This document shows positions 1 through 64,000 of a DNA stretch of 64,000 bases, piece after piece. Below the pieces are notes generated by a model. The model saw only the letters and a list, made by a program, of their open reading frames with translations. It was not told where the DNA came from and did not search any database. The translations under genes and the position numbers were made by a program. The stretch comes from Flavobacterium aquariorum (GTDB lineage Bacteria; Bacteroidota; Bacteroidia; Flavobacteriales; Flavobacteriaceae), in contig NZ_QKXH01000003.1 of the NCBI RefSeq assembly GCF_003254745.1, positions 248,001 to 312,000 on the forward strand, written 5' to 3'. Each line of letters begins with the position of its first letter. Position 1 is the first letter of the stretch.

Positions 1-2
1 TG

Positions 3-311
3 GGTGTGATGGGACGAATGGTACCTTCAACGGCTTTGGTAACATCTATTCCAGAAATTCAAGACAGAGGTGCCTTTATGAGCATAAACTCATCGTTACA
101 ACAAATTGCCGGAGGTGTTGCCGCTGCTTTTGCAGGAACAATTGTTGTACAAAAAGACAAATTGAGTCCACTGGAACATTATGATACATTGGGAATTATA
201 ATTATCTGTATATCACTCCTAACTATTATACTTATGTATCGCGTCAATAAAATGGTAAAAAGAAAAAACAAAGAGCAAAGGGAAAATCTGCCTATCTCTA
301 TTGAAGTTTAA
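3..311 (+). CDS. MFS transporter, C-terminal part (5' end outside window)
   Basis: The reading frame is already open at the left edge, so this is the tail of a longer gene; the in-frame GTG/ATG at 6-11 are unlikely to be the true start. The ~100 visible residues contain two hydrophobic helices (around SINSSLQQIAGGVAAAFAG and LGIIIICISLLTIILMYRV) and then a basic tail, as at the cytoplasmic C-terminus of a major facilitator. The loop motif with DRGAFMS followed by NSSLQQ resembles the late helices of Bacteroidetes MFS efflux-type permeases. The substrate cannot be inferred. An AT-only hairpin with a T-run follows. Confidence 0.7.
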   Translation, partial: GVMGRMVPSTALVTSIPEIQDRGAFMSINSSLQQIAGGVAAAFAGTIVVQKDKLSPLEHYDTLGIIIICISLLTIILMYRVNKMVKRKNKEQRENLPISIEV

Positions 312-331
312 ATTCAGTTTTTAAATGTCAT

Positions 332-367
332 AAAATATTAATATTCAAAATATTAATATTTTTTTTT
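332..367 (+). terminator. AT-only intrinsic terminator after the MFS gene
   Basis: A 14-bp perfect stem (332-345 with 349-362), built around AATATTAATATT, has a 3-nt loop and is followed by a T-run reaching 367. It lies 20 bp after the MFS stop codon. The stem has no G or C, so its strength is uncertain. Confidence 0.5.
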
Positions 368-428
368 GATAAACGAATATTTATTCGAAAAATTAAACAT
401 GCAGGCTCTTTGGCCCTTATGAAGACGG

Positions 429-472
429 TATCCCAACTTGTCTCGTCTTTAGGGACGAGACAAGTTGGGATA
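429..472. repeat. Perfect 19-bp inverted repeat without a U-tract
   Basis: Arms 429-447 and 454-472 are exactly complementary over 19 bp with a 6-nt loop. Neither side is followed by a T-run, so it is not a typical intrinsic terminator. The inner core (GTCTCGTC and GACGAGAC) is shared with the terminator after lysA at 27225-27269. It sits 174 bp before the TonB receptor start. It could be a transcript-stabilising hairpin, a cruciform or a dispersed intergenic palindrome. Confidence 0.8.
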
Positions 473-645
473 TAGAGGACAGCATAAATTTTGTTTCCAG
501 ATAAAGCCTATTCATTCACTCATTTAGTTTTTTATTTCGAACAATACAAAACCAAAACAACCAAGCGTTATTAACGATACATTAACATATGTTATGTACG
601 AATTGACCTCTGATTTAATGACATTTGCAATTCAAAACCAAAACA

Positions 646-3054
646 ATGATTTCAAAGAAAATTATTTACTTATTCCTTTTACTGCTTACTTCTTTTTACA
701 CTTTTTCTCAGGATAAGAGCAATAACGAATCGGCTAAACAGAAGTTTACCCTTAGCGGAACCATCTCCGACAACAATAGCAATGAAACATTAATTGGAGT
801 TAACGTTTCGATTCCTGAATTAAAAACAGGAGTTATTACAAATGAATATGGCTTTTATTCCATCACATTGCCAAAAGGTATTTATAAAATTCAAATCACC
901 TCGATAGGATTTCAGACTACCGAAGGGACGGTAAATTTGGATAAAAACACCAAAATGAATTTCAAATTGACTGGTAGCGAAAACGTTTTGAAAGAGGTCA
1001 TTATCAATAGCAACGATAGCCAAACCGAAAACCGAAAACCCGAAATGGGCGTAAACAAACTTTCGGTTGCAACGATCAAAAAAATGCCGGTTGTGCTAGG
1101 TGAAGTTGACATTATCAAATCTATTTTATTGCTTCCAGGTGTTACCAATGCTGGTGAAGCAGCCTCCGGATTTAACGTGCGCGGAGGTGGCGCCGACCAA
1201 AATTTAATTTTGATGGATGAAGCCAGTATTTTTAACTCTTCGCACGTTTTTGGATTCTTTTCTATTTTTAATCCAGACGCCGTCAAGGATATCAAACTAT
1301 ACAAAGGAGGAATACCAGCTCGATATGGAGGGAGAGCATCTTCGGTTTTGGACATTTATCAAAAAGACGGAAACAGTAACGATTTCCACATGAGTGGTGG
1401 AATTGGATTGATTACGAGCCGCCTTTTGGCCGAAGGTCCCATAGTAAAAAACAAAGGTTCTTTTCTTATTGCTGGCCGAGCTTCCTATGCACATTTATTC
1501 CTAAAACTATCCGAAGATCAAAAAGACAACGCTGCCTATTTTTATGATTTAAATGCAAAATTAAGTTATAAATTAACTCCAAATAATAATTTATACATGT
1601 CGGGCTATTTTGGCCGGGATGTATTTGCAATAAACAAAAGCTTTACGAATATATACGGAAACACCACTTTCAATACCCGTTGGAATCATTTATTTTCTGA
1701 GAAACTCTTCTCGAATCTATCCGCAATTTTTAGTGATTATTACTATGGTTTAGATCTTGATTTTGTTGGTTTCGAATGGAGATCGGGGATTAAGAATTTT
1801 AACATTAAATACGATTTTAGAAGTTATGTTTCAGACAAATTAAAATTGAATTTCGGTGTAAATGGTATTTATTACGAATTCAATCCGGGAACCATAAAGC
1901 CTTCAAGTCCTGACTCGGGAATTAATCCTGACCAATTAGAAAAAAAATATGCATATGAACCCGCAATTTATATCAATGCCGAGCAAAAAATAACCGACCG
2001 AATTGATATCAATTATGGATTACGTTACAGTTTGTTTTACAATGTAGGTTCTTCAACGGTGAATTTATATGAGAATGATAATCCTGTACTGTTCAATTCA
2101 CAGTTTCAAATCTATGAAAAAGCAACTCCTATTGGGACAAAACAGTACAGCAAAAATGAAGTAATTAAAAGCTTCGACTATTTGGAACCTCGATTAAGCG
2201 TCAATTATCAGCTCAACGAAAACCAGTCTTTCCAGGCGAGTTACAACCGAATGGTTCAGTATTTACAGTTAATTTCCAACACCTCCTCTCCCACTCCTTT
2301 GGACGTTTGGACTCCGAGTGGCACCTATATCAAACCTCAAATTGCTGATCAAGTAGCCTTAGGTTATTTTAGAAAATTCAAGGAAGGAGCCTATTCCACC
2401 GAAGTTAGTGGTTTTTATAAAGAAGTACAAAACAGATTGGATTATATTGATGGAGCCAACTTAATTGCCAATAAAGCAATAGAGCAAGTTTTATTGAATG
2501 GCCAATTGCGCTCTTATGGTCTCGAATTGATGCTAAAAAAGAACGAAGGAAAACTAACGGGTTGGATATCCTATACCCTTTCCAAATCGGAACAACAAAC
2601 TCCAGGACGTACGCCCGAAGAAACTGGAATAAACAATGGTCAATGGTATAATACTGCTTATGATAAAGTCAACAATCTAGCCGTTACCGGTTCTTATTAT
2701 CTAAATCCAAAATGGGCTTTCGGCGCCAACTTTATTTATCAAACGGGACAGCCTACCACTTATCCAAACGGACAATACGAATATCTGGGAATGACCATCC
2801 CAATTTATGGATTACGAAATAAGGAACGATTGCCTTCTTTTAATCATTTGGACATTTCAGCTACATTAACTCCAAAACCAAATTACAATAAAAATTGGAG
2901 AAGCGAATGGGTTTTTAGCATTTACAACGTTTACAATAGAAAAAATGCTGCTTCAATTGCCTTTAGAGAAAATCTGGACACAGGTACAAACGAAGCCGTG
3001 AAAACATCTATTTTTGGTATCGTGCCAGCGGTAAGTTATAATTTCAAATTTTAA
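646..3054 (+). CDS. TonB-dependent outer-membrane receptor with N-terminal carboxypeptidase-like domain
   Basis: I start at ATG 646 rather than the upstream in-frame TTG at 625, because it puts a signal peptide (MISKKIIYLFLLLLTSFYTFSQ region) at the N-terminus. After it come a CarboxypepD_reg-like beta domain (about residues 34-112, with the typical GVNVSIPEL and GFYSITLPKGIYKI), a TonB plug (about 130-235, with GFNVRGGGADQNLILMDEA and GGIPARYGGRASSVLDI) and a beta-barrel ending in aromatic residues (SYNFKF). At 803 residues it is average for a receptor lacking a large insert. It should move an unknown ligand across the outer membrane using TonB energy. The next gene, 38 bp on, is a DUF4249 lipoprotein, a common partner of this receptor subtype, so the two are probably one operon. 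No ligand can be assigned. Confidence 0.9.
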   Translation: MISKKIIYLFLLLLTSFYTFSQDKSNNESAKQKFTLSGTISDNNSNETLIGVNVSIPELKTGVITNEYGFYSITLPKGIYKIQITSIGFQTTEGTVNLDKNTKMNFKLTGSENVLKEVIINSNDSQTENRKPEMGVNKLSVATIKKMPVVLGEVDIIKSILLLPGVTNAGEAASGFNVRGGGADQNLILMDEASIFNSSHVFGFFSIFNPDAVKDIKLYKGGIPARYGGRASSVLDIYQKDGNSNDFHMSGGIGLITSRLLAEGPIVKNKGSFLIAGRASYAHLFLKLSEDQKDNAAYFYDLNAKLSYKLTPNNNLYMSGYFGRDVFAINKSFTNIYGNTTFNTRWNHLFSEKLFSNLSAIFSDYYYGLDLDFVGFEWRSGIKNFNIKYDFRSYVSDKLKLNFGVNGIYYEFNPGTIKPSSPDSGINPDQLEKKYAYEPAIYINAEQKITDRIDINYGLRYSLFYNVGSSTVNLYENDNPVLFNSQFQIYEKATPIGTKQYSKNEVIKSFDYLEPRLSVNYQLNENQSFQASYNRMVQYLQLISNTSSPTPLDVWTPSGTYIKPQIADQVALGYFRKFKEGAYSTEVSGFYKEVQNRLDYIDGANLIANKAIEQVLLNGQLRSYGLELMLKKNEGKLTGWISYTLSKSEQQTPGRTPEETGINNGQWYNTAYDKVNNLAVTGSYYLNPKWAFGANFIYQTGQPTTYPNGQYEYLGMTIPIYGLRNKERLPSFNHLDISATLTPKPNYNKNWRSEWVFSIYNVYNRKNAASIAFRENLDTGTNEAVKTSIFGIVPAVSYNFKF

Positions 3055-3092
3055 AAATATTCTCATTAGACGAGAACTAAAACATAGAACTG

Positions 3093-3914
3093 ATGAAAAA
3101 ATTAATCGCAACCCTACTAATAATCTTTACTTTTGTATGCATAAGCTGTGAAGATGTTATAAAAGTCGACGTAGATACTGCAGCTCCCAGATTGGCTGTT
3201 GAAGCGACAATCAATTGGCAAAAAGGCACAGAAGGCAGTGTCCAATACATAAAACTAACCACGACAACAGGATATTTCGAGAACGTAATTCCTGTGGTCT
3301 CTGGCGCAGTTGTGACTGTGACAAATAGTTCCAATAAGGTTTTTAATTTTATTGAAAACCCAAAAACGGGAATGTATGTTTGTTCTGATTTTGAACCTAA
3401 ACTAAATGAAACCTACACCCTGACCATTAAAACAAATGGAGAAACATACACTGCCACTGAAAAAATGTATCCAGTAGCGGCCATTACAAAGTTTTCACAA
3501 AATGATAATGGCGGATTTAGCGGAAAAGACATTGAGGTAAAAGCCTATTTTAATGACCCTGCCGACGAAGTCAATTTCTATTTATACCGTTATAATTATA
3601 AAAATCAAAAAACAACAAATCTATATACGGACGATGACACCTTTTTTAACGGAAATGAATTTTTTAGTATCTCCCAAAATGATTCTTTAAAAGTGGGTGA
3701 AAAAGTCAATGTTACCCATTTGGGCATTTCCAAAAGCTATTACAATTACATGAGTGTTATTATCAGTCTTGCAGGACAAAACGGTGGTGGCCCATTTCAG
3801 TCTCCTCCATCAACTATCAGGGGCAACGTAATCAATATCACTAATCCGAACAATTATCCTTTGGGCTATTTTTCGGTAAGTGAAAGCGATTCGAAAGAAT
3901 ACACAATTGAGTAA
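3093..3914 (+). CDS. DUF4249 family surface lipoprotein
   Basis: It begins with a lipoprotein signal and lipobox (FVCISC, Cys19 as the likely lipidated residue) and reads as beta-rich DUF4249: EDVIKVDVD after the lipid anchor, then PRLAVEATI and the TYTLTIKTNGETYTATEKM stretch. The 273 residues make it slightly short for the family, but the C-terminal GYFSVSESDSKEYTIE looks like a natural end, so I see no truncation. DUF4249 proteins usually lie next to a TonB receptor of the type upstream and are thought to act as its outer-membrane lipoprotein partner. Substrate unknown. Its stop runs directly into the repeat-like DNA at 3915-4070. Confidence 0.88.
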   Translation: MKKLIATLLIIFTFVCISCEDVIKVDVDTAAPRLAVEATINWQKGTEGSVQYIKLTTTTGYFENVIPVVSGAVVTVTNSSNKVFNFIENPKTGMYVCSDFEPKLNETYTLTIKTNGETYTATEKMYPVAAITKFSQNDNGGFSGKDIEVKAYFNDPADEVNFYLYRYNYKNQKTTNLYTDDDTFFNGNEFFSISQNDSLKVGEKVNVTHLGISKSYYNYMSVIISLAGQNGGGPFQSPPSTIRGNVINITNPNNYPLGYFSVSESDSKEYTIE

Positions 3915-4070
3915 AACAAGAAGCTATTCCTGCTTTCCACTACAAGTCCTCGCCCCAAAAAACAATTTTTCTACACCCTTAAAGGAGCTTCCTCCGGTCG
4001 CTCTTTTAGGGCAGGAAAAAATAAGTTTTTGGAGCTCCGGGCTTTCTGTTTTAATCAGGGCTATTTCTTA
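3915..4070. repeat. GC-richer, structured intergenic element (repeat-like)
   Basis: This stretch is clearly richer in G and C than neighbouring spacers. It contains an imperfect hairpin (CCCTTAAAGGAGC pairing with GCTCTTTTAGGG near 3977-4012) and two GCTTTC-containing segments (about 3932 and 4040) that look like degenerate direct repeats. A 63-codon frame (3880-4071) crosses it but overlaps the DUF4249 end and has no protein character. I recall similar stretches recurring between genes in Flavobacterium genomes, but cannot verify this here. Confidence 0.45.
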
Positions 4071-4222
4071 AGATTTCAGAAGGCAGAATTAAGATTTTAG
4101 AATTTAGATTTTTCATACTTTTACAAAAAATCTGAAATTCTCTGTTCTAACTTCTATTTTATGAAATCTAGAATCTAAGCTTTGCATTCTGAAATCTAAA
4201 ATCTGCCTTCTAAAATCTTAAG
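4067..4222. repeat. Foldback element with 21-bp ends just before thiN
   Basis: The 21-bp segments 4067-4087 and 4202-4222 are inverted copies with one mismatch, sharing CTTAAGATTT and AGAAGGCAGA. Between them lie AT-rich repeats of the AATCTAAAATCT type that themselves fold partly. The right end stops 4 bp before the thiN ATG, so the hairpin would lie in any thiN leader made by transcription from upstream. Confidence 0.7.
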
Positions 4223-4226
4223 TAAA

Positions 4227-4889
4227 ATGTCTTCACATCATATCGTTCGCGACGACCAAGAACCCGCTTTAATAATTGCAAACGGAGCAGCATGTCATCC
4301 AGAGTTATTGGGACAACTACTGGAATGGTCACCACTGGTAATTGTACTGGACTCGGCTATTGAACGTGTAATGGAACTGGATGTAAAAGTTGATGTACTT
4401 TTGGGTGATTTCGACCGAGGTTTTGACGTCGAAAAATATCAAACTTCCCAATATCCATTGGAAATTGTTCATACACCTGATCAAAATAAAACTGATTTAG
4501 AAAAAGCATTGGATTATTTAATTGCAAGAAAAATTCCTGCCGTAAATGTAGTTTGGGCCACAGGAAGAAGGGCCGACCACACGATTACCAATCTCACGAA
4601 TATAGTTCGCTATCGAAATTTAATTAAAATCGTCATTCTGGACGATCACTCCAAAATATTTTTGCTTCCCAATAAATTTGAAAAATGGTACACCGCAGGA
4701 ACGCCTATTTCATTAATTCCCATTGGAGTTGTCAACGGAATCTATTCCAAAAATTTAGTATATCCCTTGCAAAATGACACCTTAACCATGGGATACAGAA
4801 CTGGGAGCAGCAACGAAGTTGCCCATGACGGAATTGTAACCATCAATCACAATGATGGCGATTTGTTATTAATGGAATGCATAGATTAG
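4227..4889 (+). CDS. thiN: Thiamine pyrophosphokinase
   Basis: Transfers pyrophosphate from ATP to thiamine to make thiamine diphosphate in the cytoplasm (EC 2.7.6.2). Seen in the protein: the acidic nucleotide/metal motif LLGDFDR, the DQNKTDLEKAL motif that binds diphosphate and Mg, and GRRADHT, all in family order. The C-terminal half has the beta-rich thiamine-binding domain ending with a serine-rich GSSNEVAHDG stretch. At 220 residues it matches bacterial ThiN/TPK. It stands alone between a foldback element and rlmF; no thi genes are nearby and I saw no TPP riboswitch in the leader, which fits a salvage enzyme. Confidence 0.92.
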   Translation: MSSHHIVRDDQEPALIIANGAACHPELLGQLLEWSPLVIVLDSAIERVMELDVKVDVLLGDFDRGFDVEKYQTSQYPLEIVHTPDQNKTDLEKALDYLIARKIPAVNVVWATGRRADHTITNLTNIVRYRNLIKIVILDDHSKIFLLPNKFEKWYTAGTPISLIPIGVVNGIYSKNLVYPLQNDTLTMGYRTGSSNEVAHDGIVTINHNDGDLLLMECID

Positions 4890-4896
4890 TAAAATT

Positions 4897-4932
4897 CTAG
4901 TTTTCAAAGGACTAAAAACTAGATGGTTTTTT
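4897..4932 (+). terminator. Possible terminator after thiN
   Basis: CTAGTTTT (4897-4904) pairs with AAAACTAG (4915-4922), and six T residues follow at 4927-4932. The stem is AT-rich and the loop 10 nt, so this is a weak call. Confidence 0.4.
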
Positions 4933-5111
4933 CTCAGATTTTAAAAATACACTTTACTAAAAAGTATATTCCCAACCTAAAAGTTTCCCTTCTTTTTAAG
5001 ATAAAAAACCATAATTAACTAAAAACCAAACACTTCGGCCTAATTATTGTAATAAAGGTAAACAAAAACAGCCACAAATAGTCACTATATCAATAACAAG
5101 AAAGGATTGAC

Positions 5112-5119
5112 TATCTTTG
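5112..5119 (+). promoter_or_regulatory. -7 box TATCTTTG before rlmF
   Basis: Matches the Bacteroidetes -7 consensus TAnnTTTG and ends 16 bp before the rlmF ATG, giving a very short leader. No TTG is present at the usual -33 distance, so only half of the promoter is supported. Confidence 0.4.
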
Positions 5120-5135
5120 CACCGAAATTTAGAAA

Positions 5136-6083
5136 ATGAAATCTACAAAGAATACCGAAAAGACAACTTTACATCCGAGAAATCTTCATCGATTTGGATA
5201 TAACTTTGAACTATTAATACTAAATCATCCCGATTTGGCAAAATTTGTTTTTGTCAATGAACACGGCATAGAAACAATTGATTTTAGTAATCCAGAAGCA
5301 GTAAAAGCGCTTAATAAGGCTCTATTAATCACCAATTATGACATTCAAAACTGGGATATTCCAGCTAATTTTTTGTGCCCTCCAATACCTGGCAGAACCG
5401 ACTATATTCATTACCTCGCAGATTTATTGGCCACAACAAATAATGGTATAATTCCACAAGGAGAAACTATTATGGGTCTCGACATTGGTATTGGAGCCAA
5501 TTGTATTTATCCGATATTAGGAAATGCTATTTATGGCTGGTCATTTGTAGGAACCGATATCGATGAAAATGCAATTCAAAACTGCAAAAAGATCATCGAA
5601 CAAAACCCAAAATTGGCAGAAGCAATAAGTCTGCAATTACAGGTAAACTCTCGTTTTATTTTCAAAAACATTATAGCTCCCGAGGATCGATTCACGTTTA
5701 CCATCTGCAATCCTCCTTTTCATTCTTCCTCCGAAGAAGCGACAAAAAGCAGTCTTCGAAAAGTTAATAATCTGACTCCAAATGCTCCAAAAGCAGCAAA
5801 ACCCGTACTTAATTTTGGAGGACAAAATGCTGAATTGTGGTGTGAAGGCGGTGAATTAGGCTTTATCAAACAAATGATTTATGAAAGCGCCAAATATCCT
5901 ATGCAATGTCTTTGGTTTACTACATTAGTATCCAAACAATCCAATTTGAATACGATATACAAAACCTTAAACAATGTGGCAGCTATTCATAAAACAATAG
6001 AAATGGCTCAAGGTCAAAAAACAAGCCGAATTGTTGCTTGGACTTTTATGAGTGAAGCACAACAAAAAGCTTGGAAACTTTAA
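5136..6083 (+). CDS. rlmF: 23S rRNA (adenine-N6)-methyltransferase RlmF
   Basis: SAM-dependent enzyme that methylates N6 of A1618 in 23S rRNA (E. coli numbering). The N-terminus carries the family signature LHPRNLHRFGYNFELL. The SAM site follows as GLDIGIGANCIYPI with acidic GTDID, and the catalytic motif is NPPFHSS, characteristic of N6-adenine methyltransferases of this family. The 315-residue length is typical. It is monocistronic: 246 bp of spacer before it, 111 bp after it. Nothing unusual was noticed. Confidence 0.93.
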   Translation: MKSTKNTEKTTLHPRNLHRFGYNFELLILNHPDLAKFVFVNEHGIETIDFSNPEAVKALNKALLITNYDIQNWDIPANFLCPPIPGRTDYIHYLADLLATTNNGIIPQGETIMGLDIGIGANCIYPILGNAIYGWSFVGTDIDENAIQNCKKIIEQNPKLAEAISLQLQVNSRFIFKNIIAPEDRFTFTICNPPFHSSSEEATKSSLRKVNNLTPNAPKAAKPVLNFGGQNAELWCEGGELGFIKQMIYESAKYPMQCLWFTTLVSKQSNLNTIYKTLNNVAAIHKTIEMAQGQKTSRIVAWTFMSEAQQKAWKL

Positions 6084-6194
6084 CATTTATAAAAACTGAT
6101 TTTCAATTTTAAGTATGGATCACTTTTAAAGCAGTAAGCCAAGTTAAAAACCATTTGCTTTCACTACATTTCAAAGAAATTCAACTTAATCCTT

Positions 6195-7133
6195 ATGTAT
6201 AAATTAGTCTCCAAAATTATTGTGTTTGCACTACTTATAAGCTGTAGTGTATCCAAAGAGAAGAAAATTGACGAATACGTTTTTAAAAGAAAAAAAGAAA
6301 AAACACAATACATTAACTCTTACAATAAGTCATTACAGCTTTGGAAAGTTCCCTATAAAGAAGAATACGTCGCAACTAGTTTTGGTAAGGCCCATATCAT
6401 TATTAGCGGCCCTAAGGATGCCAAACCATTGCTTTTACTTCATGGTATGGATGCTAGTTCTACTATGTGGTTCCCCAACAGTGCAGCACTGTCAAAAAAT
6501 CATCGGGTATACGCGATTGACTTTTTGATGGAAGCTGGAAAGTCCGAATTTAAAGGAAATTCACTTAGCGCTGATGAAATCGTAAATTGGTATACTCAAA
6601 TTTTCAACTATTATAAATTCAAAAATGTTGACATAATAGGAGCCTCACGAGGAGGTTGGATTGCTACGCTATTGACAATTCAAAAAAATAGCAAAATTGA
6701 CAAACTTGTATTACTAAGTCCCGCACAAACTTTTGACGGTGTGGATCAAAAAGGAAAAGCATCATCGGCATTATTTTTAAAATTCTTTCCAAACAAAAAT
6801 AAATTTAAAAAAACACTAGTCGCTTTCTCCTATTATCCAGATAAAATTAATTCCACTTATAAAAAACAATTTTATTTGGCAAATAAATATTCTAAATCCA
6901 ATGCCAGTTTTTTACAAATGACACCTTTCTCTGATGACGAATTAAAAAGAATATCGATACCCGTTTTAGTACTTATTGGAGATCATGATGTCATCAATTC
7001 AGAAAAAAGTCTTTTGCGTGCCAATGATTTTTTAAGTAACGACAAAACAGAAACTATTAAAAATGCAGGTCATTTTTTAAGCATGGATCAAGCCAATAAG
7101 GTGAATGAAATTATTGTTGATTTTTTAAAGTAA
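6195..7133 (+). CDS. Alpha/beta-hydrolase lipoprotein
   Basis: Starts with a lipoprotein signal (lipobox LLISC, Cys17), so it should be anchored in an envelope membrane. The body is a canonical alpha/beta-hydrolase: LLLLHGMDASS supplies the oxyanion strand, the nucleophile is Ser151 in GASRGG, the acid is probably Asp265 in IGDHDVI, and the base is His293 in AGHFLS. A cap region lies between roughly 175 and 245. Substrate unknown; ester, thioester or epoxide chemistry are all possible. It has its own spacers and no obvious partner, standing between rlmF and uvrB. Confidence 0.85.
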   Translation: MYKLVSKIIVFALLISCSVSKEKKIDEYVFKRKKEKTQYINSYNKSLQLWKVPYKEEYVATSFGKAHIIISGPKDAKPLLLLHGMDASSTMWFPNSAALSKNHRVYAIDFLMEAGKSEFKGNSLSADEIVNWYTQIFNYYKFKNVDIIGASRGGWIATLLTIQKNSKIDKLVLLSPAQTFDGVDQKGKASSALFLKFFPNKNKFKKTLVAFSYYPDKINSTYKKQFYLANKYSKSNASFLQMTPFSDDELKRISIPVLVLIGDHDVINSEKSLLRANDFLSNDKTETIKNAGHFLSMDQANKVNEIIVDFLK

Positions 7134-7274
7134 ATTATAAGATCAAACTTAAAACGGTACTTACCAAACTTCTTTTTTATCCATTTTTATCTAATTGAAC
7201 GCATTCAATAGAATTATAATCTTTGAATTTTACTTTGTAACTTTACAAAACCAATTCAACTCCAAATTAGATAA

Positions 7275-9266
7275 ATGAATTTCCAAGTCATATCCGAATA
7301 CCAACCCAAAGGGGACCAACCGCAAGCCATTGAAAAATTGTCAGAAGGCTTGTTGAATGGTGAGCAATTCCAAACTTTACTTGGGGTTACAGGTTCCGGA
7401 AAAACATTTACGGTGGCCAATGTCATTCAGGAAATACAACGTCCCACATTGGTATTGGCACACAACAAAACCTTGGCTGCTCAATTGTATTCGGAGTTCA
7501 AACAATTTTTTCCTAACAATGCTGTAGAATATTTCGTATCCTATTACGATTATTATCAACCTGAAGCTTTTATGCCCGTAACTGGCGTTTTTATTGAAAA
7601 GGATTTATCCATCAATGCAGAACTCGAAAAAATGCGTTTAAGCACTACCTCTTCTCTTCTTTCTGGTCGAAGGGACATAATAGTTGTAGCTTCTGTATCC
7701 TGCATTTATGGTATTGGAAATCCCGTTGAATTTCAGAAGAACGTAATTGCGGTAGAGAAAAATCAAATGATTTCCAGAACCAAATTATTAAAAAATTTGG
7801 TTCAAAGCCTGTATTCCAGAACGGAAGCCGATTTTACCCCCGGAAATTTTCGCATAAAAGGCGATACAGTTGAAGTATATCCAAGTTATGCAGATGACGC
7901 ATTCAGAATTCACTTTTTTGGAGATGAAATAGAAGAAATAGAAAGCTTCGATGTAAAAACATCCAAAGTCATTGAACGGTACGAAAAACTTACTATCTAC
8001 CCCGCCAATATGTTTGTGACCTCTCCCGATGTACTGCAAAATGCAATCTGGGAAATCCAGCAGGATTTGGTCAAACAAGTTGATTATTTCAAGGAAATAG
8101 GAAAACATCTTGAAGCCAAAAGACTCGAAGAACGCACCAATTTTGATTTGGAGATGATTCGGGAATTGGGATATTGTTCCGGAATCGAAAACTATTCACG
8201 CTATTTGGACGGAAGAGAAGCAGGATCGAGACCTTTCTGTTTATTGGACTATTTCCCAAAAGATTATTTGATGGTCGTTGACGAAAGCCACGTAACGATA
8301 TCACAAGTTCAGGCGATGTATGGAGGAGACAGAAGCCGTAAAGAAAATTTAGTTGAATATGGATTTCGACTGCCGGCTGCAATGGACAACCGCCCATTAA
8401 AATTTGATGAGTTTGAGGCGATGCAAAACCAAGTCATTTATGTTTCTGCCACTCCTGCCGACTATGAATTGCAAAAATGTGGTGGCGTATATGTAGAACA
8501 AGTGATTCGTCCAACAGGTTTATTGGATCCAATAATTGAAATTCGCCCAAGTCTGAATCAAATCGACGATTTGATTGAAGAAATTCAGCAGCGCTGTGAA
8601 TTGGATGAAAGGGTCTTAGTGACAACTTTGACGAAAAGAATGGCCGAAGAACTAGCCAAATACCTTACTAAAGTGTCCATTCGCTGCCGCTACATCCACT
8701 CTGATGTTGATACATTAGAACGCATCGAAATTATGCAAGATTTACGAAAAGGATTATTTGATGTTTTAATTGGAGTAAACTTATTGAGAGAAGGATTGGA
8801 TTTACCAGAAGTTTCATTGGTTGCCATACTCGATGCAGACAAGGAAGGCTTCTTAAGAAGCCATCGCTCGCTAACACAAACCATAGGCCGCGCAGCAAGG
8901 AACTTAAACGGAAAAGCCATAATGTATGCTGATAAAATTACCAATAGTATGCAAAAAACTATTGATGAAACAAATTACAGAAGAACAAAGCAAATTAATT
9001 TTAACCTAGAAAATAATGTAGTTCCTCAAGCTTTAAATAAAAAAATAGAGAGCGCTTTTACAAACAATAAATTGGTAGAGTATGAATTGGGACACATTAT
9101 GAACGTTGCCGCCGAACCAGAAACTGCCTACATGTCCAAACCAGATTTGGAAAAACTCATTCGCGAAAAACGAAAAGCAATGGAAAAATCAGCAAAAGAT
9201 TTGGACTTTATGCAAGCTGCAAAACTACGTGATGAGATTAAAGCTTTACAAGCAAAAAACCATTAA
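7275..9266 (+). CDS. uvrB: UvrABC system protein B (excision nuclease subunit)
   Basis: DNA-damage recognition helicase of nucleotide excision repair: loaded by UvrA, it verifies the lesion and recruits UvrC. Walker A is GVTGSGKTFT near residue 40, the DNA-clamping beta-hairpin contains YYDYYQPEAF, the DEAD-like box appears as VVDESHVT, and helicase motifs GVNLLREGLDLPEVSL and QTIGRAARN follow. The last ~40 residues hold a UVR motif (DLEKLIREKRKAMEKSAKDLDF) that contacts UvrC. 663 residues is standard. The stop overlaps the convergent TerB-like gene by 4 bp. uvrA and uvrC are not in this window. Confidence 0.97.
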   Translation: MNFQVISEYQPKGDQPQAIEKLSEGLLNGEQFQTLLGVTGSGKTFTVANVIQEIQRPTLVLAHNKTLAAQLYSEFKQFFPNNAVEYFVSYYDYYQPEAFMPVTGVFIEKDLSINAELEKMRLSTTSSLLSGRRDIIVVASVSCIYGIGNPVEFQKNVIAVEKNQMISRTKLLKNLVQSLYSRTEADFTPGNFRIKGDTVEVYPSYADDAFRIHFFGDEIEEIESFDVKTSKVIERYEKLTIYPANMFVTSPDVLQNAIWEIQQDLVKQVDYFKEIGKHLEAKRLEERTNFDLEMIRELGYCSGIENYSRYLDGREAGSRPFCLLDYFPKDYLMVVDESHVTISQVQAMYGGDRSRKENLVEYGFRLPAAMDNRPLKFDEFEAMQNQVIYVSATPADYELQKCGGVYVEQVIRPTGLLDPIIEIRPSLNQIDDLIEEIQQRCELDERVLVTTLTKRMAEELAKYLTKVSIRCRYIHSDVDTLERIEIMQDLRKGLFDVLIGVNLLREGLDLPEVSLVAILDADKEGFLRSHRSLTQTIGRAARNLNGKAIMYADKITNSMQKTIDETNYRRTKQINFNLENNVVPQALNKKIESAFTNNKLVEYELGHIMNVAAEPETAYMSKPDLEKLIREKRKAMEKSAKDLDFMQAAKLRDEIKALQAKNH

Positions 9267-9664
9267 TTATGTTGTTCCTGAAAATGACCCAATAATACTT
9301 CTGGAGGAATTATAGCATTGGGAGATGCTTTCATTAATTTTAGAATACGATTAGTCGCACTTGGATTTAATCCCATATTGATGGCGATTTGGCGAATGGC
9401 CTCTTCTTCTTTCTCATGCAAAATACCATCAATATGCATTAATAATGCTAAACGATAAAATTGCTGTATCCTTTCAAACTCAGATTTTATAACGCCCGTT
9501 GGCAATTCTTGATGGAATAACTCATTGAAATCTTTTTTACTGATACCTAATTCTTGCGCAACAATCCAAACAAATTGATATTCGCGCTCATGCAATCGAC
9601 CATCAACAACTGAAAATGCAATCATCTCAGACAATAAATTGATTTTTTCTACGTGTGTGTCCAT
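9263..9664 (-). CDS. TerB-like helical protein
   Basis: A 133-residue, all-helical acidic protein. Two similar halves each carry the TerB-type pattern of an early acidic cluster (AFSVVDGRLHEREYQ and LLMHIDGILHEKEEEA) followed by amphipathic helices; TerB domains are thought to bind metal or sense stress at the membrane. There is no signal peptide or membrane helix, so it should be cytoplasmic. It is convergent with uvrB, the two ends overlapping by 4 bp, so the genes cannot share a promoter. Function not assignable beyond the fold. Confidence 0.65.
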   Translation of the reverse strand: MDTHVEKINLLSEMIAFSVVDGRLHEREYQFVWIVAQELGISKKDFNELFHQELPTGVIKSEFERIQQFYRLALLMHIDGILHEKEEEAIRQIAINMGLNPSATNRILKLMKASPNAIIPPEVLLGHFQEQHN

Positions 9665-9722
9665 CTAATTATTAATTTTAGCTAAAATATTCTTTTTTTC
9701 TAAATCTAAAAATTAAATTGTC

Positions 9723-10529
9723 TTGAAATTAATTTACTTAATTCCCTTATTTCTATTTCTCAGTAAAGCCACTGCACAAGAGAGTACCGCTTCCAAACAA
9801 GTCTCCAGTTTTAATATGGAAGCCCCTCAACTAAAAACAAACAGAAAAATCTGGCTGTACCTCCCAAAAAATTACGAAACATCAGCAAAAAAATATCCTG
9901 TCATTTATATGCATGATGCACAAAATTTGTTTGATGCAAAGACTTCTTTTGCCGGAGAATGGAATGTAGATGAAAAACTGGATAGCTTGAGTGCGCAAGT
10001 AATTGTTGTAGGAATTGAAAACGGTGGCGAAAAACGTTTAGAAGAATTGACTCCATATAAAAACGAAAAATATGGTGGTGGAAATGCGGATAAATATCTT
10101 GAATTTATCGTAAACACTTTAAAACCTGAAATTGATAAAAAATACAGAACAAAAACTAACGCCAAAAACACTACTATTATGGGAAGTTCATTGGGTGGTT
10201 TGACTTCATTTTATGCTGTTATAAAATATCCTAAAGTTTTTGGTAAAGCTGGTGTGTTTTCTCCTGCTTTTTGGATCAATCGAAAGGATATAAATGATTA
10301 TATGACAAATAGTAAAAACCTTAAGGCTAAAATTTACTTTCTCTGTGGTGATTCGGAAGGAGATGATGACAGTATGGTAACCGACCTGAATTACATGGAA
10401 ACTCTACTAAACACAAACCGTTGCTATTGTCTACATTTAAACAAAAAAGTAGTTGTAAAAGGAGGACATCACAATGAGAAGCTATGGAGAGATGGTTTTA
10501 CAGATGCTTTTCTTTGGTTAGGATATTGA
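9723..10529 (+). CDS. Secreted alpha/beta-hydrolase, putative esterase (esterase D/Fes-like)
   Basis: The start is a TTG at 9723. A stop lies in frame just upstream (9714-9716), and only this start gives a signal peptide (MKLIYLIPLFLFLSKATAQ), so the protein should leave the cytoplasm. The body matches the putative esterase family: RKIWLYLPKNY, YMHDAQNLFD near residue 60, nucleophile Ser156 in GSSLGG, and a likely catalytic His in KGGHHNEKLW near the end. Relatives hydrolyse feruloyl, siderophore or thiol esters; the substrate here is unknown. It is followed by a nested inverted-repeat region and stands alone. Confidence 0.8.
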   Translation: MKLIYLIPLFLFLSKATAQESTASKQVSSFNMEAPQLKTNRKIWLYLPKNYETSAKKYPVIYMHDAQNLFDAKTSFAGEWNVDEKLDSLSAQVIVVGIENGGEKRLEELTPYKNEKYGGGNADKYLEFIVNTLKPEIDKKYRTKTNAKNTTIMGSSLGGLTSFYAVIKYPKVFGKAGVFSPAFWINRKDINDYMTNSKNLKAKIYFLCGDSEGDDDSMVTDLNYMETLLNTNRCYCLHLNKKVVVKGGHHNEKLWRDGFTDAFLWLGY

Positions 10530-10532
10530 TAA

Positions 10533-10634
10533 ATGATTGTAGATTAACGATTTTAGTTTTTAGATGCATGTCCAAAAAATATTAATCCTAAAATCGTTAC
10601 CCGAGCCCGAAAGACGAACGGGCGAAGCAATCAT
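10533..10634. repeat. Nested inverted repeats (foldback element)
   Basis: Three concentric or adjacent pairs are visible: ATGATTG (10533-10539) with CAATCAT (10628-10634); TAACGATTTTAG (10545-10556) with CTAAAATCGTTA (10588-10599); and a small GC hairpin GCCCG/CGGGC (10605-10609, 10619-10623) inside the right half. The whole 102 bp can fold on itself between convergent genes. No T-run follows, so it is not a simple terminator; it may act as one in both directions, or be a small dispersed element. Confidence 0.6.
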
Positions 10635-10654
10635 AATTCTTAAATCTAAAATCT

Positions 10655-12166
10655 TTATTTTTTAGAGTACTCTTTTTCCATTTGGGTAATGATGCTTTTT
10701 ATGGCTTCAGAACCAATACCTTTAGCTTTGATTACTTTGTTTTTATCCAGAATATAAATTACAGGTGTTGTCACGACATCATATTTATCCTTAAGATTAT
10801 TGATATGAACTCCGTCGTAGACATTAATAAAATCGACTTTGTTGTCAATGATGTATTTCTTGTATTTATCGAATTCATTTTGGGTATAGACCCCAAAAAT
10901 TTTGACATCTTTGTTTTCTTTCAACAAATCGTGATATAGTTCCAGAATTTTAGGCACTTCTTTTTGACAATGACCACAGTCCACATCCCAAAAAAGAAGG
11001 ACTAAATAATCGGCTTTTATACTCGATAAAGTCACGTAGGATTGTTCAATTTCGGATTTATTATCATAATAGATTTTGGTGATTTCCTCGCTCGTTTTGG
11101 CGGTGTCAAAACCCATTTTCGCAATTTTATCATGACCCGGAATGTCTATCATATAGAGTTCCGGTGCCTTTTTCCCGAGTTGCAGTGGAGCTAGAACATT
11201 CCCTCTGTTTATGATAAGTTTGATTACACTGTCATCATAAACCCCATTCGCTTTACCTGTTTTAAAATAATTATCTACCATATAGACGAAAACTTTGTCC
11301 ATGCCCATTATTTTTGGTATTTCATATGTCGAGGTAAAATAGGCCAATAAAAGCATATTCATCTTGGTTCCTTGCTTTGTTTTTAGCATCATACGATCAA
11401 TCTCCACACAAATTGAATCGGGATGTTGCACCACAACGGTATTGAAATATTGCTTTATTTTATTGGCAAAAAACGGGTTGCGCAACATGGCATCATCCTG
11501 AAAATTGACACCATCCCAAAAATGATTTTTGTAATAGTGATATGAAAAAATACTATCTGGTCTGCCATTACTGGCTTTTGGAATGTCCTTGGCTATTTTT
11601 TCTGTTTTTAAATTAATTATTTCAGAAAGGTAATTTCCTTTGTTTTGAGTGATCGTATTCAAATCATTTTCCTGAATAGCATCATTCAAAACTTTGAATT
11701 CTTTGGTCAAAAGAGCTGTAGAATCAGCTTTTTTCTGTTCTTTTAATGTTTTTTTATAACCATCAAATTCTTTGTTTTTGGCTGTGACAAAACGAATATA
11801 ATTGAAGAAATTCTCATTTTGTTTGGAATTAATTGCTTTTAAATTATCGAGCAAATCGGTTTTATCTGAATTGATTTGTTGTTTTTGGGTTTGCTCGTCT
11901 ATAATGAAATCAAAATAATTTCCCTTTTCCTGACTGAGTAAAAAATAAACGCCTTTGTCCAAATTTTTCTTCCCTTTGAAAACAATATTCCCGTTCACCA
12001 CTTTTTTACAGGTATCAGAAATGTACAATTTATCAAATTGGTAAAAGGCTAAGTAAGCGACGGTATCTTTACAATTCTTTAAATTAATCTTGATTTCATG
12101 ACCGGACTGGGCTTGAGCGAACATAAAACAAAAAAAGAGAACGAAACTTATTAAAATTTTCTTCAT
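10655..12166 (-). CDS. TlpA-like thioredoxin-domain protein with long N-terminal module
   Basis: A 503-residue exported protein (signal MKKILISFVLFFCFMFAQAQ). Residues 22 to about 120 look like the beta-rich DUF4369 domain. A helical region with DUF5106-like character spans roughly 120-320. The C-terminus is a thioredoxin fold whose redox pair is C397-G-H-C400 in DVDCGHC, with the cis-Pro loop TTPVIY later. Such proteins reduce or isomerise disulfides in the Bacteroidetes periplasm; partners are unknown. The unusual length comes from the N-terminal modules. It is transcribed from a good TTG-N20-TATTTTTG promoter, leaving a leader of about 70 nt. It stands alone. Confidence 0.85.
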   Translation of the reverse strand: MKKILISFVLFFCFMFAQAQSGHEIKINLKNCKDTVAYLAFYQFDKLYISDTCKKVVNGNIVFKGKKNLDKGVYFLLSQEKGNYFDFIIDEQTQKQQINSDKTDLLDNLKAINSKQNENFFNYIRFVTAKNKEFDGYKKTLKEQKKADSTALLTKEFKVLNDAIQENDLNTITQNKGNYLSEIINLKTEKIAKDIPKASNGRPDSIFSYHYYKNHFWDGVNFQDDAMLRNPFFANKIKQYFNTVVVQHPDSICVEIDRMMLKTKQGTKMNMLLLAYFTSTYEIPKIMGMDKVFVYMVDNYFKTGKANGVYDDSVIKLIINRGNVLAPLQLGKKAPELYMIDIPGHDKIAKMGFDTAKTSEEITKIYYDNKSEIEQSYVTLSSIKADYLVLLFWDVDCGHCQKEVPKILELYHDLLKENKDVKIFGVYTQNEFDKYKKYIIDNKVDFINVYDGVHINNLKDKYDVVTTPVIYILDKNKVIKAKGIGSEAIKSIITQMEKEYSKK

Positions 12167-12242
12167 AATTCACAATAATCTTTGATACAATTTTATAATA
12201 GATAGTTAAACAGTTTTAGAAAATAATTCTAATTATTATCAC

Positions 12243-12273
12243 CAAAAATAATTGAATTTAAATCTAATTTCAA
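12243..12273 (-). promoter_or_regulatory. Bacteroidetes promoter for the TlpA-like gene
   Basis: On the minus strand a TTG (12273-12271) is followed after 20 nt by TATTTTTG (12250-12243), fitting the TTG/TAnnTTTG consensus with standard spacing. The start codon lies about 75 nt downstream. Confidence 0.65.
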
Positions 12274-12336
12274 ATAATTGACAAAGTGTTTTTACAGTCA
12301 AGAAAACAATATCAGGAAATTCATTTTGTAAATGCT

Positions 12337-12344
12337 TACCTTTG
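12337..12344 (+). promoter_or_regulatory. -7 box TACCTTTG before the DUF1456 gene
   Basis: A perfect TAnnTTTG box ends 18 bp before the ATG at 12363. No TTG is found at the normal -33 distance. Confidence 0.4.
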
Positions 12345-12362
12345 CCTTTAAATAGTTAAAAA

Positions 12363-12827
12363 ATGACAAATAACGATATATTCAAAAAACTTCGAGTAGC
12401 CTTGATGTTACGCGATGATCAAATAGTGGAAATTTTGGAATTGGTAGATTTTAGAATTACAAAATCAGAGTTGGGTGCTTTTTTCCGTGATGAAAAACAC
12501 GAAAATTATATGGAATGCGGTGATCAGGTTTTACGTAATTTCCTAAACGGATTGGTAATTCACTTGAGAGGAACTAAAGAAAATCCTAAAAACCCGAATG
12601 ATGTTTTGGCCAAACACAAAGCTCAAATTCCAGCAAAAGAAAGCGATTCAAAAAGAGCTGAATTTAAACCAAAAGCAAAAGATGAAGAAAGAGCAAGAGG
12701 TGATCAAGCTCCTGGAAAATCTAGTACGGTAAAAAAACCTGCAAAAAAACAATATCCAAAAGGGAATTCAAAAACACCAGTTGTAGAGAAAGTAAAATAC
12801 AATTTTGGAAAAAACAAAAAATCGTAA
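12363..12827 (+). CDS. DUF1456 family protein (YehS-like)
   Basis: The first ~75 residues match DUF1456: MTNNDIFKKLRVALMLRDDQIVEILEL, then a second half-repeat with ITKSELGAFFRDE and the ending LRNFLNGLVIHLRG. The family consists of two similar helical repeats, of unknown function. Here a lysine/proline-rich, low-complexity tail of about 70 residues follows; it should be disordered and positively charged, suggesting contact with nucleic acid or the ribosome (inference only). The following gene begins 6 bp downstream, so the two are likely cotranscribed. Confidence 0.85.
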   Translation: MTNNDIFKKLRVALMLRDDQIVEILELVDFRITKSELGAFFRDEKHENYMECGDQVLRNFLNGLVIHLRGTKENPKNPNDVLAKHKAQIPAKESDSKRAEFKPKAKDEERARGDQAPGKSSTVKKPAKKQYPKGNSKTPVVEKVKYNFGKNKKS

Positions 12828-12833
12828 TCCATT

Positions 12834-13490
12834 TTGAAAACAGCTTTAATAATAGGTAGCACTGGCCTTATCGGTTCACAATTACTACAACTTCTTTTGA
12901 AAAGTGATCAGTATTCAAAGATTATCACTTTCGTAAAAAGAGATACAGGTATTCAACACCCTAAATTAAAGCAACACATTATTGATTTTGACAAACCCGA
13001 AAATTATCACGATTTGGTTGAAGGTGATGATTTCTTTTGCACCATTGGAACAACCATAAACAAAGCTGGAAACAAAGAAGCTTTTCGAAGAGTGGATTAT
13101 GAGTATCCAATGCAGTTTGCAAAAATTGCTACAGAGAAAAAAATAAAACAGTTCCTGATTATATCTTCACTTGGAGCGGACGCAACTTCATCTAATTTTT
13201 ATTTGAAAACGAAAGGTGAAATTGAGAATTTCCTTAAAGCTTCAACACTCGAAAAAGTGAGCATTCTAAGACCCTCACTACTTTTAGGCAATCGCGCAGA
13301 ATTCAGATTGGGCGAAAAAGTAGGCGCTTTTTTCATGAAAGCATTCTCTTTTATGTTTGTTGGAAATATGAAAAAATACAAACCTATAGAAAGTGCCAAA
13401 GTTGCGAAGGCTCTTTTTACAATAGCTCAACAAGACAACAAAGGATTAACAATTTACGAATCGGACTCGATTCAAGAGATGGGAAAATGA
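12834..13490 (+). CDS. NAD(P)-binding Rossmann protein, HTATIP2/TIP30-like
   Basis: Starts at TTG 12834, the only start placing the cofactor loop at the N-terminus: KTALIIGSTGLIGSQLLQLL, a GxxGxxG dinucleotide-binding motif. A later FLIISSLGADATSSNFYLKTKGEIE has the Ser and YxxxK-like catalytic arrangement of atypical short-chain dehydrogenases. At 218 residues it resembles oxidoreductase HTATIP2-like proteins, which are often annotated as NAD-dependent epimerases. The reaction is unknown. It follows the DUF1456 gene by 6 bp and ends with a strong terminator, so these two form a small operon. Confidence 0.8.
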   Translation: MKTALIIGSTGLIGSQLLQLLLKSDQYSKIITFVKRDTGIQHPKLKQHIIDFDKPENYHDLVEGDDFFCTIGTTINKAGNKEAFRRVDYEYPMQFAKIATEKKIKQFLIISSLGADATSSNFYLKTKGEIENFLKASTLEKVSILRPSLLLGNRAEFRLGEKVGAFFMKAFSFMFVGNMKKYKPIESAKVAKALFTIAQQDNKGLTIYESDSIQEMGK

Positions 13491-13501
13491 TAAAAAAGAA
13501 G

Positions 13502-13526
13502 CCTGAACGAAAGTTCAGGTTTTTTT
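13502..13526 (+). terminator. Intrinsic terminator of the DUF1456/NAD(P)-binding operon
   Basis: CCTGAAC and GTTCAGG (13502-13508, 13513-13519) close on a stable GAAA tetraloop, followed by seven T residues. It lies 11 bp after the stop codon. Confidence 0.9.
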
Positions 13527-13802
13527 ATGTCTAAGATTTATAAAAATTTACTCTCAGCATAATAAACTGTTTTTCAGACGCAGTTGCCAAAAAATTAATA
13601 TTTTTTTGTTAAATTTGACATACAACCATCTATAAATCTTCAATTTAAATAATACGAAAAACAAGTATTATGAATACTATTTCAATTATTCTGTTGATTT
13701 AAAAGATGAATTAATATTGAGCTCTTTTTTTAATTCCTACAAATACGTTTCTAAAACACTAATTCTTTAAACAATTACTGTAAAAAAAACATACTATAGC
13801 CC
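13527..13802 (+). promoter_or_regulatory. Gene-free leader region of the mscS-like gene with one candidate promoter
   Basis: About 275 AT-rich bases after the terminator. The only recognisable signal is TTG (13584-13586), 23 nt, then TAAATTTG (13610-13617), which fits the Bacteroidetes consensus at its longest spacing and would leave a leader of nearly 180 nt. I see no ORF or strong hairpin in the rest. Confidence 0.3.
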
Positions 13803-16322
13803 ATGTTAAAATTTACGTTTCAACATACAACTCCTCTCAAAAATAATAACAGCAAAAGTTTGAAATCTATTTACGTTTTTTTTTCTCTGCTCTTTTTCTT
13901 TGCTGCTACTGCACAAAACCCTAAAAAAGAAATGGATTCCATCGTTAAAGAAATTGGAATCAAAAATAAAATAAACCAGCTTATGCTTGAAGGAAAAGCA
14001 GAAAGTGAGAAGAAAGCGAGACAGGAAAAATACATTAACTACCAAAAAGTTCAGAAACAAAACAAAATTTTCAATTTAATTGAATTAGAGGTTCAAAATG
14101 CAAAGTTCTTATTGAATAGAGGATTTGATTATAAAGACATTACCGAAGAAATTCATCAATTGAAAGAATGGGAAGAATTTTCTGTTAGGGGAATTGTAGG
14201 CACTAAATTTAGAATCTTAACTGATCGAAATCTTAGCTCAACTTCTATACTGCTTGATGAATTATTAAAACGTACCAGTAACCGCTTAAATAAAATAAGC
14301 ATTGAAAATCAACAGCTAAGTAGAACACAAGAAAAAATAGATTCCTTAGTAGCAGAAAAAAATCTCTATTATGTTCCTACCGATTCCGTCGCCAGAGAAA
14401 TCTACCGTCTACAATCGTTGAAGATGAGCACTGATATCGATCTAGTATCCGAAAGATTAAAAAATGCTGTGGACAGTATTCAAGCATTGGAAATTATGGG
14501 AGATCAATTGAAATTCAAAATTGATACGGATATAATTGAAAATGATAGACTCAGAAAAACAGAAGTTAACCAGTTATTTACAAAAAAAGTACCCGTTTTC
14601 GGGAATCTAGACATTAAAAAATTAATGGTTGAAGATCCTCTTACTTTTTCACTAAAAACAAACTATCTAGTCGTCTATTTTTATCTGATAAACAATAGAA
14701 ATTCCATTATCATGATGCTGATTCTAATACTTGGAACAGCAATCTATTTCAAATTGCAGAAGAGAAAATTCCTTGATTTTGGATATAAAGAAGATATGTT
14801 AATTAATATTAATATGTTAAATAGTCCTATAGCCTCCGCAATCTTGGTAATCTTGAATTTATATCAATTCATTCTGCCTATGCCACCACTTATTTTTTCA
14901 ATTATGATGTGGACAATATCAACTATTACGCTGACTATAATAATGTGGAGATCAATCAATACATTTATCTGGAAAATCTGGGTAGCAATATTTATTTTGA
15001 ATTTGATAGCCTTTTTTGATATTATAATTTTGATTCACTTTGTTGGGGAGTCTTTTTTAATTTTGGCAATAAATTGTTTAGGTATTGCAATTGGTATATA
15101 TGCTTTCATAAATAGATCTAAAATTCAAAGAAAAGTGTATTTTTGGTATATTATCGTTGCGGCCATCTTTCAATTCTTTTCATTCTACTATCTGGTAAAC
15201 GGTCATTACAATTTGAGTAAATTTTTAATGACAAAGGCCGTTTATATTATCATAGTGGTATTTTCTCTGTATAGCACCTTTACTATAGTTAAGGAAATCA
15301 ATATGATATCCAAAACTTTAGCAAAAATTGATGAAGACAAACGGAAGAAAACAATATTGGGCATCCCTCATCGATTTACTCTTGGTTTTTATCTCATTCT
15401 TTTTCTCAGCTGTTTTTTGTTGATGATAAGAAACACTTATACTTTCCAAAGCATCATTGATCCCTTCAGAAACACGATATCCGAACCACGAAACATTGGC
15501 AACATCACTTTTACATTTGAAAATATCTTGATATTTATTCTTGTAATTCTACTGTCCAGTTTTGTCTCAAAAGTGGTTTCCTTTTTGGCTTCCGATAATC
15601 AAATTATCAAAGACAAAAACAAAAACAAAAATTTTGGAAGTTGGCTGTTTTTATCACGAATTGCAATAGTGACTTTAGGTATTCTAGTTGCCTTTGCATC
15701 GGCGGGAATTCCTTTGGACAGAATAACATTAATAATAAGTGCACTGGGAGTTGGTATTGGTTTTGGTATGCAAAGCTTAGTTAATAATCTAATAAGTGGA
15801 TTAATAATAGCCTTTGAAAAACCGGTGAGTTTGGATGACATTATTGAAGTTGGCACACAATCAGGAAAAATGAAATCAATTGGCATTAGAAGCAGTGTTG
15901 TCACAACATTTGACGGAGCCGATGTAGTTATTCCGAATGGAGAATTATTAAATCAAAATTTAACCAATTGGACTCTTGGAAGCAGCAGTCGCAGATCGGA
16001 AATCCGATTTGGAGTGGCCTACGGAACCGACTTGGAATTAACCAAAAAATTACTTTTTGAAATCCTTGAAAAAAACAAAAATGTACTCATGAAACCGATG
16101 CCGGCAATTTGGTTTACCAAATTTGGTGACAGTTCGATTGATTTAGTTCTGAAATACTGGATTAGCCACTTTGATTTTGATAATGACACTAGGAGCGAAT
16201 TGATAATTGCCATTGACAAAGCATTAAAAGAAAATAATATTGTTATTCCATTTTCTCAACAGGATGTACACATTATAAGCAAAGAAATTGAACCTAAGCC
16301 CGATTCAGAAACTGAAATTTAA
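13803..16322 (+). CDS. Large mechanosensitive ion channel, MscS family
   Basis: An 839-residue channel. An N-terminal hydrophobic stretch (about residues 22-38) should start export. A long charged, probably coiled-coil periplasmic segment follows to about residue 275, and then at least eight membrane helices. The conserved MscS core is at the C-terminus: a glycine/alanine-rich pore helix (ISALGVGIGFGMQSLVNNLISG), then the beta domain with FEKPVSLDDIIEVG, VIPNGELLNQNLTNWT and the alpha/beta vestibule. It should open under membrane tension and release solutes in hypo-osmotic shock. The size and periplasmic domain resemble the MscK/YjeP-like multi-helix branch rather than plain MscS. Confidence 0.9.
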   Translation: MLKFTFQHTTPLKNNNSKSLKSIYVFFSLLFFFAATAQNPKKEMDSIVKEIGIKNKINQLMLEGKAESEKKARQEKYINYQKVQKQNKIFNLIELEVQNAKFLLNRGFDYKDITEEIHQLKEWEEFSVRGIVGTKFRILTDRNLSSTSILLDELLKRTSNRLNKISIENQQLSRTQEKIDSLVAEKNLYYVPTDSVAREIYRLQSLKMSTDIDLVSERLKNAVDSIQALEIMGDQLKFKIDTDIIENDRLRKTEVNQLFTKKVPVFGNLDIKKLMVEDPLTFSLKTNYLVVYFYLINNRNSIIMMLILILGTAIYFKLQKRKFLDFGYKEDMLININMLNSPIASAILVILNLYQFILPMPPLIFSIMMWTISTITLTIIMWRSINTFIWKIWVAIFILNLIAFFDIIILIHFVGESFLILAINCLGIAIGIYAFINRSKIQRKVYFWYIIVAAIFQFFSFYYLVNGHYNLSKFLMTKAVYIIIVVFSLYSTFTIVKEINMISKTLAKIDEDKRKKTILGIPHRFTLGFYLILFLSCFLLMIRNTYTFQSIIDPFRNTISEPRNIGNITFTFENILIFILVILLSSFVSKVVSFLASDNQIIKDKNKNKNFGSWLFLSRIAIVTLGILVAFASAGIPLDRITLIISALGVGIGFGMQSLVNNLISGLIIAFEKPVSLDDIIEVGTQSGKMKSIGIRSSVVTTFDGADVVIPNGELLNQNLTNWTLGSSSRRSEIRFGVAYGTDLELTKKLLFEILEKNKNVLMKPMPAIWFTKFGDSSIDLVLKYWISHFDFDNDTRSELIIAIDKALKENNIVIPFSQQDVHIISKEIEPKPDSETEI

Positions 16323-16335
16323 CACAAAAAAACAT

Positions 16336-17901
16336 TTAAGAACTGCAGCTTAACATGGAACAACCTACTTTATCTCTGGCCCAATCAGGTCTTTTTGCAA
16401 ACCATTTTTGACTCTCTAGTTGTTCATCATAAGGCTTTTTAAGCAATTCAAACAGTTCATTCAGCAAAGAATAATCTCCTTTATCCGCAGCATCAATACT
16501 CAACTGCGCCATATAATTTCGCAATACATATTTGGGATTTACCAAATTCATAAAGAGTTTTCTTTCATCGTCGGTAAGCGTTTCTTGATTGATTCGCTTA
16601 ATATATTGTTGTAACCAAGTATGCCATTTATTCAGAATAGATTCGTTGAGATCTTTTTCATTATAAAAAGCTTCTTTGATTTTATCCAAAGTAGCTTCGA
16701 TTGAATCCTCTTTTTGAACACTACCAAGATTTCTAAAGAAAATCGTCATATCGGTTTCAACCACCTGAAGAAGCTCCGTCAAACCTTCAATTAAAACGGC
16801 ATCCTCGTCCTTGCTTATTTTGAGACCAAGCTTATTGCGCATCATATTCAAATATTCTCTTTGATAGCCACTACCAAAGCCATTCAAAATAGCTTCAAGC
16901 GGTTTGGCTTCATTAATTAAGGGATATAAAGCATTAGCTAATTGGTATAAATTCCACAAAGCAATATCGGGTTGATTGCCAAATCGGTATCTTTTATATT
17001 CTCTATCGGTTGTATTGGGAGTCCAATTCGGGTTGTAATCTTCCAACCATCCATACGGTCCATAATCAATCGTAATGCCGTGAATCGACATATTATCGGT
17101 ATTCATAACACCATGAACAAAACCTACTCGCTGCCATTGCACAATCATATCAAGAGTAGTCTGAGTTACCATTTTAAAAAAGTCTAAATATTTTTCGACA
17201 CCTTCACTTTTAATTTCCGAAAAATGGTGTTTGATGCTATAATCTGCTAATAATTGAAGTGTAGCGTGATCTTTTCTTGAAGCAAATAATTCAAAATTTC
17301 CAAAACGAATAAACGAAGGCGCCACTCTACAAACTATGGCTCCTTTTTCGTATGCAGGATTTCCATTATACAATACATCCCTTAAAACCTGGTCTCCAGA
17401 AAGCACTAGCGAAAGCGAGCGTGTTGTTGGAACTCCAAGATAATGCATGGCTTCGGCACACAAATGCTCTCTAATAGAAGAACGCAATACTGCAAATCCA
17501 TCAGCTGTTCGCGAATATGGTGTAGGGCCTGCTCCTTTTAATTGCACGGTATACAATTTATCATCATGCAGTACTTCGGTTAGATTAATCGCACGGCCAT
17601 CTCCCAACTGTCCTGCCCAATTCCCAAACTGATGCCCAGCATAAGCTAAAGCGTATGGTTTTGTTTTTGGATAAATGGCATTCCCAGAAAAAGTATTTAG
17701 AAAATCATCTGAAAGAATATCTTCTTGAGACAATCCTAAAGAATTGGCCACCTCAACCGAAGCATGGACCAAAGACGGATTTGAAGGCTTTTTTGGTTCT
17801 ACATAAGAAAAACAAGCTTGTTCAACCTGTCTCGGGATATTGATTTCACTTGGATCGGCAGGCAATTCGGAAGTGAAATTATTTTGTGTATGAAGTTTCA
17901 T
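16336..17901 (-). CDS. selO: SelO/YdiU family protein adenylyltransferase
   Basis: Pseudokinase-fold enzyme that transfers AMP from ATP to Ser/Thr/Tyr of target proteins. I start at ATG 17901 (521 residues), because the upstream GTG at 17967 only adds residues unlike the family. Visible motifs: YAGHQFGNWAGQLGDGRA (glycine-rich nucleotide loop), LKGAGPTPYSR with the key Lys, RVAPSFIRFGNFE, the catalytic-loop equivalent HGVMNTDNMS and the metal-binding DYGPYG. The C-terminus reads GCSMLSCSS: the usual SCSS tail plus an extra upstream Cys. Animal SelO has selenocysteine in this tail; I see only Cys codons and no selenocysteine signal. Redox or stress regulation is plausible. Confidence 0.92.
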   Translation of the reverse strand: MKLHTQNNFTSELPADPSEINIPRQVEQACFSYVEPKKPSNPSLVHASVEVANSLGLSQEDILSDDFLNTFSGNAIYPKTKPYALAYAGHQFGNWAGQLGDGRAINLTEVLHDDKLYTVQLKGAGPTPYSRTADGFAVLRSSIREHLCAEAMHYLGVPTTRSLSLVLSGDQVLRDVLYNGNPAYEKGAIVCRVAPSFIRFGNFELFASRKDHATLQLLADYSIKHHFSEIKSEGVEKYLDFFKMVTQTTLDMIVQWQRVGFVHGVMNTDNMSIHGITIDYGPYGWLEDYNPNWTPNTTDREYKRYRFGNQPDIALWNLYQLANALYPLINEAKPLEAILNGFGSGYQREYLNMMRNKLGLKISKDEDAVLIEGLTELLQVVETDMTIFFRNLGSVQKEDSIEATLDKIKEAFYNEKDLNESILNKWHTWLQQYIKRINQETLTDDERKLFMNLVNPKYVLRNYMAQLSIDAADKGDYSLLNELFELLKKPYDEQLESQKWFAKRPDWARDKVGCSMLSCSS

Positions 17902-17997
17902 TTGGCAACAGATATATAAACTAGCATAATTACAACTAGTACTGTAAAGGTATTCGATAATTTGCACTTAATTATTCGGTAATGATAATTTTATTTT

Positions 17998-18020
17998 ATA
18001 ACCAAAATCATTTTGGTTAT
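17998..18020. repeat. 10-bp palindrome upstream of selO
   Basis: ATAACCAAAA (17998-18007) and TTTTGGTTAT (18011-18020) form a perfect inverted repeat with a 3-nt spacer. It lies 97 bp upstream of the selO start and 14 bp from the sucC terminator hairpin. It could be an operator for a dimeric regulator or a second downstream hairpin of sucC. Confidence 0.45.
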
Positions 18021-18033
18021 AAATCTATAAAAC

Positions 18034-18064
18034 AAAAAAACCTGAGCTTTGACGCTCAGGTTTT
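18034..18064 (-). terminator. Intrinsic terminator of sucC
   Basis: CCTGAGC/GCTCAGG stem (18041-18047, 18054-18060) with a 6-nt loop. On the minus strand it is followed by seven T residues (plus-strand A-run 18034-18040). It lies about 30 bp after the sucC stop. Confidence 0.9.
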
Positions 18065-18093
18065 ATTATAAATATATAAAAAATCTCTACTAA

Positions 18094-19287
18094 TTAAGAA
18101 AGCGCCGCTTTAACTTGGTCTGCAGCCTCTTGGAATTCAACAGCGGATAAAATTGGCATTCCAGAATTGTCAATTAATTCTTTTGCAATAGCAGCATTTG
18201 TACCTTGCAAACGAACAATAATTGGCACTTTTATTGCATCACCCATGTTTTTATAAGCATCAACAACTCCTTGTGCCACACGGTCACAACGAACGATTCC
18301 ACCAAAAATATTAATCAAAATTGCTTTTACGTTTACATCTTTCAAGATAATACGGAAAGCAGTTTCAACACGTTTTGCATCAGCAGTTCCACCTACATCA
18401 AGGAAATTTGCAGGCTCAAAACCAGCGTACTTAATTAAATCCATGGTTGCCATTGCAAGACCAGCACCGTTTACCATGCATCCAACTGTACCGTCAAGAT
18501 CTACATAGTTCAATCCCACTTCTTTCGCTTCAACCTCGATTGGATTTTCCTCACGAACGTCACGCATATCAGCATATTTCTTTTGTCTGTATAAAGCATT
18601 ATCATCGATATTTACTTTAGCATCTACAGCTAAAATTTTATCATCCGAAGTTTTTAATACTGGGTTAATTTCAAACATAGAAGCATCAGAACCAATGTAA
18701 GCATTGTACAATGAATCGATGAATTTAACCATTTCTTTGAATGCATTTCCAGAAAGACCTAAGTTAAAAGCAATTCTTCTTGCTTGAAAACCTTGCAATC
18801 CAACAGCAGGATCAATTTCTTCTGTGAAAATTAAGTGTGGAGTATGTTCTGCCACTTCTTCGATATCCATTCCACCTTCAGTAGAATACATGATCATATT
18901 ACGTCCTGTAGCTCTATTCAAAAGAACAGAAACATAAAACTCAGAAGTTTCACTTTCACCTGGATAATAAACATCCTCAGCGATTAAAACTTTGTGCACT
19001 TTTTTTCCTTCAGCAGAAGTTTGAGGTGTGATTAATTGCATTCCGATTATTTCTTCTGCAATTCCTTCTACTTTGTCAATTCCTTTGGCAAGCTTTACTC
19101 CACCACCTTTTCCACGACCACCTGCGTGTATTTGGGCTTTTACAACATACCAACTTGTACCAGTTTCGGTAGTTAATTGTTTTGCGGCAGCTACAGCTTC
19201 TACTGGACTATTGGCTACAATTCCGCGTTGAATGCGAACTCCATAGCTAGCTAAAATTTCTTTTCCTTGATATTCGTGTATGTTCAT
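18094..19287 (-). CDS. sucC: Succinyl-CoA synthetase beta subunit (ADP-forming)
   Basis: Nucleotide-binding subunit of the TCA enzyme converting succinyl-CoA plus ADP (or GDP) to succinate, CoA and ATP. The N-terminus MNIHEYQGKEILASYGV is diagnostic. An ATP-grasp domain follows (VVKAQIHAGGRGKGGGVKLA; ADP-binding; metal-binding FEINPVL and VDAKVNIDDNA), then the CoA-ligase domain with GCMVNGAGLAMATMD and IFGGIVRCD. 397 residues is standard. The alpha subunit gene sucD is not next to it, so in this organism sucC and sucD are separated, as is usual in Flavobacteriia. A TATTTTTG box upstream and a strong terminator downstream mark it as a single-gene unit. Confidence 0.97.
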   Translation of the reverse strand: MNIHEYQGKEILASYGVRIQRGIVANSPVEAVAAAKQLTTETGTSWYVVKAQIHAGGRGKGGGVKLAKGIDKVEGIAEEIIGMQLITPQTSAEGKKVHKVLIAEDVYYPGESETSEFYVSVLLNRATGRNMIMYSTEGGMDIEEVAEHTPHLIFTEEIDPAVGLQGFQARRIAFNLGLSGNAFKEMVKFIDSLYNAYIGSDASMFEINPVLKTSDDKILAVDAKVNIDDNALYRQKKYADMRDVREENPIEVEAKEVGLNYVDLDGTVGCMVNGAGLAMATMDLIKYAGFEPANFLDVGGTADAKRVETAFRIILKDVNVKAILINIFGGIVRCDRVAQGVVDAYKNMGDAIKVPIIVRLQGTNAAIAKELIDNSGMPILSAVEFQEAADQVKAALS

Positions 19288-19336
19288 AATATAGAATTTG
19301 TCTGGATTCTGAATCTATTTCAGAATAAAAGTGGCA

Positions 19337-19344
19337 CAAAAATA
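19337..19344 (-). promoter_or_regulatory. -7 box TATTTTTG for sucC
   Basis: On the minus strand TATTTTTG lies about 50 bp upstream of the sucC start and fits TAnnTTTG. A matching -33 TTG is not obvious. Confidence 0.45.
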
Positions 19345-19667
19345 GCAAAATTTAATTTAATTGAAATTTTTTTTAATTATAATAACATATAAATATAAAA
19401 AATAGCGAATCTTTTATCTCAATCGTTATAGTGTAAAAAATTTAAATATTCTCAGCATTTTTGTTAAAATAATTATCCACAAAAAGTATAATCCTATATT
19501 TATTACAAAAATCAAGAGTTTTTAAAATTTATAAAAATATTTTTTGATGATATATCAATTCAGAAAGCAAAATTCAGCATTATTATCAAATATTCATACC
19601 TTTTTTAATTTTATAACAAAAATAGAACCTAAACACTGTATTCACTAGTTATATGTTATGAAATCTT
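19345..19667. other. AT-rich divergent intergenic region between sucC and gltB
   Basis: This stretch is very rich in A and T with many short A and T runs. Apart from the promoter boxes at its two borders I find no ORF, strong hairpin or RNA-like structure. It probably just holds the regulatory DNA of two divergent central-metabolism genes. Confidence 0.5.
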
Positions 19668-19675
19668 TAATTTTG
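19668..19675 (+). promoter_or_regulatory. -7 box TAATTTTG for gltB
   Basis: Fits TAnnTTTG and ends 18 bp before the gltB ATG, implying a leader of roughly ten bases. No TTG at the expected -33 distance. Confidence 0.45.
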
Positions 19676-19693
19676 TAAAAAAAAATATCAAGC

Positions 19694-22600
19694 ATGAGAG
19701 TTAAAGAACAAGGCCTTTATTTACCCGAATTTGAACACGACAACTGTGGCGCAGGATTTATATGTAATTTGAACGGAATTAAGTCTAATGATATTATTCA
19801 TAAAGCGCTAGATATCCTTATAAAGTTAGAACATCGTGGAGCTGTAAGCTCTGATGGAAGAACTGGAGATGGTGCTGGAATCTTATTTGATATCCCACAC
19901 GCATTCTTTAAGAAAGTTTGTGATTTTGAAATCCCGGAAGTTAGAGAATATGCAGTAGGGATGGTTTTCATGCCTAAAAGCCCAAACCAAGTGGCATTTT
20001 GTAAAACCACTTTCGAAGACGCTATAAAAGATCAAAATCTATCTATATTAGGATGGAGAGATGTTCCTGTTGATGTTTCCAATTTAGGACAGATTGCCGC
20101 AGAAAAAGAACCAACCGTTAAACAAGTATTTGTTGGTAAAAACGGTCTAGATATCACAGAACAACAATTCAACGCCAAATTATTTTTGGCCAGAAAAATT
20201 GCTGAACACACAATACGTAATTCAAGAACTTCGGAAAGTCACATGTTTTACTTTTCAAGTTGTTCTACTACTACTATTATATATAAAGGTTTATTGATGC
20301 CGGAAGACATCAGCAGATACTACACTGACTTATTAGATAGCGACTTAGTGACCCGTTTAGCTTTGGTTCACCAACGTTTCTCTACAAACACTTTCCCTTC
20401 TTGGGATTTGGCACAACCATTTAGATACATGTGTCACAATGGAGAAATCAATACTTTGAGAGGAAACGTAAGCAGAATGCGTGCTCGTGAAGAATTGATG
20501 AAAAGTGATGTTTTTGGAGAAGATCTAAAAAAATTATTCCCAATAATCTTGGAAGGAAAATCAGATTCAGCTTCGATGGATATGGTTGTTGAGTTGTTAT
20601 TAATGACTGGACGTTCTTTACCGGAAGTTATGATGATGGTCGTTCCTGAAGCATGGGAAAAACACAAAACCATGTCGGATGAAAAGAAAGCATTCTACGA
20701 ATACAATGCTTGTATCATGGAGCCATGGGATGGTCCAGCGTCTATTCCATTTACAGACGGAAACGTAATTGGAGCGTTATTGGATAGAAATGGATTGCGT
20801 CCTTCTCGTTATACATTAACAAAAAGTGGATTTGTAATCATGTCATCAGAGATTGGTGTTCTTGACATAAAACCAGAAGATGTGGTACAACACGGAAGAT
20901 TGGAACCAGGAAAAATGTTCCTTGTTGACATGAACGAAGGTCGTATTATAGAGGACGAAGAAATCAAGCATTCAGTAGTGACTAAACGTCCTTATAGAGA
21001 ATGGTTAGATAAAAATTTATTGCAATTGGCTAAAATTCCTTATACGAACAATCCAATTCCAACTGAAAAAATAGATTTTGAAACAAGACAACGTCTTTTT
21101 GGTTACACAATTGAGGATTTAAAAACGATTATTAATCCAATGGGTGCCCAAGGTAATGAAGCATTGAGTTCTATGGGTAATGACACCCCTCTTGCAGTAT
21201 TATCAGATCAACCTCAATTATTATACAACTATTTCAAGCAATTATTTGCACAAGTAACCAATCCTCCGCTGGATGGTATTCGTGAAGAAATAATTACTGA
21301 CACAAGTTTGGCAATTGGTGGGGATTACAACATCTTTGACATTACCGATATTCACTGTAAAAAAATTAAAATTCAAAATCCTGTGATCTCTAATGAGGAT
21401 TTGGATAAAATAAGAAGCATTGACCATTCCGATTTCAAATCAGTTACCATTTCTACTTTATACAAAATAGAAAAAGGAGTAAATGGTATGGAGCGTGCTT
21501 TAGAAAAATGTGTACAAGCTACTTTCAAAGCGGTTTCCGAAGGATGCAATATTGTTATCTTATCTGACAGAGGCGTAAGCAAAGAATTAGCACCAATTCC
21601 AATGTTATTGGCTACTTCTTATATTCACCACTCTCTGAACATTCTAAAAGTTCGTTCTAAGTTTGGTATTATAATCGAATCTGCTGAACCACGTGAACCA
21701 CATCATTTTGCTTTATTATTTGGATACGGTGCCAGCGCCATCAATCCTTATATGGTAAATGAAATTCTTCATGACCAAGTAAACCAAGGATTTATTACAG
21801 GAGTAAAAGCAGATTATGCAATTACAAACTATAATAAAGCGATTGCAAAAGGTATTTTAAAAATCATGAATAAAATTGGTATCTCTACTTTACATTCCTA
21901 TAGAGCTGCTCAAATTTTTGAAATTTTAGGTTTAAACAAAACATTCACTTCTAAATATTTTCCTTACACTCCTTCCAGAATTGAAGGTATTGGACTTATG
22001 GAAATTGAAAGAGAAGTTAAGAAAAGATACCAAAATGCATTTCCAAAAGCAGAAATTGCAAATCTGCTGCCATTAGAAATCGGAGGTATTTACAGATGGA
22101 GAAGAAACGGTGAAAAACACATGTTTAATCCAACTACTATTTCTAAACTACAACAAGCTGTTCGATTGAATAGCCCAGAAAGTTATAAAGAATACTCTAA
22201 GATGGTAAATGATCAAAGTGAAAACTTGATGACCATAAGAGGTTTATTTGAATTCAACAATCTTGATCCTATCTCTATTGACGAAGTAGAACCTTGGACT
22301 GAAATTGTAAAAAAATTCAAAACTGGTGCAATGTCTTATGGATCCATTAGCCAAGAAGCGCATGAGAATCTAGCGATTGCCATGAACAGAATTGGTGGAA
22401 AAAGTAATTCAGGTGAAGGTGGAGAAAATGCCAAACGTTTCCAAAAAGAAATGAATGGAGACTCTAAAAACAGTGCCATCAAACAAGTTGCTTCTGGAAG
22501 ATTTGGAGTTTCGATAAATTATTTGACAAATGCTCAAGAGATTCAAATCAAAATGGCTCAAGGTGCAAAACCTGGGGAAGGTGGACAATTACCAGGTGAA

Positions 22601-24211
22601 AAAGTAGTGCCTTGGATTGCCGAAACAAGAAACTCTACTCCTTATGTAGGTCTTATTTCTCCTCCTCCACACCACGATATTTATTCTATTGAAGATTTAT
22701 CTCAATTGATATTTGATTTAAAAAATGCCAATCGTGAAGCGAGAGTAAACGTTAAGTTGGTTGCTGAAGTTGGGGTTGGAACAATCGCTGCAGGTGTTGC
22801 CAAAGCAAAAGCCGATGTTATCTTGATTTCAGGATATGACGGAGGAACTGGTGCTGCTCCATTGACATCATTGCAACACACAGGTATTCCATGGGAACTT
22901 GGTCTTGCCGAAGCGCAACAAACTTTAATCTTGAATGATTTAAGAAGCCGTGTGGTTTTAGAATGTGATGGTCAATTAAAAACAGGACGTGACGTTGCTA
23001 TCGCAGCTTTACTTGGAGCAGAAGAATTTGGATTTGCAACTGCCCCTCTTGTAGCCTCTGGTTGTATAATGATGAGAGCTTGTCACTTGAATACTTGCCC
23101 TGTAGGTATTGCAACACAAGATCCAGAATTGAGAAAAAATTTCAAAGGAACACCTGAGCACGTTATTAACTTCATGTATTTTATTGCCGAAGAGTTAAGA
23201 GAAATCATGGCTCAACTTGGTTTTAGAACATTGAAAGAAATGGTTGGACAATCTCAAAAATTGAATGTCAATAAAGCTATTAAGCATTATAAAGCAAATG
23301 GATTGGATTTATCTACCATTCTTTATAAACCAGAAAAAGCAAAAACAGTTCCAAACCATAATACTACTACACAAGATCACGCATTAGAAAATGTTCTTGA
23401 CTTTGATATCATTAAAGCAGCAATTCCTTCAATCTATAGAAAAGAAAGAACCAGAGTTACGTTTGACATCAAAAATACTGACCGTTCAGTAGGTGCGATT
23501 TTAAGTAATGAAATTTCAAAAATATATGGTGCTCAAGGATTGCCGGAAGATACTATTCTTGTTGACTTTACAGGTTCTGCTGGACAAAGTTTTGGAGCAT
23601 TTGCCACTAATGGTTTATCATTCAAAATACACGGAAACTGTAATGATTATTTAGGAAAAGGTCTATCTGGAGGAAAATTAATTATAAAAGTCCCTCCTAC
23701 AGCTACTTTCAAACCTGAAGACAACATCATAATTGGTAACGTGGCACTTTATGGTGCAATTACTGGAGAAGCCTATATTAATGGTATGGCTGGAGAACGT
23801 TTTGCCGTTCGAAATTCTGGAGCAACGGCAGTTGTTGAAGGAATTGGAGATCATGGTTGTGAATACATGACTGGTGGAACAGTAGTTGTCCTTGGAAAAA
23901 CAGGTAGAAACTTCGCTGCAGGTATGAGCGGTGGTGTTGCTTATGTTTATGATGACAAAAAGAAATTTGAAAATGGATTGTGCAATATGGAAATGGTTGC
24001 CTTAGAAACATTAGAAGAAGAAGATTTAGCCAAATTAAGACGCCTAATCAGAAATCATTCGATGTATACCAATAGCCCTTTAGCGAAACGTCTTTTAGGA
24101 GATTGGGAAAACGAAAGCAAACATTTCATTAAAGTGATGCCAACAGATTACAAAAAAGCATTACAAAGATTGGCAGAAGAAAAGCAAATTCAAGAATTAA
24201 TAGCACAATAG
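19694..24211 (+). CDS. gltB: Glutamate synthase large (alpha) subunit
   Basis: Makes glutamate from glutamine and 2-oxoglutarate with the small subunit next door. The class II amidotransferase nucleophile should be Cys18 (HDNCGAGFICN), exposed after removal of a short propeptide. The central domain is followed by the FMN/2-oxoglutarate-binding barrel (KTGAMSYGSISQEAHENLA, GGKSNSGEGGE, PGEGGQLPGEKV, SGYDGGTGAAPLTS). The 3Fe-4S ligands lie in ACHLNTCPVGIATQ, and a C-terminal glycine-rich beta-helix (GXGXG) domain closes the protein. 1505 residues matches the bacterial NADPH-type alpha subunit. gltD begins 2 bp after the stop. Confidence 0.98.
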   Translation: MRVKEQGLYLPEFEHDNCGAGFICNLNGIKSNDIIHKALDILIKLEHRGAVSSDGRTGDGAGILFDIPHAFFKKVCDFEIPEVREYAVGMVFMPKSPNQVAFCKTTFEDAIKDQNLSILGWRDVPVDVSNLGQIAAEKEPTVKQVFVGKNGLDITEQQFNAKLFLARKIAEHTIRNSRTSESHMFYFSSCSTTTIIYKGLLMPEDISRYYTDLLDSDLVTRLALVHQRFSTNTFPSWDLAQPFRYMCHNGEINTLRGNVSRMRAREELMKSDVFGEDLKKLFPIILEGKSDSASMDMVVELLLMTGRSLPEVMMMVVPEAWEKHKTMSDEKKAFYEYNACIMEPWDGPASIPFTDGNVIGALLDRNGLRPSRYTLTKSGFVIMSSEIGVLDIKPEDVVQHGRLEPGKMFLVDMNEGRIIEDEEIKHSVVTKRPYREWLDKNLLQLAKIPYTNNPIPTEKIDFETRQRLFGYTIEDLKTIINPMGAQGNEALSSMGNDTPLAVLSDQPQLLYNYFKQLFAQVTNPPLDGIREEIITDTSLAIGGDYNIFDITDIHCKKIKIQNPVISNEDLDKIRSIDHSDFKSVTISTLYKIEKGVNGMERALEKCVQATFKAVSEGCNIVILSDRGVSKELAPIPMLLATSYIHHSLNILKVRSKFGIIIESAEPREPHHFALLFGYGASAINPYMVNEILHDQVNQGFITGVKADYAITNYNKAIAKGILKIMNKIGISTLHSYRAAQIFEILGLNKTFTSKYFPYTPSRIEGIGLMEIEREVKKRYQNAFPKAEIANLLPLEIGGIYRWRRNGEKHMFNPTTISKLQQAVRLNSPESYKEYSKMVNDQSENLMTIRGLFEFNNLDPISIDEVEPWTEIVKKFKTGAMSYGSISQEAHENLAIAMNRIGGKSNSGEGGENAKRFQKEMNGDSKNSAIKQVASGRFGVSINYLTNAQEIQIKMAQGAKPGEGGQLPGEKVVPWIAETRNSTPYVGLISPPPHHDIYSIEDLSQLIFDLKNANREARVNVKLVAEVGVGTIAAGVAKAKADVILISGYDGGTGAAPLTSLQHTGIPWELGLAEAQQTLILNDLRSRVVLECDGQLKTGRDVAIAALLGAEEFGFATAPLVASGCIMMRACHLNTCPVGIATQDPELRKNFKGTPEHVINFMYFIAEELREIMAQLGFRTLKEMVGQSQKLNVNKAIKHYKANGLDLSTILYKPEKAKTVPNHNTTTQDHALENVLDFDIIKAAIPSIYRKERTRVTFDIKNTDRSVGAILSNEISKIYGAQGLPEDTILVDFTGSAGQSFGAFATNGLSFKIHGNCNDYLGKGLSGGKLIIKVPPTATFKPEDNIIIGNVALYGAITGEAYINGMAGERFAVRNSGATAVVEGIGDHGCEYMTGGTVVVLGKTGRNFAAGMSGGVAYVYDDKKKFENGLCNMEMVALETLEEEDLAKLRRLIRNHSMYTNSPLAKRLLGDWENESKHFIKVMPTDYKKALQRLAEEKQIQELIAQ

Positions 24212-24213
24212 TC

Positions 24214-25668
24214 ATGGGTAAAATAGGAGGATTTAAAGAATATAATAGAGCCGACGAAAGTAACGTTGCTGTTCAAGAAAGAGTAACAAATTATAATGAG
24301 TTTACAATTCCGTTAACAAAAGAAAAAATCAAAGAGCAAGGTTCCAGATGCATGGATTGTGGAATTCCTTTTTGTCACAGCTCCTGTCCATTAGGGAATT
24401 TAATTCCTGATTTTAATGACATGGTTCACCAAGAAGAATGGGAGAGTGCATTGCAGATTCTACAATCTACGAATAACTTCCCCGAATTCACAGGCCGTTT
24501 ATGTCCTGCTCCATGCGAAAAATCATGTGTACTAGGAATTATACAAGAACCGGTTGCGATCGAAAATATTGAAAAAAATATAATCGAAAGAGGTTTTGCC
24601 GAAGGTTGGATCAAACCACAAACACCAGAAAAAAGAACTGGAAAAACTGTTGCAGTCGTTGGATCTGGCCCAGCTGGATTGGCTGCTGCGCAACAATTGA
24701 ATCGTGCAGGTCATACCGTTACCGTTTTCGAAAGAGACAATGCAATAGGCGGTTTATTACGTTACGGAATTCCAAATTTCAAATTAGAAAAAGGAATTAT
24801 CGATAGACGTGTAAAAGTATTGGAAGCTGAAGGAATTGTTTTCAAAACAAATGTAAATGTAGGTGTAAACTTTAGTGTAGAAGAATTAGAAGCTTTTGAT
24901 TCAATCGTATTATGCGGTGGAGCGACCGAAAGAAGAGGTTTACCTACTAAAGGTGCCGATAGCAAAGGTGTTGTTCAAGCCATGGATTTCTTGACTCAAC
25001 AAACCAAAGTATTGTACGGAGAAAAAATTGAAGACCAAGTATTAGCTACCGGAAAAGATGTAATCGTTATCGGTGGTGGAGATACAGGATCAGATTGTGT
25101 TGGAACTTCAAATAGACACGGTGCAAAATCGGTGACAAATTTTGAAATCATGCCAAAACCTCCAGTAGGAAGAAGCGAAACTACACCATGGCCATTTTGG
25201 CCGTTGCAATTAAAAACATCTTCATCTCATGAAGAAGGATGCAACAGAAACTGGTTGATTAATACTAAAGAATTCCTTGCTAACGAAAAAGGTGAATTAG
25301 TTGGATTGAAAACCGTTGAAGTGGCTTGGAAAATGGTCCCGGGACAAAGACCTGAATTAATAGAAAAAGAAGGTTCCGAGAAAATTTGGCCTTGCGATTT
25401 GGCTTTGTTAGCCCTTGGATTTACAGGTCCGGAAAAAACATTAGCTGAACAATTAGGTATAGAAGTCGATATTAGAACTAACTATAAAGCAACCAACTAT
25501 CGAACTAATGTGCCACATATTTTCACAGCTGGTGATATGAGAAGAGGTCAGTCTTTAATTGTATGGGCCATCTCTGAAGGTCGTGAAGCAGCTAGAGAAG
25601 TTGATTTGTACTTAATGGGCTTTACCAATTTGCCAACAAAAGGTAATGGCGATTTACCCGCTTTATAA
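24214..25668 (+). CDS. gltD: Glutamate synthase small (beta) subunit
   Basis: Flavin subunit that takes electrons from NAD(P)H and passes them through Fe-S clusters to GltB. The N-terminal cluster cysteines appear in CMDCGIPFCHSSCPLGN and RLCPAPCEKSCVLG. The FAD-binding loop is VVGSGPAGLAAAQQL at about residue 148, and the NAD(P)-binding loop is VIGGGDTGSDCVG. The second FAD contact near the end is FTAGDMRRGQSLIVWAI. 484 residues is typical. It is translationally close to gltB (2 bp) and followed by a strong terminator, so gltBD is a two-gene operon. Confidence 0.97.
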   Translation: MGKIGGFKEYNRADESNVAVQERVTNYNEFTIPLTKEKIKEQGSRCMDCGIPFCHSSCPLGNLIPDFNDMVHQEEWESALQILQSTNNFPEFTGRLCPAPCEKSCVLGIIQEPVAIENIEKNIIERGFAEGWIKPQTPEKRTGKTVAVVGSGPAGLAAAQQLNRAGHTVTVFERDNAIGGLLRYGIPNFKLEKGIIDRRVKVLEAEGIVFKTNVNVGVNFSVEELEAFDSIVLCGGATERRGLPTKGADSKGVVQAMDFLTQQTKVLYGEKIEDQVLATGKDVIVIGGGDTGSDCVGTSNRHGAKSVTNFEIMPKPPVGRSETTPWPFWPLQLKTSSSHEEGCNRNWLINTKEFLANEKGELVGLKTVEVAWKMVPGQRPELIEKEGSEKIWPCDLALLALGFTGPEKTLAEQLGIEVDIRTNYKATNYRTNVPHIFTAGDMRRGQSLIVWAISEGREAAREVDLYLMGFTNLPTKGNGDLPAL

Positions 25669-25687
25669 GATTTGAAATAAAAATTAA

Positions 25688-25728
25688 AAATCCCTTGATA
25701 TCATTTTTGTCAAGGGATTTATTTTTTT
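25688..25728 (+). terminator. Intrinsic terminator of gltBD
   Basis: An 11-bp stem (25688-25698 with 25710-25720, core ATCCCTTGA/TCAAGGGAT) with an 11-nt loop, then seven T residues at 25722-25728. It starts 20 bp after gltD. Confidence 0.88.
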
Positions 25729-25938
25729 AAGATGACCAGAATTCAAACTTCGTTAAAAATTTAATTATTCAACAAAACAAACGTTAACTGAATACTGTTT
25801 TATCAATATAAAAACACATTTAATAAACTTCCGAAATAAATTTAGAATTTTAGAATAAAGTTAAAAAAATTCACAAACAAGAACTAATTGTTATAATTTA
25901 AACAATTTGTTATAATTTGTTAAATAACCACAAATTGT

Positions 25939-25969
25939 TTGGTCGTAATACCAAAGAATAATAAATTTG
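25939..25969 (+). promoter_or_regulatory. Bacteroidetes promoter for lysA
   Basis: TTG (25939-25941), 20 nt, then TAAATTTG (25962-25969): a good match to TTG-N19/20-TAnnTTTG. The lysA ATG follows 26 bp later. The remaining ~210 bp back to the gltD terminator is featureless AT-rich DNA. Confidence 0.65.
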
Positions 25970-25994
25970 TCAAAAAATAATAAGCAAGATCAAG

Positions 25995-27221
25995 ATGCAA
26001 GCAAACGATTTACTACACTTAGCAGAACAATTTGGAAGTCCACTTTATGTGTATGATGCCGAAAAAATACAATCCCAGTATAATCGATTAACGAAGGCTT
26101 TTTCTAAAGTTCCTAATTTACGCATCAATTACGCAATGAAAGCATTGTCTAATGTTGCCATACTCCAATTATTGAGAGATATGGGATCTGGATTAGATAC
26201 TGTTTCTATACAAGAAGTACTGTTAGGTTTACATGCTGGTTATGCACCAGAAAAAATATTTTACACTCCAAATGGTGTATCTCTTGAAGAAATTGAAGAA
26301 GTACATGCACTAGGAGTTCAAATCAACATTGACAACTTATCTATATTAGAGCAATTTGGTGCAAAACATCCACACGTTCCGGTTTGTATTCGTATCAACC
26401 CACACGTAATGGCAGGCGGAAATGCCAATATTTCGGTAGGACATATTGATAGTAAATTTGGGATATCTGTTCATCAATTGCCTCATTTGGTTCGTATCGT
26501 TGAAAATACAAATATGAACATAGTAGGTATTCACATGCATACCGGTTCAGACATATTGGATATTGAAGTATTTTTATATGCTGCCGAAATTTTATTTGAC
26601 GCCGCCAAAAACTTCAAAAATCTAGAATTTTTAGATTTCGGAAGTGGATTTAAAGTCCCTTATAAAAAAGATGATATTGCTACTGACATTGACGAATTAG
26701 GTAAAAAATTATCAAAAAGATTCAACGCCTTCTGTACTGAATATGGTAAAGATTTGACTCTAATATTTGAGCCAGGTAAATTTTTAGTAAGTGAAGCCGG
26801 ATTCTTTTTGGCTAAAGTAAATGTTGTTAAACAAACAACTTCAACTGTATTTGCAGGTATTGACAGTGGTTTCAATCATTTAATTAGACCAATGCTTTAT
26901 GGTTCACAACATTTTATAGAAAACATATCGAATCCTAAAGGAAAAGAGCGCTTTTACTCGGTTGTAGGATACATTTGTGAAACAGATACATTTGCAACCA
27001 ACAGAAGAATTTCTGAAATTAAAGAAGGAGATATTTTATGTTTCCGCAATGCTGGAGCGTATTGCTTCTCAATGTCTTCCAACTACAATTCAAGATACAA
27101 ACCTGCAGAGGTTTTATGGATGAATGGACAAGGGTATTTAATTAGAGCTCATGAAAAATTCGAAGACTTACTTCAAAATCAAATTCCGTTGCCTGTAGCT
27201 GCTACTGCTGCAACAGTTTAA
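25995..27221 (+). CDS. lysA: Diaminopimelate decarboxylase
   Basis: PLP enzyme that decarboxylates meso-diaminopimelate to lysine, the last step of the pathway. The PLP-binding lysine is Lys49 in NYAMKALSN. Later come HMHTGSDI, the glycine-rich phosphate loop FLDFGSGFKVPYK, EPGKFLVSEAG and the active-site VGYICETDTFA near the dimer interface. 408 residues is normal. It has its own promoter and a strong terminator, so it is monocistronic; no other lysine genes are in the window. The start at ATG 25995 is supported by the promoter position. Confidence 0.96.
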   Translation: MQANDLLHLAEQFGSPLYVYDAEKIQSQYNRLTKAFSKVPNLRINYAMKALSNVAILQLLRDMGSGLDTVSIQEVLLGLHAGYAPEKIFYTPNGVSLEEIEEVHALGVQINIDNLSILEQFGAKHPHVPVCIRINPHVMAGGNANISVGHIDSKFGISVHQLPHLVRIVENTNMNIVGIHMHTGSDILDIEVFLYAAEILFDAAKNFKNLEFLDFGSGFKVPYKKDDIATDIDELGKKLSKRFNAFCTEYGKDLTLIFEPGKFLVSEAGFFLAKVNVVKQTTSTVFAGIDSGFNHLIRPMLYGSQHFIENISNPKGKERFYSVVGYICETDTFATNRRISEIKEGDILCFRNAGAYCFSMSSNYNSRYKPAEVLWMNGQGYLIRAHEKFEDLLQNQIPLPVAATAATV

Positions 27222-27224
27222 AAT

Positions 27225-27269
27225 AAAAAATCCCGTCTCGTCCTAAAAAGGCGAGACGGGATTTTTTTT
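27225..27269. terminator. Strong bidirectional terminator between lysA and the cytochrome gene
   Basis: Long GC-core stem: 27225-27240 (AAAAAATCCCGTCTCG) pairs with 27252-27267; an inner CCT/AGG pair closes on an AAAA loop, and a T-run reaches 27269. The A-run on the left gives a U-tract on the minus strand too, so it can serve the convergent cytochrome c gene. Its GTCTCGTC core resembles the inverted repeat at 429-472. Confidence 0.9.
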
Positions 27270-27280
27270 AAAACACATCG

Positions 27281-28249
27281 CTAAAGATTAGTAAACTTCT
27301 CAACACTATTTTGTATTGGTTTTATCGTTTTCAAATAGGCATAAATTGCTTTTAAATCTTTTTCCTTCATCCCACCATACATTGTCCAAGGCATAACAGT
27401 ATTAAAATTCCCTTTCGAAACTTTAGTGGATACATAAGTACTATCCGCATATGATTTAAAGCGTTTTACAAAGTCAGTTTCAGACCATTTCCCAATTCCA
27501 GTAGCTTTATCTTGAGTAATATTGGCCGAACGTGCGATACCACCAGTAATCATTGGAAACTCAAAACCACCTGCCAATTCCATGCCTTCAATAGGTTTTC
27601 CTTTTTCTTGTTTCGTATGGCATTCTGAGCAAGAAGCAGCATTGAATAAATAACCACCGTAAGCAACAGTGTCACTTTCATTTGGTTTATTGGAAAAATG
27701 AGGCTCCTTTGGAAGGGTGTTAATTACAAAATTCATTGGAAAATCGGCCTTTGATTCGGGAACTACATTTTCAATAGGTTTCAAGGATCTCAAATACACG
27801 ATAATAGATTCCAAATCATCTTTATCCATTCGCCCAAAATGAGGATGTGGCATTATTGGAAACAAAGCTTCACCATTTTTTGAAACACCATTAGCAATTG
27901 CTCTCAAAACTTCTCCATCTGTCCAATCACCAATACCAGAAGGCGTAATGTTTTTTGCATAAAAACTGCCCGGAAAACCAAATCTTTGATCGAAAACTTC
28001 ACCTCCTTTTCCTATAGTCCCATCTACCAATGGTCCCGAAAATTCATTCCAATTACGAGTGGAATGACAATCAATACAAACGCAAACATGGGTTGCAAGA
28101 TACTTTCCTCGTTCCAATCGACTTGCCGTTGGTTTAACATTCAGATATTCTATTTTCCCAACATTAGGCAAAGCAAATTTTACATACAATAAAATAGCCA
28201 TCACCGATAAGACAAGCAGCAACAAAACTCTTTTAATAATTTTCTTCAT
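27281..28249 (-). CDS. Membrane-anchored diheme cytochrome c
   Basis: An uncleaved N-terminal helix (about residues 8-26) should anchor the protein, with two cytochrome c domains in the periplasm. Heme-binding motifs are C58-I-D-C-H62 and C207-S-E-C-H211; possible distal Met ligands are in MPHPHFG and MPWTMYGG. A spare Cys (C56) just before the first motif is unusual. 322 residues and the tandem-domain layout resemble small electron carriers paired with dehydrogenases or oxidases, but none is encoded nearby. A -7 box TATTTTTG lies ~60 bp upstream. The redox partner is unknown. Confidence 0.85.
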   Translation of the reverse strand: MKKIIKRVLLLLVLSVMAILLYVKFALPNVGKIEYLNVKPTASRLERGKYLATHVCVCIDCHSTRNWNEFSGPLVDGTIGKGGEVFDQRFGFPGSFYAKNITPSGIGDWTDGEVLRAIANGVSKNGEALFPIMPHPHFGRMDKDDLESIIVYLRSLKPIENVVPESKADFPMNFVINTLPKEPHFSNKPNESDTVAYGGYLFNAASCSECHTKQEKGKPIEGMELAGGFEFPMITGGIARSANITQDKATGIGKWSETDFVKRFKSYADSTYVSTKVSKGNFNTVMPWTMYGGMKEKDLKAIYAYLKTIKPIQNSVEKFTNL

Positions 28250-28310
28250 AATTCTTATCTATATCAACAAAAAAATTAAAATTTAACAGTTTTACATAGT
28301 AATATTATTT

Positions 28311-28318
28311 CAAAAATA
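28311..28318 (-). promoter_or_regulatory. -7 box TATTTTTG for the cytochrome c gene
   Basis: Reads TATTTTTG on the minus strand about 62 bp before the start codon. No proper -33 element is seen. Confidence 0.4.
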
Positions 28319-28340
28319 AGAAAAAAAGTTATAAAACTAA

Positions 28341-28370
28341 AAATCCCATTCGTGGAAACGAATGGGATTT
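28341..28370 (-). terminator. Terminator after pafA
   Basis: A 13-bp perfect stem (28341-28353 with 28358-28370, core ATCCCATTCGT) closes on a 4-nt loop. On the minus strand a T-rich but interrupted stretch follows. It lies 20 bp beyond the pafA stop and separates it from the cytochrome gene. Confidence 0.75.
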
Positions 28371-28390
28371 AAAATACCGAAAATAATCAA

Positions 28391-30007
28391 TTATTTTTTA
28401 ACAAACAATTCTTCTAACACTTGAGATTCTGAACCATTTGGGGTAGTAATCTTTAACATTTTAGAAAGCGTAGGTGCTATTTCTGTTATGTATTCTTTTT
28501 TATTTGACTCTCCTTGCGGAACATGCCATCCGTAAAAAAGTAAAGGCACATTAGTATCATAACTATTAGGAGTTCCGTGCGTAGTACCCGTTTCTATACT
28601 TTCCAAATACCCTGCACCTTCAACAATAACAAGATCTCCATTTTGTTTAGGATCAAATCCTTTAAAAATAAAATTCAAGTAATAATCTTGTCCTGTAGCA
28701 GCCAAAATCTCTTCCTCTGTATAAACTCTTTTTACATACACTTGCGTCATTAAAAAATCTTTGAAACTTTGTTTAACTTTAGTTAATTCCAAACCTTTTT
28801 CCTTAATAACCTCCCTGTTTAAATAAACATTAAAATTTGAATAATTCAACACTAAATTAACGCCAAAAGTATCCATCGAAAACTTATTCAATGAAGCAAA
28901 AATATCCTTCGACGAAATATTAGTCACATTGTATTTATGATCCTTCAAATAAATCGGATTTTCGGCAACCGCATGATCCGCAGTTAAGAAAACTAAGTAA
29001 TTATCCTTACCGACCGTTTTATCCAAATAATCCAAAAATGCAGCAATGGTAATATCCAAACGCAAATAAGTATCTTGAATCTCCATAGATCTTGGACCAA
29101 AAGTATGCCCAACATAATCAGTTGAAGAAAAACTTACTGTCAAGAAATCTGTAATATTGTCTTTCCCCAATTCTTCTTTATCAATGGCTCTCATGGCTAA
29201 TTCAGCCAAAAAATCATTTCCAAATGGAGTGCTCTTCAAGATTTCCATTCCAGTCTCTTTATAAATCTTATTCAAATCATAAGGAAATACCGGAGGCAAC
29301 GATTTGTCTAATCTTCCTTCATATGGATTATTATCAGGCAAACTTTCGTTGTACGTATCAATCGGCTTCAACAAACTCCATCCTTTCTGAATATATTTCA
29401 TATAATTCTTTTCACTGTTGAACTGAGTAACCCAATCTGGCATTTTATCCCCATAAAAACTACTTGAAATAAACGCTCCCGATTTAGTACACCAAAATGC
29501 CCAATTCGCAAAATGGCCCGCTGGCAAAATAGCTCCACGATCTTTAATACTCAAACCAATCACTTTCCCATTAAAGTTAGTTGCCATTCGCAATTCATCA
29601 GTAATTGTAGTACTCAAAAGGTTTTTTGGAGACATCGCCCCTTCTTTTTCAGTACCTTCAACTAGCGTTTTAACGCTGGCATCATCCGTGCAATACATGT
29701 TTTTTCCCGCAGAACGAATGTACCAATCGTTGCCAATGATTCCATGCACAGCAGGTGTCGTACCTGTGTAGATGGAAGCATGTCCAGGAGCAGTAAACGT
29801 AGGTACATAATTATAATTCATATTATAAAAAGTAAACCCTTTGTCCATCAGTCTTTTAAAACCATTATTTGAAAAATCATCCGAAAAACGATACAAATAC
29901 TCCATTTTCATTTGATCTACAACGATTCCAACAACCAATTTAGGGCGCTGTTGTGCTTGACTACTAATAGAAAAAACACATACTAAAAACAAAACAATTT
30001 TTCTCAT
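28391..30007 (-). CDS. pafA: Phosphate-insensitive alkaline phosphatase PafA
   Basis: Exported (signal MRKIVLFLVCVFSISSQAQ) alkaline phosphatase of the PafA type, releasing phosphate from organic monoesters and not inhibited by phosphate in characterised relatives. Key residues line up with Elizabethkingia PafA at a constant offset of seven: metal ligand Asp31, nucleophile Thr72 (PTFTAPGHAS), Asn93 (IIGNDWY), and Lys155 and Arg157 (SIKDRGA). Further metal ligands fit STDYVGHTFGP and TADHAVAENP. 538 residues is right for the family. It ends with a terminator and has its own -7 box (30028-30035), so it is a single-gene unit. No pho-regulator gene is nearby. Confidence 0.93.
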   Translation of the reverse strand: MRKIVLFLVCVFSISSQAQQRPKLVVGIVVDQMKMEYLYRFSDDFSNNGFKRLMDKGFTFYNMNYNYVPTFTAPGHASIYTGTTPAVHGIIGNDWYIRSAGKNMYCTDDASVKTLVEGTEKEGAMSPKNLLSTTITDELRMATNFNGKVIGLSIKDRGAILPAGHFANWAFWCTKSGAFISSSFYGDKMPDWVTQFNSEKNYMKYIQKGWSLLKPIDTYNESLPDNNPYEGRLDKSLPPVFPYDLNKIYKETGMEILKSTPFGNDFLAELAMRAIDKEELGKDNITDFLTVSFSSTDYVGHTFGPRSMEIQDTYLRLDITIAAFLDYLDKTVGKDNYLVFLTADHAVAENPIYLKDHKYNVTNISSKDIFASLNKFSMDTFGVNLVLNYSNFNVYLNREVIKEKGLELTKVKQSFKDFLMTQVYVKRVYTEEEILAATGQDYYLNFIFKGFDPKQNGDLVIVEGAGYLESIETGTTHGTPNSYDTNVPLLFYGWHVPQGESNKKEYITEIAPTLSKMLKITTPNGSESQVLEELFVKK

Positions 30008-30027
30008 AATAAATTTTTAATAGTACA

Positions 30028-30035
30028 CAAAAATA
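30028..30035 (-). promoter_or_regulatory. -7 box TATTTTTG for pafA
   Basis: TATTTTTG on the minus strand, 20 bp before the start codon. No good -33 TTG within 23 nt. Confidence 0.4.
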
Positions 30036-30130
30036 CACTTTATCTTGTAAAAAAAGTCTAAAACAAAATAACTAATACAATAAATTAACCCATTAATAAC
30101 CAAAAATTAGTAAATCATCAAAATAATCTG

Positions 30131-30245
30131 GGCGTGACACCACTAGGGAAAGAGGCCAACTCAACTTTGCGGGTATTCGGCCTCTTTCCCTAATGTTGTC
30201 GGGCTATTCGCGCTACTTCGGTAGCTAGCTTCTATCCCTCACGCA
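30131..30245. repeat. GC-rich palindromic intergenic element
   Basis: A perfect 14-bp inverted repeat (30144-30157 with 30179-30192, core GGGAAAGAGGCC) has a 21-nt loop, extended outside by GACACCA versus TGTTGTC with one mismatch. It is followed by a non-coding stretch containing CGGGCTATTCGCGCTACTTCG and ending near CTATCCCTCACGC. The base composition stands out from the AT-rich flanks, and no ORF or T-run is present. I recall similar stretches scattered in Flavobacterium genomes; this must be checked by search. Confidence 0.6.
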
Positions 30246-30313
30246 CTGCAATCGAGAACTTTTGGAGAAATTAAGAACTTTCATTTTCATAAGCTAAAAC
30301 AAAAAATAAATAT

Positions 30314-30321
30314 TAAATTTG
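30314..30321 (+). promoter_or_regulatory. -7 box TAAATTTG before the methyltransferase
   Basis: This TAnnTTTG match overlaps the in-frame TTG at 30319, which argues that the TTG is part of a promoter rather than a start codon and that translation begins at ATG 30340. Confidence 0.45.
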
Positions 30322-30339
30322 AATATAAAACCACTGACT

Positions 30340-31119
30340 ATGAACATGTACGACAACGAAAATACCGTTCAAAAATCATTTGATGACACTTATTTATCCG
30401 AAGATCTATTACAAGCCCAATGGGCCGAATTTACGGAACTCAAAAAAGTTATATCCGAAGTATATTTAAAAAAAGGAAGTCCACTTACCCTTTTGGACAT
30501 TGGAATAGGAAGTGCAAGAATAGCACGTCATTTAAGTGCCATTCCCGAAATGTGGAAGATGATTGAAAACTACGAAGGTACAGATAATGCCGAAGCCTGT
30601 ATAAAACTTTCACAGGCAACAGCCGAAGAACTGCACATTGAAGACAAACTAAAAGTACATCTACTCGATGCTGTCAATTTAAATCAGCTGCAGAAAAAAT
30701 ATGATTTAATCATTTGTACTTGGTTTACTCCTGGCAATTTTTATCCCGATAATTTCCCTTTCAATGAGTATAATGATTCTCATAAAAGATTGGATTTATC
30801 AAAGAATGAAAAATTTACAACTATTTTTTCAAATGCTTATTCTTTACTACAACCAAATGGAGAAATAATTCTTGGCGCCTGCTACATTGACAATGACAAC
30901 ACCCGAAAAAAACAGGAGCAATCCTATCAAAAAATGGGAATGAAAATAATCACAAATACCAGCGATAGCTTTACTGCTACCAAAGAACAATTTTGGTCGC
31001 AAAGATTTACCCAAGAAAAAATTAAAAACTATTTACCGTTTGTAAAACCTGAAAATATAATTTTCACGCCTCTTGACCCTTATGATTATGCGATGCAAAT
31101 CAGGATTAAAAAAGAGTAG
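30340..31119 (+). CDS. Class I SAM-dependent methyltransferase, substrate unknown
   Basis: A 259-residue cytoplasmic protein starting at ATG 30340; the upstream TTG is rejected because it lies in a -7 box. Motif I is LTLLDIGIGSARIARHL, followed by an acidic motif II-like region (EGTDNAEACI) and motif IV/post-IV (YDLIICTWFTPGNF), where the usual N/D-PPY of nucleic acid methylases is absent. That points to a small-molecule or protein methyltransferase rather than a DNA methylase. The C-terminal third is beta/alpha and ends DYAMQIRIKKE. It is convergent with the next gene, with an 11-bp gap. I cannot name a substrate. Confidence 0.75.
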   Translation: MNMYDNENTVQKSFDDTYLSEDLLQAQWAEFTELKKVISEVYLKKGSPLTLLDIGIGSARIARHLSAIPEMWKMIENYEGTDNAEACIKLSQATAEELHIEDKLKVHLLDAVNLNQLQKKYDLIICTWFTPGNFYPDNFPFNEYNDSHKRLDLSKNEKFTTIFSNAYSLLQPNGEIILGACYIDNDNTRKKQEQSYQKMGMKIITNTSDSFTATKEQFWSQRFTQEKIKNYLPFVKPENIIFTPLDPYDYAMQIRIKKE

Positions 31120-31130
31120 TCAACTTTTTT

Positions 31131-31544
31131 TTATTCAAAATTAACAATATTGTAAGCGAATACCCTATCTTCATATTTAACATATAACTGTTTCCTGTTA
31201 TCTTGTTTTTTTCGGGTAATAAAGGAAAGAGTACAATCTTCTCCATTATTATCTTTACAAACAAATGGATAAACAAGATCAGTTGCGCTTTCTTCGGCAG
31301 GAAGAGATTCTATAATTTCAAACAACTGAATTACTTCCGAATAAATCACAATTCTATTTTTGTTGGTATCCAAATTTACCAATATACTCACTGGTTTTAA
31401 TTCGCTCCAATCACCAAATTTGCTTTTCCCCTCTTTTACTGAAACACTTAACCCCGTTGTTTTGAATTTATAGGATTGACTAAATCCATAATTCAATCCA
31501 AAAAAAAGGAACAATAATATAGACCCTATTTTTAACTTACTCAT
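31131..31544 (-). CDS. Small secreted protein of unknown function
   Basis: A 137-residue exported protein: signal peptide MSKLKIGSILLFLFFGLNYGFSQ, then a compact, mostly beta region with two cysteines (FVCKDNNGEDCTL) that could form a disulfide once exported. No catalytic motif is recognisable. The composition and signal are normal for the genome. A TACATTTG -7 box lies just upstream (31574-31567 on the minus strand), so it may have its own promoter even though it is 36 bp behind the upstream gene. Confidence 0.6.
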   Translation of the reverse strand: MSKLKIGSILLFLFFGLNYGFSQSYKFKTTGLSVSVKEGKSKFGDWSELKPVSILVNLDTNKNRIVIYSEVIQLFEIIESLPAEESATDLVYPFVCKDNNGEDCTLSFITRKKQDNRKQLYVKYEDRVFAYNIVNFE

Positions 31545-31580
31545 TATCTTAAAATTTGCATGAAAACAAATGTAATAATT

Positions 31581-32525
31581 TTAAAAACCAAATGAAACTA
31601 CTTCTCGCTTTGCTTGTTCAAATTCGGCAATCATCTCATTTACTATATCTTTTGCCGGCAATATTTCTTTGATTAGCCCCGCTATTTGACCAATTTCCAA
31701 TTCACCTTCAATCAAATCCCCTTCAAACATTCCTCTTTTTGCTCTAGCCCTTCCTAGTAGACTAGCCAATTCTTCTTTAGTCGGACATTTTTCATACAAT
31801 TTCTGTACATCTTGATAAAATTTATTTTTAATCAACCGCACTGGCGCAAGTTCTTTCAGAGTCAACTGCGTATCACCTTCGTGAACCCCAATAATGGTTT
31901 CCTTAAATTTTTGATGTGAAGAAGACTCCAATGAAGCAGCAAATCTACTTCCCACTTGCACTCCATCTGCCCCAAGAACCATTGCGGCAAGCATTCCACG
32001 ACCTGTGGCTATCCCCCCCGCAGCAATTAGCGGAATAGAAATTTTATCTTTTACCATCGGAATCAAAGTAAAGGTCGTCGTTTCCTCGCGTCCATTGTGT
32101 CCACCAGCCTCAAATCCCTCGGCAACCACAGCATCAACCCCTGCATCTTGAGCTTTCAAGGCAAAAACAGAACTACTCACTACATGCACAACTGTTATTC
32201 CATTTGCTTTCAAAAAAGGAGTCCAGGTTTTAGGATTCCCTGCTGATGTAAAAACGATTTTAACTCCTTCATCGACAATAATTTTCATTATTTCTTCAAT
32301 ATTTGGATACAACATGGGAACATTGACACCAAATGGTTTATCAGTTGCTTTTTTACATTTTTGGATATGCTCTCTTAATATTTCTGGATACATAGAACCG
32401 GCACCAATCAAGCCCAATCCTCCTGCATTACTAACGGCGCTGGCTAATTTATAACCACTGTTCCAAATCATTCCTGCCTGGATAATAGGATATTTAATAT
32501 TGAAAAGACTTGTAATTTTGTTCAT
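31581..32525 (-). CDS. Nitronate monooxygenase / FabK-like flavoprotein
   Basis: A 314-residue FMN-dependent TIM-barrel enzyme of the 2-nitropropane dioxygenase family. The N-terminus YPIIQAGMIWNSGYKLASAVSNAGGLGLIG is the family hallmark. The FMN phosphate loop and catalytic segment follow as AEGFEAGGHNGREE, IPLIAAGGIATGRG and GADGVQVGSRFAAS. Members either oxidise nitroalkanes or act as enoyl-ACP reductase II (FabK); the sequence does not decide between them. It starts 13 bp after the subtilase gene, so it is probably in one transcript with mnmA and the protease. Confidence 0.87.
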   Translation of the reverse strand: MNKITSLFNIKYPIIQAGMIWNSGYKLASAVSNAGGLGLIGAGSMYPEILREHIQKCKKATDKPFGVNVPMLYPNIEEIMKIIVDEGVKIVFTSAGNPKTWTPFLKANGITVVHVVSSSVFALKAQDAGVDAVVAEGFEAGGHNGREETTTFTLIPMVKDKISIPLIAAGGIATGRGMLAAMVLGADGVQVGSRFAASLESSSHQKFKETIIGVHEGDTQLTLKELAPVRLIKNKFYQDVQKLYEKCPTKEELASLLGRARAKRGMFEGDLIEGELEIGQIAGLIKEILPAKDIVNEMIAEFEQAKREVVSFGF

Positions 32526-32538
32526 ATGTAAAAGTTAC

Positions 32539-34152
32539 TTATTGTTTGATTAGTTTTCCGGTAGTCACATTGCCATTACAATCTATTTCATAAATATAGA
32601 TTCCAGCTTGCAATGCTTTTAATGAAATAGTTGGCGAAGATTTAGTGATTATCTGTTCCCTTATTTTCTGACCTAATAATGAATAAACACGCAGAATACC
32701 TGTGTCAAAACTTTGGTAAAAAGAAACCGTACTTATATCAGTCGTTGGATTGGGATACAGAAAAACATCTTTTATAGAAAAATCATTAATTCCTAAGCCA
32801 TTGGACAAAGCCATGCTGAAATCAGGAATTCCGTACCCATACTGATTATTCGGCGAAGTATATCTATCGGCTGATTTCACAATTAAATCTTTAATTTCTT
32901 TATTGGTTTTATTTGGAAACGCTTGCCACAAGCAGGCCACCATTCCTGCCGTAATTGGACTCGAAAAAGAAGTCCCATTTGCCGTTACAATGTTCCCAGA
33001 GGAATCAGACAAAACCACTGCCTGACCTTGCGCCATAACATCTGGTTTTACTCTTCCGTCAAATGAAGGACCGATGGAACTAAAACTGGTTACCGTTTTG
33101 GCTGCATTTACCGCTCCCACAGTAAGTACAGAAATACCATCAGCAGGAACTGCAATATGAGGATTTACAGTAGCCCCTTCATTCCCTGCGGAAACCACTA
33201 CTATCATTCCTCGAGAAAAAGCAATTTCGGCACCACGTGTCATGAAGGCAGTTTTGCCATCCATATCATTATACGTATGATTGTAAGCCGTATTGTCAAA
33301 TTCAAAATAGCCCAATGAGGTATTAATAACATCCACTCCCAAACTATCTGCTTTCTCCGCTGCCTCCACCCAATAGGATTCTTCAACAGGGTTCTCGGTT
33401 GCAGCATCTTCTGTTCGAAACAAATAATAAGAAGCGTCTGGAGCAGTCCCAACAAGTGCACTATCCTTATATCCTCCCATAGAAGAGAGAACCATCGTAC
33501 CATGTGAATCTCCTGTGTAAAAATTAGCATTTCTGCTTACAAAATCATAACCTCCTAAAATTTGATTGTTAGCTTGTAGTTTTTGGAATGGTTGAGCAGC
33601 ATTAACTCCTGGAAAACCTGCATCCATGACCGCAATTAACATTCCCGAGCCCGTATAATTTTTCTGGTGTAATACATCACCATGAAGCATTTGAATTTGG
33701 TTGGCAGAACCACCGTAAGCAAAATCTGTTTTTATTTCCAGCTTTTTATTAACTGCTTTCATTTTATATAAAGCCGCTTTTTTTCCTGTCGTATTGAGTG
33801 ATTTATTTGCAAAATCAATTTTATCCACAAATGAGAAAGATTTCAGAGAATTGATAACTGTTTGTGCCCCGCGAATATGCAAAGCATTTAGCCACTTAGA
33901 TTTGGCCATAACAGTAATTCCGGAAACCCCTTTTATTTGATTAATAAAACTTGGATCAACAGGAATATCTTTCGAATCAAAAGGAATATTTTGCTTAGTT
34001 CTTCGATCTATGGCTCTTTGCGAAAACATCAACAAAGGATTGTCATAATAACTTTGAGAATTATTTTTGGCATTAAAATATACCCAAGCATCTTCTTGGG
34101 AAAATCCCACAAAACAGGAAAAGAACAAAATAACAACCACTATTTTTTTCAT
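32539..34152 (-). CDS. Secreted subtilisin-like serine protease with T9SS sorting tail
   Basis: I start at ATG 34152, giving signal MKKIVVVILFFSCFVGFSQ; the TTG at 34161 only adds three residues. After an N-terminal pro-region comes the peptidase S8 domain with catalytic Asp177 (AVMDAGFPG), His217 (GDSHGTMV) and Ser395 (NGTSFSSP). The last ~75 residues begin with LYPNPTTDISTVSF and end GNVTTGKLIKQ, the pattern of a type A T9SS sorting domain, so the protease should be secreted across the outer membrane or fixed to the surface. It is 26 bp behind mnmA and 13 bp ahead of the NMO-like gene. Its location in a tRNA-modification operon is probably accidental. Confidence 0.9.
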   Translation of the reverse strand: MKKIVVVILFFSCFVGFSQEDAWVYFNAKNNSQSYYDNPLLMFSQRAIDRRTKQNIPFDSKDIPVDPSFINQIKGVSGITVMAKSKWLNALHIRGAQTVINSLKSFSFVDKIDFANKSLNTTGKKAALYKMKAVNKKLEIKTDFAYGGSANQIQMLHGDVLHQKNYTGSGMLIAVMDAGFPGVNAAQPFQKLQANNQILGGYDFVSRNANFYTGDSHGTMVLSSMGGYKDSALVGTAPDASYYLFRTEDAATENPVEESYWVEAAEKADSLGVDVINTSLGYFEFDNTAYNHTYNDMDGKTAFMTRGAEIAFSRGMIVVVSAGNEGATVNPHIAVPADGISVLTVGAVNAAKTVTSFSSIGPSFDGRVKPDVMAQGQAVVLSDSSGNIVTANGTSFSSPITAGMVACLWQAFPNKTNKEIKDLIVKSADRYTSPNNQYGYGIPDFSMALSNGLGINDFSIKDVFLYPNPTTDISTVSFYQSFDTGILRVYSLLGQKIREQIITKSSPTISLKALQAGIYIYEIDCNGNVTTGKLIKQ

Positions 34153-34178
34153 GTTTTGCAACTAATTAAGTATCTAGC

Positions 34179-35369
34179 TTATGAAATAACTCCAGAACCA
34201 ACTAACTCATCCTCCAAATACCAAGCAGCAAATTGCCCTTCTGTAATCGCAGATTGTGGCTCTTCAAAAGACACATACATACCATTTTCAAACTGATGTA
34301 AAGTGGCTTTTTGCAAAGGCTGTCTGTATCGAATTCGTGCCATGACTTCCTTTGATTCACCATTGGCCAAAGCCAAATCTTCACGAATCCAATGTACTTC
34401 TGATTTTTCTATAAACAAAGCTTTTTTAAATAATCCTGGATGCATGCTAGACAAACCCGTATAAATAGTATTGGTCTCCACATCTGTAGCGATGACAAAC
34501 AAAGGATCAGTTGTTCCACCTACGTTCAAACCCTTTCTCTGACCAACCGTAAAATAATGAGCTCCTTGATGTCTCCCCATAACCTTTCCCATTTTTGGTG
34601 TATAAGTTACTTTTCTGGAAGCAAAAAGCAATTGATCTTCAACTGATAAATCGTTCTGCATTTCATAAGAATACACTGGATCGTTTTTATCAATTTGAAT
34701 AATTGCACCTTCCTTTGGTTGCAATTTTTGTTGTAAAAACTCTGGTAAACGCACTTTTCCAATAAAGCACAGTCCTTGGGAATCTTTCTTTTCTGCAGTT
34801 ACCAATTCCATTTGTGCAGCTATTTCACGTACTTCTGGTTTGGTCAATTCCCCAATTGGAAATAATGCTTTAGATAATTGTTCCTGTGATAATTGACATA
34901 AAAAATAAGATTGGTCTTTATTGTTATCAACACCTGCAAGGAGTTGGTATACTTTTTCACCATTAACTTCGATTTCTCCTTTTCGGCAATAATGCCCTGT
35001 AGCCACATAATCGGCACCAAGGCTCAAAGCGATTTTCATAAAGACGTCAAATTTAATTTCGCGGTTACAAAGTACGTCAGGGTTTGGAGTTCTCCCTTTT
35101 TCGTACTCACTAAACATATAATCAACTATTTTTTCTTGATACTGTTCGCTTAAATCAACCGTTTGAAAAGGAATACCTAATTTTTCGGCAACCAATAAAG
35201 CATCGTTACTATCTTCCAACCAAGGACATTCATTTGAAATTGTCACTGAATCATCGTGCCAATTCTTCATAAAAAGACCTATTACCTCATATCCTTGTTG
35301 TTGCAACAAGTATGCCGCTACGCTTGAATCTACACCACCAGAAAGACCTACAACTACACGTTTCATCAT
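34179..35369 (-). CDS. mnmA: tRNA-specific 2-thiouridylase
   Basis: Sulfurates U34 of Lys, Glu and Gln tRNAs (s2U of mnm5s2U), using ATP to activate the base. The PP-loop is [17 protein letters not shown]. The two catalytic cysteines fit CNREIKF (about residue 102) and GLCFIGK (about residue 200), and the C-terminal beta-barrel domains complete the family length of 396 residues. The protein begins MMKRVV; either Met could be used. A TTG-N19-TACTTTTG promoter sits directly upstream (35422-35393), and the downstream genes follow at 26 and 13 bp, so it heads a three-gene transcript. Confidence 0.96.
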
Positions 35370-35392
35370 TGATAATTTAATTTAATCTTTTG

Positions 35393-35422
35393 CAAAAGTA
35401 CAAATATTATACCTAGTAACAA
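35393..35422 (-). promoter_or_regulatory. Consensus Bacteroidetes promoter of mnmA
   Basis: On the minus strand TTG (35422-35420), exactly 19 nt, then TACTTTTG (35400-35393). It is the cleanest TTG/TAnnTTTG match in the window; the start codon follows 24 bp later. Confidence 0.75.
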
Positions 35423-35500
35423 TTACACCAAGATTAATGAAAACAATACAATTATAACTCGAACTGATATTAGAATCTATTAGTCTGTAGATTCGAAATC

Positions 35501-36217
35501 TTAATCTATTTTTACTCTGTCCTTTTTAAGTTGTGGTTTTTTAGGCTTATCCATATTTTCCTCACTTTCCAATTTTCCATTTATAAAAAACTGCCACTTC
35601 CCTACTTTTTTTCCATTTTTAAACTTTCCTTTCGCAATAACAAGATCATTCGGATCTTTATAAATAGCCTCACCTTCGTATTCGCCATTTTTAAAAAAGC
35701 TATTTTCCAAAACAATTCCTTTCTCCGAATATTTTCTGTAAATCCCTTCCTTTAATCCATTCTTGTAAATCGTTTCATCCACAATTTTACCGCTTGGGTA
35801 GTATACCGTTCGGACACCTTCGAGTTTCCCGTTTTTATAATTTTCCAAAGTCATAACTGCTTTTGAAGCCTTATGATAATATTTCCATTGACCTTCTCGA
35901 AGTTTATTTATCTCTTTCCCTTCACTCACAACATTTTTATTCTGGTCATAAAAAACGGTATAACAAGAGTTGTCCTTAGCATTAAAAGTTCTTGTCGCTA
36001 TAATTGATTTTGCTTTTGTATCGTCAAAAAAATTAAAGACACCAACTTCCTTGCCATGTTCAAAAGTCCCTTCATAACGCTGTCTTCCCGATTCTTCATA
36101 AAATCCTTTCCAAACACCGTGCTTTTTTCCATTCTCATCTACTGGATTGGAACCTGTTTGTGAAAAAACAACTTGGCAACACAAAAAAAGAGTCAAAATT
36201 CTAAAAATATAAAACAT
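35501..36217 (-). CDS. Exported MORN/YwqK-type repeat protein
   Basis: A 238-residue protein with a signal peptide (MFYIFRILTLFLCCQVVFSQ) followed by about seven short beta repeats of the YwqK/MORN-variant type, each with a G-x-W/Y-x-x-Y/F core: NGKKHGVWKGFYE, LREGQWKYYH, GKLEGVRTVYY, GLKEGIYRKYSE, GEYEGEAIYKD and GKKVGKWQFFING. The tail is lysine-rich. In other organisms such repeats occur in antitoxin-like and surface proteins; here the signal peptide favours an envelope role. No partner toxin is adjacent, so I would not call it an antitoxin. Confidence 0.75.
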   Translation of the reverse strand: MFYIFRILTLFLCCQVVFSQTGSNPVDENGKKHGVWKGFYEESGRQRYEGTFEHGKEVGVFNFFDDTKAKSIIATRTFNAKDNSCYTVFYDQNKNVVSEGKEINKLREGQWKYYHKASKAVMTLENYKNGKLEGVRTVYYPSGKIVDETIYKNGLKEGIYRKYSEKGIVLENSFFKNGEYEGEAIYKDPNDLVIAKGKFKNGKKVGKWQFFINGKLESEENMDKPKKPQLKKDRVKID

Positions 36218-36656
36218 ACAATTCTAATTAAATTATCTAAAAGTCAATAGTATAACTTTAAAAATCAACTATTATTACGAGGTAACATTATTTTATAAAA
36301 GTACATAAAACTTAATAACGGAAAATTATAAAAAGCCTTAATAAATTGGTTGTATTATATAATTGTATACTATAAAAAAGGAACAAGAAAAAAATTATAT
36401 TTTGTTCAACATTTTTAAATAAATATGAATCAAAAAAAAGGAATGCAAAAAATAAAAAAACTCGCAAACATCTATAATTCTGACTATTAGCAAACAAATT
36501 AGAAACAAGAATAAAGTATTAAACAAATTATAAAAAAAGCATAAATTTTCATTTTTTGTTTAATTATTTTACAATAATAATAAACAAAATAAATAATTAT
36601 AATTAGTTTTGTTAAGCAATAAACATTTAACAATCAACACTTAAACAATTAATATT
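36218..36656. other. Long AT-rich gene-free stretch before the fasciclin gene
   Basis: About 440 bases, extremely rich in A and T. The only signal I see is a TAGTTTTG box at 36604-36611, ~45 bp before the fasciclin ATG, plausible as its -7 element. A 61-codon minus-strand frame (36312-36497) rich in Phe/Leu/Ile is most likely chance, produced by the base composition. Confidence 0.5.
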
Positions 36657-37625
36657 ATGAAAAATCTATTGAAATTCAAAAAAGTAATAACTTTAGCTCT
36701 TTTAATAATCATTGGCACATCATGCAACAATGATGACAACACAACTCCGACGCCAGCTGCAGATAATACTATTACAGGAATTGCTTCAAGTAATCCAGAT
36801 TTCTCAATTTTAGTTGAAGCATTATCAAAAGCTGATTTAGCAACAACCCTAAAAGGAGCTGGACCTTATACTGTGTTTGCACCGACAAATGCTGCATTTA
36901 CCGCCTTTCTAAAAACCACACCTTACGCGACAATCAAAGATGTACCAACAGCAGCGCTAACTCAAATACTGTTAAATCACGTAGTAAGTGGTGCAGTAAA
37001 ATCCACCGATCTAACAACGGGTTACATAAAAACTCTTGCTAAAGGGGGAGCATCAACAACTAACACGCTAAGTATGTTTGTTAATACTTCTTCTGGAGTA
37101 AAATTGAACGGAGTTTCCAAAGTCATTACAGCAGATATTATGGCTACAAATGGAGTAATACATGTTGTCGATGCTGTAATAGGACTTCCCACAATTGTAG
37201 ACCATGCGATTGCCAATCCAAACTTTACCACATTAGTATCTGCATTAACTTATAATCCAGCTTCAGGATTTGCAGGAATATTATCTGGAACAGCAAGTTC
37301 ACCTTTCACTGTTTTTGCTCCAACAAATGATGCATTTGGAGCTTTCTTAACAGAAACCGGTTACTCTGGATTATCTGCAATTCCGGCCAATGTACTAGAA
37401 AAAACATTAAAATATCACGTAGTTGCCGGTGCTAATGTAGAATCAAAACAACTGACAAATGATCAAGTTGTAACTACTTTTTCTGGTCAAAACGTTACCG
37501 TAAAATTTACTCCTACACGGTTATTGGATGTAAGCGGAAGAAATTGCAATATCATTGCAGTCGATGTTCAATGTTCTAATGGAATCATACACGTACTAGA
37601 CAAAGTTCTTCTACCCACGTTTTAA
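36657..37625 (+). CDS. Lipoprotein with two fasciclin (FAS1) domains
   Basis: Lipoprotein signal with lipobox GTSC (Cys23), a short Asn/Asp/Thr/Pro linker, then two FAS1 domains of about 140 residues each (roughly 40-180 and 181-320). Each shows the conserved H1/H2-type blocks: PYTVFAPTNAAFTAFL / NGVIHVVDAVI in the first, PFTVFAPTNDAFGAF / NGIIHVLDKVLL in the second. FAS1 domains mediate adhesion; in Bacteroidetes such lipoproteins are usually surface or periplasmic. Two cysteines near the end (NCNIIAVDVQC) may be disulfide-bonded. The gene ends with a good terminator and has no apparent operon partner. Confidence 0.92.
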   Translation: MKNLLKFKKVITLALLIIIGTSCNNDDNTTPTPAADNTITGIASSNPDFSILVEALSKADLATTLKGAGPYTVFAPTNAAFTAFLKTTPYATIKDVPTAALTQILLNHVVSGAVKSTDLTTGYIKTLAKGGASTTNTLSMFVNTSSGVKLNGVSKVITADIMATNGVIHVVDAVIGLPTIVDHAIANPNFTTLVSALTYNPASGFAGILSGTASSPFTVFAPTNDAFGAFLTETGYSGLSAIPANVLEKTLKYHVVAGANVESKQLTNDQVVTTFSGQNVTVKFTPTRLLDVSGRNCNIIAVDVQCSNGIIHVLDKVLLPTF

Positions 37626-37664
37626 TAAATATAATTAATTGGTTGTTAATCTACTTGTTAAAAC

Positions 37665-37695
37665 AAAAAAGCTCCTGACAAACAGGAGCTTTTTT
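37665..37695. terminator. Bidirectional terminator between fasciclin gene and yidC
   Basis: GCTCCTG and CAGGAGC (37671-37677, 37683-37689) with A-run and T-run on both sides (37665-37670, 37690-37695). It should stop transcription of both convergent genes. Confidence 0.9.
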
Positions 37696-37714
37696 ACTTA
37701 TATTCAATTTATAT

Positions 37715-39607
37715 TTATTTCTTTTTTGCTTTTTGAGCCTCGGCCTGTTCCATGGCTTCTTGTAATTTTTGCTGAAATTTACCTGGTTTTTTAGGCTCTT
37801 TCAATTTATTTTCTTGAATTTTGGCATGTATTTTATCAGAATCAACGATATAATTTTTAATTACAAACATAATTCCAATAGTAATCAAGTTGGATATAAA
37901 GTTATACAAACTCAATCCCGCTCCATAACTATTAAAGAAAATCAACATCATGATTGGCGAAATGTAAATCATGTATTTCATCATCTTAGCCATATCCGGC
38001 ATTCCTTCTTGCTGAGGAGCCGCCATTTGTTGATCGCCGGAGGTCATTTTCATATAAAAGAAAATAGCAATTGCGGCCAAAATTGGAAACAAACTAATAT
38101 GGTCACCATATAATGGAATATGGAAAGGCAATTTATAAACAGAGTCAAATGAAGACAAATCATCCGCCCAAAGGAATCCTTTTTGTCTTAATTCAAAAGC
38201 AGATGGAAAAAACTGAAACGACGCATACATAAATGGAATCTGAATCAAGGCTGGAATACATCCCGCCATAGGATTAACGCCAGCTTTAGAATACAGCTTC
38301 ATCGTTTCCTGCTGTTTTTTCATTGGATCTTTCTTGTATTTTTCTCCCAATTCAGTAATATCAGGCCTTAATACTTTCATCTTGGCTTGAGACAAGAACG
38401 ATTTATAAGTAATAGGAGACATTGCAATTTTAATGATAATTGTAAAAATGATAATTGCTATACCATAAGAAATTTTACCACTTAAAAAACCAAATAATGG
38501 AATAAAAATAAATTTATTGATCCAACCAAAAATACCCCAGCCTAATGGAATTATTTTTTCTAAATGCTTATCATAAGATTTTAAAGTTTGATAATCAGAA
38601 GGCCCAAAATACCAGTTCATTTTATAATCCAGCTCACCATTAGTGAAAGCTAAAGGCATATTAGCATTAAATTGTTTAACAAAAATTGTATCTACCTTTT
38701 CGTCAACAGCTAATTTATTTGATTTAAGAACTGCTTTTGCAAAGGGAGTATCTGTCAATAAAATAGTGGAGAAGAAATGCTGTTTGTAAGCAACGAATTT
38801 AACTTTCTCAAGAGATTCCTCTTTATTGGCACCATCATTAACATTACTAAATTTCTCATCACCATATTCGTAATTCAAAAGAGTATAGCGATTTTCGTAT
38901 GCGATACTTTTCTCTGTCCTAAACGTTTTCATATTCCACTGCAAATCCATTGGTTTTGCAGTATTCAATACTTTGTTTAAACCTTGGGAACGAATATCAA
39001 AACCAACCATATAATCGTTTGGTTTCAAAATGTATTTATATTCTAAGAATTCATTGGCACCTGATTTCAATTTCATCGAAAGAATTTGATCAGCACCAAC
39101 TTTAGTCAATGTAGGTTCAAAATACAAGTCTTTTGTATTCAAAACTCTATTATCACTTGTTTGCAATTGAACATTTAAATCGGCGTTGTTGTCTTTAATC
39201 AAAGAAACCAACTGACCCGAATTCTTCTTGAATTTTTCAAAATTTTTCAAAGTAGCTTCTACAATGTAACCTCCTTTGTTAGCAATTTTTAATAACACAA
39301 AATCATTTTCGATTGTTGTAACATCATTTTTTGCTGAAGGCAAAGTCGCAGAATAAGCAAAACCACCTAATGTTTTTTGCAACTGAGCCAATTGAGTAGA
39401 ATCACCTGCAACGGCAGCCGTTGGAGTTTCAACTGATTTTATGGCTGCAGCCTTAGCTTGTGCTTCTTTTGCAACCAATTCTTTTTTAGCCTTTTCTGCA
39501 GCAAGAGTTGCCTCTGAAGGTTTGTTCTGGTACATCATCCAAAGAAAAATACCAATAATTAACACAATCCCTATAACCGAGTTAAGGTCTAATTTTTTTT
39601 CTTCCAT
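37715..39607 (-). CDS. yidC: Membrane protein insertase YidC
   Basis: Inserts and folds inner-membrane proteins, alone or with SecYEG. The 630 residues show an N-terminal membrane helix (VIGIVLIIGIFLWMMY), a large periplasmic beta domain (about 60-360) and the conserved C-terminal insertase core starting near GWGIFGWINKFIFIPLFG, with the hydrophilic-groove region ISPITYKSFLSQAKMKVL and the Pro/Gly helices GCIPALIQIPFMYASFQFF. The C-terminal tail is lysine-rich and cytoplasmic. It follows pyrG by 127 bp on the same strand, a neighbourhood I recall as common in Flavobacteriia. Confidence 0.96.
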   Translation of the reverse strand: MEEKKLDLNSVIGIVLIIGIFLWMMYQNKPSEATLAAEKAKKELVAKEAQAKAAAIKSVETPTAAVAGDSTQLAQLQKTLGGFAYSATLPSAKNDVTTIENDFVLLKIANKGGYIVEATLKNFEKFKKNSGQLVSLIKDNNADLNVQLQTSDNRVLNTKDLYFEPTLTKVGADQILSMKLKSGANEFLEYKYILKPNDYMVGFDIRSQGLNKVLNTAKPMDLQWNMKTFRTEKSIAYENRYTLLNYEYGDEKFSNVNDGANKEESLEKVKFVAYKQHFFSTILLTDTPFAKAVLKSNKLAVDEKVDTIFVKQFNANMPLAFTNGELDYKMNWYFGPSDYQTLKSYDKHLEKIIPLGWGIFGWINKFIFIPLFGFLSGKISYGIAIIIFTIIIKIAMSPITYKSFLSQAKMKVLRPDITELGEKYKKDPMKKQQETMKLYSKAGVNPMAGCIPALIQIPFMYASFQFFPSAFELRQKGFLWADDLSSFDSVYKLPFHIPLYGDHISLFPILAAIAIFFYMKMTSGDQQMAAPQQEGMPDMAKMMKYMIYISPIMMLIFFNSYGAGLSLYNFISNLITIGIMFVIKNYIVDSDKIHAKIQENKLKEPKKPGKFQQKLQEAMEQAEAQKAKKK

Positions 39608-39734
39608 TTTATTTTTTGTTGTTTTTCGTTTTCCTAATTTTAACTAAATTAGAAATTGATTCCATTAGTCATCAAAACACCTTGTTGTTACACATTTTGA
39701 CAACTATTATGCCAAATAATTTAATTCTAGTCTT

Positions 39735-41441
<1,707 letters not shown>

Positions 41442-41515
41442 CTAAGTAGATTATTGGCTAATTAGCAAACAACTTTAATCCAGCCACCTAAAAATCTAAT
41501 AAATTAACACTGCAA

Positions 41516-41746
41516 TTAAGGTTTTGGGTACTTCTTTTTTATGTTTCGAATTAATTCTTCGAGTCCGTTAAGTTTTAACTCATAAATTAATTTCAATTGA
41601 TTCCCCAGTTCTCCTTTAGGAAAACCTTTATTGCTATACCAAACAATGTAGTATTCTGGGATATCAATAAGAAACCATCCTTCATATTTACCAAAGGGCA
41701 TTTTGGTATGGGCTAGTTTTATGAGTTGTTTTTGATTTTGGTCCAT
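41516..41746 (-). CDS. DUF3820 family protein
   Basis: A 76-residue protein of the DUF3820 family: the conserved core MPFGKYEGWFLIDIPEYYIVWYSNKGFPKG is nearly all of it, followed by a helical basic tail with ELKLNGLEELI. There is no signal peptide or membrane helix. Family members are short and poorly characterised; one related Pseudomonas protein was called a virulence factor, which should not be transferred here. It lies alone between pyrG and an OsmC gene with spacers of 167 and 83 bp. Confidence 0.85.
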   Translation of the reverse strand: MDQNQKQLIKLAHTKMPFGKYEGWFLIDIPEYYIVWYSNKGFPKGELGNQLKLIYELKLNGLEELIRNIKKKYPKP

Positions 41747-41829
41747 TTTTTTAAGAGAAAAGAAAATAAAGAATAGATGAAATGAAGAAATCTTTATTTT
41801 ATATTCTGTTTTCTATTTTCTCAATTTTA

Positions 41830-42231
41830 TTATTTCCAATTAAAAGTAATTCGTTTTTCAATATCTGTATTTAAGCTTAGAAAAACAGGGCAAGTCATTG
41901 CTGCTCTTTCCAAAATCGTTTTGTCTTTTTGTTCGGTAACACCCTGCATTTCAAAAACAATTTCGATAGCTCCAATTCGTCTAGGTTCGGCATTCATGAT
42001 TTTGGTAACTGCAGCAGTTGAACCTTTAAAATCAATATTCATATCTCGCGCTTTTATACCCATAATAGTCATCATACAAGTAGCCAAAGCATTGGCAACC
42101 AAATCCGTTGGAGAGAAAGCCTCTCCTTTTCCATTATTATCAACCGGAGCATCTGACAGGATTTGAATTCCAGATTGTACATGTATAGAAGAAGTTCGCA
42201 AATCTCCTAAATAAGTTACTTTTGAAGTCAT
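41830..42231 (-). CDS. OsmC/Ohr family protein
   Basis: A 133-residue cytoplasmic protein with OsmC motifs: GKGEAFSPTDLVANALATCMMTIMGI contains the first conserved cysteine, and ERAAMTCPVFLSL contains the second. The two redox-active cysteines usually reduce organic or fatty-acid hydroperoxides with dihydrolipoamide. The short form lacks fusion domains. It stands apart from its neighbours; downstream DNA on its strand is a short AT-rich foldback-like spacer rather than a clear terminator. Peroxidase role is inferred from the family; the actual peroxide is unknown. Confidence 0.88.
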   Translation of the reverse strand: MTSKVTYLGDLRTSSIHVQSGIQILSDAPVDNNGKGEAFSPTDLVANALATCMMTIMGIKARDMNIDFKGSTAAVTKIMNAEPRRIGAIEIVFEMQGVTEQKDKTILERAAMTCPVFLSLNTDIEKRITFNWK

Positions 42232-42337
42232 CTTTTTTTAAATTATGAGTTGTGAATTATGAGTTTTGGATTATCCGTAATTTACTTTTTGATTACAAAA
42301 GACTGCAGACTGCGACCTAAACACTCAATACGCTGTT

Positions 42338-44311
42338 CTACTTTGCTTCTTTAATAGTCAAATCAGTGTCATAATACAGGATATAAACTCCTTTATTAAC
42401 ATATCCACCTTCTTCTTTTTTGTGATATTCAAACTTGCTTTCAACTTGTTCGGTTATCATCGTTTCGGCAGTTTCCTGATAAGTTTTGTCTTGTGACAAA
42501 CGCATCATAGTATCAAAAGTAATATCAAAACCACGAATTGCGTAAGTACTTGGATTGACTTTATTCTTTTTTCTATAACTCTGCATGAATATCTGAGCTT
42601 CAGGAGAATTATTTTCACGAGTTGCAGAAGGATACATCAAATGAAGTTTGGTCAAATTCTCAAAACTGATTTCATCGGTATCCAAAGTTTCATTTGGCTC
42701 CAAAATAACTAATTGTATTTGGTAATTAGACATAACTCCAAGCATTGCATTCATTGTGTATTTAATCATTCCTGTATTACCTGTCTCCAAAATAACATAA
42801 TTCATTTTGTCTCTTACCAATAATCTTTTAAAATTTTCCACATCCAAACCACCTGTTGCGGTTAATGGCGCAATTTTAACTTCTTTTTGATTTTCTAAAA
42901 TGTATTTCCTGATCGTTTCTTTTTTCTTATCAATCACCGCTATTACATTTCCTTGCTTAGCGGTCAAAAAATCAAACATCGCTGATTTCATAACAGATGT
43001 TGATACAATTGATTGGTATAAATTCGGCATTGGATTTCCAGCATCCTTAGACAATGGCGAAATAACCGGTACATTATTTTGACTAAGTAAACTAGCTGTT
43101 CTTTCGACATTGCTTTGATAAAATGGCCCCACTACCGCATCAGCATTGGCGAGATTGTTATCACTAAAAACGGAAGCAACATTTGAAGTTGTTTTAGTTT
43201 CATTGGAATCAAAAATTTTCACATCCATAGACACACCTACTTGTTTCGCAGAATCTATTGCCATCAAAGCACCCGAATAAAAATCCAAAGTCATATTCAG
43301 AAATTTATCATTGTTCAATCGATTAACGGTTGATGTGATAGTATCTCCCCCATTTTTGGCAATATTAAAAGGAAACAACAATACTAAAGTCTTTTTGTCC
43401 TGACTGTTTTTTTTAGTTAAAACAACTTTCTGTTTCGCAGAATTTACCGAAATTTGATTTGATTTTGATGGTACTTTCAAAACCATTCCTTCTTGGACAC
43501 CTGCTGATAAAGCAGGATTCAATTCGATTAATTGTTGCTGTGTCAATCCAAACACTTTAGATAAACTATAAAATGTTTCTTTTGCTTTCACCGTATAATC
43601 AATATAGTTTACTGGTTCAGGAACACTAATAGCTATTTGCTTTTCACTTACAGCTTTAGTTTCCACAGGAACAATTTTGGCAACTGGTTTAGGCCCATTT
43701 CCTTTTATCAACAACTCGTATCCCACAGCCAAATTCGAAACAATCTCAGGATTTTTGCGTTCCAATTCTTCAATGGTAATATCATATTTCTTAGCTATCG
43801 AATACTTGGTTTCTTTAGGCTGTACCACATGATAAATTGCAACATTCTTTGCTACCACAGGAGTTTTTGAATTGCTTTTTGAAGGAATATTTTTTGAAGG
43901 AATATTCAAAACTTGACCTACCTGCAAACCATATTTTTCAAGATCTGGATTGGCTTTTTTCAAAGCTTCATCGCTTACATCGTATTTATTTTCAATTCCA
44001 AATAAAGTTTCCTTGGCAATCACTACATGCGTTTTTGGCTGCTGCGTTACCGTTTTTGCCGAAGTCACGCTGCTTTTTCCGGTACTTTTTGGAATCAACA
44101 ATATACTATTAGGTTTCAATCCGTTTTGTGCATCTGGATTGAGTTTGTAAATTTCGTAGGGAGTTGTTTTAAACTTTTGGGCTATCTGGGCAATCGTTTC
44201 TCCTTTACCAACGACATATTTCTCTATTTTTTCTTGCGAAAAACTTGAAGTGACAGAAAATAAAATAGTACAAAATACTACTGAAAAATAGTTCATATTA
44301 GCGTGGTTCAT
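42338..44311 (-). CDS. Four-LysM protein with C-terminal type 1 periplasmic-binding (LpoA/LppC-like) domain
   Basis: A 657-residue exported protein; either Met1 or Met6 (MNYFSVVFCTILFSVTSSFSQ) could start. Four LysM peptidoglycan-binding motifs follow at roughly residues 31-75, 92-138, 156-200 and 232-280 (for example YVVGKGETIAQIAQKFKTTP and YHVVQPKETKYSIAKKYD). From about 300 the protein becomes a Rossmann-like type 1 periplasmic-binding fold (LVLLFPF, GALMAIDSAKQVGVSMDVKI, ADAVVGPFYQSN, VPVISPLSKDA), similar in layout to penicillin-binding-protein activators. No membrane anchor or lipobox is seen. It follows another four-LysM gene by 63 bp, likely in one operon, and should act in the cell-wall space. 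Confidence 0.82.
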   Translation of the reverse strand: MNHANMNYFSVVFCTILFSVTSSFSQEKIEKYVVGKGETIAQIAQKFKTTPYEIYKLNPDAQNGLKPNSILLIPKSTGKSSVTSAKTVTQQPKTHVVIAKETLFGIENKYDVSDEALKKANPDLEKYGLQVGQVLNIPSKNIPSKSNSKTPVVAKNVAIYHVVQPKETKYSIAKKYDITIEELERKNPEIVSNLAVGYELLIKGNGPKPVAKIVPVETKAVSEKQIAISVPEPVNYIDYTVKAKETFYSLSKVFGLTQQQLIELNPALSAGVQEGMVLKVPSKSNQISVNSAKQKVVLTKKNSQDKKTLVLLFPFNIAKNGGDTITSTVNRLNNDKFLNMTLDFYSGALMAIDSAKQVGVSMDVKIFDSNETKTTSNVASVFSDNNLANADAVVGPFYQSNVERTASLLSQNNVPVISPLSKDAGNPMPNLYQSIVSTSVMKSAMFDFLTAKQGNVIAVIDKKKETIRKYILENQKEVKIAPLTATGGLDVENFKRLLVRDKMNYVILETGNTGMIKYTMNAMLGVMSNYQIQLVILEPNETLDTDEISFENLTKLHLMYPSATRENNSPEAQIFMQSYRKKNKVNPSTYAIRGFDITFDTMMRLSQDKTYQETAETMITEQVESKFEYHKKEEGGYVNKGVYILYYDTDLTIKEAK

Positions 44312-44374
44312 TTGTGTTTTTAATTCAGTAAAAATACTGTGTTTATGGCAAATATTCTTTCAATCCTTGTTAAT

Positions 44375-46276
44375 TTATTCCTTAATTGTGTTTTCGGAAA
44401 TTATATTGGCAAGAAACATTTTTTCAAAAAGCGGTTTCCCTTGTTTTTGAATAAACTCATATTGTGCCTCTTCTTTTGTTGTAAAGGATTTGGAGTAAAC
44501 ATAATACGAAAGTATATTTATATTATAGAAAAAATTAGCATCCAATGAACCTGAATCGGTTAATTTCCGAATAAAAGCATCTCTTTCGCTTGCCACTTGA
44601 AAATTCCCCAACACAACATAATATCCAGATTTCAAATCCTTTACACCTTCAACTTTTTCAATTTTAATTGCTTTAACTTTAGCTGGTTGTTTCGCCAATT
44701 CTTTTTTAATTTGATCCAAAGTAAGTGAATTAAATACCACTGCTGTTTTAGCTTTAGTATGAGACTCGTGTGCTTTATTCTGATAACTTTGATTTTTCAA
44801 TTTAGCCAAATTATCATCAAATAATCGCGCTTGCTTACTATAAAAAGTAGCCTTACTGATATGTAATTTCAATTCCGATTTACTCTCATTATTTAAGGAA
44901 TCCAGTTTAGTAATCAACTTCATGTTGTTCAAATCACGAGTCTGCTGTTCCATTTCCATGTTTTTCAAATCCACCGGAGTGAATTTCACAGTCTTTTGAT
45001 CAGCTTTTGCTTTACTGTTTTCTCTTATACTTTTCTTATATTCTTGATTCTCTTCCACAACAATTCGCTCCGCTTTGTCCATCAAACCAGAATATACTTT
45101 TCTGTTTTCTGCCAATTGTTTTTTGAGTTGTTGTGACAATTCATTCGTCTTTTGAATATTTTCATTGGAAATTTTTTGCAAACGAATGGATTCATCAAGA
45201 TCAACCAATTCAGTTTTTTTCAATTCATTCAAATCTTTACCCATGGTTTTCACCAATGAATCCAATTTGACCAAAAGAATTTCCTGAATATTTTTGTTAG
45301 CCTCCAAAACCAATTTAAGTTTTTCAGCCGAACCTTCTTTCGTATTTTCAATCTCTTTCAGATTCACCAAAAGACCATTAACATTAATTACCTTTTGATT
45401 TATTTCTTCTTGTAATACGAGTTTTTCTTTAAGGCTATTAATTTCTTTGGCATTAGCTTTGGATTTTTCAACCACAACTTGTTTTTCTGCCAAAGCGAGC
45501 ATCAACTCTTCATTTTCATTGGTTGGCTTCACCTCTTTTACATTGATTGCCAATTTATTTCCTTCAGTCAATCCGTTTACAATTTCTGGGTTTTGGGATT
45601 CCAATTGTTCTACGGTGATTCCGAATTGTTTCGCTATAGAATACTTGGTTTCTTTGGCTTTTACCACATAAAAAACAGTTTCGGCATTGATAACTCTTAC
45701 TCTACCGTCAAGAGTTTTCTTTTTATTTGGAATTTTAATTTCTTGTCCAACCTGCAATCCGTCTTTTAAAATAGCCGAATTCGCTTTATCTAAATCTTCA
45801 ACAGATACATTATAAAGTCTGGCAATACTAAACAATGACTCTTTCGGCTGAACCAAATGAGTATTTTTGGCAATACCTGTTTCTGCTTTCTGAGTAGTAT
45901 CTTGTGGAATAACTAATTGTTGTCCTACTTGCAGTCCATTGGCTAGAGCTACAGCATTTGCACTTTGAATGGCTTCAACTTTGACATTATATTTTGTCGC
46001 TAACCCAAACAAAGTTTCTTTTGGGGCAACAGTATGATTAATTGTATTTTTGGCTTGAGGGAGTAATTCTGGAACTGAAAGAATTTGATTTTCTGTGATT
46101 CCGTTTTGAGCTTCTGGATTAAGTCTGTAAATTTCAGAAGGAGTAGTGTTATAGTTTTGAGCGATTTGGGGGATTGTTTCGCCTTTTAAAACTGTGTGTT
46201 TTGTTACAGATTGCTGCCCAAAAGAGACATTTGAAACAAAACCGATAAATAATAAAACTCTTAAAAGTCCTTTCAT
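44375..46276 (-). CDS. Four-LysM protein with coiled-coil and SPOR-like C-terminus
   Basis: The start is taken at ATG 46276 (MKGLLRVLLFIGFVSNVSFGQ, a signal peptide); the longer frame would overlap the guaA end. Four LysM motifs follow (HTVLKGETIPQIAQNYNTTP, HTVAPKETLFGLATKYNV, LVQPKESLFSIARLYNV, YVVKAKETKYSIAKQFGI) before about residue 245. A long Lys/Glu/Leu-rich coiled-coil region spans about 255-520. The last ~75 residues (GYYVVLGNFQVASERDAFIRKL...) look like a SPOR-type peptidoglycan-binding fold. Its LysM region is clearly paralogous to that of the next gene. It probably binds septal or general peptidoglycan; no enzyme domain is seen. Confidence 0.8.
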   Translation of the reverse strand: MKGLLRVLLFIGFVSNVSFGQQSVTKHTVLKGETIPQIAQNYNTTPSEIYRLNPEAQNGITENQILSVPELLPQAKNTINHTVAPKETLFGLATKYNVKVEAIQSANAVALANGLQVGQQLVIPQDTTQKAETGIAKNTHLVQPKESLFSIARLYNVSVEDLDKANSAILKDGLQVGQEIKIPNKKKTLDGRVRVINAETVFYVVKAKETKYSIAKQFGITVEQLESQNPEIVNGLTEGNKLAINVKEVKPTNENEELMLALAEKQVVVEKSKANAKEINSLKEKLVLQEEINQKVINVNGLLVNLKEIENTKEGSAEKLKLVLEANKNIQEILLVKLDSLVKTMGKDLNELKKTELVDLDESIRLQKISNENIQKTNELSQQLKKQLAENRKVYSGLMDKAERIVVEENQEYKKSIRENSKAKADQKTVKFTPVDLKNMEMEQQTRDLNNMKLITKLDSLNNESKSELKLHISKATFYSKQARLFDDNLAKLKNQSYQNKAHESHTKAKTAVVFNSLTLDQIKKELAKQPAKVKAIKIEKVEGVKDLKSGYYVVLGNFQVASERDAFIRKLTDSGSLDANFFYNINILSYYVYSKSFTTKEEAQYEFIQKQGKPLFEKMFLANIISENTIKE

Positions 46277-46284
46277 AAATATAA

Positions 46285-46322
46285 TTTTAAAAATTAAGTC
46301 GTTACAAATGTAACGACTTAAT
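46285..46322 (-). terminator. Intrinsic terminator of guaA
   Basis: A perfect 14-bp stem (46293-46306 with 46309-46322, core AAGTCGTTACA) with a 2-nt loop; a T-rich run follows on the minus strand. It lies 15 bp beyond the guaA stop and ends just before the start codon of the downstream LysM gene. Confidence 0.8.
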
Positions 46323-46337
46323 GTTAAAAAAATTATA

Positions 46338-47867
46338 TTATTCCCACTCAATTGTTGCTGGTGGTTTTGAACTTATATCGTAAACTACACGATTCACTCC
46401 TTTTACTTTATTGATAATATCATTAGAAACTTTCATCAAGAAATCATAAGGAAGATGAACCCAATCAGCAGTCATTCCATCTGTAGATTCTACGGCTCTT
46501 AGGGCAACAACTTTTTCATAAGTACGCTCATCGCCCATTACTCCAACGCTGTTTACAGGTAATAAAATAGCTCCTGCTTGCCAAACTTTATCGTATAATC
46601 CCCAAGATTTCAATCCGTCAATAAAGACTTTATCTACATCTTGTAAAATTTGAATTTTTTCTGGTGTGATGTCTCCCAAAATACGAATAGACAATCCAGG
46701 TCCTGGAAAAGGATGTCTTCCCAATAATTCGGGATCAATTCCTAATGTCGCTCCTACTCTGCGTACTTCATCTTTAAAAAGCATACGCAAAGGTTCAACA
46801 ATTTTAAGTTTCATGTAATCCGGTAAACCACCAACATTATGATGTGATTTGATTGTTGCCGATGGTCCTTTTACAGAAACCGATTCGATAACGTCAGGAT
46901 ATATCGTTCCTTGTGCTAACCAAGTAACATCTTCAATTTTATGTGATTCATCATCGAAAACTTCGATAAAGGCGTTACCAATTGCTTTTCTTTTCAATTC
47001 TGGATCACTAACCCCAGCTAAGGCATCGTAAAAACGTTGAGAAGCATCTACTCCTTTCACATTTAATCCCATTCCTTCGTATTGATCTAAAACACTTTGG
47101 TATTCATTTTTACGAAGCAATCCGTTGTTTACAAAAATACAATACAGATTTTTACCAATTGCTTTATTTAATAAAACAGCAGCTACAGTTGAATCCACAC
47201 CTCCAGAAAGACCTAAAACAACTTTGTCATTTCCGATTTTTTCTTTCATTTCAGCTACAATTTCTTCAACGAAAGCGTTTGGTGTAAAATTTTGTGGTAC
47301 GTGAGCTATTTTTACAAGGAAATTTTCCAACATTTGTTTTCCATCCGTAGAGTGAAAAACTTCTGGATGATATTGAATTGCATAAGTAGTTTCTCCTTCA
47401 ATTTTGTAAGCAGCAAATTCTACATCGTGTGTACTGGCCAGTTTTACTCCATTAGTTGGTAAGGCTTTAATACTATCACTGTGACTCATCCAAACTTGAC
47501 TGTTTTCAGAAACACCGTCGAAGAAAGTTTCGTCTTCTTTAATATAAGATAAATTAGCTCTACCGTACTCTCTAGTATTAGAAGCCGCTACTTCGCCTCC
47601 ACTAAAATGAGATAAATATTGCGCTCCGTAACAAACGGCTAGCATAGGAAGCTTACCTCTAATTTGTGATAAATCTGGATGTGGCGCATCTTCTCCTCTA
47701 ACAGAAAAAGGGCTTCCTCCAAGAATTACGGCTTTATAACTTGATAAATCATCTGGAAAATGATTGTAAGGAAAAATTTCGCAGAATATATTTAATTCGC
47801 GAACTCTACGCGCAATAAGCTGTGTATATTGCGATCCGAAATCTAAAATAAGTACGTTGTGTTGCAT
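46338..47867 (-). CDS. guaA: GMP synthase (glutamine-hydrolysing)
   Basis: Converts XMP to GMP using glutamine and ATP. I use ATG 47867 ([25 protein letters not shown]); the TTG six bases upstream is unlikely. The class I glutaminase domain has its nucleophile in [11 protein letters not shown] and the His/Glu pair in QYHPEVFHS. The ATP pyrophosphatase domain has [16 protein letters not shown], and the dimerisation domain ends [10 protein letters not shown], the family C-terminus. 509 residues is typical. The hairpin terminator just downstream suggests it is largely separate from the LysM genes. Confidence 0.97.
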
Positions 47868-47870
47868 GCG

Positions 47871-47878
47871 CAAAAATA
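47871..47878 (-). promoter_or_regulatory. -7 box TATTTTTG at the guaA start
   Basis: TATTTTTG on the minus strand ends 4 bp before the guaA ATG. If used, the transcript would be almost leaderless. No clear -33 element, so the call is weak. Confidence 0.3.
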
Positions 47879-48071
47879 CTTTATATATTCGGAATTGAAA
47901 AATTGTATTTTGAAAAATTTTTATTTTATTTTTATCGAATAACTTTTCTATATTTTAAGCAAAAGAGTCAAATTAATTCAAGAAAAAGCAGCAAAAAACA
48001 AAGAATATCTAATTTATAACCAATTATAAAAAAACAAAACCTATTATTAATTAAAACCAAATCTACAAGCT

Positions 48072-49214
48072 ATGGCAAAAAAAATCTATTATTTCGGTAT
48101 ACTCGGGTTATTGTTATTTGAGATTGCAAATGTTTATTTCATTATGCCAATGCCTGGAAGTCAGGAAATGAACAGCATCGATTTGGCCTATTTTTTATAT
48201 TCTTGGCGATGGATTTTTAGATTGGTTTTTATACTAATGGTACTTTTTGGCTTTAAAACCGCTTTTCAAAAATCAAAAATTTTCTCTCTATTTTTTTTAG
48301 TTATCGCTATTGGGATTGGTTACGCTACAAATTATGTCATGGCAGCAGATTCTATGTTTCATCAAACCACTAACCTAAAAATGAGTGATGCCTCAAAAAG
48401 CAAAGTTGATACAAGCCGAATTGTTATTGGCATAACTTACAAAGGAGAATCTAGAGCTTATCCAATACAGTTTTTAGGATACCATCACCAAGTGTTTGAC
48501 ACTATTGCCCAAAATCCGATACTTGTTACTTATTGTACCGTTTGCAGATCTGGACGTGTTTTTGAACCAATAGTAAATGGTAAAAAAGAAACTTTTAGAT
48601 TAGTAGGCATGGATCATTTTAATGCTATGTTTGAAGACAAAACAACAAAAAGCTGGTGGAGACAAGCTACTGGAGAAGCAATTGCAGGAACATTAAAAGG
48701 GCAATCCTTACCGGAATTACAAAGCAATCAAATGTCATTAAAAAAATGGCTCGACTTAAACCCAAAAAGTTTAATCATGCAAGTTGACAAAAATTTCAAA
48801 ACGGAATACGACAGCTTGAGTAATTACGAATCCGGAAGAAGAAAAGGAAACCTAACGAGGAGAGACACGCTTTCATGGAAAGATAAATCATGGATTGTTG
48901 GCATTACCGTTGACAATCAAAGCAAAGCTTATGACTGGAATCATTTTGTCAAGAAAAAAATCATCTACGATGCAATAAACAACAAACCCATCGTATTAAT
49001 TTTAGCCAATGATAACAAGAGTTTTATAGTACTGGAAAGAAACAATAAAGAACAAAAATTTACTCTTGAAGGAAATTTATTAAATGACGGACAAAACAGC
49101 TATACATTCCTTGGCAAACCAACAAACCCATTAATTAATGAGCTAAAGTCCATAAAAGCGTATCAAGAATACTGGCATAGCTGGAGAACATTTCATCCAT
49201 TGACACTGAAATAA
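48072..49214 (+). CDS. DUF3179 domain membrane protein
   Basis: A 380-residue protein with three N-terminal hydrophobic segments (about residues 5-25, 46-63 and 70-90), then a DUF3179 domain facing the periplasm. Its hallmarks are VTYCTVCRSGRVFEP with a CxxC pair, and the distal HFNAMFEDKTTKSWWRQATGEAIAG. Early residues RIVIGITYKGESRAYPIQFLGYHHQV are also typical. The family is widespread and uncharacterised; the CxxC suggests a metal or redox site (inference). It stands alone, with the next gene 122 bp downstream. Confidence 0.85.
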   Translation: MAKKIYYFGILGLLLFEIANVYFIMPMPGSQEMNSIDLAYFLYSWRWIFRLVFILMVLFGFKTAFQKSKIFSLFFLVIAIGIGYATNYVMAADSMFHQTTNLKMSDASKSKVDTSRIVIGITYKGESRAYPIQFLGYHHQVFDTIAQNPILVTYCTVCRSGRVFEPIVNGKKETFRLVGMDHFNAMFEDKTTKSWWRQATGEAIAGTLKGQSLPELQSNQMSLKKWLDLNPKSLIMQVDKNFKTEYDSLSNYESGRRKGNLTRRDTLSWKDKSWIVGITVDNQSKAYDWNHFVKKKIIYDAINNKPIVLILANDNKSFIVLERNNKEQKFTLEGNLLNDGQNSYTFLGKPTNPLINELKSIKAYQEYWHSWRTFHPLTLK

Positions 49215-49292
49215 TATTCATGCATAATTTCGATTCATATAATAATTACATGGCAAAATCGTTAAATGATGAGATTGTATGTCTAGTTAGAT

Positions 49293-49300
49293 TACATTTG
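49293..49300 (+). promoter_or_regulatory. -7 box TACATTTG before the small lipoprotein gene
   Basis: TAnnTTTG match ending 36 bp before ATG 49337. It lies inside the longer 214-codon frame beginning at 49220 and therefore supports the shorter, lipobox-containing start. Confidence 0.45.
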
Positions 49301-49336
49301 CAAGAAACTCCAAATTATAAATTTGCCTCAAAAAAA

Positions 49337-49864
49337 ATGAAAACAAAAAAAATCACAATTTTAGTTCTTTTAGCCTTAATGATAGTTTCATGTAGTGAAG
49401 TAGACAAGTTATTGACTTTTACTATTTCCGACCAGACTACATTTACAGTAAATAGTGGATTGCCTTTTAACTCTCCTTTTGAAGCGGCAACTCCAGATGT
49501 TACGACAAATTCTACTTCAGAATTTAAGAACAACAACACGAATGTGGATTTAGTTAAAGATGTAAAACTGGAAGAATTAAAATTGAGTATCACAAGTCCT
49601 GCCGATAAAACATTTAGCTTTTTAAAATCGGTTCACATGTACATTTCCACAAATGCCAATGATGAAATAGAATTGGCTTTTCAGGATAATATTAGCTCAA
49701 CCACAAATATGCTGAATCTAACATGTACTTCACAAAAATTAGACAAATACATCAAGGCTTCAAGCTATAAAATAAGAACATCTGTAACCACAAAAGAAAC
49801 CTTAACTCAAGAGACTACAGTAAAAGCGGATATGAGATTTAAAGTTACTGCCGATCCGTTTTAA
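49337..49864 (+). CDS. Small lipoprotein of unknown function
   Basis: Starting at ATG 49337 gives a good lipoprotein signal (MKTKKITILVLLALMIVSC, Cys19) and a 175-residue protein. The longer start at 49220 would place the signal internally and crosses a promoter box. The mature part is Thr/Ser/Asn-rich and probably all beta, with LKSVHMYISTNANDEIELAF and a single other Cys. No known domain is recognised. It converges with the next gene, whose end is 18 bp away. Confidence 0.6.
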   Translation: MKTKKITILVLLALMIVSCSEVDKLLTFTISDQTTFTVNSGLPFNSPFEAATPDVTTNSTSEFKNNNTNVDLVKDVKLEELKLSITSPADKTFSFLKSVHMYISTNANDEIELAFQDNISSTTNMLNLTCTSQKLDKYIKASSYKIRTSVTTKETLTQETTVKADMRFKVTADPF

Positions 49865-49882
49865 TCTTTAAAAAAATCAAAA

Positions 49883-50548
49883 CTACTCTTTGACAATAAT
49901 AATAGTGGCTTTAAAGCCTGTCCCAAGATTCCATTCACTAGCCGAAACCAGATTTTTTTTATCATCATAAACTCTGAATTCGGCTGTATTGGGGCCTGAG
50001 TCTCCTTGATTTAATGCTTCAAAATCTATTTTATTGAATCCTTTTTGCAAAGCAATTTCAAAACCTTTAAAGTTACTATCCAAATACACTTGGGATTGAA
50101 TAACTTGTCCGTTTAAATATACCCTAATTAAATCACCATCTACATACTGAGCATCTCTATACATTACTTTAGCTGATTCAGAAGTGGATTTATAAGTGCC
50201 TAAATTCTGATTGCGACGGTAAGCAACTCCTTCCTGACGATCAGTCTTTTTATTTAATCTGTCTTTTACTTCATCCCCAGGATTAATGAACTCATTCGTA
50301 GGAATCATGGAAATCTCACTCTTAACTTTTAGTTTATAGTCTGAAACAGGATTAGGAGGTGACTGTACATTCGGACTTTTATAAACATTGGGAGGAATAA
50401 TCACAGAAGAATCTATTGGAGGCGTAGGCTTCTTTTCCTTTGGTTTTATATTAACTGGCGGAATGCCTTTGAACTTTGTACTCGACTCAAATTGAGCATA
50501 CGTACAAGTCGAAAAACCTATTAGAAAAATAAATAAAATTTGTTTCAT
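49883..50548 (-). CDS. Secreted proline-rich N-terminal protein, function unknown
   Basis: A 221-residue exported protein with signal MKQILFIFLIGFSTCTYAQ. A proline/lysine-rich, probably disordered segment spans about residues 28-75. The C-terminal half is beta-rich (DGDLIRVYLNGQVIQSQVYLDSNFKGFEIALQKG...), reminiscent of a small Ig-like or carbohydrate-binding-like sandwich, though no family can be named. Composition is normal for the genome. A possible promoter (TTG-N23-TATTTTTG, 50623-50590) lies just upstream. Confidence 0.6.
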   Translation of the reverse strand: MKQILFIFLIGFSTCTYAQFESSTKFKGIPPVNIKPKEKKPTPPIDSSVIIPPNVYKSPNVQSPPNPVSDYKLKVKSEISMIPTNEFINPGDEVKDRLNKKTDRQEGVAYRRNQNLGTYKSTSESAKVMYRDAQYVDGDLIRVYLNGQVIQSQVYLDSNFKGFEIALQKGFNKIDFEALNQGDSGPNTAEFRVYDDKKNLVSASEWNLGTGFKATIIIVKE

Positions 50549-50589
50549 AGTATTAAAAAAGTAGGTTTTATATCTAAAAACATTTTTTC

Positions 50590-50623
50590 CAAAAATAAAA
50601 AAACAGTGATTATAAAATCACAA
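50590..50623 (-). promoter_or_regulatory. Candidate promoter of the secreted proline-rich gene
   Basis: TTG (50623-50621) and TATTTTTG (50597-50590) on the minus strand with 23 nt between: the long end of the accepted spacing. The start codon is 42 bp further on. Confidence 0.35.
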
Positions 50624-50649
50624 AACTAACATAATTTATTTCTCCTGAC

Positions 50650-50895
50650 TTGTTAAGAAATCCTAAATTAAAAAAAACAAAACTACTCAATAAAATTATC
50701 GACCAATCATTGAACATCCACCAGAAATTAAAACATCTTGTTTATTTTGTTATAAAAAACGAAAAACTACCTCAAGATACCCTCTCATCGGAATGTGATT
50801 CTTTTTTTAATTCTAATTTTTATAAATTGCGCGCTTTAAAGGAAACCGAAGACTCAGCAACCTTTAAACAGCAATTAACAAAACTAAAAAACTAA
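50650..50895 (+). CDS. Small basic helical protein upstream of ridA
   Basis: An 81-residue frame beginning with TTG (an in-frame stop lies at 50632-50634 and no ATG is available). The product is basic and helical, with no cysteine pattern or signal: KKTKLLNKIIDQSLNIHQKLKHLVYFVI, a middle SECDSFFNSNFYKL, and a final helix. It ends 3 bp before the RidA start, which strongly suggests the two are cotranscribed and that the frame is genuine. I do not recognise the family. Confidence 0.5.
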   Translation: MLRNPKLKKTKLLNKIIDQSLNIHQKLKHLVYFVIKNEKLPQDTLSSECDSFFNSNFYKLRALKETEDSATFKQQLTKLKN

Positions 50896-50898
50896 ATA

Positions 50899-51285
50899 AT
50901 GAAAAGAGAAAACATCTTAACCGGATCTCCATGGGAAGAGAAAATGGGATATTGCCGTGCGGTTCGCATTGGAAACATCATTGAAGTATCAGGGACTGTT
51001 GCAATAGTTGACGGCGAAAAAGTAAAAGCTGATGATGCTTACGCACAAACCCTAAATATCTTAGAAAGAGTAGAAAAAGTATTGGAAGATCTTAAAGTAG
51101 GAATGAAAGATGTGATTCGAACCCGAATTTTCACTACTGATATTTCTACTTTTGAAGAAGTTGCAAAAGCTCATGCTACTTTTTTCAAAGATGTAAAACC
51201 AACCACCGGTTTTTATGGTATCAATCAATTGGTTGCTCCAGAATACTTAGTTGAAATAGAATTTACAGCAATAGCATCAGAATAG
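50899..51285 (+). CDS. RidA family (YjgF/UK114) enamine/imine deaminase-like protein
   Basis: A 128-residue RidA-fold protein. The conserved segments are GYCRAVRIGNIIEVSGTVAIVDG, VIRTRIFTTDISTFEEVAKAH and PTTGFYGINQLVAPEYLVEIEFTAIA; the active-site Arg of RidA would be in the VIRTRIF element. Classical RidA hydrolyses reactive enamines from serine/threonine dehydratases; other subfamilies have different roles, and this one is of the longer-loop type, so the substrate is uncertain. The preceding small gene is 3 bp away. The fold is certain, the subgroup not. Confidence 0.85.
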   Translation: MKRENILTGSPWEEKMGYCRAVRIGNIIEVSGTVAIVDGEKVKADDAYAQTLNILERVEKVLEDLKVGMKDVIRTRIFTTDISTFEEVAKAHATFFKDVKPTTGFYGINQLVAPEYLVEIEFTAIASE

Positions 51286-51350
51286 TTCAAAAAATAGTAT
51301 GAATTGTAATACTTTAGCATAAAATTTATTTAAAAAAAGTAACGCAATCG

Positions 51351-52607
51351 ATGAATTTTGAAAAAATAAAACGAATAATGCTTATCACACTCAAATGGAT
51401 TTCCATTTGTTGTTTGATAGGCATTTTTTCTGGATCGGCCTCAGCCTTTTTCTTGGTTTCATTAGAGTTTGTAACACAAGTTAGAGATCACCATAACTGG
51501 ATTATCTGGCTCCTTCCGCTTGGAGGTTTACTTATTGGTTATGTTTACTTTTACTTTGATTCCAAAATTGCAAAAGGGAATAACCTATTATTGGAAGAAT
51601 ACAATAAACCCGAAAAAAAGATTCCGTTCCTGATGGCTCCGTTAGTTCTTTTGGGCACATTAATAACGCATCTATTAGGAGGATCAGCGGGTAGAGAGGG
51701 TACCGCAGTGCAAATGGGTGGTGCCATTGCCGATTTATGTACCAATATTTTCAGACTAAATCATTCCGAACGAAGAACCTTGATTGTTCTGGGAATTAGT
51801 GCTGGTTTTGCTTCAGTTTTTGGAACACCATTAACTGGAGCAATATTCGCATTGGAAGTTATTTTTTTTCACAAAATTAATTTCAGAAGTATTGTCTGCT
51901 CTTTTCTGGTAGCTTATATTGCTTATTTCACTGTTGAATTCTGGGAAATAAAACACACTCATTATAATATCCCTGAAGTTCCAGAAATGAATTTCACCGC
52001 TATATTTTGGATACTTATCGTCAGTATTTTGTTTGGCCTGGCAGCTTTGCTTTTTTCAAGAAGTACCCATTTTTGGGGTAAATTATTTTCTAAAAACATA
52101 AATTATCCACCATTAAGACCTTTCATAGGTGGAATTATTCTAGCTATATCCATTTATTTTATTGGCACTACAAAATATATTGGATTGGGAGTTCCTATGA
52201 TTGTAAATGCTTTTTCTATTCATAACGCTCCTTATGATTTTCTTTTAAAAATCCTTTTTACTGGTTTTACACTTGGAGCTGGATTCAAAGGAGGCGAAGT
52301 AACCCCACTCTTTTTTGTTGGGGCAACACTGGGAAGTGCTTTATCGGTTCTTGTTCCGTTACCAATTGCTTTATTGGCTGGAATGGGATTTGTGGCCGTG
52401 TTTTCGGGTGCGACACACACTCCTATCGCTTGTACGGTTATGGGTATGGAACTTTTTGGTATAGAAAGCGGCGTTTACATCGGAATTGCCTGTATCATTG
52501 CTTACTTTTTTTCAGGCTCTATTGGGATTTACAAATCTCAAATTGTGAGAGGTCCAAAATCTATTTTATATCAAAGCATTAGAAAAAAAGGATTGAAATA
52601 CCTATAG
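51351..52607 (+). CDS. CLC-type anion channel/antiporter, fluoride-type features
   Basis: A 418-residue CLC protein with about ten membrane helices and no CBS domains. The gating Glu is Glu116 in GGSAGREGTAVQMGG. The usual chloride motif GSGIP is absent; in its place is G76-N-N-L-L (KGNNLLLEE), as in the CLC-F fluoride/proton antiporters. GAGFKGGEVTPLFFVGATLG and the late helices are also present. I therefore favour fluoride export, with chloride as the alternative. Only 65 bp separate it from RidA, too little for a full fluoride riboswitch, and I see none. Start ATG 51351 leaves a short charged N-terminus. Confidence 0.8.
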   Translation: MNFEKIKRIMLITLKWISICCLIGIFSGSASAFFLVSLEFVTQVRDHHNWIIWLLPLGGLLIGYVYFYFDSKIAKGNNLLLEEYNKPEKKIPFLMAPLVLLGTLITHLLGGSAGREGTAVQMGGAIADLCTNIFRLNHSERRTLIVLGISAGFASVFGTPLTGAIFALEVIFFHKINFRSIVCSFLVAYIAYFTVEFWEIKHTHYNIPEVPEMNFTAIFWILIVSILFGLAALLFSRSTHFWGKLFSKNINYPPLRPFIGGIILAISIYFIGTTKYIGLGVPMIVNAFSIHNAPYDFLLKILFTGFTLGAGFKGGEVTPLFFVGATLGSALSVLVPLPIALLAGMGFVAVFSGATHTPIACTVMGMELFGIESGVYIGIACIIAYFFSGSIGIYKSQIVRGPKSILYQSIRKKGLKYL

Positions 52608-52674
52608 CCTATATTTCTTTATAATTTCTTAAAAGCTTTCAAGTTTTAGTTTAAAAAATGTAATTTCGCAAACT

Positions 52675-53679
52675 ATGAATATACAAGACATACAAGCGAT
52701 ACAGTTGTTATTATCAACTCCAAAAAAAATTGCAATAATTCCACATAGAGGTCCAGACGGAGACGCCATGGGCTCGACATTAGCATTATATCATTTTTTA
52801 TTAAAAAACAATCACTATCCTACAGTGATTTCTCCCAACGACTTTCCTGATTTCCTAGCTTGGATGCCAGGCTCTGAAACAGTAAAAATTTACGAAAAAG
52901 ACAAAGAAGTTTGCACTAAAATCTTAGAAGAATCGGAGCTTATTTTTACTTTGGATTTTAACGCTCTTCACAGAGTGGGGGAAATGGAACAGGTTTTAGA
53001 AAAACTTACCGTTCCTTTTATCATGATTGATCATCATCAATGGCCAGATGATTATGCTACATATACCTATTCAGATGTTGCTTTTGGTTCTACTTGCGAA
53101 ATGGTTTACAACTTCATTTCTTTATTGGGCAAAAAACAAGATTTAGATAAAACGATTGCTACTTGTATTTACACTGGAATCTTGACTGATTCTGGTTCGT
53201 TCCGTTTTCCAAAGACTACAGGAACAACTCATAGAATAATTGCAGACTTAATTGACCTAGGAGTCGAAAATTCATTGATACCAACCTTATTATTTGACAA
53301 TAGTTCCTATAATCGTTTGCAACTGCTAGGTCGTGCTTTACAAAATATGAAAGTGATGATGGATCATAAAACATCTTACACTTCATTGACACAAGAGGAA
53401 TTAAACAGTTTTAATTATGTAAAAGGTGACACCGAAGGCATTGTTAATTATGGTTTAAGCATAAAAGGAATTGTTTTCACAGCTATTTTTATCGAAAACA
53501 AAGAAGAGGGAATTATCAAAATCTCTTTCCGTTCTCAAGGAAATTTTGATGTAAATCAATTTGCCAGAGATCATTTTCAAGGCGGAGGACACAGTAATGC
53601 TGCCGGAGGAAAATCGGAAGTTTCAATGGAGGAAACGCTGCACAAATTTGAAAGTTTAGTACAAAAATTAAAAATATAA
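52675..53679 (+). CDS. nrnA: DHH-family bifunctional oligoribonuclease/PAP phosphatase NrnA-like
   Basis: A 334-residue DHH-DHHA1 phosphoesterase. The metal-binding loop is IPHRGPDGDAMGSTLAL (His24, Asp28, Asp30), the DHH motif proper is IMIDHHQWPDD, and the C-terminal DHHA1 domain ends with the substrate-binding GGGHSNAAGG. NrnA degrades short RNA oligos (2-5 nt) and dephosphorylates pAp. The symbol is assigned from domain architecture only; the cyclic-dinucleotide phosphodiesterases of the DHH superfamily differ by carrying N-terminal sensory domains, absent here. The gene leads a tight cluster with gldI 6 bp downstream. Confidence 0.88.
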   Translation: MNIQDIQAIQLLLSTPKKIAIIPHRGPDGDAMGSTLALYHFLLKNNHYPTVISPNDFPDFLAWMPGSETVKIYEKDKEVCTKILEESELIFTLDFNALHRVGEMEQVLEKLTVPFIMIDHHQWPDDYATYTYSDVAFGSTCEMVYNFISLLGKKQDLDKTIATCIYTGILTDSGSFRFPKTTGTTHRIIADLIDLGVENSLIPTLLFDNSSYNRLQLLGRALQNMKVMMDHKTSYTSLTQEELNSFNYVKGDTEGIVNYGLSIKGIVFTAIFIENKEEGIIKISFRSQGNFDVNQFARDHFQGGGHSNAAGGKSEVSMEETLHKFESLVQKLKI

Positions 53680-53685
53680 TAGCCC

Positions 53686-54333
53686 ATGACCTATTTTAAA
53701 GTATTACTAATTACCTTTTTTGCTGCCGTTTTATTGACGAGTTGCAAACAGCATCAAGAAGCCAGAAGACCTGTTTCACAATCATCCGGAAGCTTCATGA
53801 AACAATCTATAGCCCGAAACAAGAAAATGATCGCTGGAGAAGAAGACCAAATCGAAGCTGTAATAAAGAGTGATCCCACAAAAAAATACATAGCCTCCAA
53901 AAAAGGATATTGGTATTACTACGAAACCAGAAACCTGACCGATAGTCTTACTCCTAAAAAAGGAGATATTGCTTTTTTTGACTATGAAATAAAAGATTTG
54001 AAGGGAAATATTATTTATTCTCAAGAAGAATTAGAACCTCAAATCTACAAAGTGGACAAACAGGAAATCATGATGGGATTGAGAGATGGAATAAAACTAA
54101 TGCGAAAAACAGAAAAAGTACATTTCCTTTTTACTTCGCATATGGGATATGGGTATCATGGTGATAACAACAAAATAGGCACCAATCAACCTCTGTTTTG
54201 TACGGTTACACTTCGTGACTTTATGCCTGAATCTAAGTATAATGCGCAAATTCAACCAAATGTCGTTGCAAAAGCCACCACACCGATGCCTATTAAACCA
54301 AAATCAACCATAAAAGACACGTTAACAAATTAA
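53686..54333 (+). CDS. gldI: Gliding motility-associated FKBP-type lipoprotein GldI
   Basis: A 215-residue lipoprotein (MTYFKVLLITFFAAVLLTSC, Cys20) with an FKBP peptidyl-prolyl isomerase fold from about residue 90 to 185: PKKGDIAFFDYEI, IMMGLRDGIKLMRKTEKVHFLF and GYGYHGDNNKIGTNQPLFCTV. The N-terminal spacer is Lys/Gln-rich and the tail is Pro/Thr-rich. This layout matches GldI, needed for gliding and proper folding of envelope components in Flavobacterium. Placement between nrnA (6 bp) and a second isomerase (9 bp) suggests one folding operon. Identification is by family memory, not alignment. Confidence 0.8.
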   Translation: MTYFKVLLITFFAAVLLTSCKQHQEARRPVSQSSGSFMKQSIARNKKMIAGEEDQIEAVIKSDPTKKYIASKKGYWYYYETRNLTDSLTPKKGDIAFFDYEIKDLKGNIIYSQEELEPQIYKVDKQEIMMGLRDGIKLMRKTEKVHFLFTSHMGYGYHGDNNKIGTNQPLFCTVTLRDFMPESKYNAQIQPNVVAKATTPMPIKPKSTIKDTLTN

Positions 54334-54342
54334 AAAAAGAGA

Positions 54343-55467
54343 ATGAAAAAAAATATTTTATTTGCACTACTCCTCATTACAACTTTAATTTCCTGTAACA
54401 AAGAGCATAACAATTTACCTGATGGTTTATATGCCGAAATAGAAACCAATAAAGGAAGTATCCTATTAGAATTGGATTATAAAAAAGCTCCAGTAACAGT
54501 TGCGAACTTCATTACATTGGCTGAAGGCGAAAATGAATTTGTTGTCAATGATACTTTGAAAGGAAAACCATTTTACAACGGATTAAAATTCCATCGAGTT
54601 ATCAAAGATTTCATGATACAAACTGGTGATCCATTAGGAACAGGATCTGGAGATACAGGTTACAAATTCAAAGATGAGTTTAGCGATTTGAAATTTGACA
54701 AAGGTGGAATTTTGGCAATGGCCAATAATGGACCTGGAACCAATAGCAGTCAATTTTTCATCACCCATTTAGAGACTCCATGGTTAGACGGAAAACACAC
54801 TATTTTTGGACATGTAGTAGATTACAACCTTGAAGTGGTGAATAAAATAGAGCAAGATGATTTTATAAAAAACGTAACTATCATCCGAAATGGTGAAGAT
54901 GCCAAGAAATTTGATGCCAAAAAAACTTTTTACGATTATTTCAAAATAGAATCTGAAAGTCAAAAACAAAAAGTAGCCGCTGAAGCCGCTGCTAAAAAAG
55001 AATATGAAGCCAAATACAAAGCCGTTTGTGATCAAAAAGTAGCTTCTTTTACGGAATTAAAAAGTAAAGCTAACAAAACAGCAACTGGACTTCAGTATGT
55101 AATCACCAAAAAAAGTGGCGGTAAAAAACCAGCAATGGGTTCAACTGTTTATATTCATTATGCTGGATTTTTAGAAAACGGTACTTTATTTGACACCAGT
55201 ATTGAAGACGTATCCAAAACTTTTGGAAAATTTGATCCAGCAAGAGCGGCAGCTAATCAATACACTCCAATCCCATTTCAAGCAGGAAGAAAAGATGGTT
55301 TAATTCCTGGATTTATTGAAGGAATAGAAAAAATGTCCATTGGAGACAAAGCGGTTCTTTTTATTCCATCACATCTTGCGTACGGAGAAGCTGGTGCAGG
55401 TGATGTAATTCCGCCAAATACCAATATCATTTTTGAGATTGAGTTAATGGAAAAAATGCCTAATTAA
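54343..55467 (+). CDS. Lipoprotein cyclophilin-FKBP fusion (dual-family immunophilin)
   Basis: Lipoprotein signal (LITTLISC, Cys18), then two peptidyl-prolyl isomerase domains from unrelated folds. The cyclophilin domain covers about residues 29-190 ([52 protein letters not shown]). A helical Lys/Ala-rich linker follows, and then an FKBP domain at about 255-372 (GSTVYIHYAGFLENGTLFD, IPGFIEGIEKMSIGDKAVLFIPSHLAYGE, PPNTNIIFEIELME). Fusions of cyclophilin then FKBP are known as CFBP-type dual-family immunophilins, described from Bacteroidetes. It starts 9 bp after gldI, implying coordinated envelope protein folding. Confidence 0.92.
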   Translation: MKKNILFALLLITTLISCNKEHNNLPDGLYAEIETNKGSILLELDYKKAPVTVANFITLAEGENEFVVNDTLKGKPFYNGLKFHRVIKDFMIQTGDPLGTGSGDTGYKFKDEFSDLKFDKGGILAMANNGPGTNSSQFFITHLETPWLDGKHTIFGHVVDYNLEVVNKIEQDDFIKNVTIIRNGEDAKKFDAKKTFYDYFKIESESQKQKVAAEAAAKKEYEAKYKAVCDQKVASFTELKSKANKTATGLQYVITKKSGGKKPAMGSTVYIHYAGFLENGTLFDTSIEDVSKTFGKFDPARAAANQYTPIPFQAGRKDGLIPGFIEGIEKMSIGDKAVLFIPSHLAYGEAGAGDVIPPNTNIIFEIELMEKMPN

Positions 55468-55597
55468 TTCAAAAAGCTCAAAGAAGCTAAGAAACTAAGT
55501 GACTAACTTTTTAACTTATTTCTATGTTAGCTTCTTAGAGATTTAGTGTCTTAGTATCTAATCAATAATAAAATGAATCTTATAAAAATTCTAAAAA

Positions 55598-56674
55598 ATG
55601 AAATCTAAAATCACATTATTACTCTTTTTAGGGTTATTCAATTTACATGCACAAACCACAAAAAAACCAGTCACAACAAAAAAAACTGGATCAACAACGG
55701 TAAAAGCTCCTGCTGTTGTAACTCCTGAGGGTATTTATGCCACTATTGCAACCAACAAAGGGAATATCACTGTTGAATTGTTTTACAAAAAAACTCCTGT
55801 TACAGTCGCCAATTTTATAAGTTTGGCTGAAGGAAAAAATCCATTTGTAACCGTTGAAAGACTAAAAGGAAAGCCTTTCTTTGATGGCTTAAAATTTCAT
55901 AGAGTAATCAAAGATTTCATGATTCAAGGTGGAGATCCTGATGGTAATGGTTCTGGTGGACCTGGTTTTGCTTTCAAAGATGAATTTACCGATTCAAAAT
56001 TTGATAAAGCTGGAATTCTTGCCATGGCAAATTCCGGTCCAGCTACCAATGGAAGCCAATTTTTCATTACTCACAAAGATACTCCTTGGTTAAACGGAAA
56101 ACATACTATTTATGGTCAAGTAACGCAAGGAATGGCAGTAGTAAATGCTATTGCGCAAGATGATGTGATCACAAAGATTACTATTTCCAGAAAAGGAGAA
56201 GCTGCCAAAAAATTTGATGCTGCAAAAGTATTTACCGACTATTACGGAAATAAAGCGGTTGAAGAAAAATTGAAAGCTGAGAAAGAAGAAAGTGAAAGAG
56301 CTGCAGCAAATGCTATCGCTTTGAAAGAATTCGCTAACGGACAAACAACAGCAAGTGGTTTAAAATATATTGTTTTAAAAGAAGGTACGGGTGCAATGCC
56401 AACCTTGACCAGTAATATCAAAGCACATTACACAGGAAGTTTTGTCAATGGTACTATTTTTGACAGCAGTGTTCAACGTGGAGAGCCAATTGATTTTAAT
56501 TTAAATCAGGTAATTAAAGGCTGGACAGAAGGGCTTCAATTGATGAAGGAAGGTGCAAAATATAAATTTTATATACCTTATACTTTAGCTTATGGAGAAC
56601 GAGGGTATCCTGGTGCTATTCCTCCGAAAAGCGATTTAATCTTTGAAGTAGAATTGATTAAAATAAATCAATAA
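55598..56674 (+). CDS. Periplasmic cyclophilin-FKBP fusion, paralog of the preceding gene
   Basis: The same domain order as the previous gene (cyclophilin about 45-205, FKBP about 250-357) but with a cleavable signal ([19 protein letters not shown]) and no lipobox, plus a Thr/Lys-rich linker after it. Catalytic-type segments: [44 protein letters not shown] and [22 protein letters not shown]. The proteins differ substantially, so duplication is not recent. One should be membrane-bound and this one soluble in the periplasm. The 130-bp spacer between them carries CTAAG-type repeats, and an own promoter is possible. Confidence 0.92.
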
Positions 56675-56752
56675 AATAGCATTCAAGCTTAAGTGCTTAG
56701 TACTCAATTTATTTTTAGAACTCAGTTCCTAATGATAAATGCAAATTAAAAT

Positions 56753-56796
56753 TTAGCCCCAAATTTAACGGATAAGTTCGTAAAATTTGGGGCTAA
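56753..56796. repeat. 14-bp inverted repeat before the acyltransferase gene
   Basis: TTAGCCCCAAATTT (56753-56766) and AAATTTGGGGCTAA (56783-56796) pair perfectly around a 16-nt loop. There is no following T-run, and the hairpin ends 21 bp before the acyltransferase ATG. It may mark the end of the isomerase transcript or occlude the start region of the next mRNA. Confidence 0.65.
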
Positions 56797-56817
56797 TTCA
56801 TAAAATAAACCTTTAAC

Positions 56818-57906
56818 ATGAAAGACATAGAATTAGTAAAAACCAAACAGCATTACGAAATCCTTGATGGACTCAGAGGTGTAGCCGCCATATCTGTGGT
56901 TGTTTTCCATTTTTTAGAATGGGTATATTCTCAGCCTAGTGAAAATTTGTTTGCCCATAGTTTTCTTGCCGTGGATTTCTTCTTTTGTCTTTCGGGCTTT
57001 GTGATTGCATACGCTTACGAAGACCGAATTGAAAAATTGGGAGTTGTCGAATTTTTTAAATCGCGTCTTATCCGATTGCATCCTTTGGTTATAATTGGAT
57101 CAATCTTGGGATTGATTGGTTATTTTCTCATTCCTTACAGCGATATCGCAAATAGAAGTGTATCTGAAGTCCTACTCCTTTTTGTTTGTTCTCTGCTACT
57201 AATTCCGCTTCCTATAATGAAAGAGCGCTTTGGCAATAACTTCGGTTTAAATGCACCTGCTTGGTCATTGTTTTGGGAATATATCGCAAACATCATTTAT
57301 TCTTTAATCTTGTGGCGTCTGTCCCGTCGTATTTTATTACTGCTGACATTTATAGCCGGAATTGCATTGGCTTATGTTTCATACAACGCAAAAGGCCTAG
57401 TGGGCGGTTGGAGTGGTGATACGTTTTGGGATGGTTGTACACGTGTTTCTTATTCCTTTTTGGCGGGTATTTTGGTGTACCGCTCCAAATGGATAATTCA
57501 AACAAAATTAGGTTTCTTAGGGCTTACGCTTCTTTTAATTCCTGCCTTTTTATATCCTTTTAATCCAGAATGGAATTTTTTGACAGAACCACTTATTGTA
57601 TTATTCTACTTCCCTTTTCTGGTTTCACTAGGTGCAGGAGCAATAACTTCTGCTAAAACAAAAAAAATATGTGCTTTTTCGGGAAACATATCCTATCCAT
57701 TATATATGACTCATTACTTTGCAATATGGATATTCGCAACTTATCAAAATAGCTATAAATTCAGTGGAATTTCACTCTTTGCAGTCGTTTCTTTAGGCAC
57801 ACTCACTTTGATTGGATTAGCCTATCTGACGATGACTTATGTAGATGTTCCGTTACGTAATTATTTGACAGAAAAAAGAAAATCGCATTTAATCGAAAAA
57901 CAATAA
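56818..57906 (+). CDS. Acyltransferase 3 family membrane protein
   Basis: A 362-residue integral-membrane acyltransferase (OafA/YrhL-type) with about ten hydrophobic segments. The family hallmark is near the N-terminus: LDGLRGVAAISVVVFHFLEW with the conserved Arg and the active-site His, followed by AVDFFFCLSGFVIAYAYEDR. The C-terminal helices include MTHYFAIW and a last VDVPLRNYL. Such enzymes O-acylate peptidoglycan, LPS or exopolysaccharide sugars; the acceptor is unknown. No glycan cluster surrounds it, and it has no SGNH domain. It is monocistronic and ends in a good terminator. Confidence 0.88.
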   Translation: MKDIELVKTKQHYEILDGLRGVAAISVVVFHFLEWVYSQPSENLFAHSFLAVDFFFCLSGFVIAYAYEDRIEKLGVVEFFKSRLIRLHPLVIIGSILGLIGYFLIPYSDIANRSVSEVLLLFVCSLLLIPLPIMKERFGNNFGLNAPAWSLFWEYIANIIYSLILWRLSRRILLLLTFIAGIALAYVSYNAKGLVGGWSGDTFWDGCTRVSYSFLAGILVYRSKWIIQTKLGFLGLTLLLIPAFLYPFNPEWNFLTEPLIVLFYFPFLVSLGAGAITSAKTKKICAFSGNISYPLYMTHYFAIWIFATYQNSYKFSGISLFAVVSLGTLTLIGLAYLTMTYVDVPLRNYLTEKRKSHLIEKQ

Positions 57907-57940
57907 ATCCATTCAACTTTTCTTTACGTATAACATGATA

Positions 57941-57975
57941 AAAATATGGCTTACCGTTTAGTAAGCCATATTTTT
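57941..57975. terminator. Bidirectional terminator after the acyltransferase gene
   Basis: Perfect 14-bp stem (57941-57954 with 57961-57974, core ATGGCTTAC/GTAAGCCAT), 6-nt loop, T-run on the plus strand and an A-run that gives T residues on the minus strand. It can serve the acyltransferase and the convergent hypothetical gene. Confidence 0.85.
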
Positions 57976-58019
57976 AAACCTTTTTATTACTCAATGCTGT
58001 TTCCTAAAACTACTGAACA

Positions 58020-58457
58020 TTACTTTTTAAACTTCCAATCAAATTCGTCCTTGTCATTGATTATTGCTCCAATTTCAAATTTAACTACCTCGTCAAATTC
58101 AGTTTGAAGAATAATCCAATTTTCTTCATTGAAATAGTTTTCGAATGTATCAAATTCTTCCTGGGTAAATTTGGTTATCCCTTTTTGAGCCAAATCCTTT
58201 TTGACATCTGCAATTTTTCTATTGATGATTTTATTACCAAGTAATTCCAAACTTGGGCTTGAGGCCACTAAATACCCCAATTTTAAATCTTCTTCTTCAT
58301 AAAAAGTCAAACGAATTTTAAGCTCATTATAAACAAAAATCACATTATCATCTTCGTCTTTGTAATTTTTATTAGGCTTACCGTAAACAGTAATAACATC
58401 ATTTTGCTTCATTCCGAAAATGAGTTTGTCAATTCCGTTTTTTGGATTTATTTTCAT
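58020..58457 (-). CDS. Small acidic protein of unknown function
   Basis: A 145-residue cytoplasmic protein, acidic (many Asp/Glu), with no signal, cysteine pair or catalytic motif. It starts KNGIDKLIFGMKQNDVITVYGKPNKNYKDED and is probably alpha/beta: predicted strands VIFVYNELKIRLTFYEEEDL, then a helical middle (ISRKIADVKKDL-like) and a final beta hairpin. The GMKQNDVITVYGKP start recalls small beta-lactamase-inhibitor-like or immunity-type proteins, but I cannot support a family name. A TACCTTTG box (58502-58495) lies ~38 bp upstream. No toxin is adjacent. Confidence 0.55.
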   Translation of the reverse strand: MKINPKNGIDKLIFGMKQNDVITVYGKPNKNYKDEDDNVIFVYNELKIRLTFYEEEDLKLGYLVASSPSLELLGNKIINRKIADVKKDLAQKGITKFTQEEFDTFENYFNEENWIILQTEFDEVVKFEIGAIINDKDEFDWKFKK

Positions 58458-58875
58458 ATAGATACCTTTTAATTTATTTATTCCTTACTGTCCACAAAGG
58501 TATCCTTTTTTAAGGGAATTCCATTTTTACAAAACAGAAACAAAGAATACAATTAAAAAAGAAAAGTTCAATTCTTTAGAAAAATGAAATGAATATTTAT
58601 GGTTAAATCCAAATTTATATCTTTTGACAAAACAATTCTTAATCAATAATTTACATTAAAAGATGGTCATTATCCCAAATACATTATAGCATCTTAAAAA
58701 GACATTCTTTTAAAAATAAATTTAATACTACAAAAAATAATATATTATGAATTTTACCTATTAAAAAGTATCATACATCTATATGTTTACTATTTTTGGT
58801 ACGATTGTTGAATAACGACAAGACAATATTTTCTATTTCAATATTATTTTAATAAAAAGTTCTACAAAAGCTACA
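58458..58875. other. AT-rich divergent intergenic region before the histidine-kinase cluster
   Basis: About 420 AT-rich bases. At the left border is a minus-strand -7 box TACCTTTG (58495-58502) for the small acidic protein. Nearer the kinases is a plus-strand TATTTTTG box (58791-58798), ~77 bp before the first ATG, which may start that transcript. Between these I found no ORF, strong hairpin or repeat. Confidence 0.5.
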
Positions 58876-61584
58876 ATGAATGTCCTTCATAAAATAAATA
58901 AATGGATAATCTGCCTAATCATACTAGGCAACTATGCTTATAGTCAGGATCAAAATTCAGAATCAGTAGCAACATTAAAAATAAAACTTCAGAAAACGAT
59001 CGCTGATACGACCAAAATAAATATCCTAAACGAAATTGCCTCAACATACAAATATTCCAATCCACAAGAGGGACTGAAATATGGAAGAAAAGCACTATCA
59101 TTATCCAATAATTTAAATTGGAAAAAAGGAATGGCTGAAGCAAATGAAAATCTGGGAATTTGCTACCAAACTGAATCCAATTATACTGAAGCCACAAATC
59201 ATCTACAGAAAGCGTTAAAATTGTACACACAAATACCTAAAAAATCAGCTATTTCAGGTACACTAAAAAATATTGCTCTTGTCTATTTGGTACAAAAAAA
59301 ATATCCAGAAGCACTTTTATATTTTGAGAAAGCATTAAAAATTAACCAACTCAATAACAACAAATTGCTAATCGTTTATGGTTTAAATGATATTGCCGAT
59401 GTTTATTTCAGACAAAATAATAACTCAAAAGCACTTAAACATTACAAGCAATCCATTAAAATAAATGAAGAAATAAAGGACAATAATGGCCTCGCTTATT
59501 GCTACGCGCGTATTGGCGAGATTTATTCAAAACAAAAAGAATATTCAAAAGCAGTAAGTTATTTATCAATAGCTATAAAGAAATACGAAAAAAATCAAAC
59601 AGCAAACATTGACAATGCACTTAAGCAATTGAGCGAAATTTATCTTCTAATGTCCAAGTCGGATATTATAAATAAAAACAAATATATTGCGCTTTCAAAG
59701 AAGGCTTTGAAACAAACATCATCAAAACAAAAACAATATTCCCAGTCAATAGAATCTTTGAAAGAGTCACTCGAAAAAGTGACTGAAGACACCACAAGAA
59801 TCAACATTCTAAACAGATTAACAAGCAGTTATTTTTACACCAATCCAAAAGAAGGAATTCCTTATGGACAAAGAGCTCTTAAACTGGCAACAAAAATAAA
59901 CTGGAAAAAAGGAATTGCTTTGGCATACAACAACCTTGGGGTATGCCAATGGGTATTAACTGACTATAATAAGGCCATTAACTATTTTGACCTGTCATTA
60001 CACAAATATGAAGAACTAAATGACCAAACAGGTATTTCGGAAGCGTATAACAATTTAGGATTAGTATATGTTGAAATAGAAAAACACAATCAAGCGTTTA
60101 AATACTTCTATAAGGCATTTGAAATAAACAAAAAAACGGGTAACAAGATATCGATGGTTTATAACTTGAATAATATTGCCTCGGCCTATTATAATCAAAA
60201 AAAATATGAAAAAGCTCTTGAGTATTATACCAAATCAAAAGATCTAAATCTTTCAATGCATGATTTAAATGGTTTAGGATATTGCTATTCAAAAATTGGG
60301 CAAATATATTCTGACCAAAAAAGATTTGCAGAGAGTCTGGATTACTTCAAAAAAGCTTTAAATAGTTACGATAAAAGTCAAACCTATAACATTGGTAATA
60401 ACTACATAGAAATGGGAATTACCTATTATAAAATGGCTTTAGTAAATTCAAACAATAGAAAGCAATTATTGACAAAATCCGCTCAATCTCTCAATAATGC
60501 TGTGCATTTATTTACAGAAAAAGGTATAATAGACCGATTGAGCATTTGCTATCTTGAACTTTATAAAACCAAAAAAGAACAGGGTAATTTCATCGAAGCC
60601 TTAAATTATTTTGAAAAACACAACACAATAAAAGATTCTCAATTTTCAAATGAAAGCCAAAACAAATTAACGAATCTTCAATCCAAACGAGAAATTGATT
60701 TAAGGGATAAACAGATTGAGATTCAAAAACTTAAAATAAATAGTAATTATAAGAAAGTATATTTGTTAGTAACTATTACCATCTCAATTGCAATACTTTT
60801 TATTTTATTCTTCTGGCTGTATATCATCAAAAGAAATACAAACGAATTATTACTTGACAAAAACGAAGAAATATCAAATATCAATAAGCAAAAGGACAAA
60901 TTTTTCTCCATCATTGCTCATGATTTAAGGGGACCTTTTAATGGTTTTTTAGGACTGACAGAACTACTGGCCGAAGAAATTGATGATATGGATAAAGAAG
61001 AAATTCAATTTGCAGCTATCAACATGAGAAGTTCTGCAAACAATCTGAACCGTCTTTTGGAAAACTTACTTGAATGGTCCAGAATGGAACAGGGATTGAT
61101 TCCATTTTCTCCTCAAGAAAGCAATTTGGTCGAAGTCATAAAAGAATGTGTAGAATCCTTGCAAGATGCTGCCAACAAGAAATTCATAACAATTGAAACT
61201 ATTATAGATCAAAATCTCAAAATTTTTGCAGATCATCACATTTTGCAATCTGTTATCCGAAATATTTTATCTAATGCCGTGAAATTCACCCCAAAAAAAG
61301 GAATCATAAAAATACATGCATTAGAAGATAAAAAAAACACTATCATAGCAATTGCTGATTCTGGAATAGGAATGAATAATAAAATGATTGAAAATATATT
61401 CCAACTCGATGTCAAAACAAACAGAAAGGGAACTGACGATGAGCCAAGTGCAGGATTAGGGCTGATACTTTGCAAAGAATTTGTGGAAAAACACAAAGGA
61501 GAGATTTGGGTAAAAAGTAAAGAAGGTAAAGGTTCTACTTTTAATTTTAGTTTTCCAAAAAATAATACAATAAATGCCATTTAA
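58876..61584 (+). CDS. TPR sensor histidine kinase with internally duplicated sensor module
   Basis: A 902-residue membrane sensor kinase. A signal peptide ends near residue 23 (NYAYS). Two large TPR modules follow, residues 31-290 and 292-560, that are copies of each other at a constant offset of about 261 (NWKKGMAEANENLG versus NWKKGIALAYNNLG; YCYARIGEIYSKQKEYSKA versus YCYSKIGQIYSDQKRFAES). A coiled coil and one membrane helix (about 628-651) lead to the cytoplasmic kinase: HisKA with His682 (FSIIAHDLRGPF), N box around Asn800 (RNILSNAVKF), G boxes IADSGIGM and GLGLILCKEF. It should autophosphorylate His682 and pass phosphate to an unknown response regulator. The next kinase begins 21 bp downstream. 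Confidence 0.9.
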   Translation: MNVLHKINKWIICLIILGNYAYSQDQNSESVATLKIKLQKTIADTTKINILNEIASTYKYSNPQEGLKYGRKALSLSNNLNWKKGMAEANENLGICYQTESNYTEATNHLQKALKLYTQIPKKSAISGTLKNIALVYLVQKKYPEALLYFEKALKINQLNNNKLLIVYGLNDIADVYFRQNNNSKALKHYKQSIKINEEIKDNNGLAYCYARIGEIYSKQKEYSKAVSYLSIAIKKYEKNQTANIDNALKQLSEIYLLMSKSDIINKNKYIALSKKALKQTSSKQKQYSQSIESLKESLEKVTEDTTRINILNRLTSSYFYTNPKEGIPYGQRALKLATKINWKKGIALAYNNLGVCQWVLTDYNKAINYFDLSLHKYEELNDQTGISEAYNNLGLVYVEIEKHNQAFKYFYKAFEINKKTGNKISMVYNLNNIASAYYNQKKYEKALEYYTKSKDLNLSMHDLNGLGYCYSKIGQIYSDQKRFAESLDYFKKALNSYDKSQTYNIGNNYIEMGITYYKMALVNSNNRKQLLTKSAQSLNNAVHLFTEKGIIDRLSICYLELYKTKKEQGNFIEALNYFEKHNTIKDSQFSNESQNKLTNLQSKREIDLRDKQIEIQKLKINSNYKKVYLLVTITISIAILFILFFWLYIIKRNTNELLLDKNEEISNINKQKDKFFSIIAHDLRGPFNGFLGLTELLAEEIDDMDKEEIQFAAINMRSSANNLNRLLENLLEWSRMEQGLIPFSPQESNLVEVIKECVESLQDAANKKFITIETIIDQNLKIFADHHILQSVIRNILSNAVKFTPKKGIIKIHALEDKKNTIIAIADSGIGMNNKMIENIFQLDVKTNRKGTDDEPSAGLGLILCKEFVEKHKGEIWVKSKEGKGSTFNFSFPKNNTINAI

Positions 61585-61605
61585 AGTGGCTTTAAAATAA
61601 TCAAA

Positions 61606-63513
61606 ATGAAAAAATATATCATTTTAATTTGTTTACTTTTTATTGGCATTAATTCATTTTCACAAAAAAGTCAGGAACAGAAAATTGACTCTTTAAAAAC
61701 AGTAATAAGTCACACAACGGTAGATACCATTAAGATAAAAGCGCTTAGCGATTTATCTGCTTTATTGTATTATAGCGACTCTCAAAAAAGTCTATATTAT
61801 TCTAACTCTGCATATGCTCTTTCAAAAAAAAACAACTACAAAAAAGGAATAGCTCTTTCATACAATAATTTTGGAGTTTATTACAGGATAAGAGCTGATT
61901 TTCCAAAAGCGCTAGATTATAATTATAAATCGCTTCACTTATTTGAAATTCTAAACGACAAAAATGGCATTGCCAAAGCAAATAATGGCCTTGGCACTAT
62001 CTACGTGGAATTTAAAAATTATAAACAGGCGCTAACTTGTTATAAAAAAGCATTGAAAGAAAGTCAAGAAATAAAGGATCGAAAATCAATTGCCACATAT
62101 TTAAATAACATTGGGGATGTCTATTTAAGAATGAAAGAGTATCAGAAAGCATTAAGCTATTTTGATAAAGCAATTAAAATGAACGCTTATGAAAAAAGCA
62201 GTTATGAGTCTGGGCTAAACTATACCAATATTGGCATTACTTTAAACTTTCTTAAACAATATAAGAAATCTATTGAAGCAACTAACAAATCTATTTCAAT
62301 TTACAATAATGACCTAAGCCTATTCAATGCCTTCAACAAATTAGAATTAGGTAAATCTTATTATTATCTTGCTTTAGAAGAAAAAAACAAAACAAATCAA
62401 TTCCAACTTTTACAAAAATCTTTGGATTACATCAAAGAGTCTTTGAAAATTTTTAAAAGAGAAAAATCATTAATAGACATTAGAGATTCCTATTCTTATT
62501 TATCTAACATTTATAAAACTCAAAACAAACCAGAACTGGCACTTATGTTTTTTGAAAAAAGTTCAAATCTAAACGATTCCATTTTTTCAAATGAGAACAA
62601 AATACAAATAGAATTTCTAAAATCACAGAGAGAAATCGACCTGAAGGATAAAAAAATTGAAATTCAAAATCTTAAAATTAAAAATGAGGCTCGCAAAGTA
62701 TATTTATTATACACCATAACCATTGCGGTTATAATTCTTTTAACCTTGTTTTTTTGGTTATACTTATCAAAAAGAAAAACGAACTTACAATTAAAAGAAA
62801 AGAACAAAGTAATATCCAACATCAACAAACAAAAAGATAAATTCTTTTCCATAATCGCACATGACCTAAGAGGTCCTTTCACTGGTTTTCTGGGATTAAC
62901 AGAACTATTGGCGCAAGATATTGACAATATGGACAAAGAAGAAATCCAGTTTGCAGCAATAAATATGAGAAGCTCTGCTGTCAATTTAAATCGTTTATTG
63001 GAGAACTTACTAGAATGGTCGAGGATGGAACAAGGTTTAATTCCTTTTTCTCCTCAAAAGAGCAAATTTCTTCCTTTAGTAAAGGAAAGCGTTAACACCC
63101 TACAAGACGAAGCAAATAAAAAAAGAATCAAAATTCAAATAAAAATACCCGAAGACTTAACCATCTATGCTGATTATCACATTCTGCAATCTGTTATTCG
63201 AAACCTACTATCCAATGCAGTGAAGTTTACACCACGAAATGGAAGCATAAAAATAGAGGCTCATGATGATTCGAAAAGTACTGTCGTTTCAATATCTGAT
63301 ACTGGTATTGGAATGGATGCCAAAATACTTCAGAATTTATTCCAACTTGAAGTTAAAACCAATAGAAATGGAACTGAAAATGAACCCAGTATCGGGTTAG
63401 GATTGATATTGTGCAAAGAATTTGTGGAGAAACATAATGGAAAAATTTGGGTAGAAAGTGAAGTAAATATAGGCACTACTTTTTATTTTAATTTTCCTCA
63501 TACCATTTCATAA
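61606..63513 (+). CDS. TPR sensor histidine kinase, paralog
   Basis: A 635-residue sensor kinase with signal MKKYIILICLLFIGINSFSQ, a single TPR module (about residues 30-330, shorter than the previous gene by one whole module), a coiled coil, a membrane helix at about 365-387 and a HisKA/HATPase core: His419 (FSIIAHDLRGPF), Asn537 (RNLLSNAVKF), ISDTGIGM and GLGLILCKEF. The kinase core is almost residue-for-residue the same as in the preceding protein, but codons differ, pointing to an old duplication under strong selection. It starts 21 bp after its neighbour, so these are probably one transcript. No response regulator is fused or adjacent within the window. Confidence 0.9.
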   Translation: MKKYIILICLLFIGINSFSQKSQEQKIDSLKTVISHTTVDTIKIKALSDLSALLYYSDSQKSLYYSNSAYALSKKNNYKKGIALSYNNFGVYYRIRADFPKALDYNYKSLHLFEILNDKNGIAKANNGLGTIYVEFKNYKQALTCYKKALKESQEIKDRKSIATYLNNIGDVYLRMKEYQKALSYFDKAIKMNAYEKSSYESGLNYTNIGITLNFLKQYKKSIEATNKSISIYNNDLSLFNAFNKLELGKSYYYLALEEKNKTNQFQLLQKSLDYIKESLKIFKREKSLIDIRDSYSYLSNIYKTQNKPELALMFFEKSSNLNDSIFSNENKIQIEFLKSQREIDLKDKKIEIQNLKIKNEARKVYLLYTITIAVIILLTLFFWLYLSKRKTNLQLKEKNKVISNINKQKDKFFSIIAHDLRGPFTGFLGLTELLAQDIDNMDKEEIQFAAINMRSSAVNLNRLLENLLEWSRMEQGLIPFSPQKSKFLPLVKESVNTLQDEANKKRIKIQIKIPEDLTIYADYHILQSVIRNLLSNAVKFTPRNGSIKIEAHDDSKSTVVSISDTGIGMDAKILQNLFQLEVKTNRNGTENEPSIGLGLILCKEFVEKHNGKIWVESEVNIGTTFYFNFPHTIS

Positions 63514-63520
63514 ATTAGTG

Positions 63521-63528
63521 TATTTTTG
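63521..63528 (+). promoter_or_regulatory. -7 box TATTTTTG before the third kinase-like gene
   Basis: TAnnTTTG match 18 bp before the ATG at 63547, suggesting the third paralog can be transcribed separately. No -33 TTG at proper spacing. Confidence 0.35.
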
Positions 63529-63546
63529 AAAAAAATACCGCACTAA

Positions 63547-64000
63547 ATGATTCAAAAAACTACTCAATTATTACTTTTTTTTATCTTTTCAATAGTTCCA
63601 ACACAAGCACAAAATCCTATTTATAAAACCATTGATTCGTTAAAAATAGCATTAAAACAAACAAAAGAAGACTCGGACAAAACAGTTTTATTAACAAAAC
63701 TCTCCTCCTATTCAGAATACATTGGACCCGATGAAGCAATAAAACATGCAAAAAAAGCACTTTTTTATGCTCAAAAAAAACATAACGAACATCAGATTGG
63801 CGATACCTATGCCAATTTGGGAACCGCATATGAGATAAAATCAGACTATGCTCATGCTTTAAAAAACCTTTATAAAGCACTCGCAATTTATGAAAATTTA
63901 AATGATGTTAAAAGTCTAACTACTGTTTACAATAACATAGGACTAATTTACATTGACCTCAAAAATTATAAGCAAGGGCTTATTTTTTATAACAAAGCAC
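63547..64000 (+). CDS. Third TPR protein of the cluster, probably another sensor kinase (3' end outside window)
   Basis: An open frame runs from ATG 63547 to the right edge without a stop (151 full codons). It opens with a signal peptide (MIQKTTQLLLFFIFSIVPTQAQ), then the same kind of start as the two kinases (a DSLKIALKQTKEDSDKTVLL helix), then TPR units such as GDTYANLGTAYEIKSDYAHALKNLYKALAIYENL and TTVYNNIGLIYIDLKNYKQGLIFYNKA. By context it is likely a third TPR histidine kinase, but the catalytic part is not visible. The gap to the second kinase is 33 bp and contains a -7 box. Confidence 0.75.
   Translation, partial: MIQKTTQLLLFFIFSIVPTQAQNPIYKTIDSLKIALKQTKEDSDKTVLLTKLSSYSEYIGPDEAIKHAKKALFYAQKKHNEHQIGDTYANLGTAYEIKSDYAHALKNLYKALAIYENLNDVKSLTTVYNNIGLIYIDLKNYKQGLIFYNKA

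Follow-up and report, generated by a model that had tools for sequence, protein, structure and literature searches.

The window analysed here, the whole 64,000-nucleotide stretch of Flavobacterium aquariorum DNA, reaches at its end into an array of three kinase genes lying on the same strand (Table 1). The first of these, kinase A, is encoded by the forward-strand open reading frame 58876–61584, translates into 902 amino acids and is probably an orphan histidine kinase of the inner membrane whose periplasmic sensor is built of TPRs. Its architecture is that of a TPR-sensor histidine kinase, with TPR_12, a transmembrane helix, HisKA and HATPase_c, together with a signal peptide that is inferred from the sequence only and is presumably cleaved between ...AYS and Q, according to the –3,–1 rule. 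The catalytic motifs are intact (His682, the N-box NAVKF at 800 and G boxes at 830 and 860). Since the genes for kinases A, B and C share one strand with gaps of 21 and 33 bp, they likely form an operon. The full kinase C lies at L009:7547–9469 and comprises 640 amino acids.

Table 1 Features of kinase A and of the array that it heads (window coordinates)
Feature	Coordinates	Strand	Description
Predicted signal peptide	58876..58944	+	Residues 1–23 of kinase A, from sequence; inter-module homology starts at residue 24
Module 1, membrane-distal	58945..59727	+	Residues 24–284; offset-261 match, model helices, Pfam TPR_12
Module 2, membrane-proximal	59728..60510	+	Residues 285–545; second copy, offset-261 match, model
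Seventh TPR and coil to membrane, single	60511..60765	+	Residues 546–630; model helices, also in kinase B
Transmembrane helix	60766..60840	+	About residues 631–655; hydropathy peak 625–654
HisKA	60889..61095	+	Residues 672–740, PF00512; phospho-acceptor His682
HATPase_c	61231..61563	+	Residues 786–896, PF02518
Kinase B, single-module paralogue	61606..63513	+	635 aa; 21 bp downstream of A
Kinase C, single-module paralogue	63547..64000	+	33 bp downstream of B; extends beyond window

A domain search found no response-regulator domain within 90 kb of kinase A on its contig, the nearest matches being at C47:211741–212061 and C47:462792–463127. The genome as a whole gave 55 receiver-domain matches, some of them within long frames resembling hybrid proteins. 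The pattern that we take to be the Bacteroidota-type promoter gave 5 hits against 5.7 expected, none of them upstream of kinase A, and sigma-70-like sites (42 versus 34.0, sd 5.8, in shuffles) were not clearly above background.

Duplication of the sensor module

Most of the sensor of kinase A is duplicated. When the protein is compared with itself, offset 261 dominates with a score of 538 over residues 24–278, followed by offset 40, the TPR period (score 221). Residues 28–278 align without gaps with residues 289–539, and 100 of the 251 positions are identical. The score observed for this match (531) compares with a mean of –183 (sd 34) and a maximum of –35 among 10,000 shuffles, while displacing the halves by one TPR in either direction (261–40 and 261+40) leaves identities of 41/211 and 42/211, or ~20%. 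As a one-TPR shift collapses the match, the likeness at offset 261 is not ordinary TPR likeness. Thus, the original prediction that the two halves are co-linear at an offset of about 261 is borne out, and the shuffle and register controls contradict the notion that they are no more alike than random TPR arrays.

All of the motifs noted earlier (DTTxINILN, NPxEGxxYGxxAL, NWKKG and AYCY/GYCY) are found in both copies, and the neighbouring paralogue does have one module, as does kinase C. The boundaries first drawn, 31–290 and 292–560, do not stand, although the co-linear repeat itself does. The first copy starts at Gln24, immediately after the predicted signal peptide, and the second at Gln285, which gives a sharply bounded unit of 261 codons (783 bp), with module 1 running directly into module 2 without a spacer. 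In the predicted model each module consists of one leading helix and six TPRs, that is 13 helices. To call the duplication complete was an overstatement, because in the model of kinase A TPR7 (helices 529–546 and 549–565) and the coil next to the membrane (helix 569–599) occur once (model numbering, to which 23 is added for the protein); the model of kinase B has the same tail. The copied unit is most of the sensor, not the whole.

Stepwise gain of single TPRs, in which the halves would be alike merely because all TPRs are, is extremely improbable. Some likeness at offset 40 is present in kinase A, and in most of the other TPR proteins examined the strongest offset is 40 or a multiple of it, but the stronger offset of 261 is no multiple of 40 and the leading helix, which lies outside the TPRs, is also repeated; the register control refutes this candidate. 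The earlier claim that a whole module was doubled, rather than a few TPRs gained, is upheld by the offset-261 diagonal and the controls as well as by the junction and module tree described below.

In the structure model of kinase A, two TPR domains are linked by a joint of low confidence (pLDDT <50 at model residues 260–267), and pLDDT ranges from 66 to 82 in the final 50 residues of module 1. Mean pLDDT is equal for kinase A (84.7) and the single-module kinase B control (85.0), whereas pTM is 0.50 for A and 0.79 for B, a comparison drawn from pTM and pLDDT, with a control that is not fully matched. Each model was built on four sequences, of which two rows cover module 1. Taken together, the models suggest two domains, without fixing how one is oriented to the other, and favour two grooves over one longer solenoid. 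A single continuous superhelix of about 13 TPRs, gripping a longer filament or peptide, appears quite unlikely to us: the copies are joined without a spacer, TPR solenoids can be long, and the model is weakest at precisely the joint that decides the matter, with two sequences alone covering module 1, yet the 13 helices per module place the leading helix of module 2 outside the A–B alternation of TPR helices, and both the joint pLDDT and the low pTM speak against continuity. The longer groove proposed originally for a longer filament is thus disfavoured by the odd helix count, the joint and the pTM of 0.50. The companion proposal, that the sensing surface in the periplasm was doubled, agrees with both the anatomy and the model.

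In a structure search, module 2 plus TPR7 matched LGN (4wnd) with Z 32.2 and rmsd 3.4 over 298 aligned residues, RapI with Z 25.0 and NprR with Z 23.2, and among the matches listed those spanning both modules had an rmsd of at least 15. The LGN/Pins TPR domain, RapI and NprR are therefore among the nearest solved folds to this part of the sensor, which has the TPR fold of Rap and NprR in the RRNPP sense, as a matter of fold alone and with no membership claimed. Unlike kinase A, these proteins are not kinases and their solved entries list bound partner peptides; the likeness of kinase A to them is one of fold, which does not by itself demonstrate peptide binding.

Distribution and origin of the doubled kinase

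Among 398 genomes of the genus, with a match cut-off of E 1e-40 and the best three candidates per genome scored, 12 had a match at the cut-off or better, and the full doubled kinase was present in five: G000, G167 (90%), G150 (76%), G030 (72%) and G397 (67%). A sixth, G259, has the doubled kinase minus about 117 residues (~three TPRs) within module 1, and for each of the five full relatives the remnant scores higher against their module 1 than against their module 2. The in-frame deletion (L034:6837–9185) apparently joined TPR1 to TPR4 at similar stretches of helix A (NILN / LNEIA). All 6 of the A genes compared share the junction [ST]KQ..YSQS. In G138 and G226 a single-module A-like protein is found, with neighbours, in the stretches fetched, that differ from those of the array; these proteins match the module 2 half of kinase A. 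At the same locus, G056, G287 and G156 have a B-type kinase alone and G111 a broken C-type kinase alone, such that array content varies by species (A+B+C, A+C or B only).

In a sample of the family, 0/396 other genomes matched at 1e-35 with three candidates scored per genome, the single match among 397 family genomes (237 genera) being the window's own. A related-locus search of narrow reach returned one locus, that of F. taihuense (G030). Among the genomes seen, the duplication is apparently single in origin, and only a small subgroup of Flavobacterium has the doubled form.

Two of the arrays contain damaged genes. Kinase B of F. taihuense is broken near its N-terminus into overlapping frames of 109 and 579 amino acids (L016:5704–7702), which may reflect a real frameshift or a draft-assembly error. 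In G111 the sole remaining C-type kinase is split into frames of 419 and 202 amino acids (L040:6902–8865), and since this genome is left with one split kinase, the array may be decaying there.

A species tree was built from the two proteins flanking the array in G000 (a ClC channel and an AIR-synthase-like protein), with G138 and G226 set as outgroup. G259 is the first branch after the outgroup and has A+B+C, so that by parsimony the duplication would predate its split. The single-kinase locus of G056, G287 and G156 was considered as the ancestral state and dropped, since G259 lies outside these genomes, which by parsimony more likely lost A and C; loss of A would likewise have occurred later in G111.

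The module tree, from which the partial module 1 of G259, the frame-broken B of G030 and the C of G111 were left out, places module 1, module 2 and the modules of G138 and G226 on one side against B and C (100/100, or 84/85 with distant outgroups added). Module 1 copies form one group (100/100), and module 2 copies group more weakly (58/86; 80/82 with outgroups). Module 1 has the longer stem, 0.73 versus 0.10 for module 2 (0.53 versus 0.13 with outgroups), with long branches flagged in each of the two builds. Another candidate, concerted evolution between the modules, is unsupported: module 1 copies group across species, and for G030, the single genome in which this was tried, a tree that unites modules 1 and 2 was rejected (p-AU 6.8e-73). 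Neither order is preferred between an earlier split of module 1 and an earlier split of G138/G226 (p-AU 0.37–0.39), while a grouping of module 1 with G138/G226 gave p-AU 0.12–0.22.

The kinase halves of the array tell a different story from the sensors. In a kinase tree without G226 A, which is cut by a contig end, grouping all A-type genes together is rejected (p-AU 0.0006, or 0.005 with G138; borderline without G259, at 0.058), and so is a B-type group (p-AU 0.004). A and B of G259 are placed together (92/75, not starred), and A of G397 stands beside four B genes (94/93). The sensors reject both arrangements, the first with p-AU 2.7e-80 and the second, for module 2 of G397 with three of the four B genes, with 0.0018 (G030 B lies outside the sensor set). 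Hence, the sensor tree supports the A and B types as groups, whereas the kinase tree rejects both (window 58876–63513, L009, L016 and L034–L037). The simplest reading of these trees is that old recombination within the array exchanged kinase halves; convergent change in kinases with common partners is an alternative explanation for the mismatch.

Such recombination bears on how the doubled sensor arose, as intragenic duplication and fusion of neighbouring A-type genes yield an identical end product. In a fusion, two tandem A-type kinase genes would have recombined, losing the first kinase half and the second signal peptide. Kinase A does sit in a paralogue array of variable content, and the rejection of sensor groupings by the kinase domains makes recombination there plausible, but a fusion calls for a deletion that precisely links TPR6, at its end, with the residue that begins the mature protein, and a genome with two separate A-type genes was found in 0/398 (best three candidates per genome scored). 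We consider this route less likely than not.

Comparison with known sensors

The original prediction held doubling of a whole module to be unusual, and the samples examined agree. A FimS-model survey of 249 family genomes, comprising best matches and two added long frames and hence a biased sample, gave 33 open reading frames with a sensor, of which two pairs are the same gene, leaving 31 distinct kinases; three further frames with short N-termini were left out. In 27 of the 31 the leading self-diagonal is 40, 80 or 120, and the remaining four (L123, L137, L138 and L144) have no repeat signal, their best diagonals of 21–27 falling at arbitrary offsets, and probably have sensors of another kind than TPR. 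Sensors in this survey span 310–518 residues, compared with 660 before the kinase in A. A leading module-scale diagonal was seen in 0/27 of the TPR-type sensors, 0/13 other TPR open reading frames and 0/15 single-module B, C or A-like relatives. The set of 13 consists of open reading frames of at least 250 amino acids with a BLAST match to a module; of the 11 other TPR regions in the genome of kinase A itself, 9 contributed no such frame. One frame, in G110, shows a secondary diagonal at 239, a multiple of the TPR period, which scores 113 compared with 255 for offset 40. Four long FimS-like frames (944–1039 amino acids) were rejected as doubled sensors, their sensors being 419–518 residues and lacking a doubled module, with the extra length after the kinase. 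Whole-module doubling is therefore rare in the sampled set, and no TPR kinase with a duplicated sensor is described in the titles and abstract openings searched among open-access papers.

Within NCBIfam, kinases A, B and C all match the FimS family NF053520 best, with scores (294.8, 208.5 and 208.0 bits) far below its cut-off of 600 bits, which was exceeded by a match in 0/249 sampled family genomes. Like kinase A, FimS of Porphyromonas gingivalis has a periplasmic TPR sensor and a transmembrane helix before HisKA and HATPase_c. The gene for the FimR regulator adjoins that of the FimS kinase, whereas no such neighbour accompanies kinase A. The FimS periplasmic domain has 338 amino acids and eight predicted TPR motifs, compared with about 607 amino acids in kinase A, and the FimS signal is described as unknown (PMC11053733).

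Kinase A carries two copies of one sensor domain in one chain, and doubled periplasmic sensors are already known in other folds; what is new is the TPR kinase case. As described in PMC8534201, the BvgS and EvgS sensors are two Venus flytraps in tandem, with different roles described for the two domains of BvgS, and DctB and LuxQ have two PDC domains in tandem, those of DctB being membrane-distal and membrane-proximal. BvgS and EvgS resemble kinase A in that a periplasmic kinase sensor is made of two domains of one fold, but they have a different fold, are hybrid kinases and are likened by architecture, not sequence. DctB and LuxQ likewise share tandem copies of one sensor fold with kinase A (PMC8534201) but differ in the fold itself, and the copies in kinase A are 40% identical in sequence.

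Constraint and possible roles of the two modules

Both modules are under purifying selection of similar constraint. In the two genome pairs compared, module 1 has a dN/dS of 0.13, module 2 one of 0.14–0.15 and the kinase one of 0.08–0.10; with a value like that of module 2, module 1 is therefore not decaying. Groove positions, which we assume to be those of the canonical TPR, are conserved among orthologues at 0.70 in module 1 and 0.72 in module 2, while identity between the modules is 0.33 in the groove versus 0.43 over all positions. The groove excess among fixed inter-module differences (5/17, Fisher p 0.12) is not significant.

These values bear on the possibility that module 1 is a mere spacer or stalk, lifting module 2 or widening the dimer with no ligand of its own. 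G259 tolerated the loss of about three module 1 TPRs, and module 1 stands on the longer stem, but its dN/dS is as low as that of module 2 and its groove is as well conserved, and we regard a pure spacer as a minority possibility.

The best explanation as a whole, to which we assign a probability of roughly 60%, is a duplicated TPR module forming two separate binding domains. In the ancestor of the subgroup, an in-frame stretch of 783 bp, comprising the leading helix and six TPRs, would have been duplicated head to tail to give two separate TPR domains on one stalk. Module 2 would have kept the ancestral role of coupling to TPR7, the coil and the membrane helix, while module 1 diverged early and may have become a further binding domain, distal to the membrane. 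The concave groove of each module probably takes up a stretched-out peptide or part of a protein, as happens in LGN and Rap/NprR-type TPR domains, and groove occupancy would be passed through the dimer to the kinase. By analogy with those domains, the ability of each module to bind such a segment is the likeliest reading. Two ligands, one per module, would be plausible, in line with one of the two options first suggested. We offer as speculation, and think it unlikely, the fuller proposal that one kinase responds simultaneously to two distinct peptides or protein segments from outside the cell, through two diverged TPR receptors of a single duplication that are stacked on one stalk, with the distal module gating the ancestral proximal one. 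The array would then be a place at which TPR sensors are copied and kinase halves swapped.

The module pair, the single-module relatives in G138 and G226 and the natural partial deletion in G259 together provide a ready test of module function, and the same natural set bears on how a sensor gains a second input.

Upstream of the array, an Acyl_transf_3 gene (window 56818–57906), not seen at this place in relatives with the same isomerase neighbours, separates the kinases from three consecutive peptidyl-prolyl isomerase genes (window 53686–56674), two of which, by Pfam, combine a cyclophilin domain and an FKBP domain in one chain.
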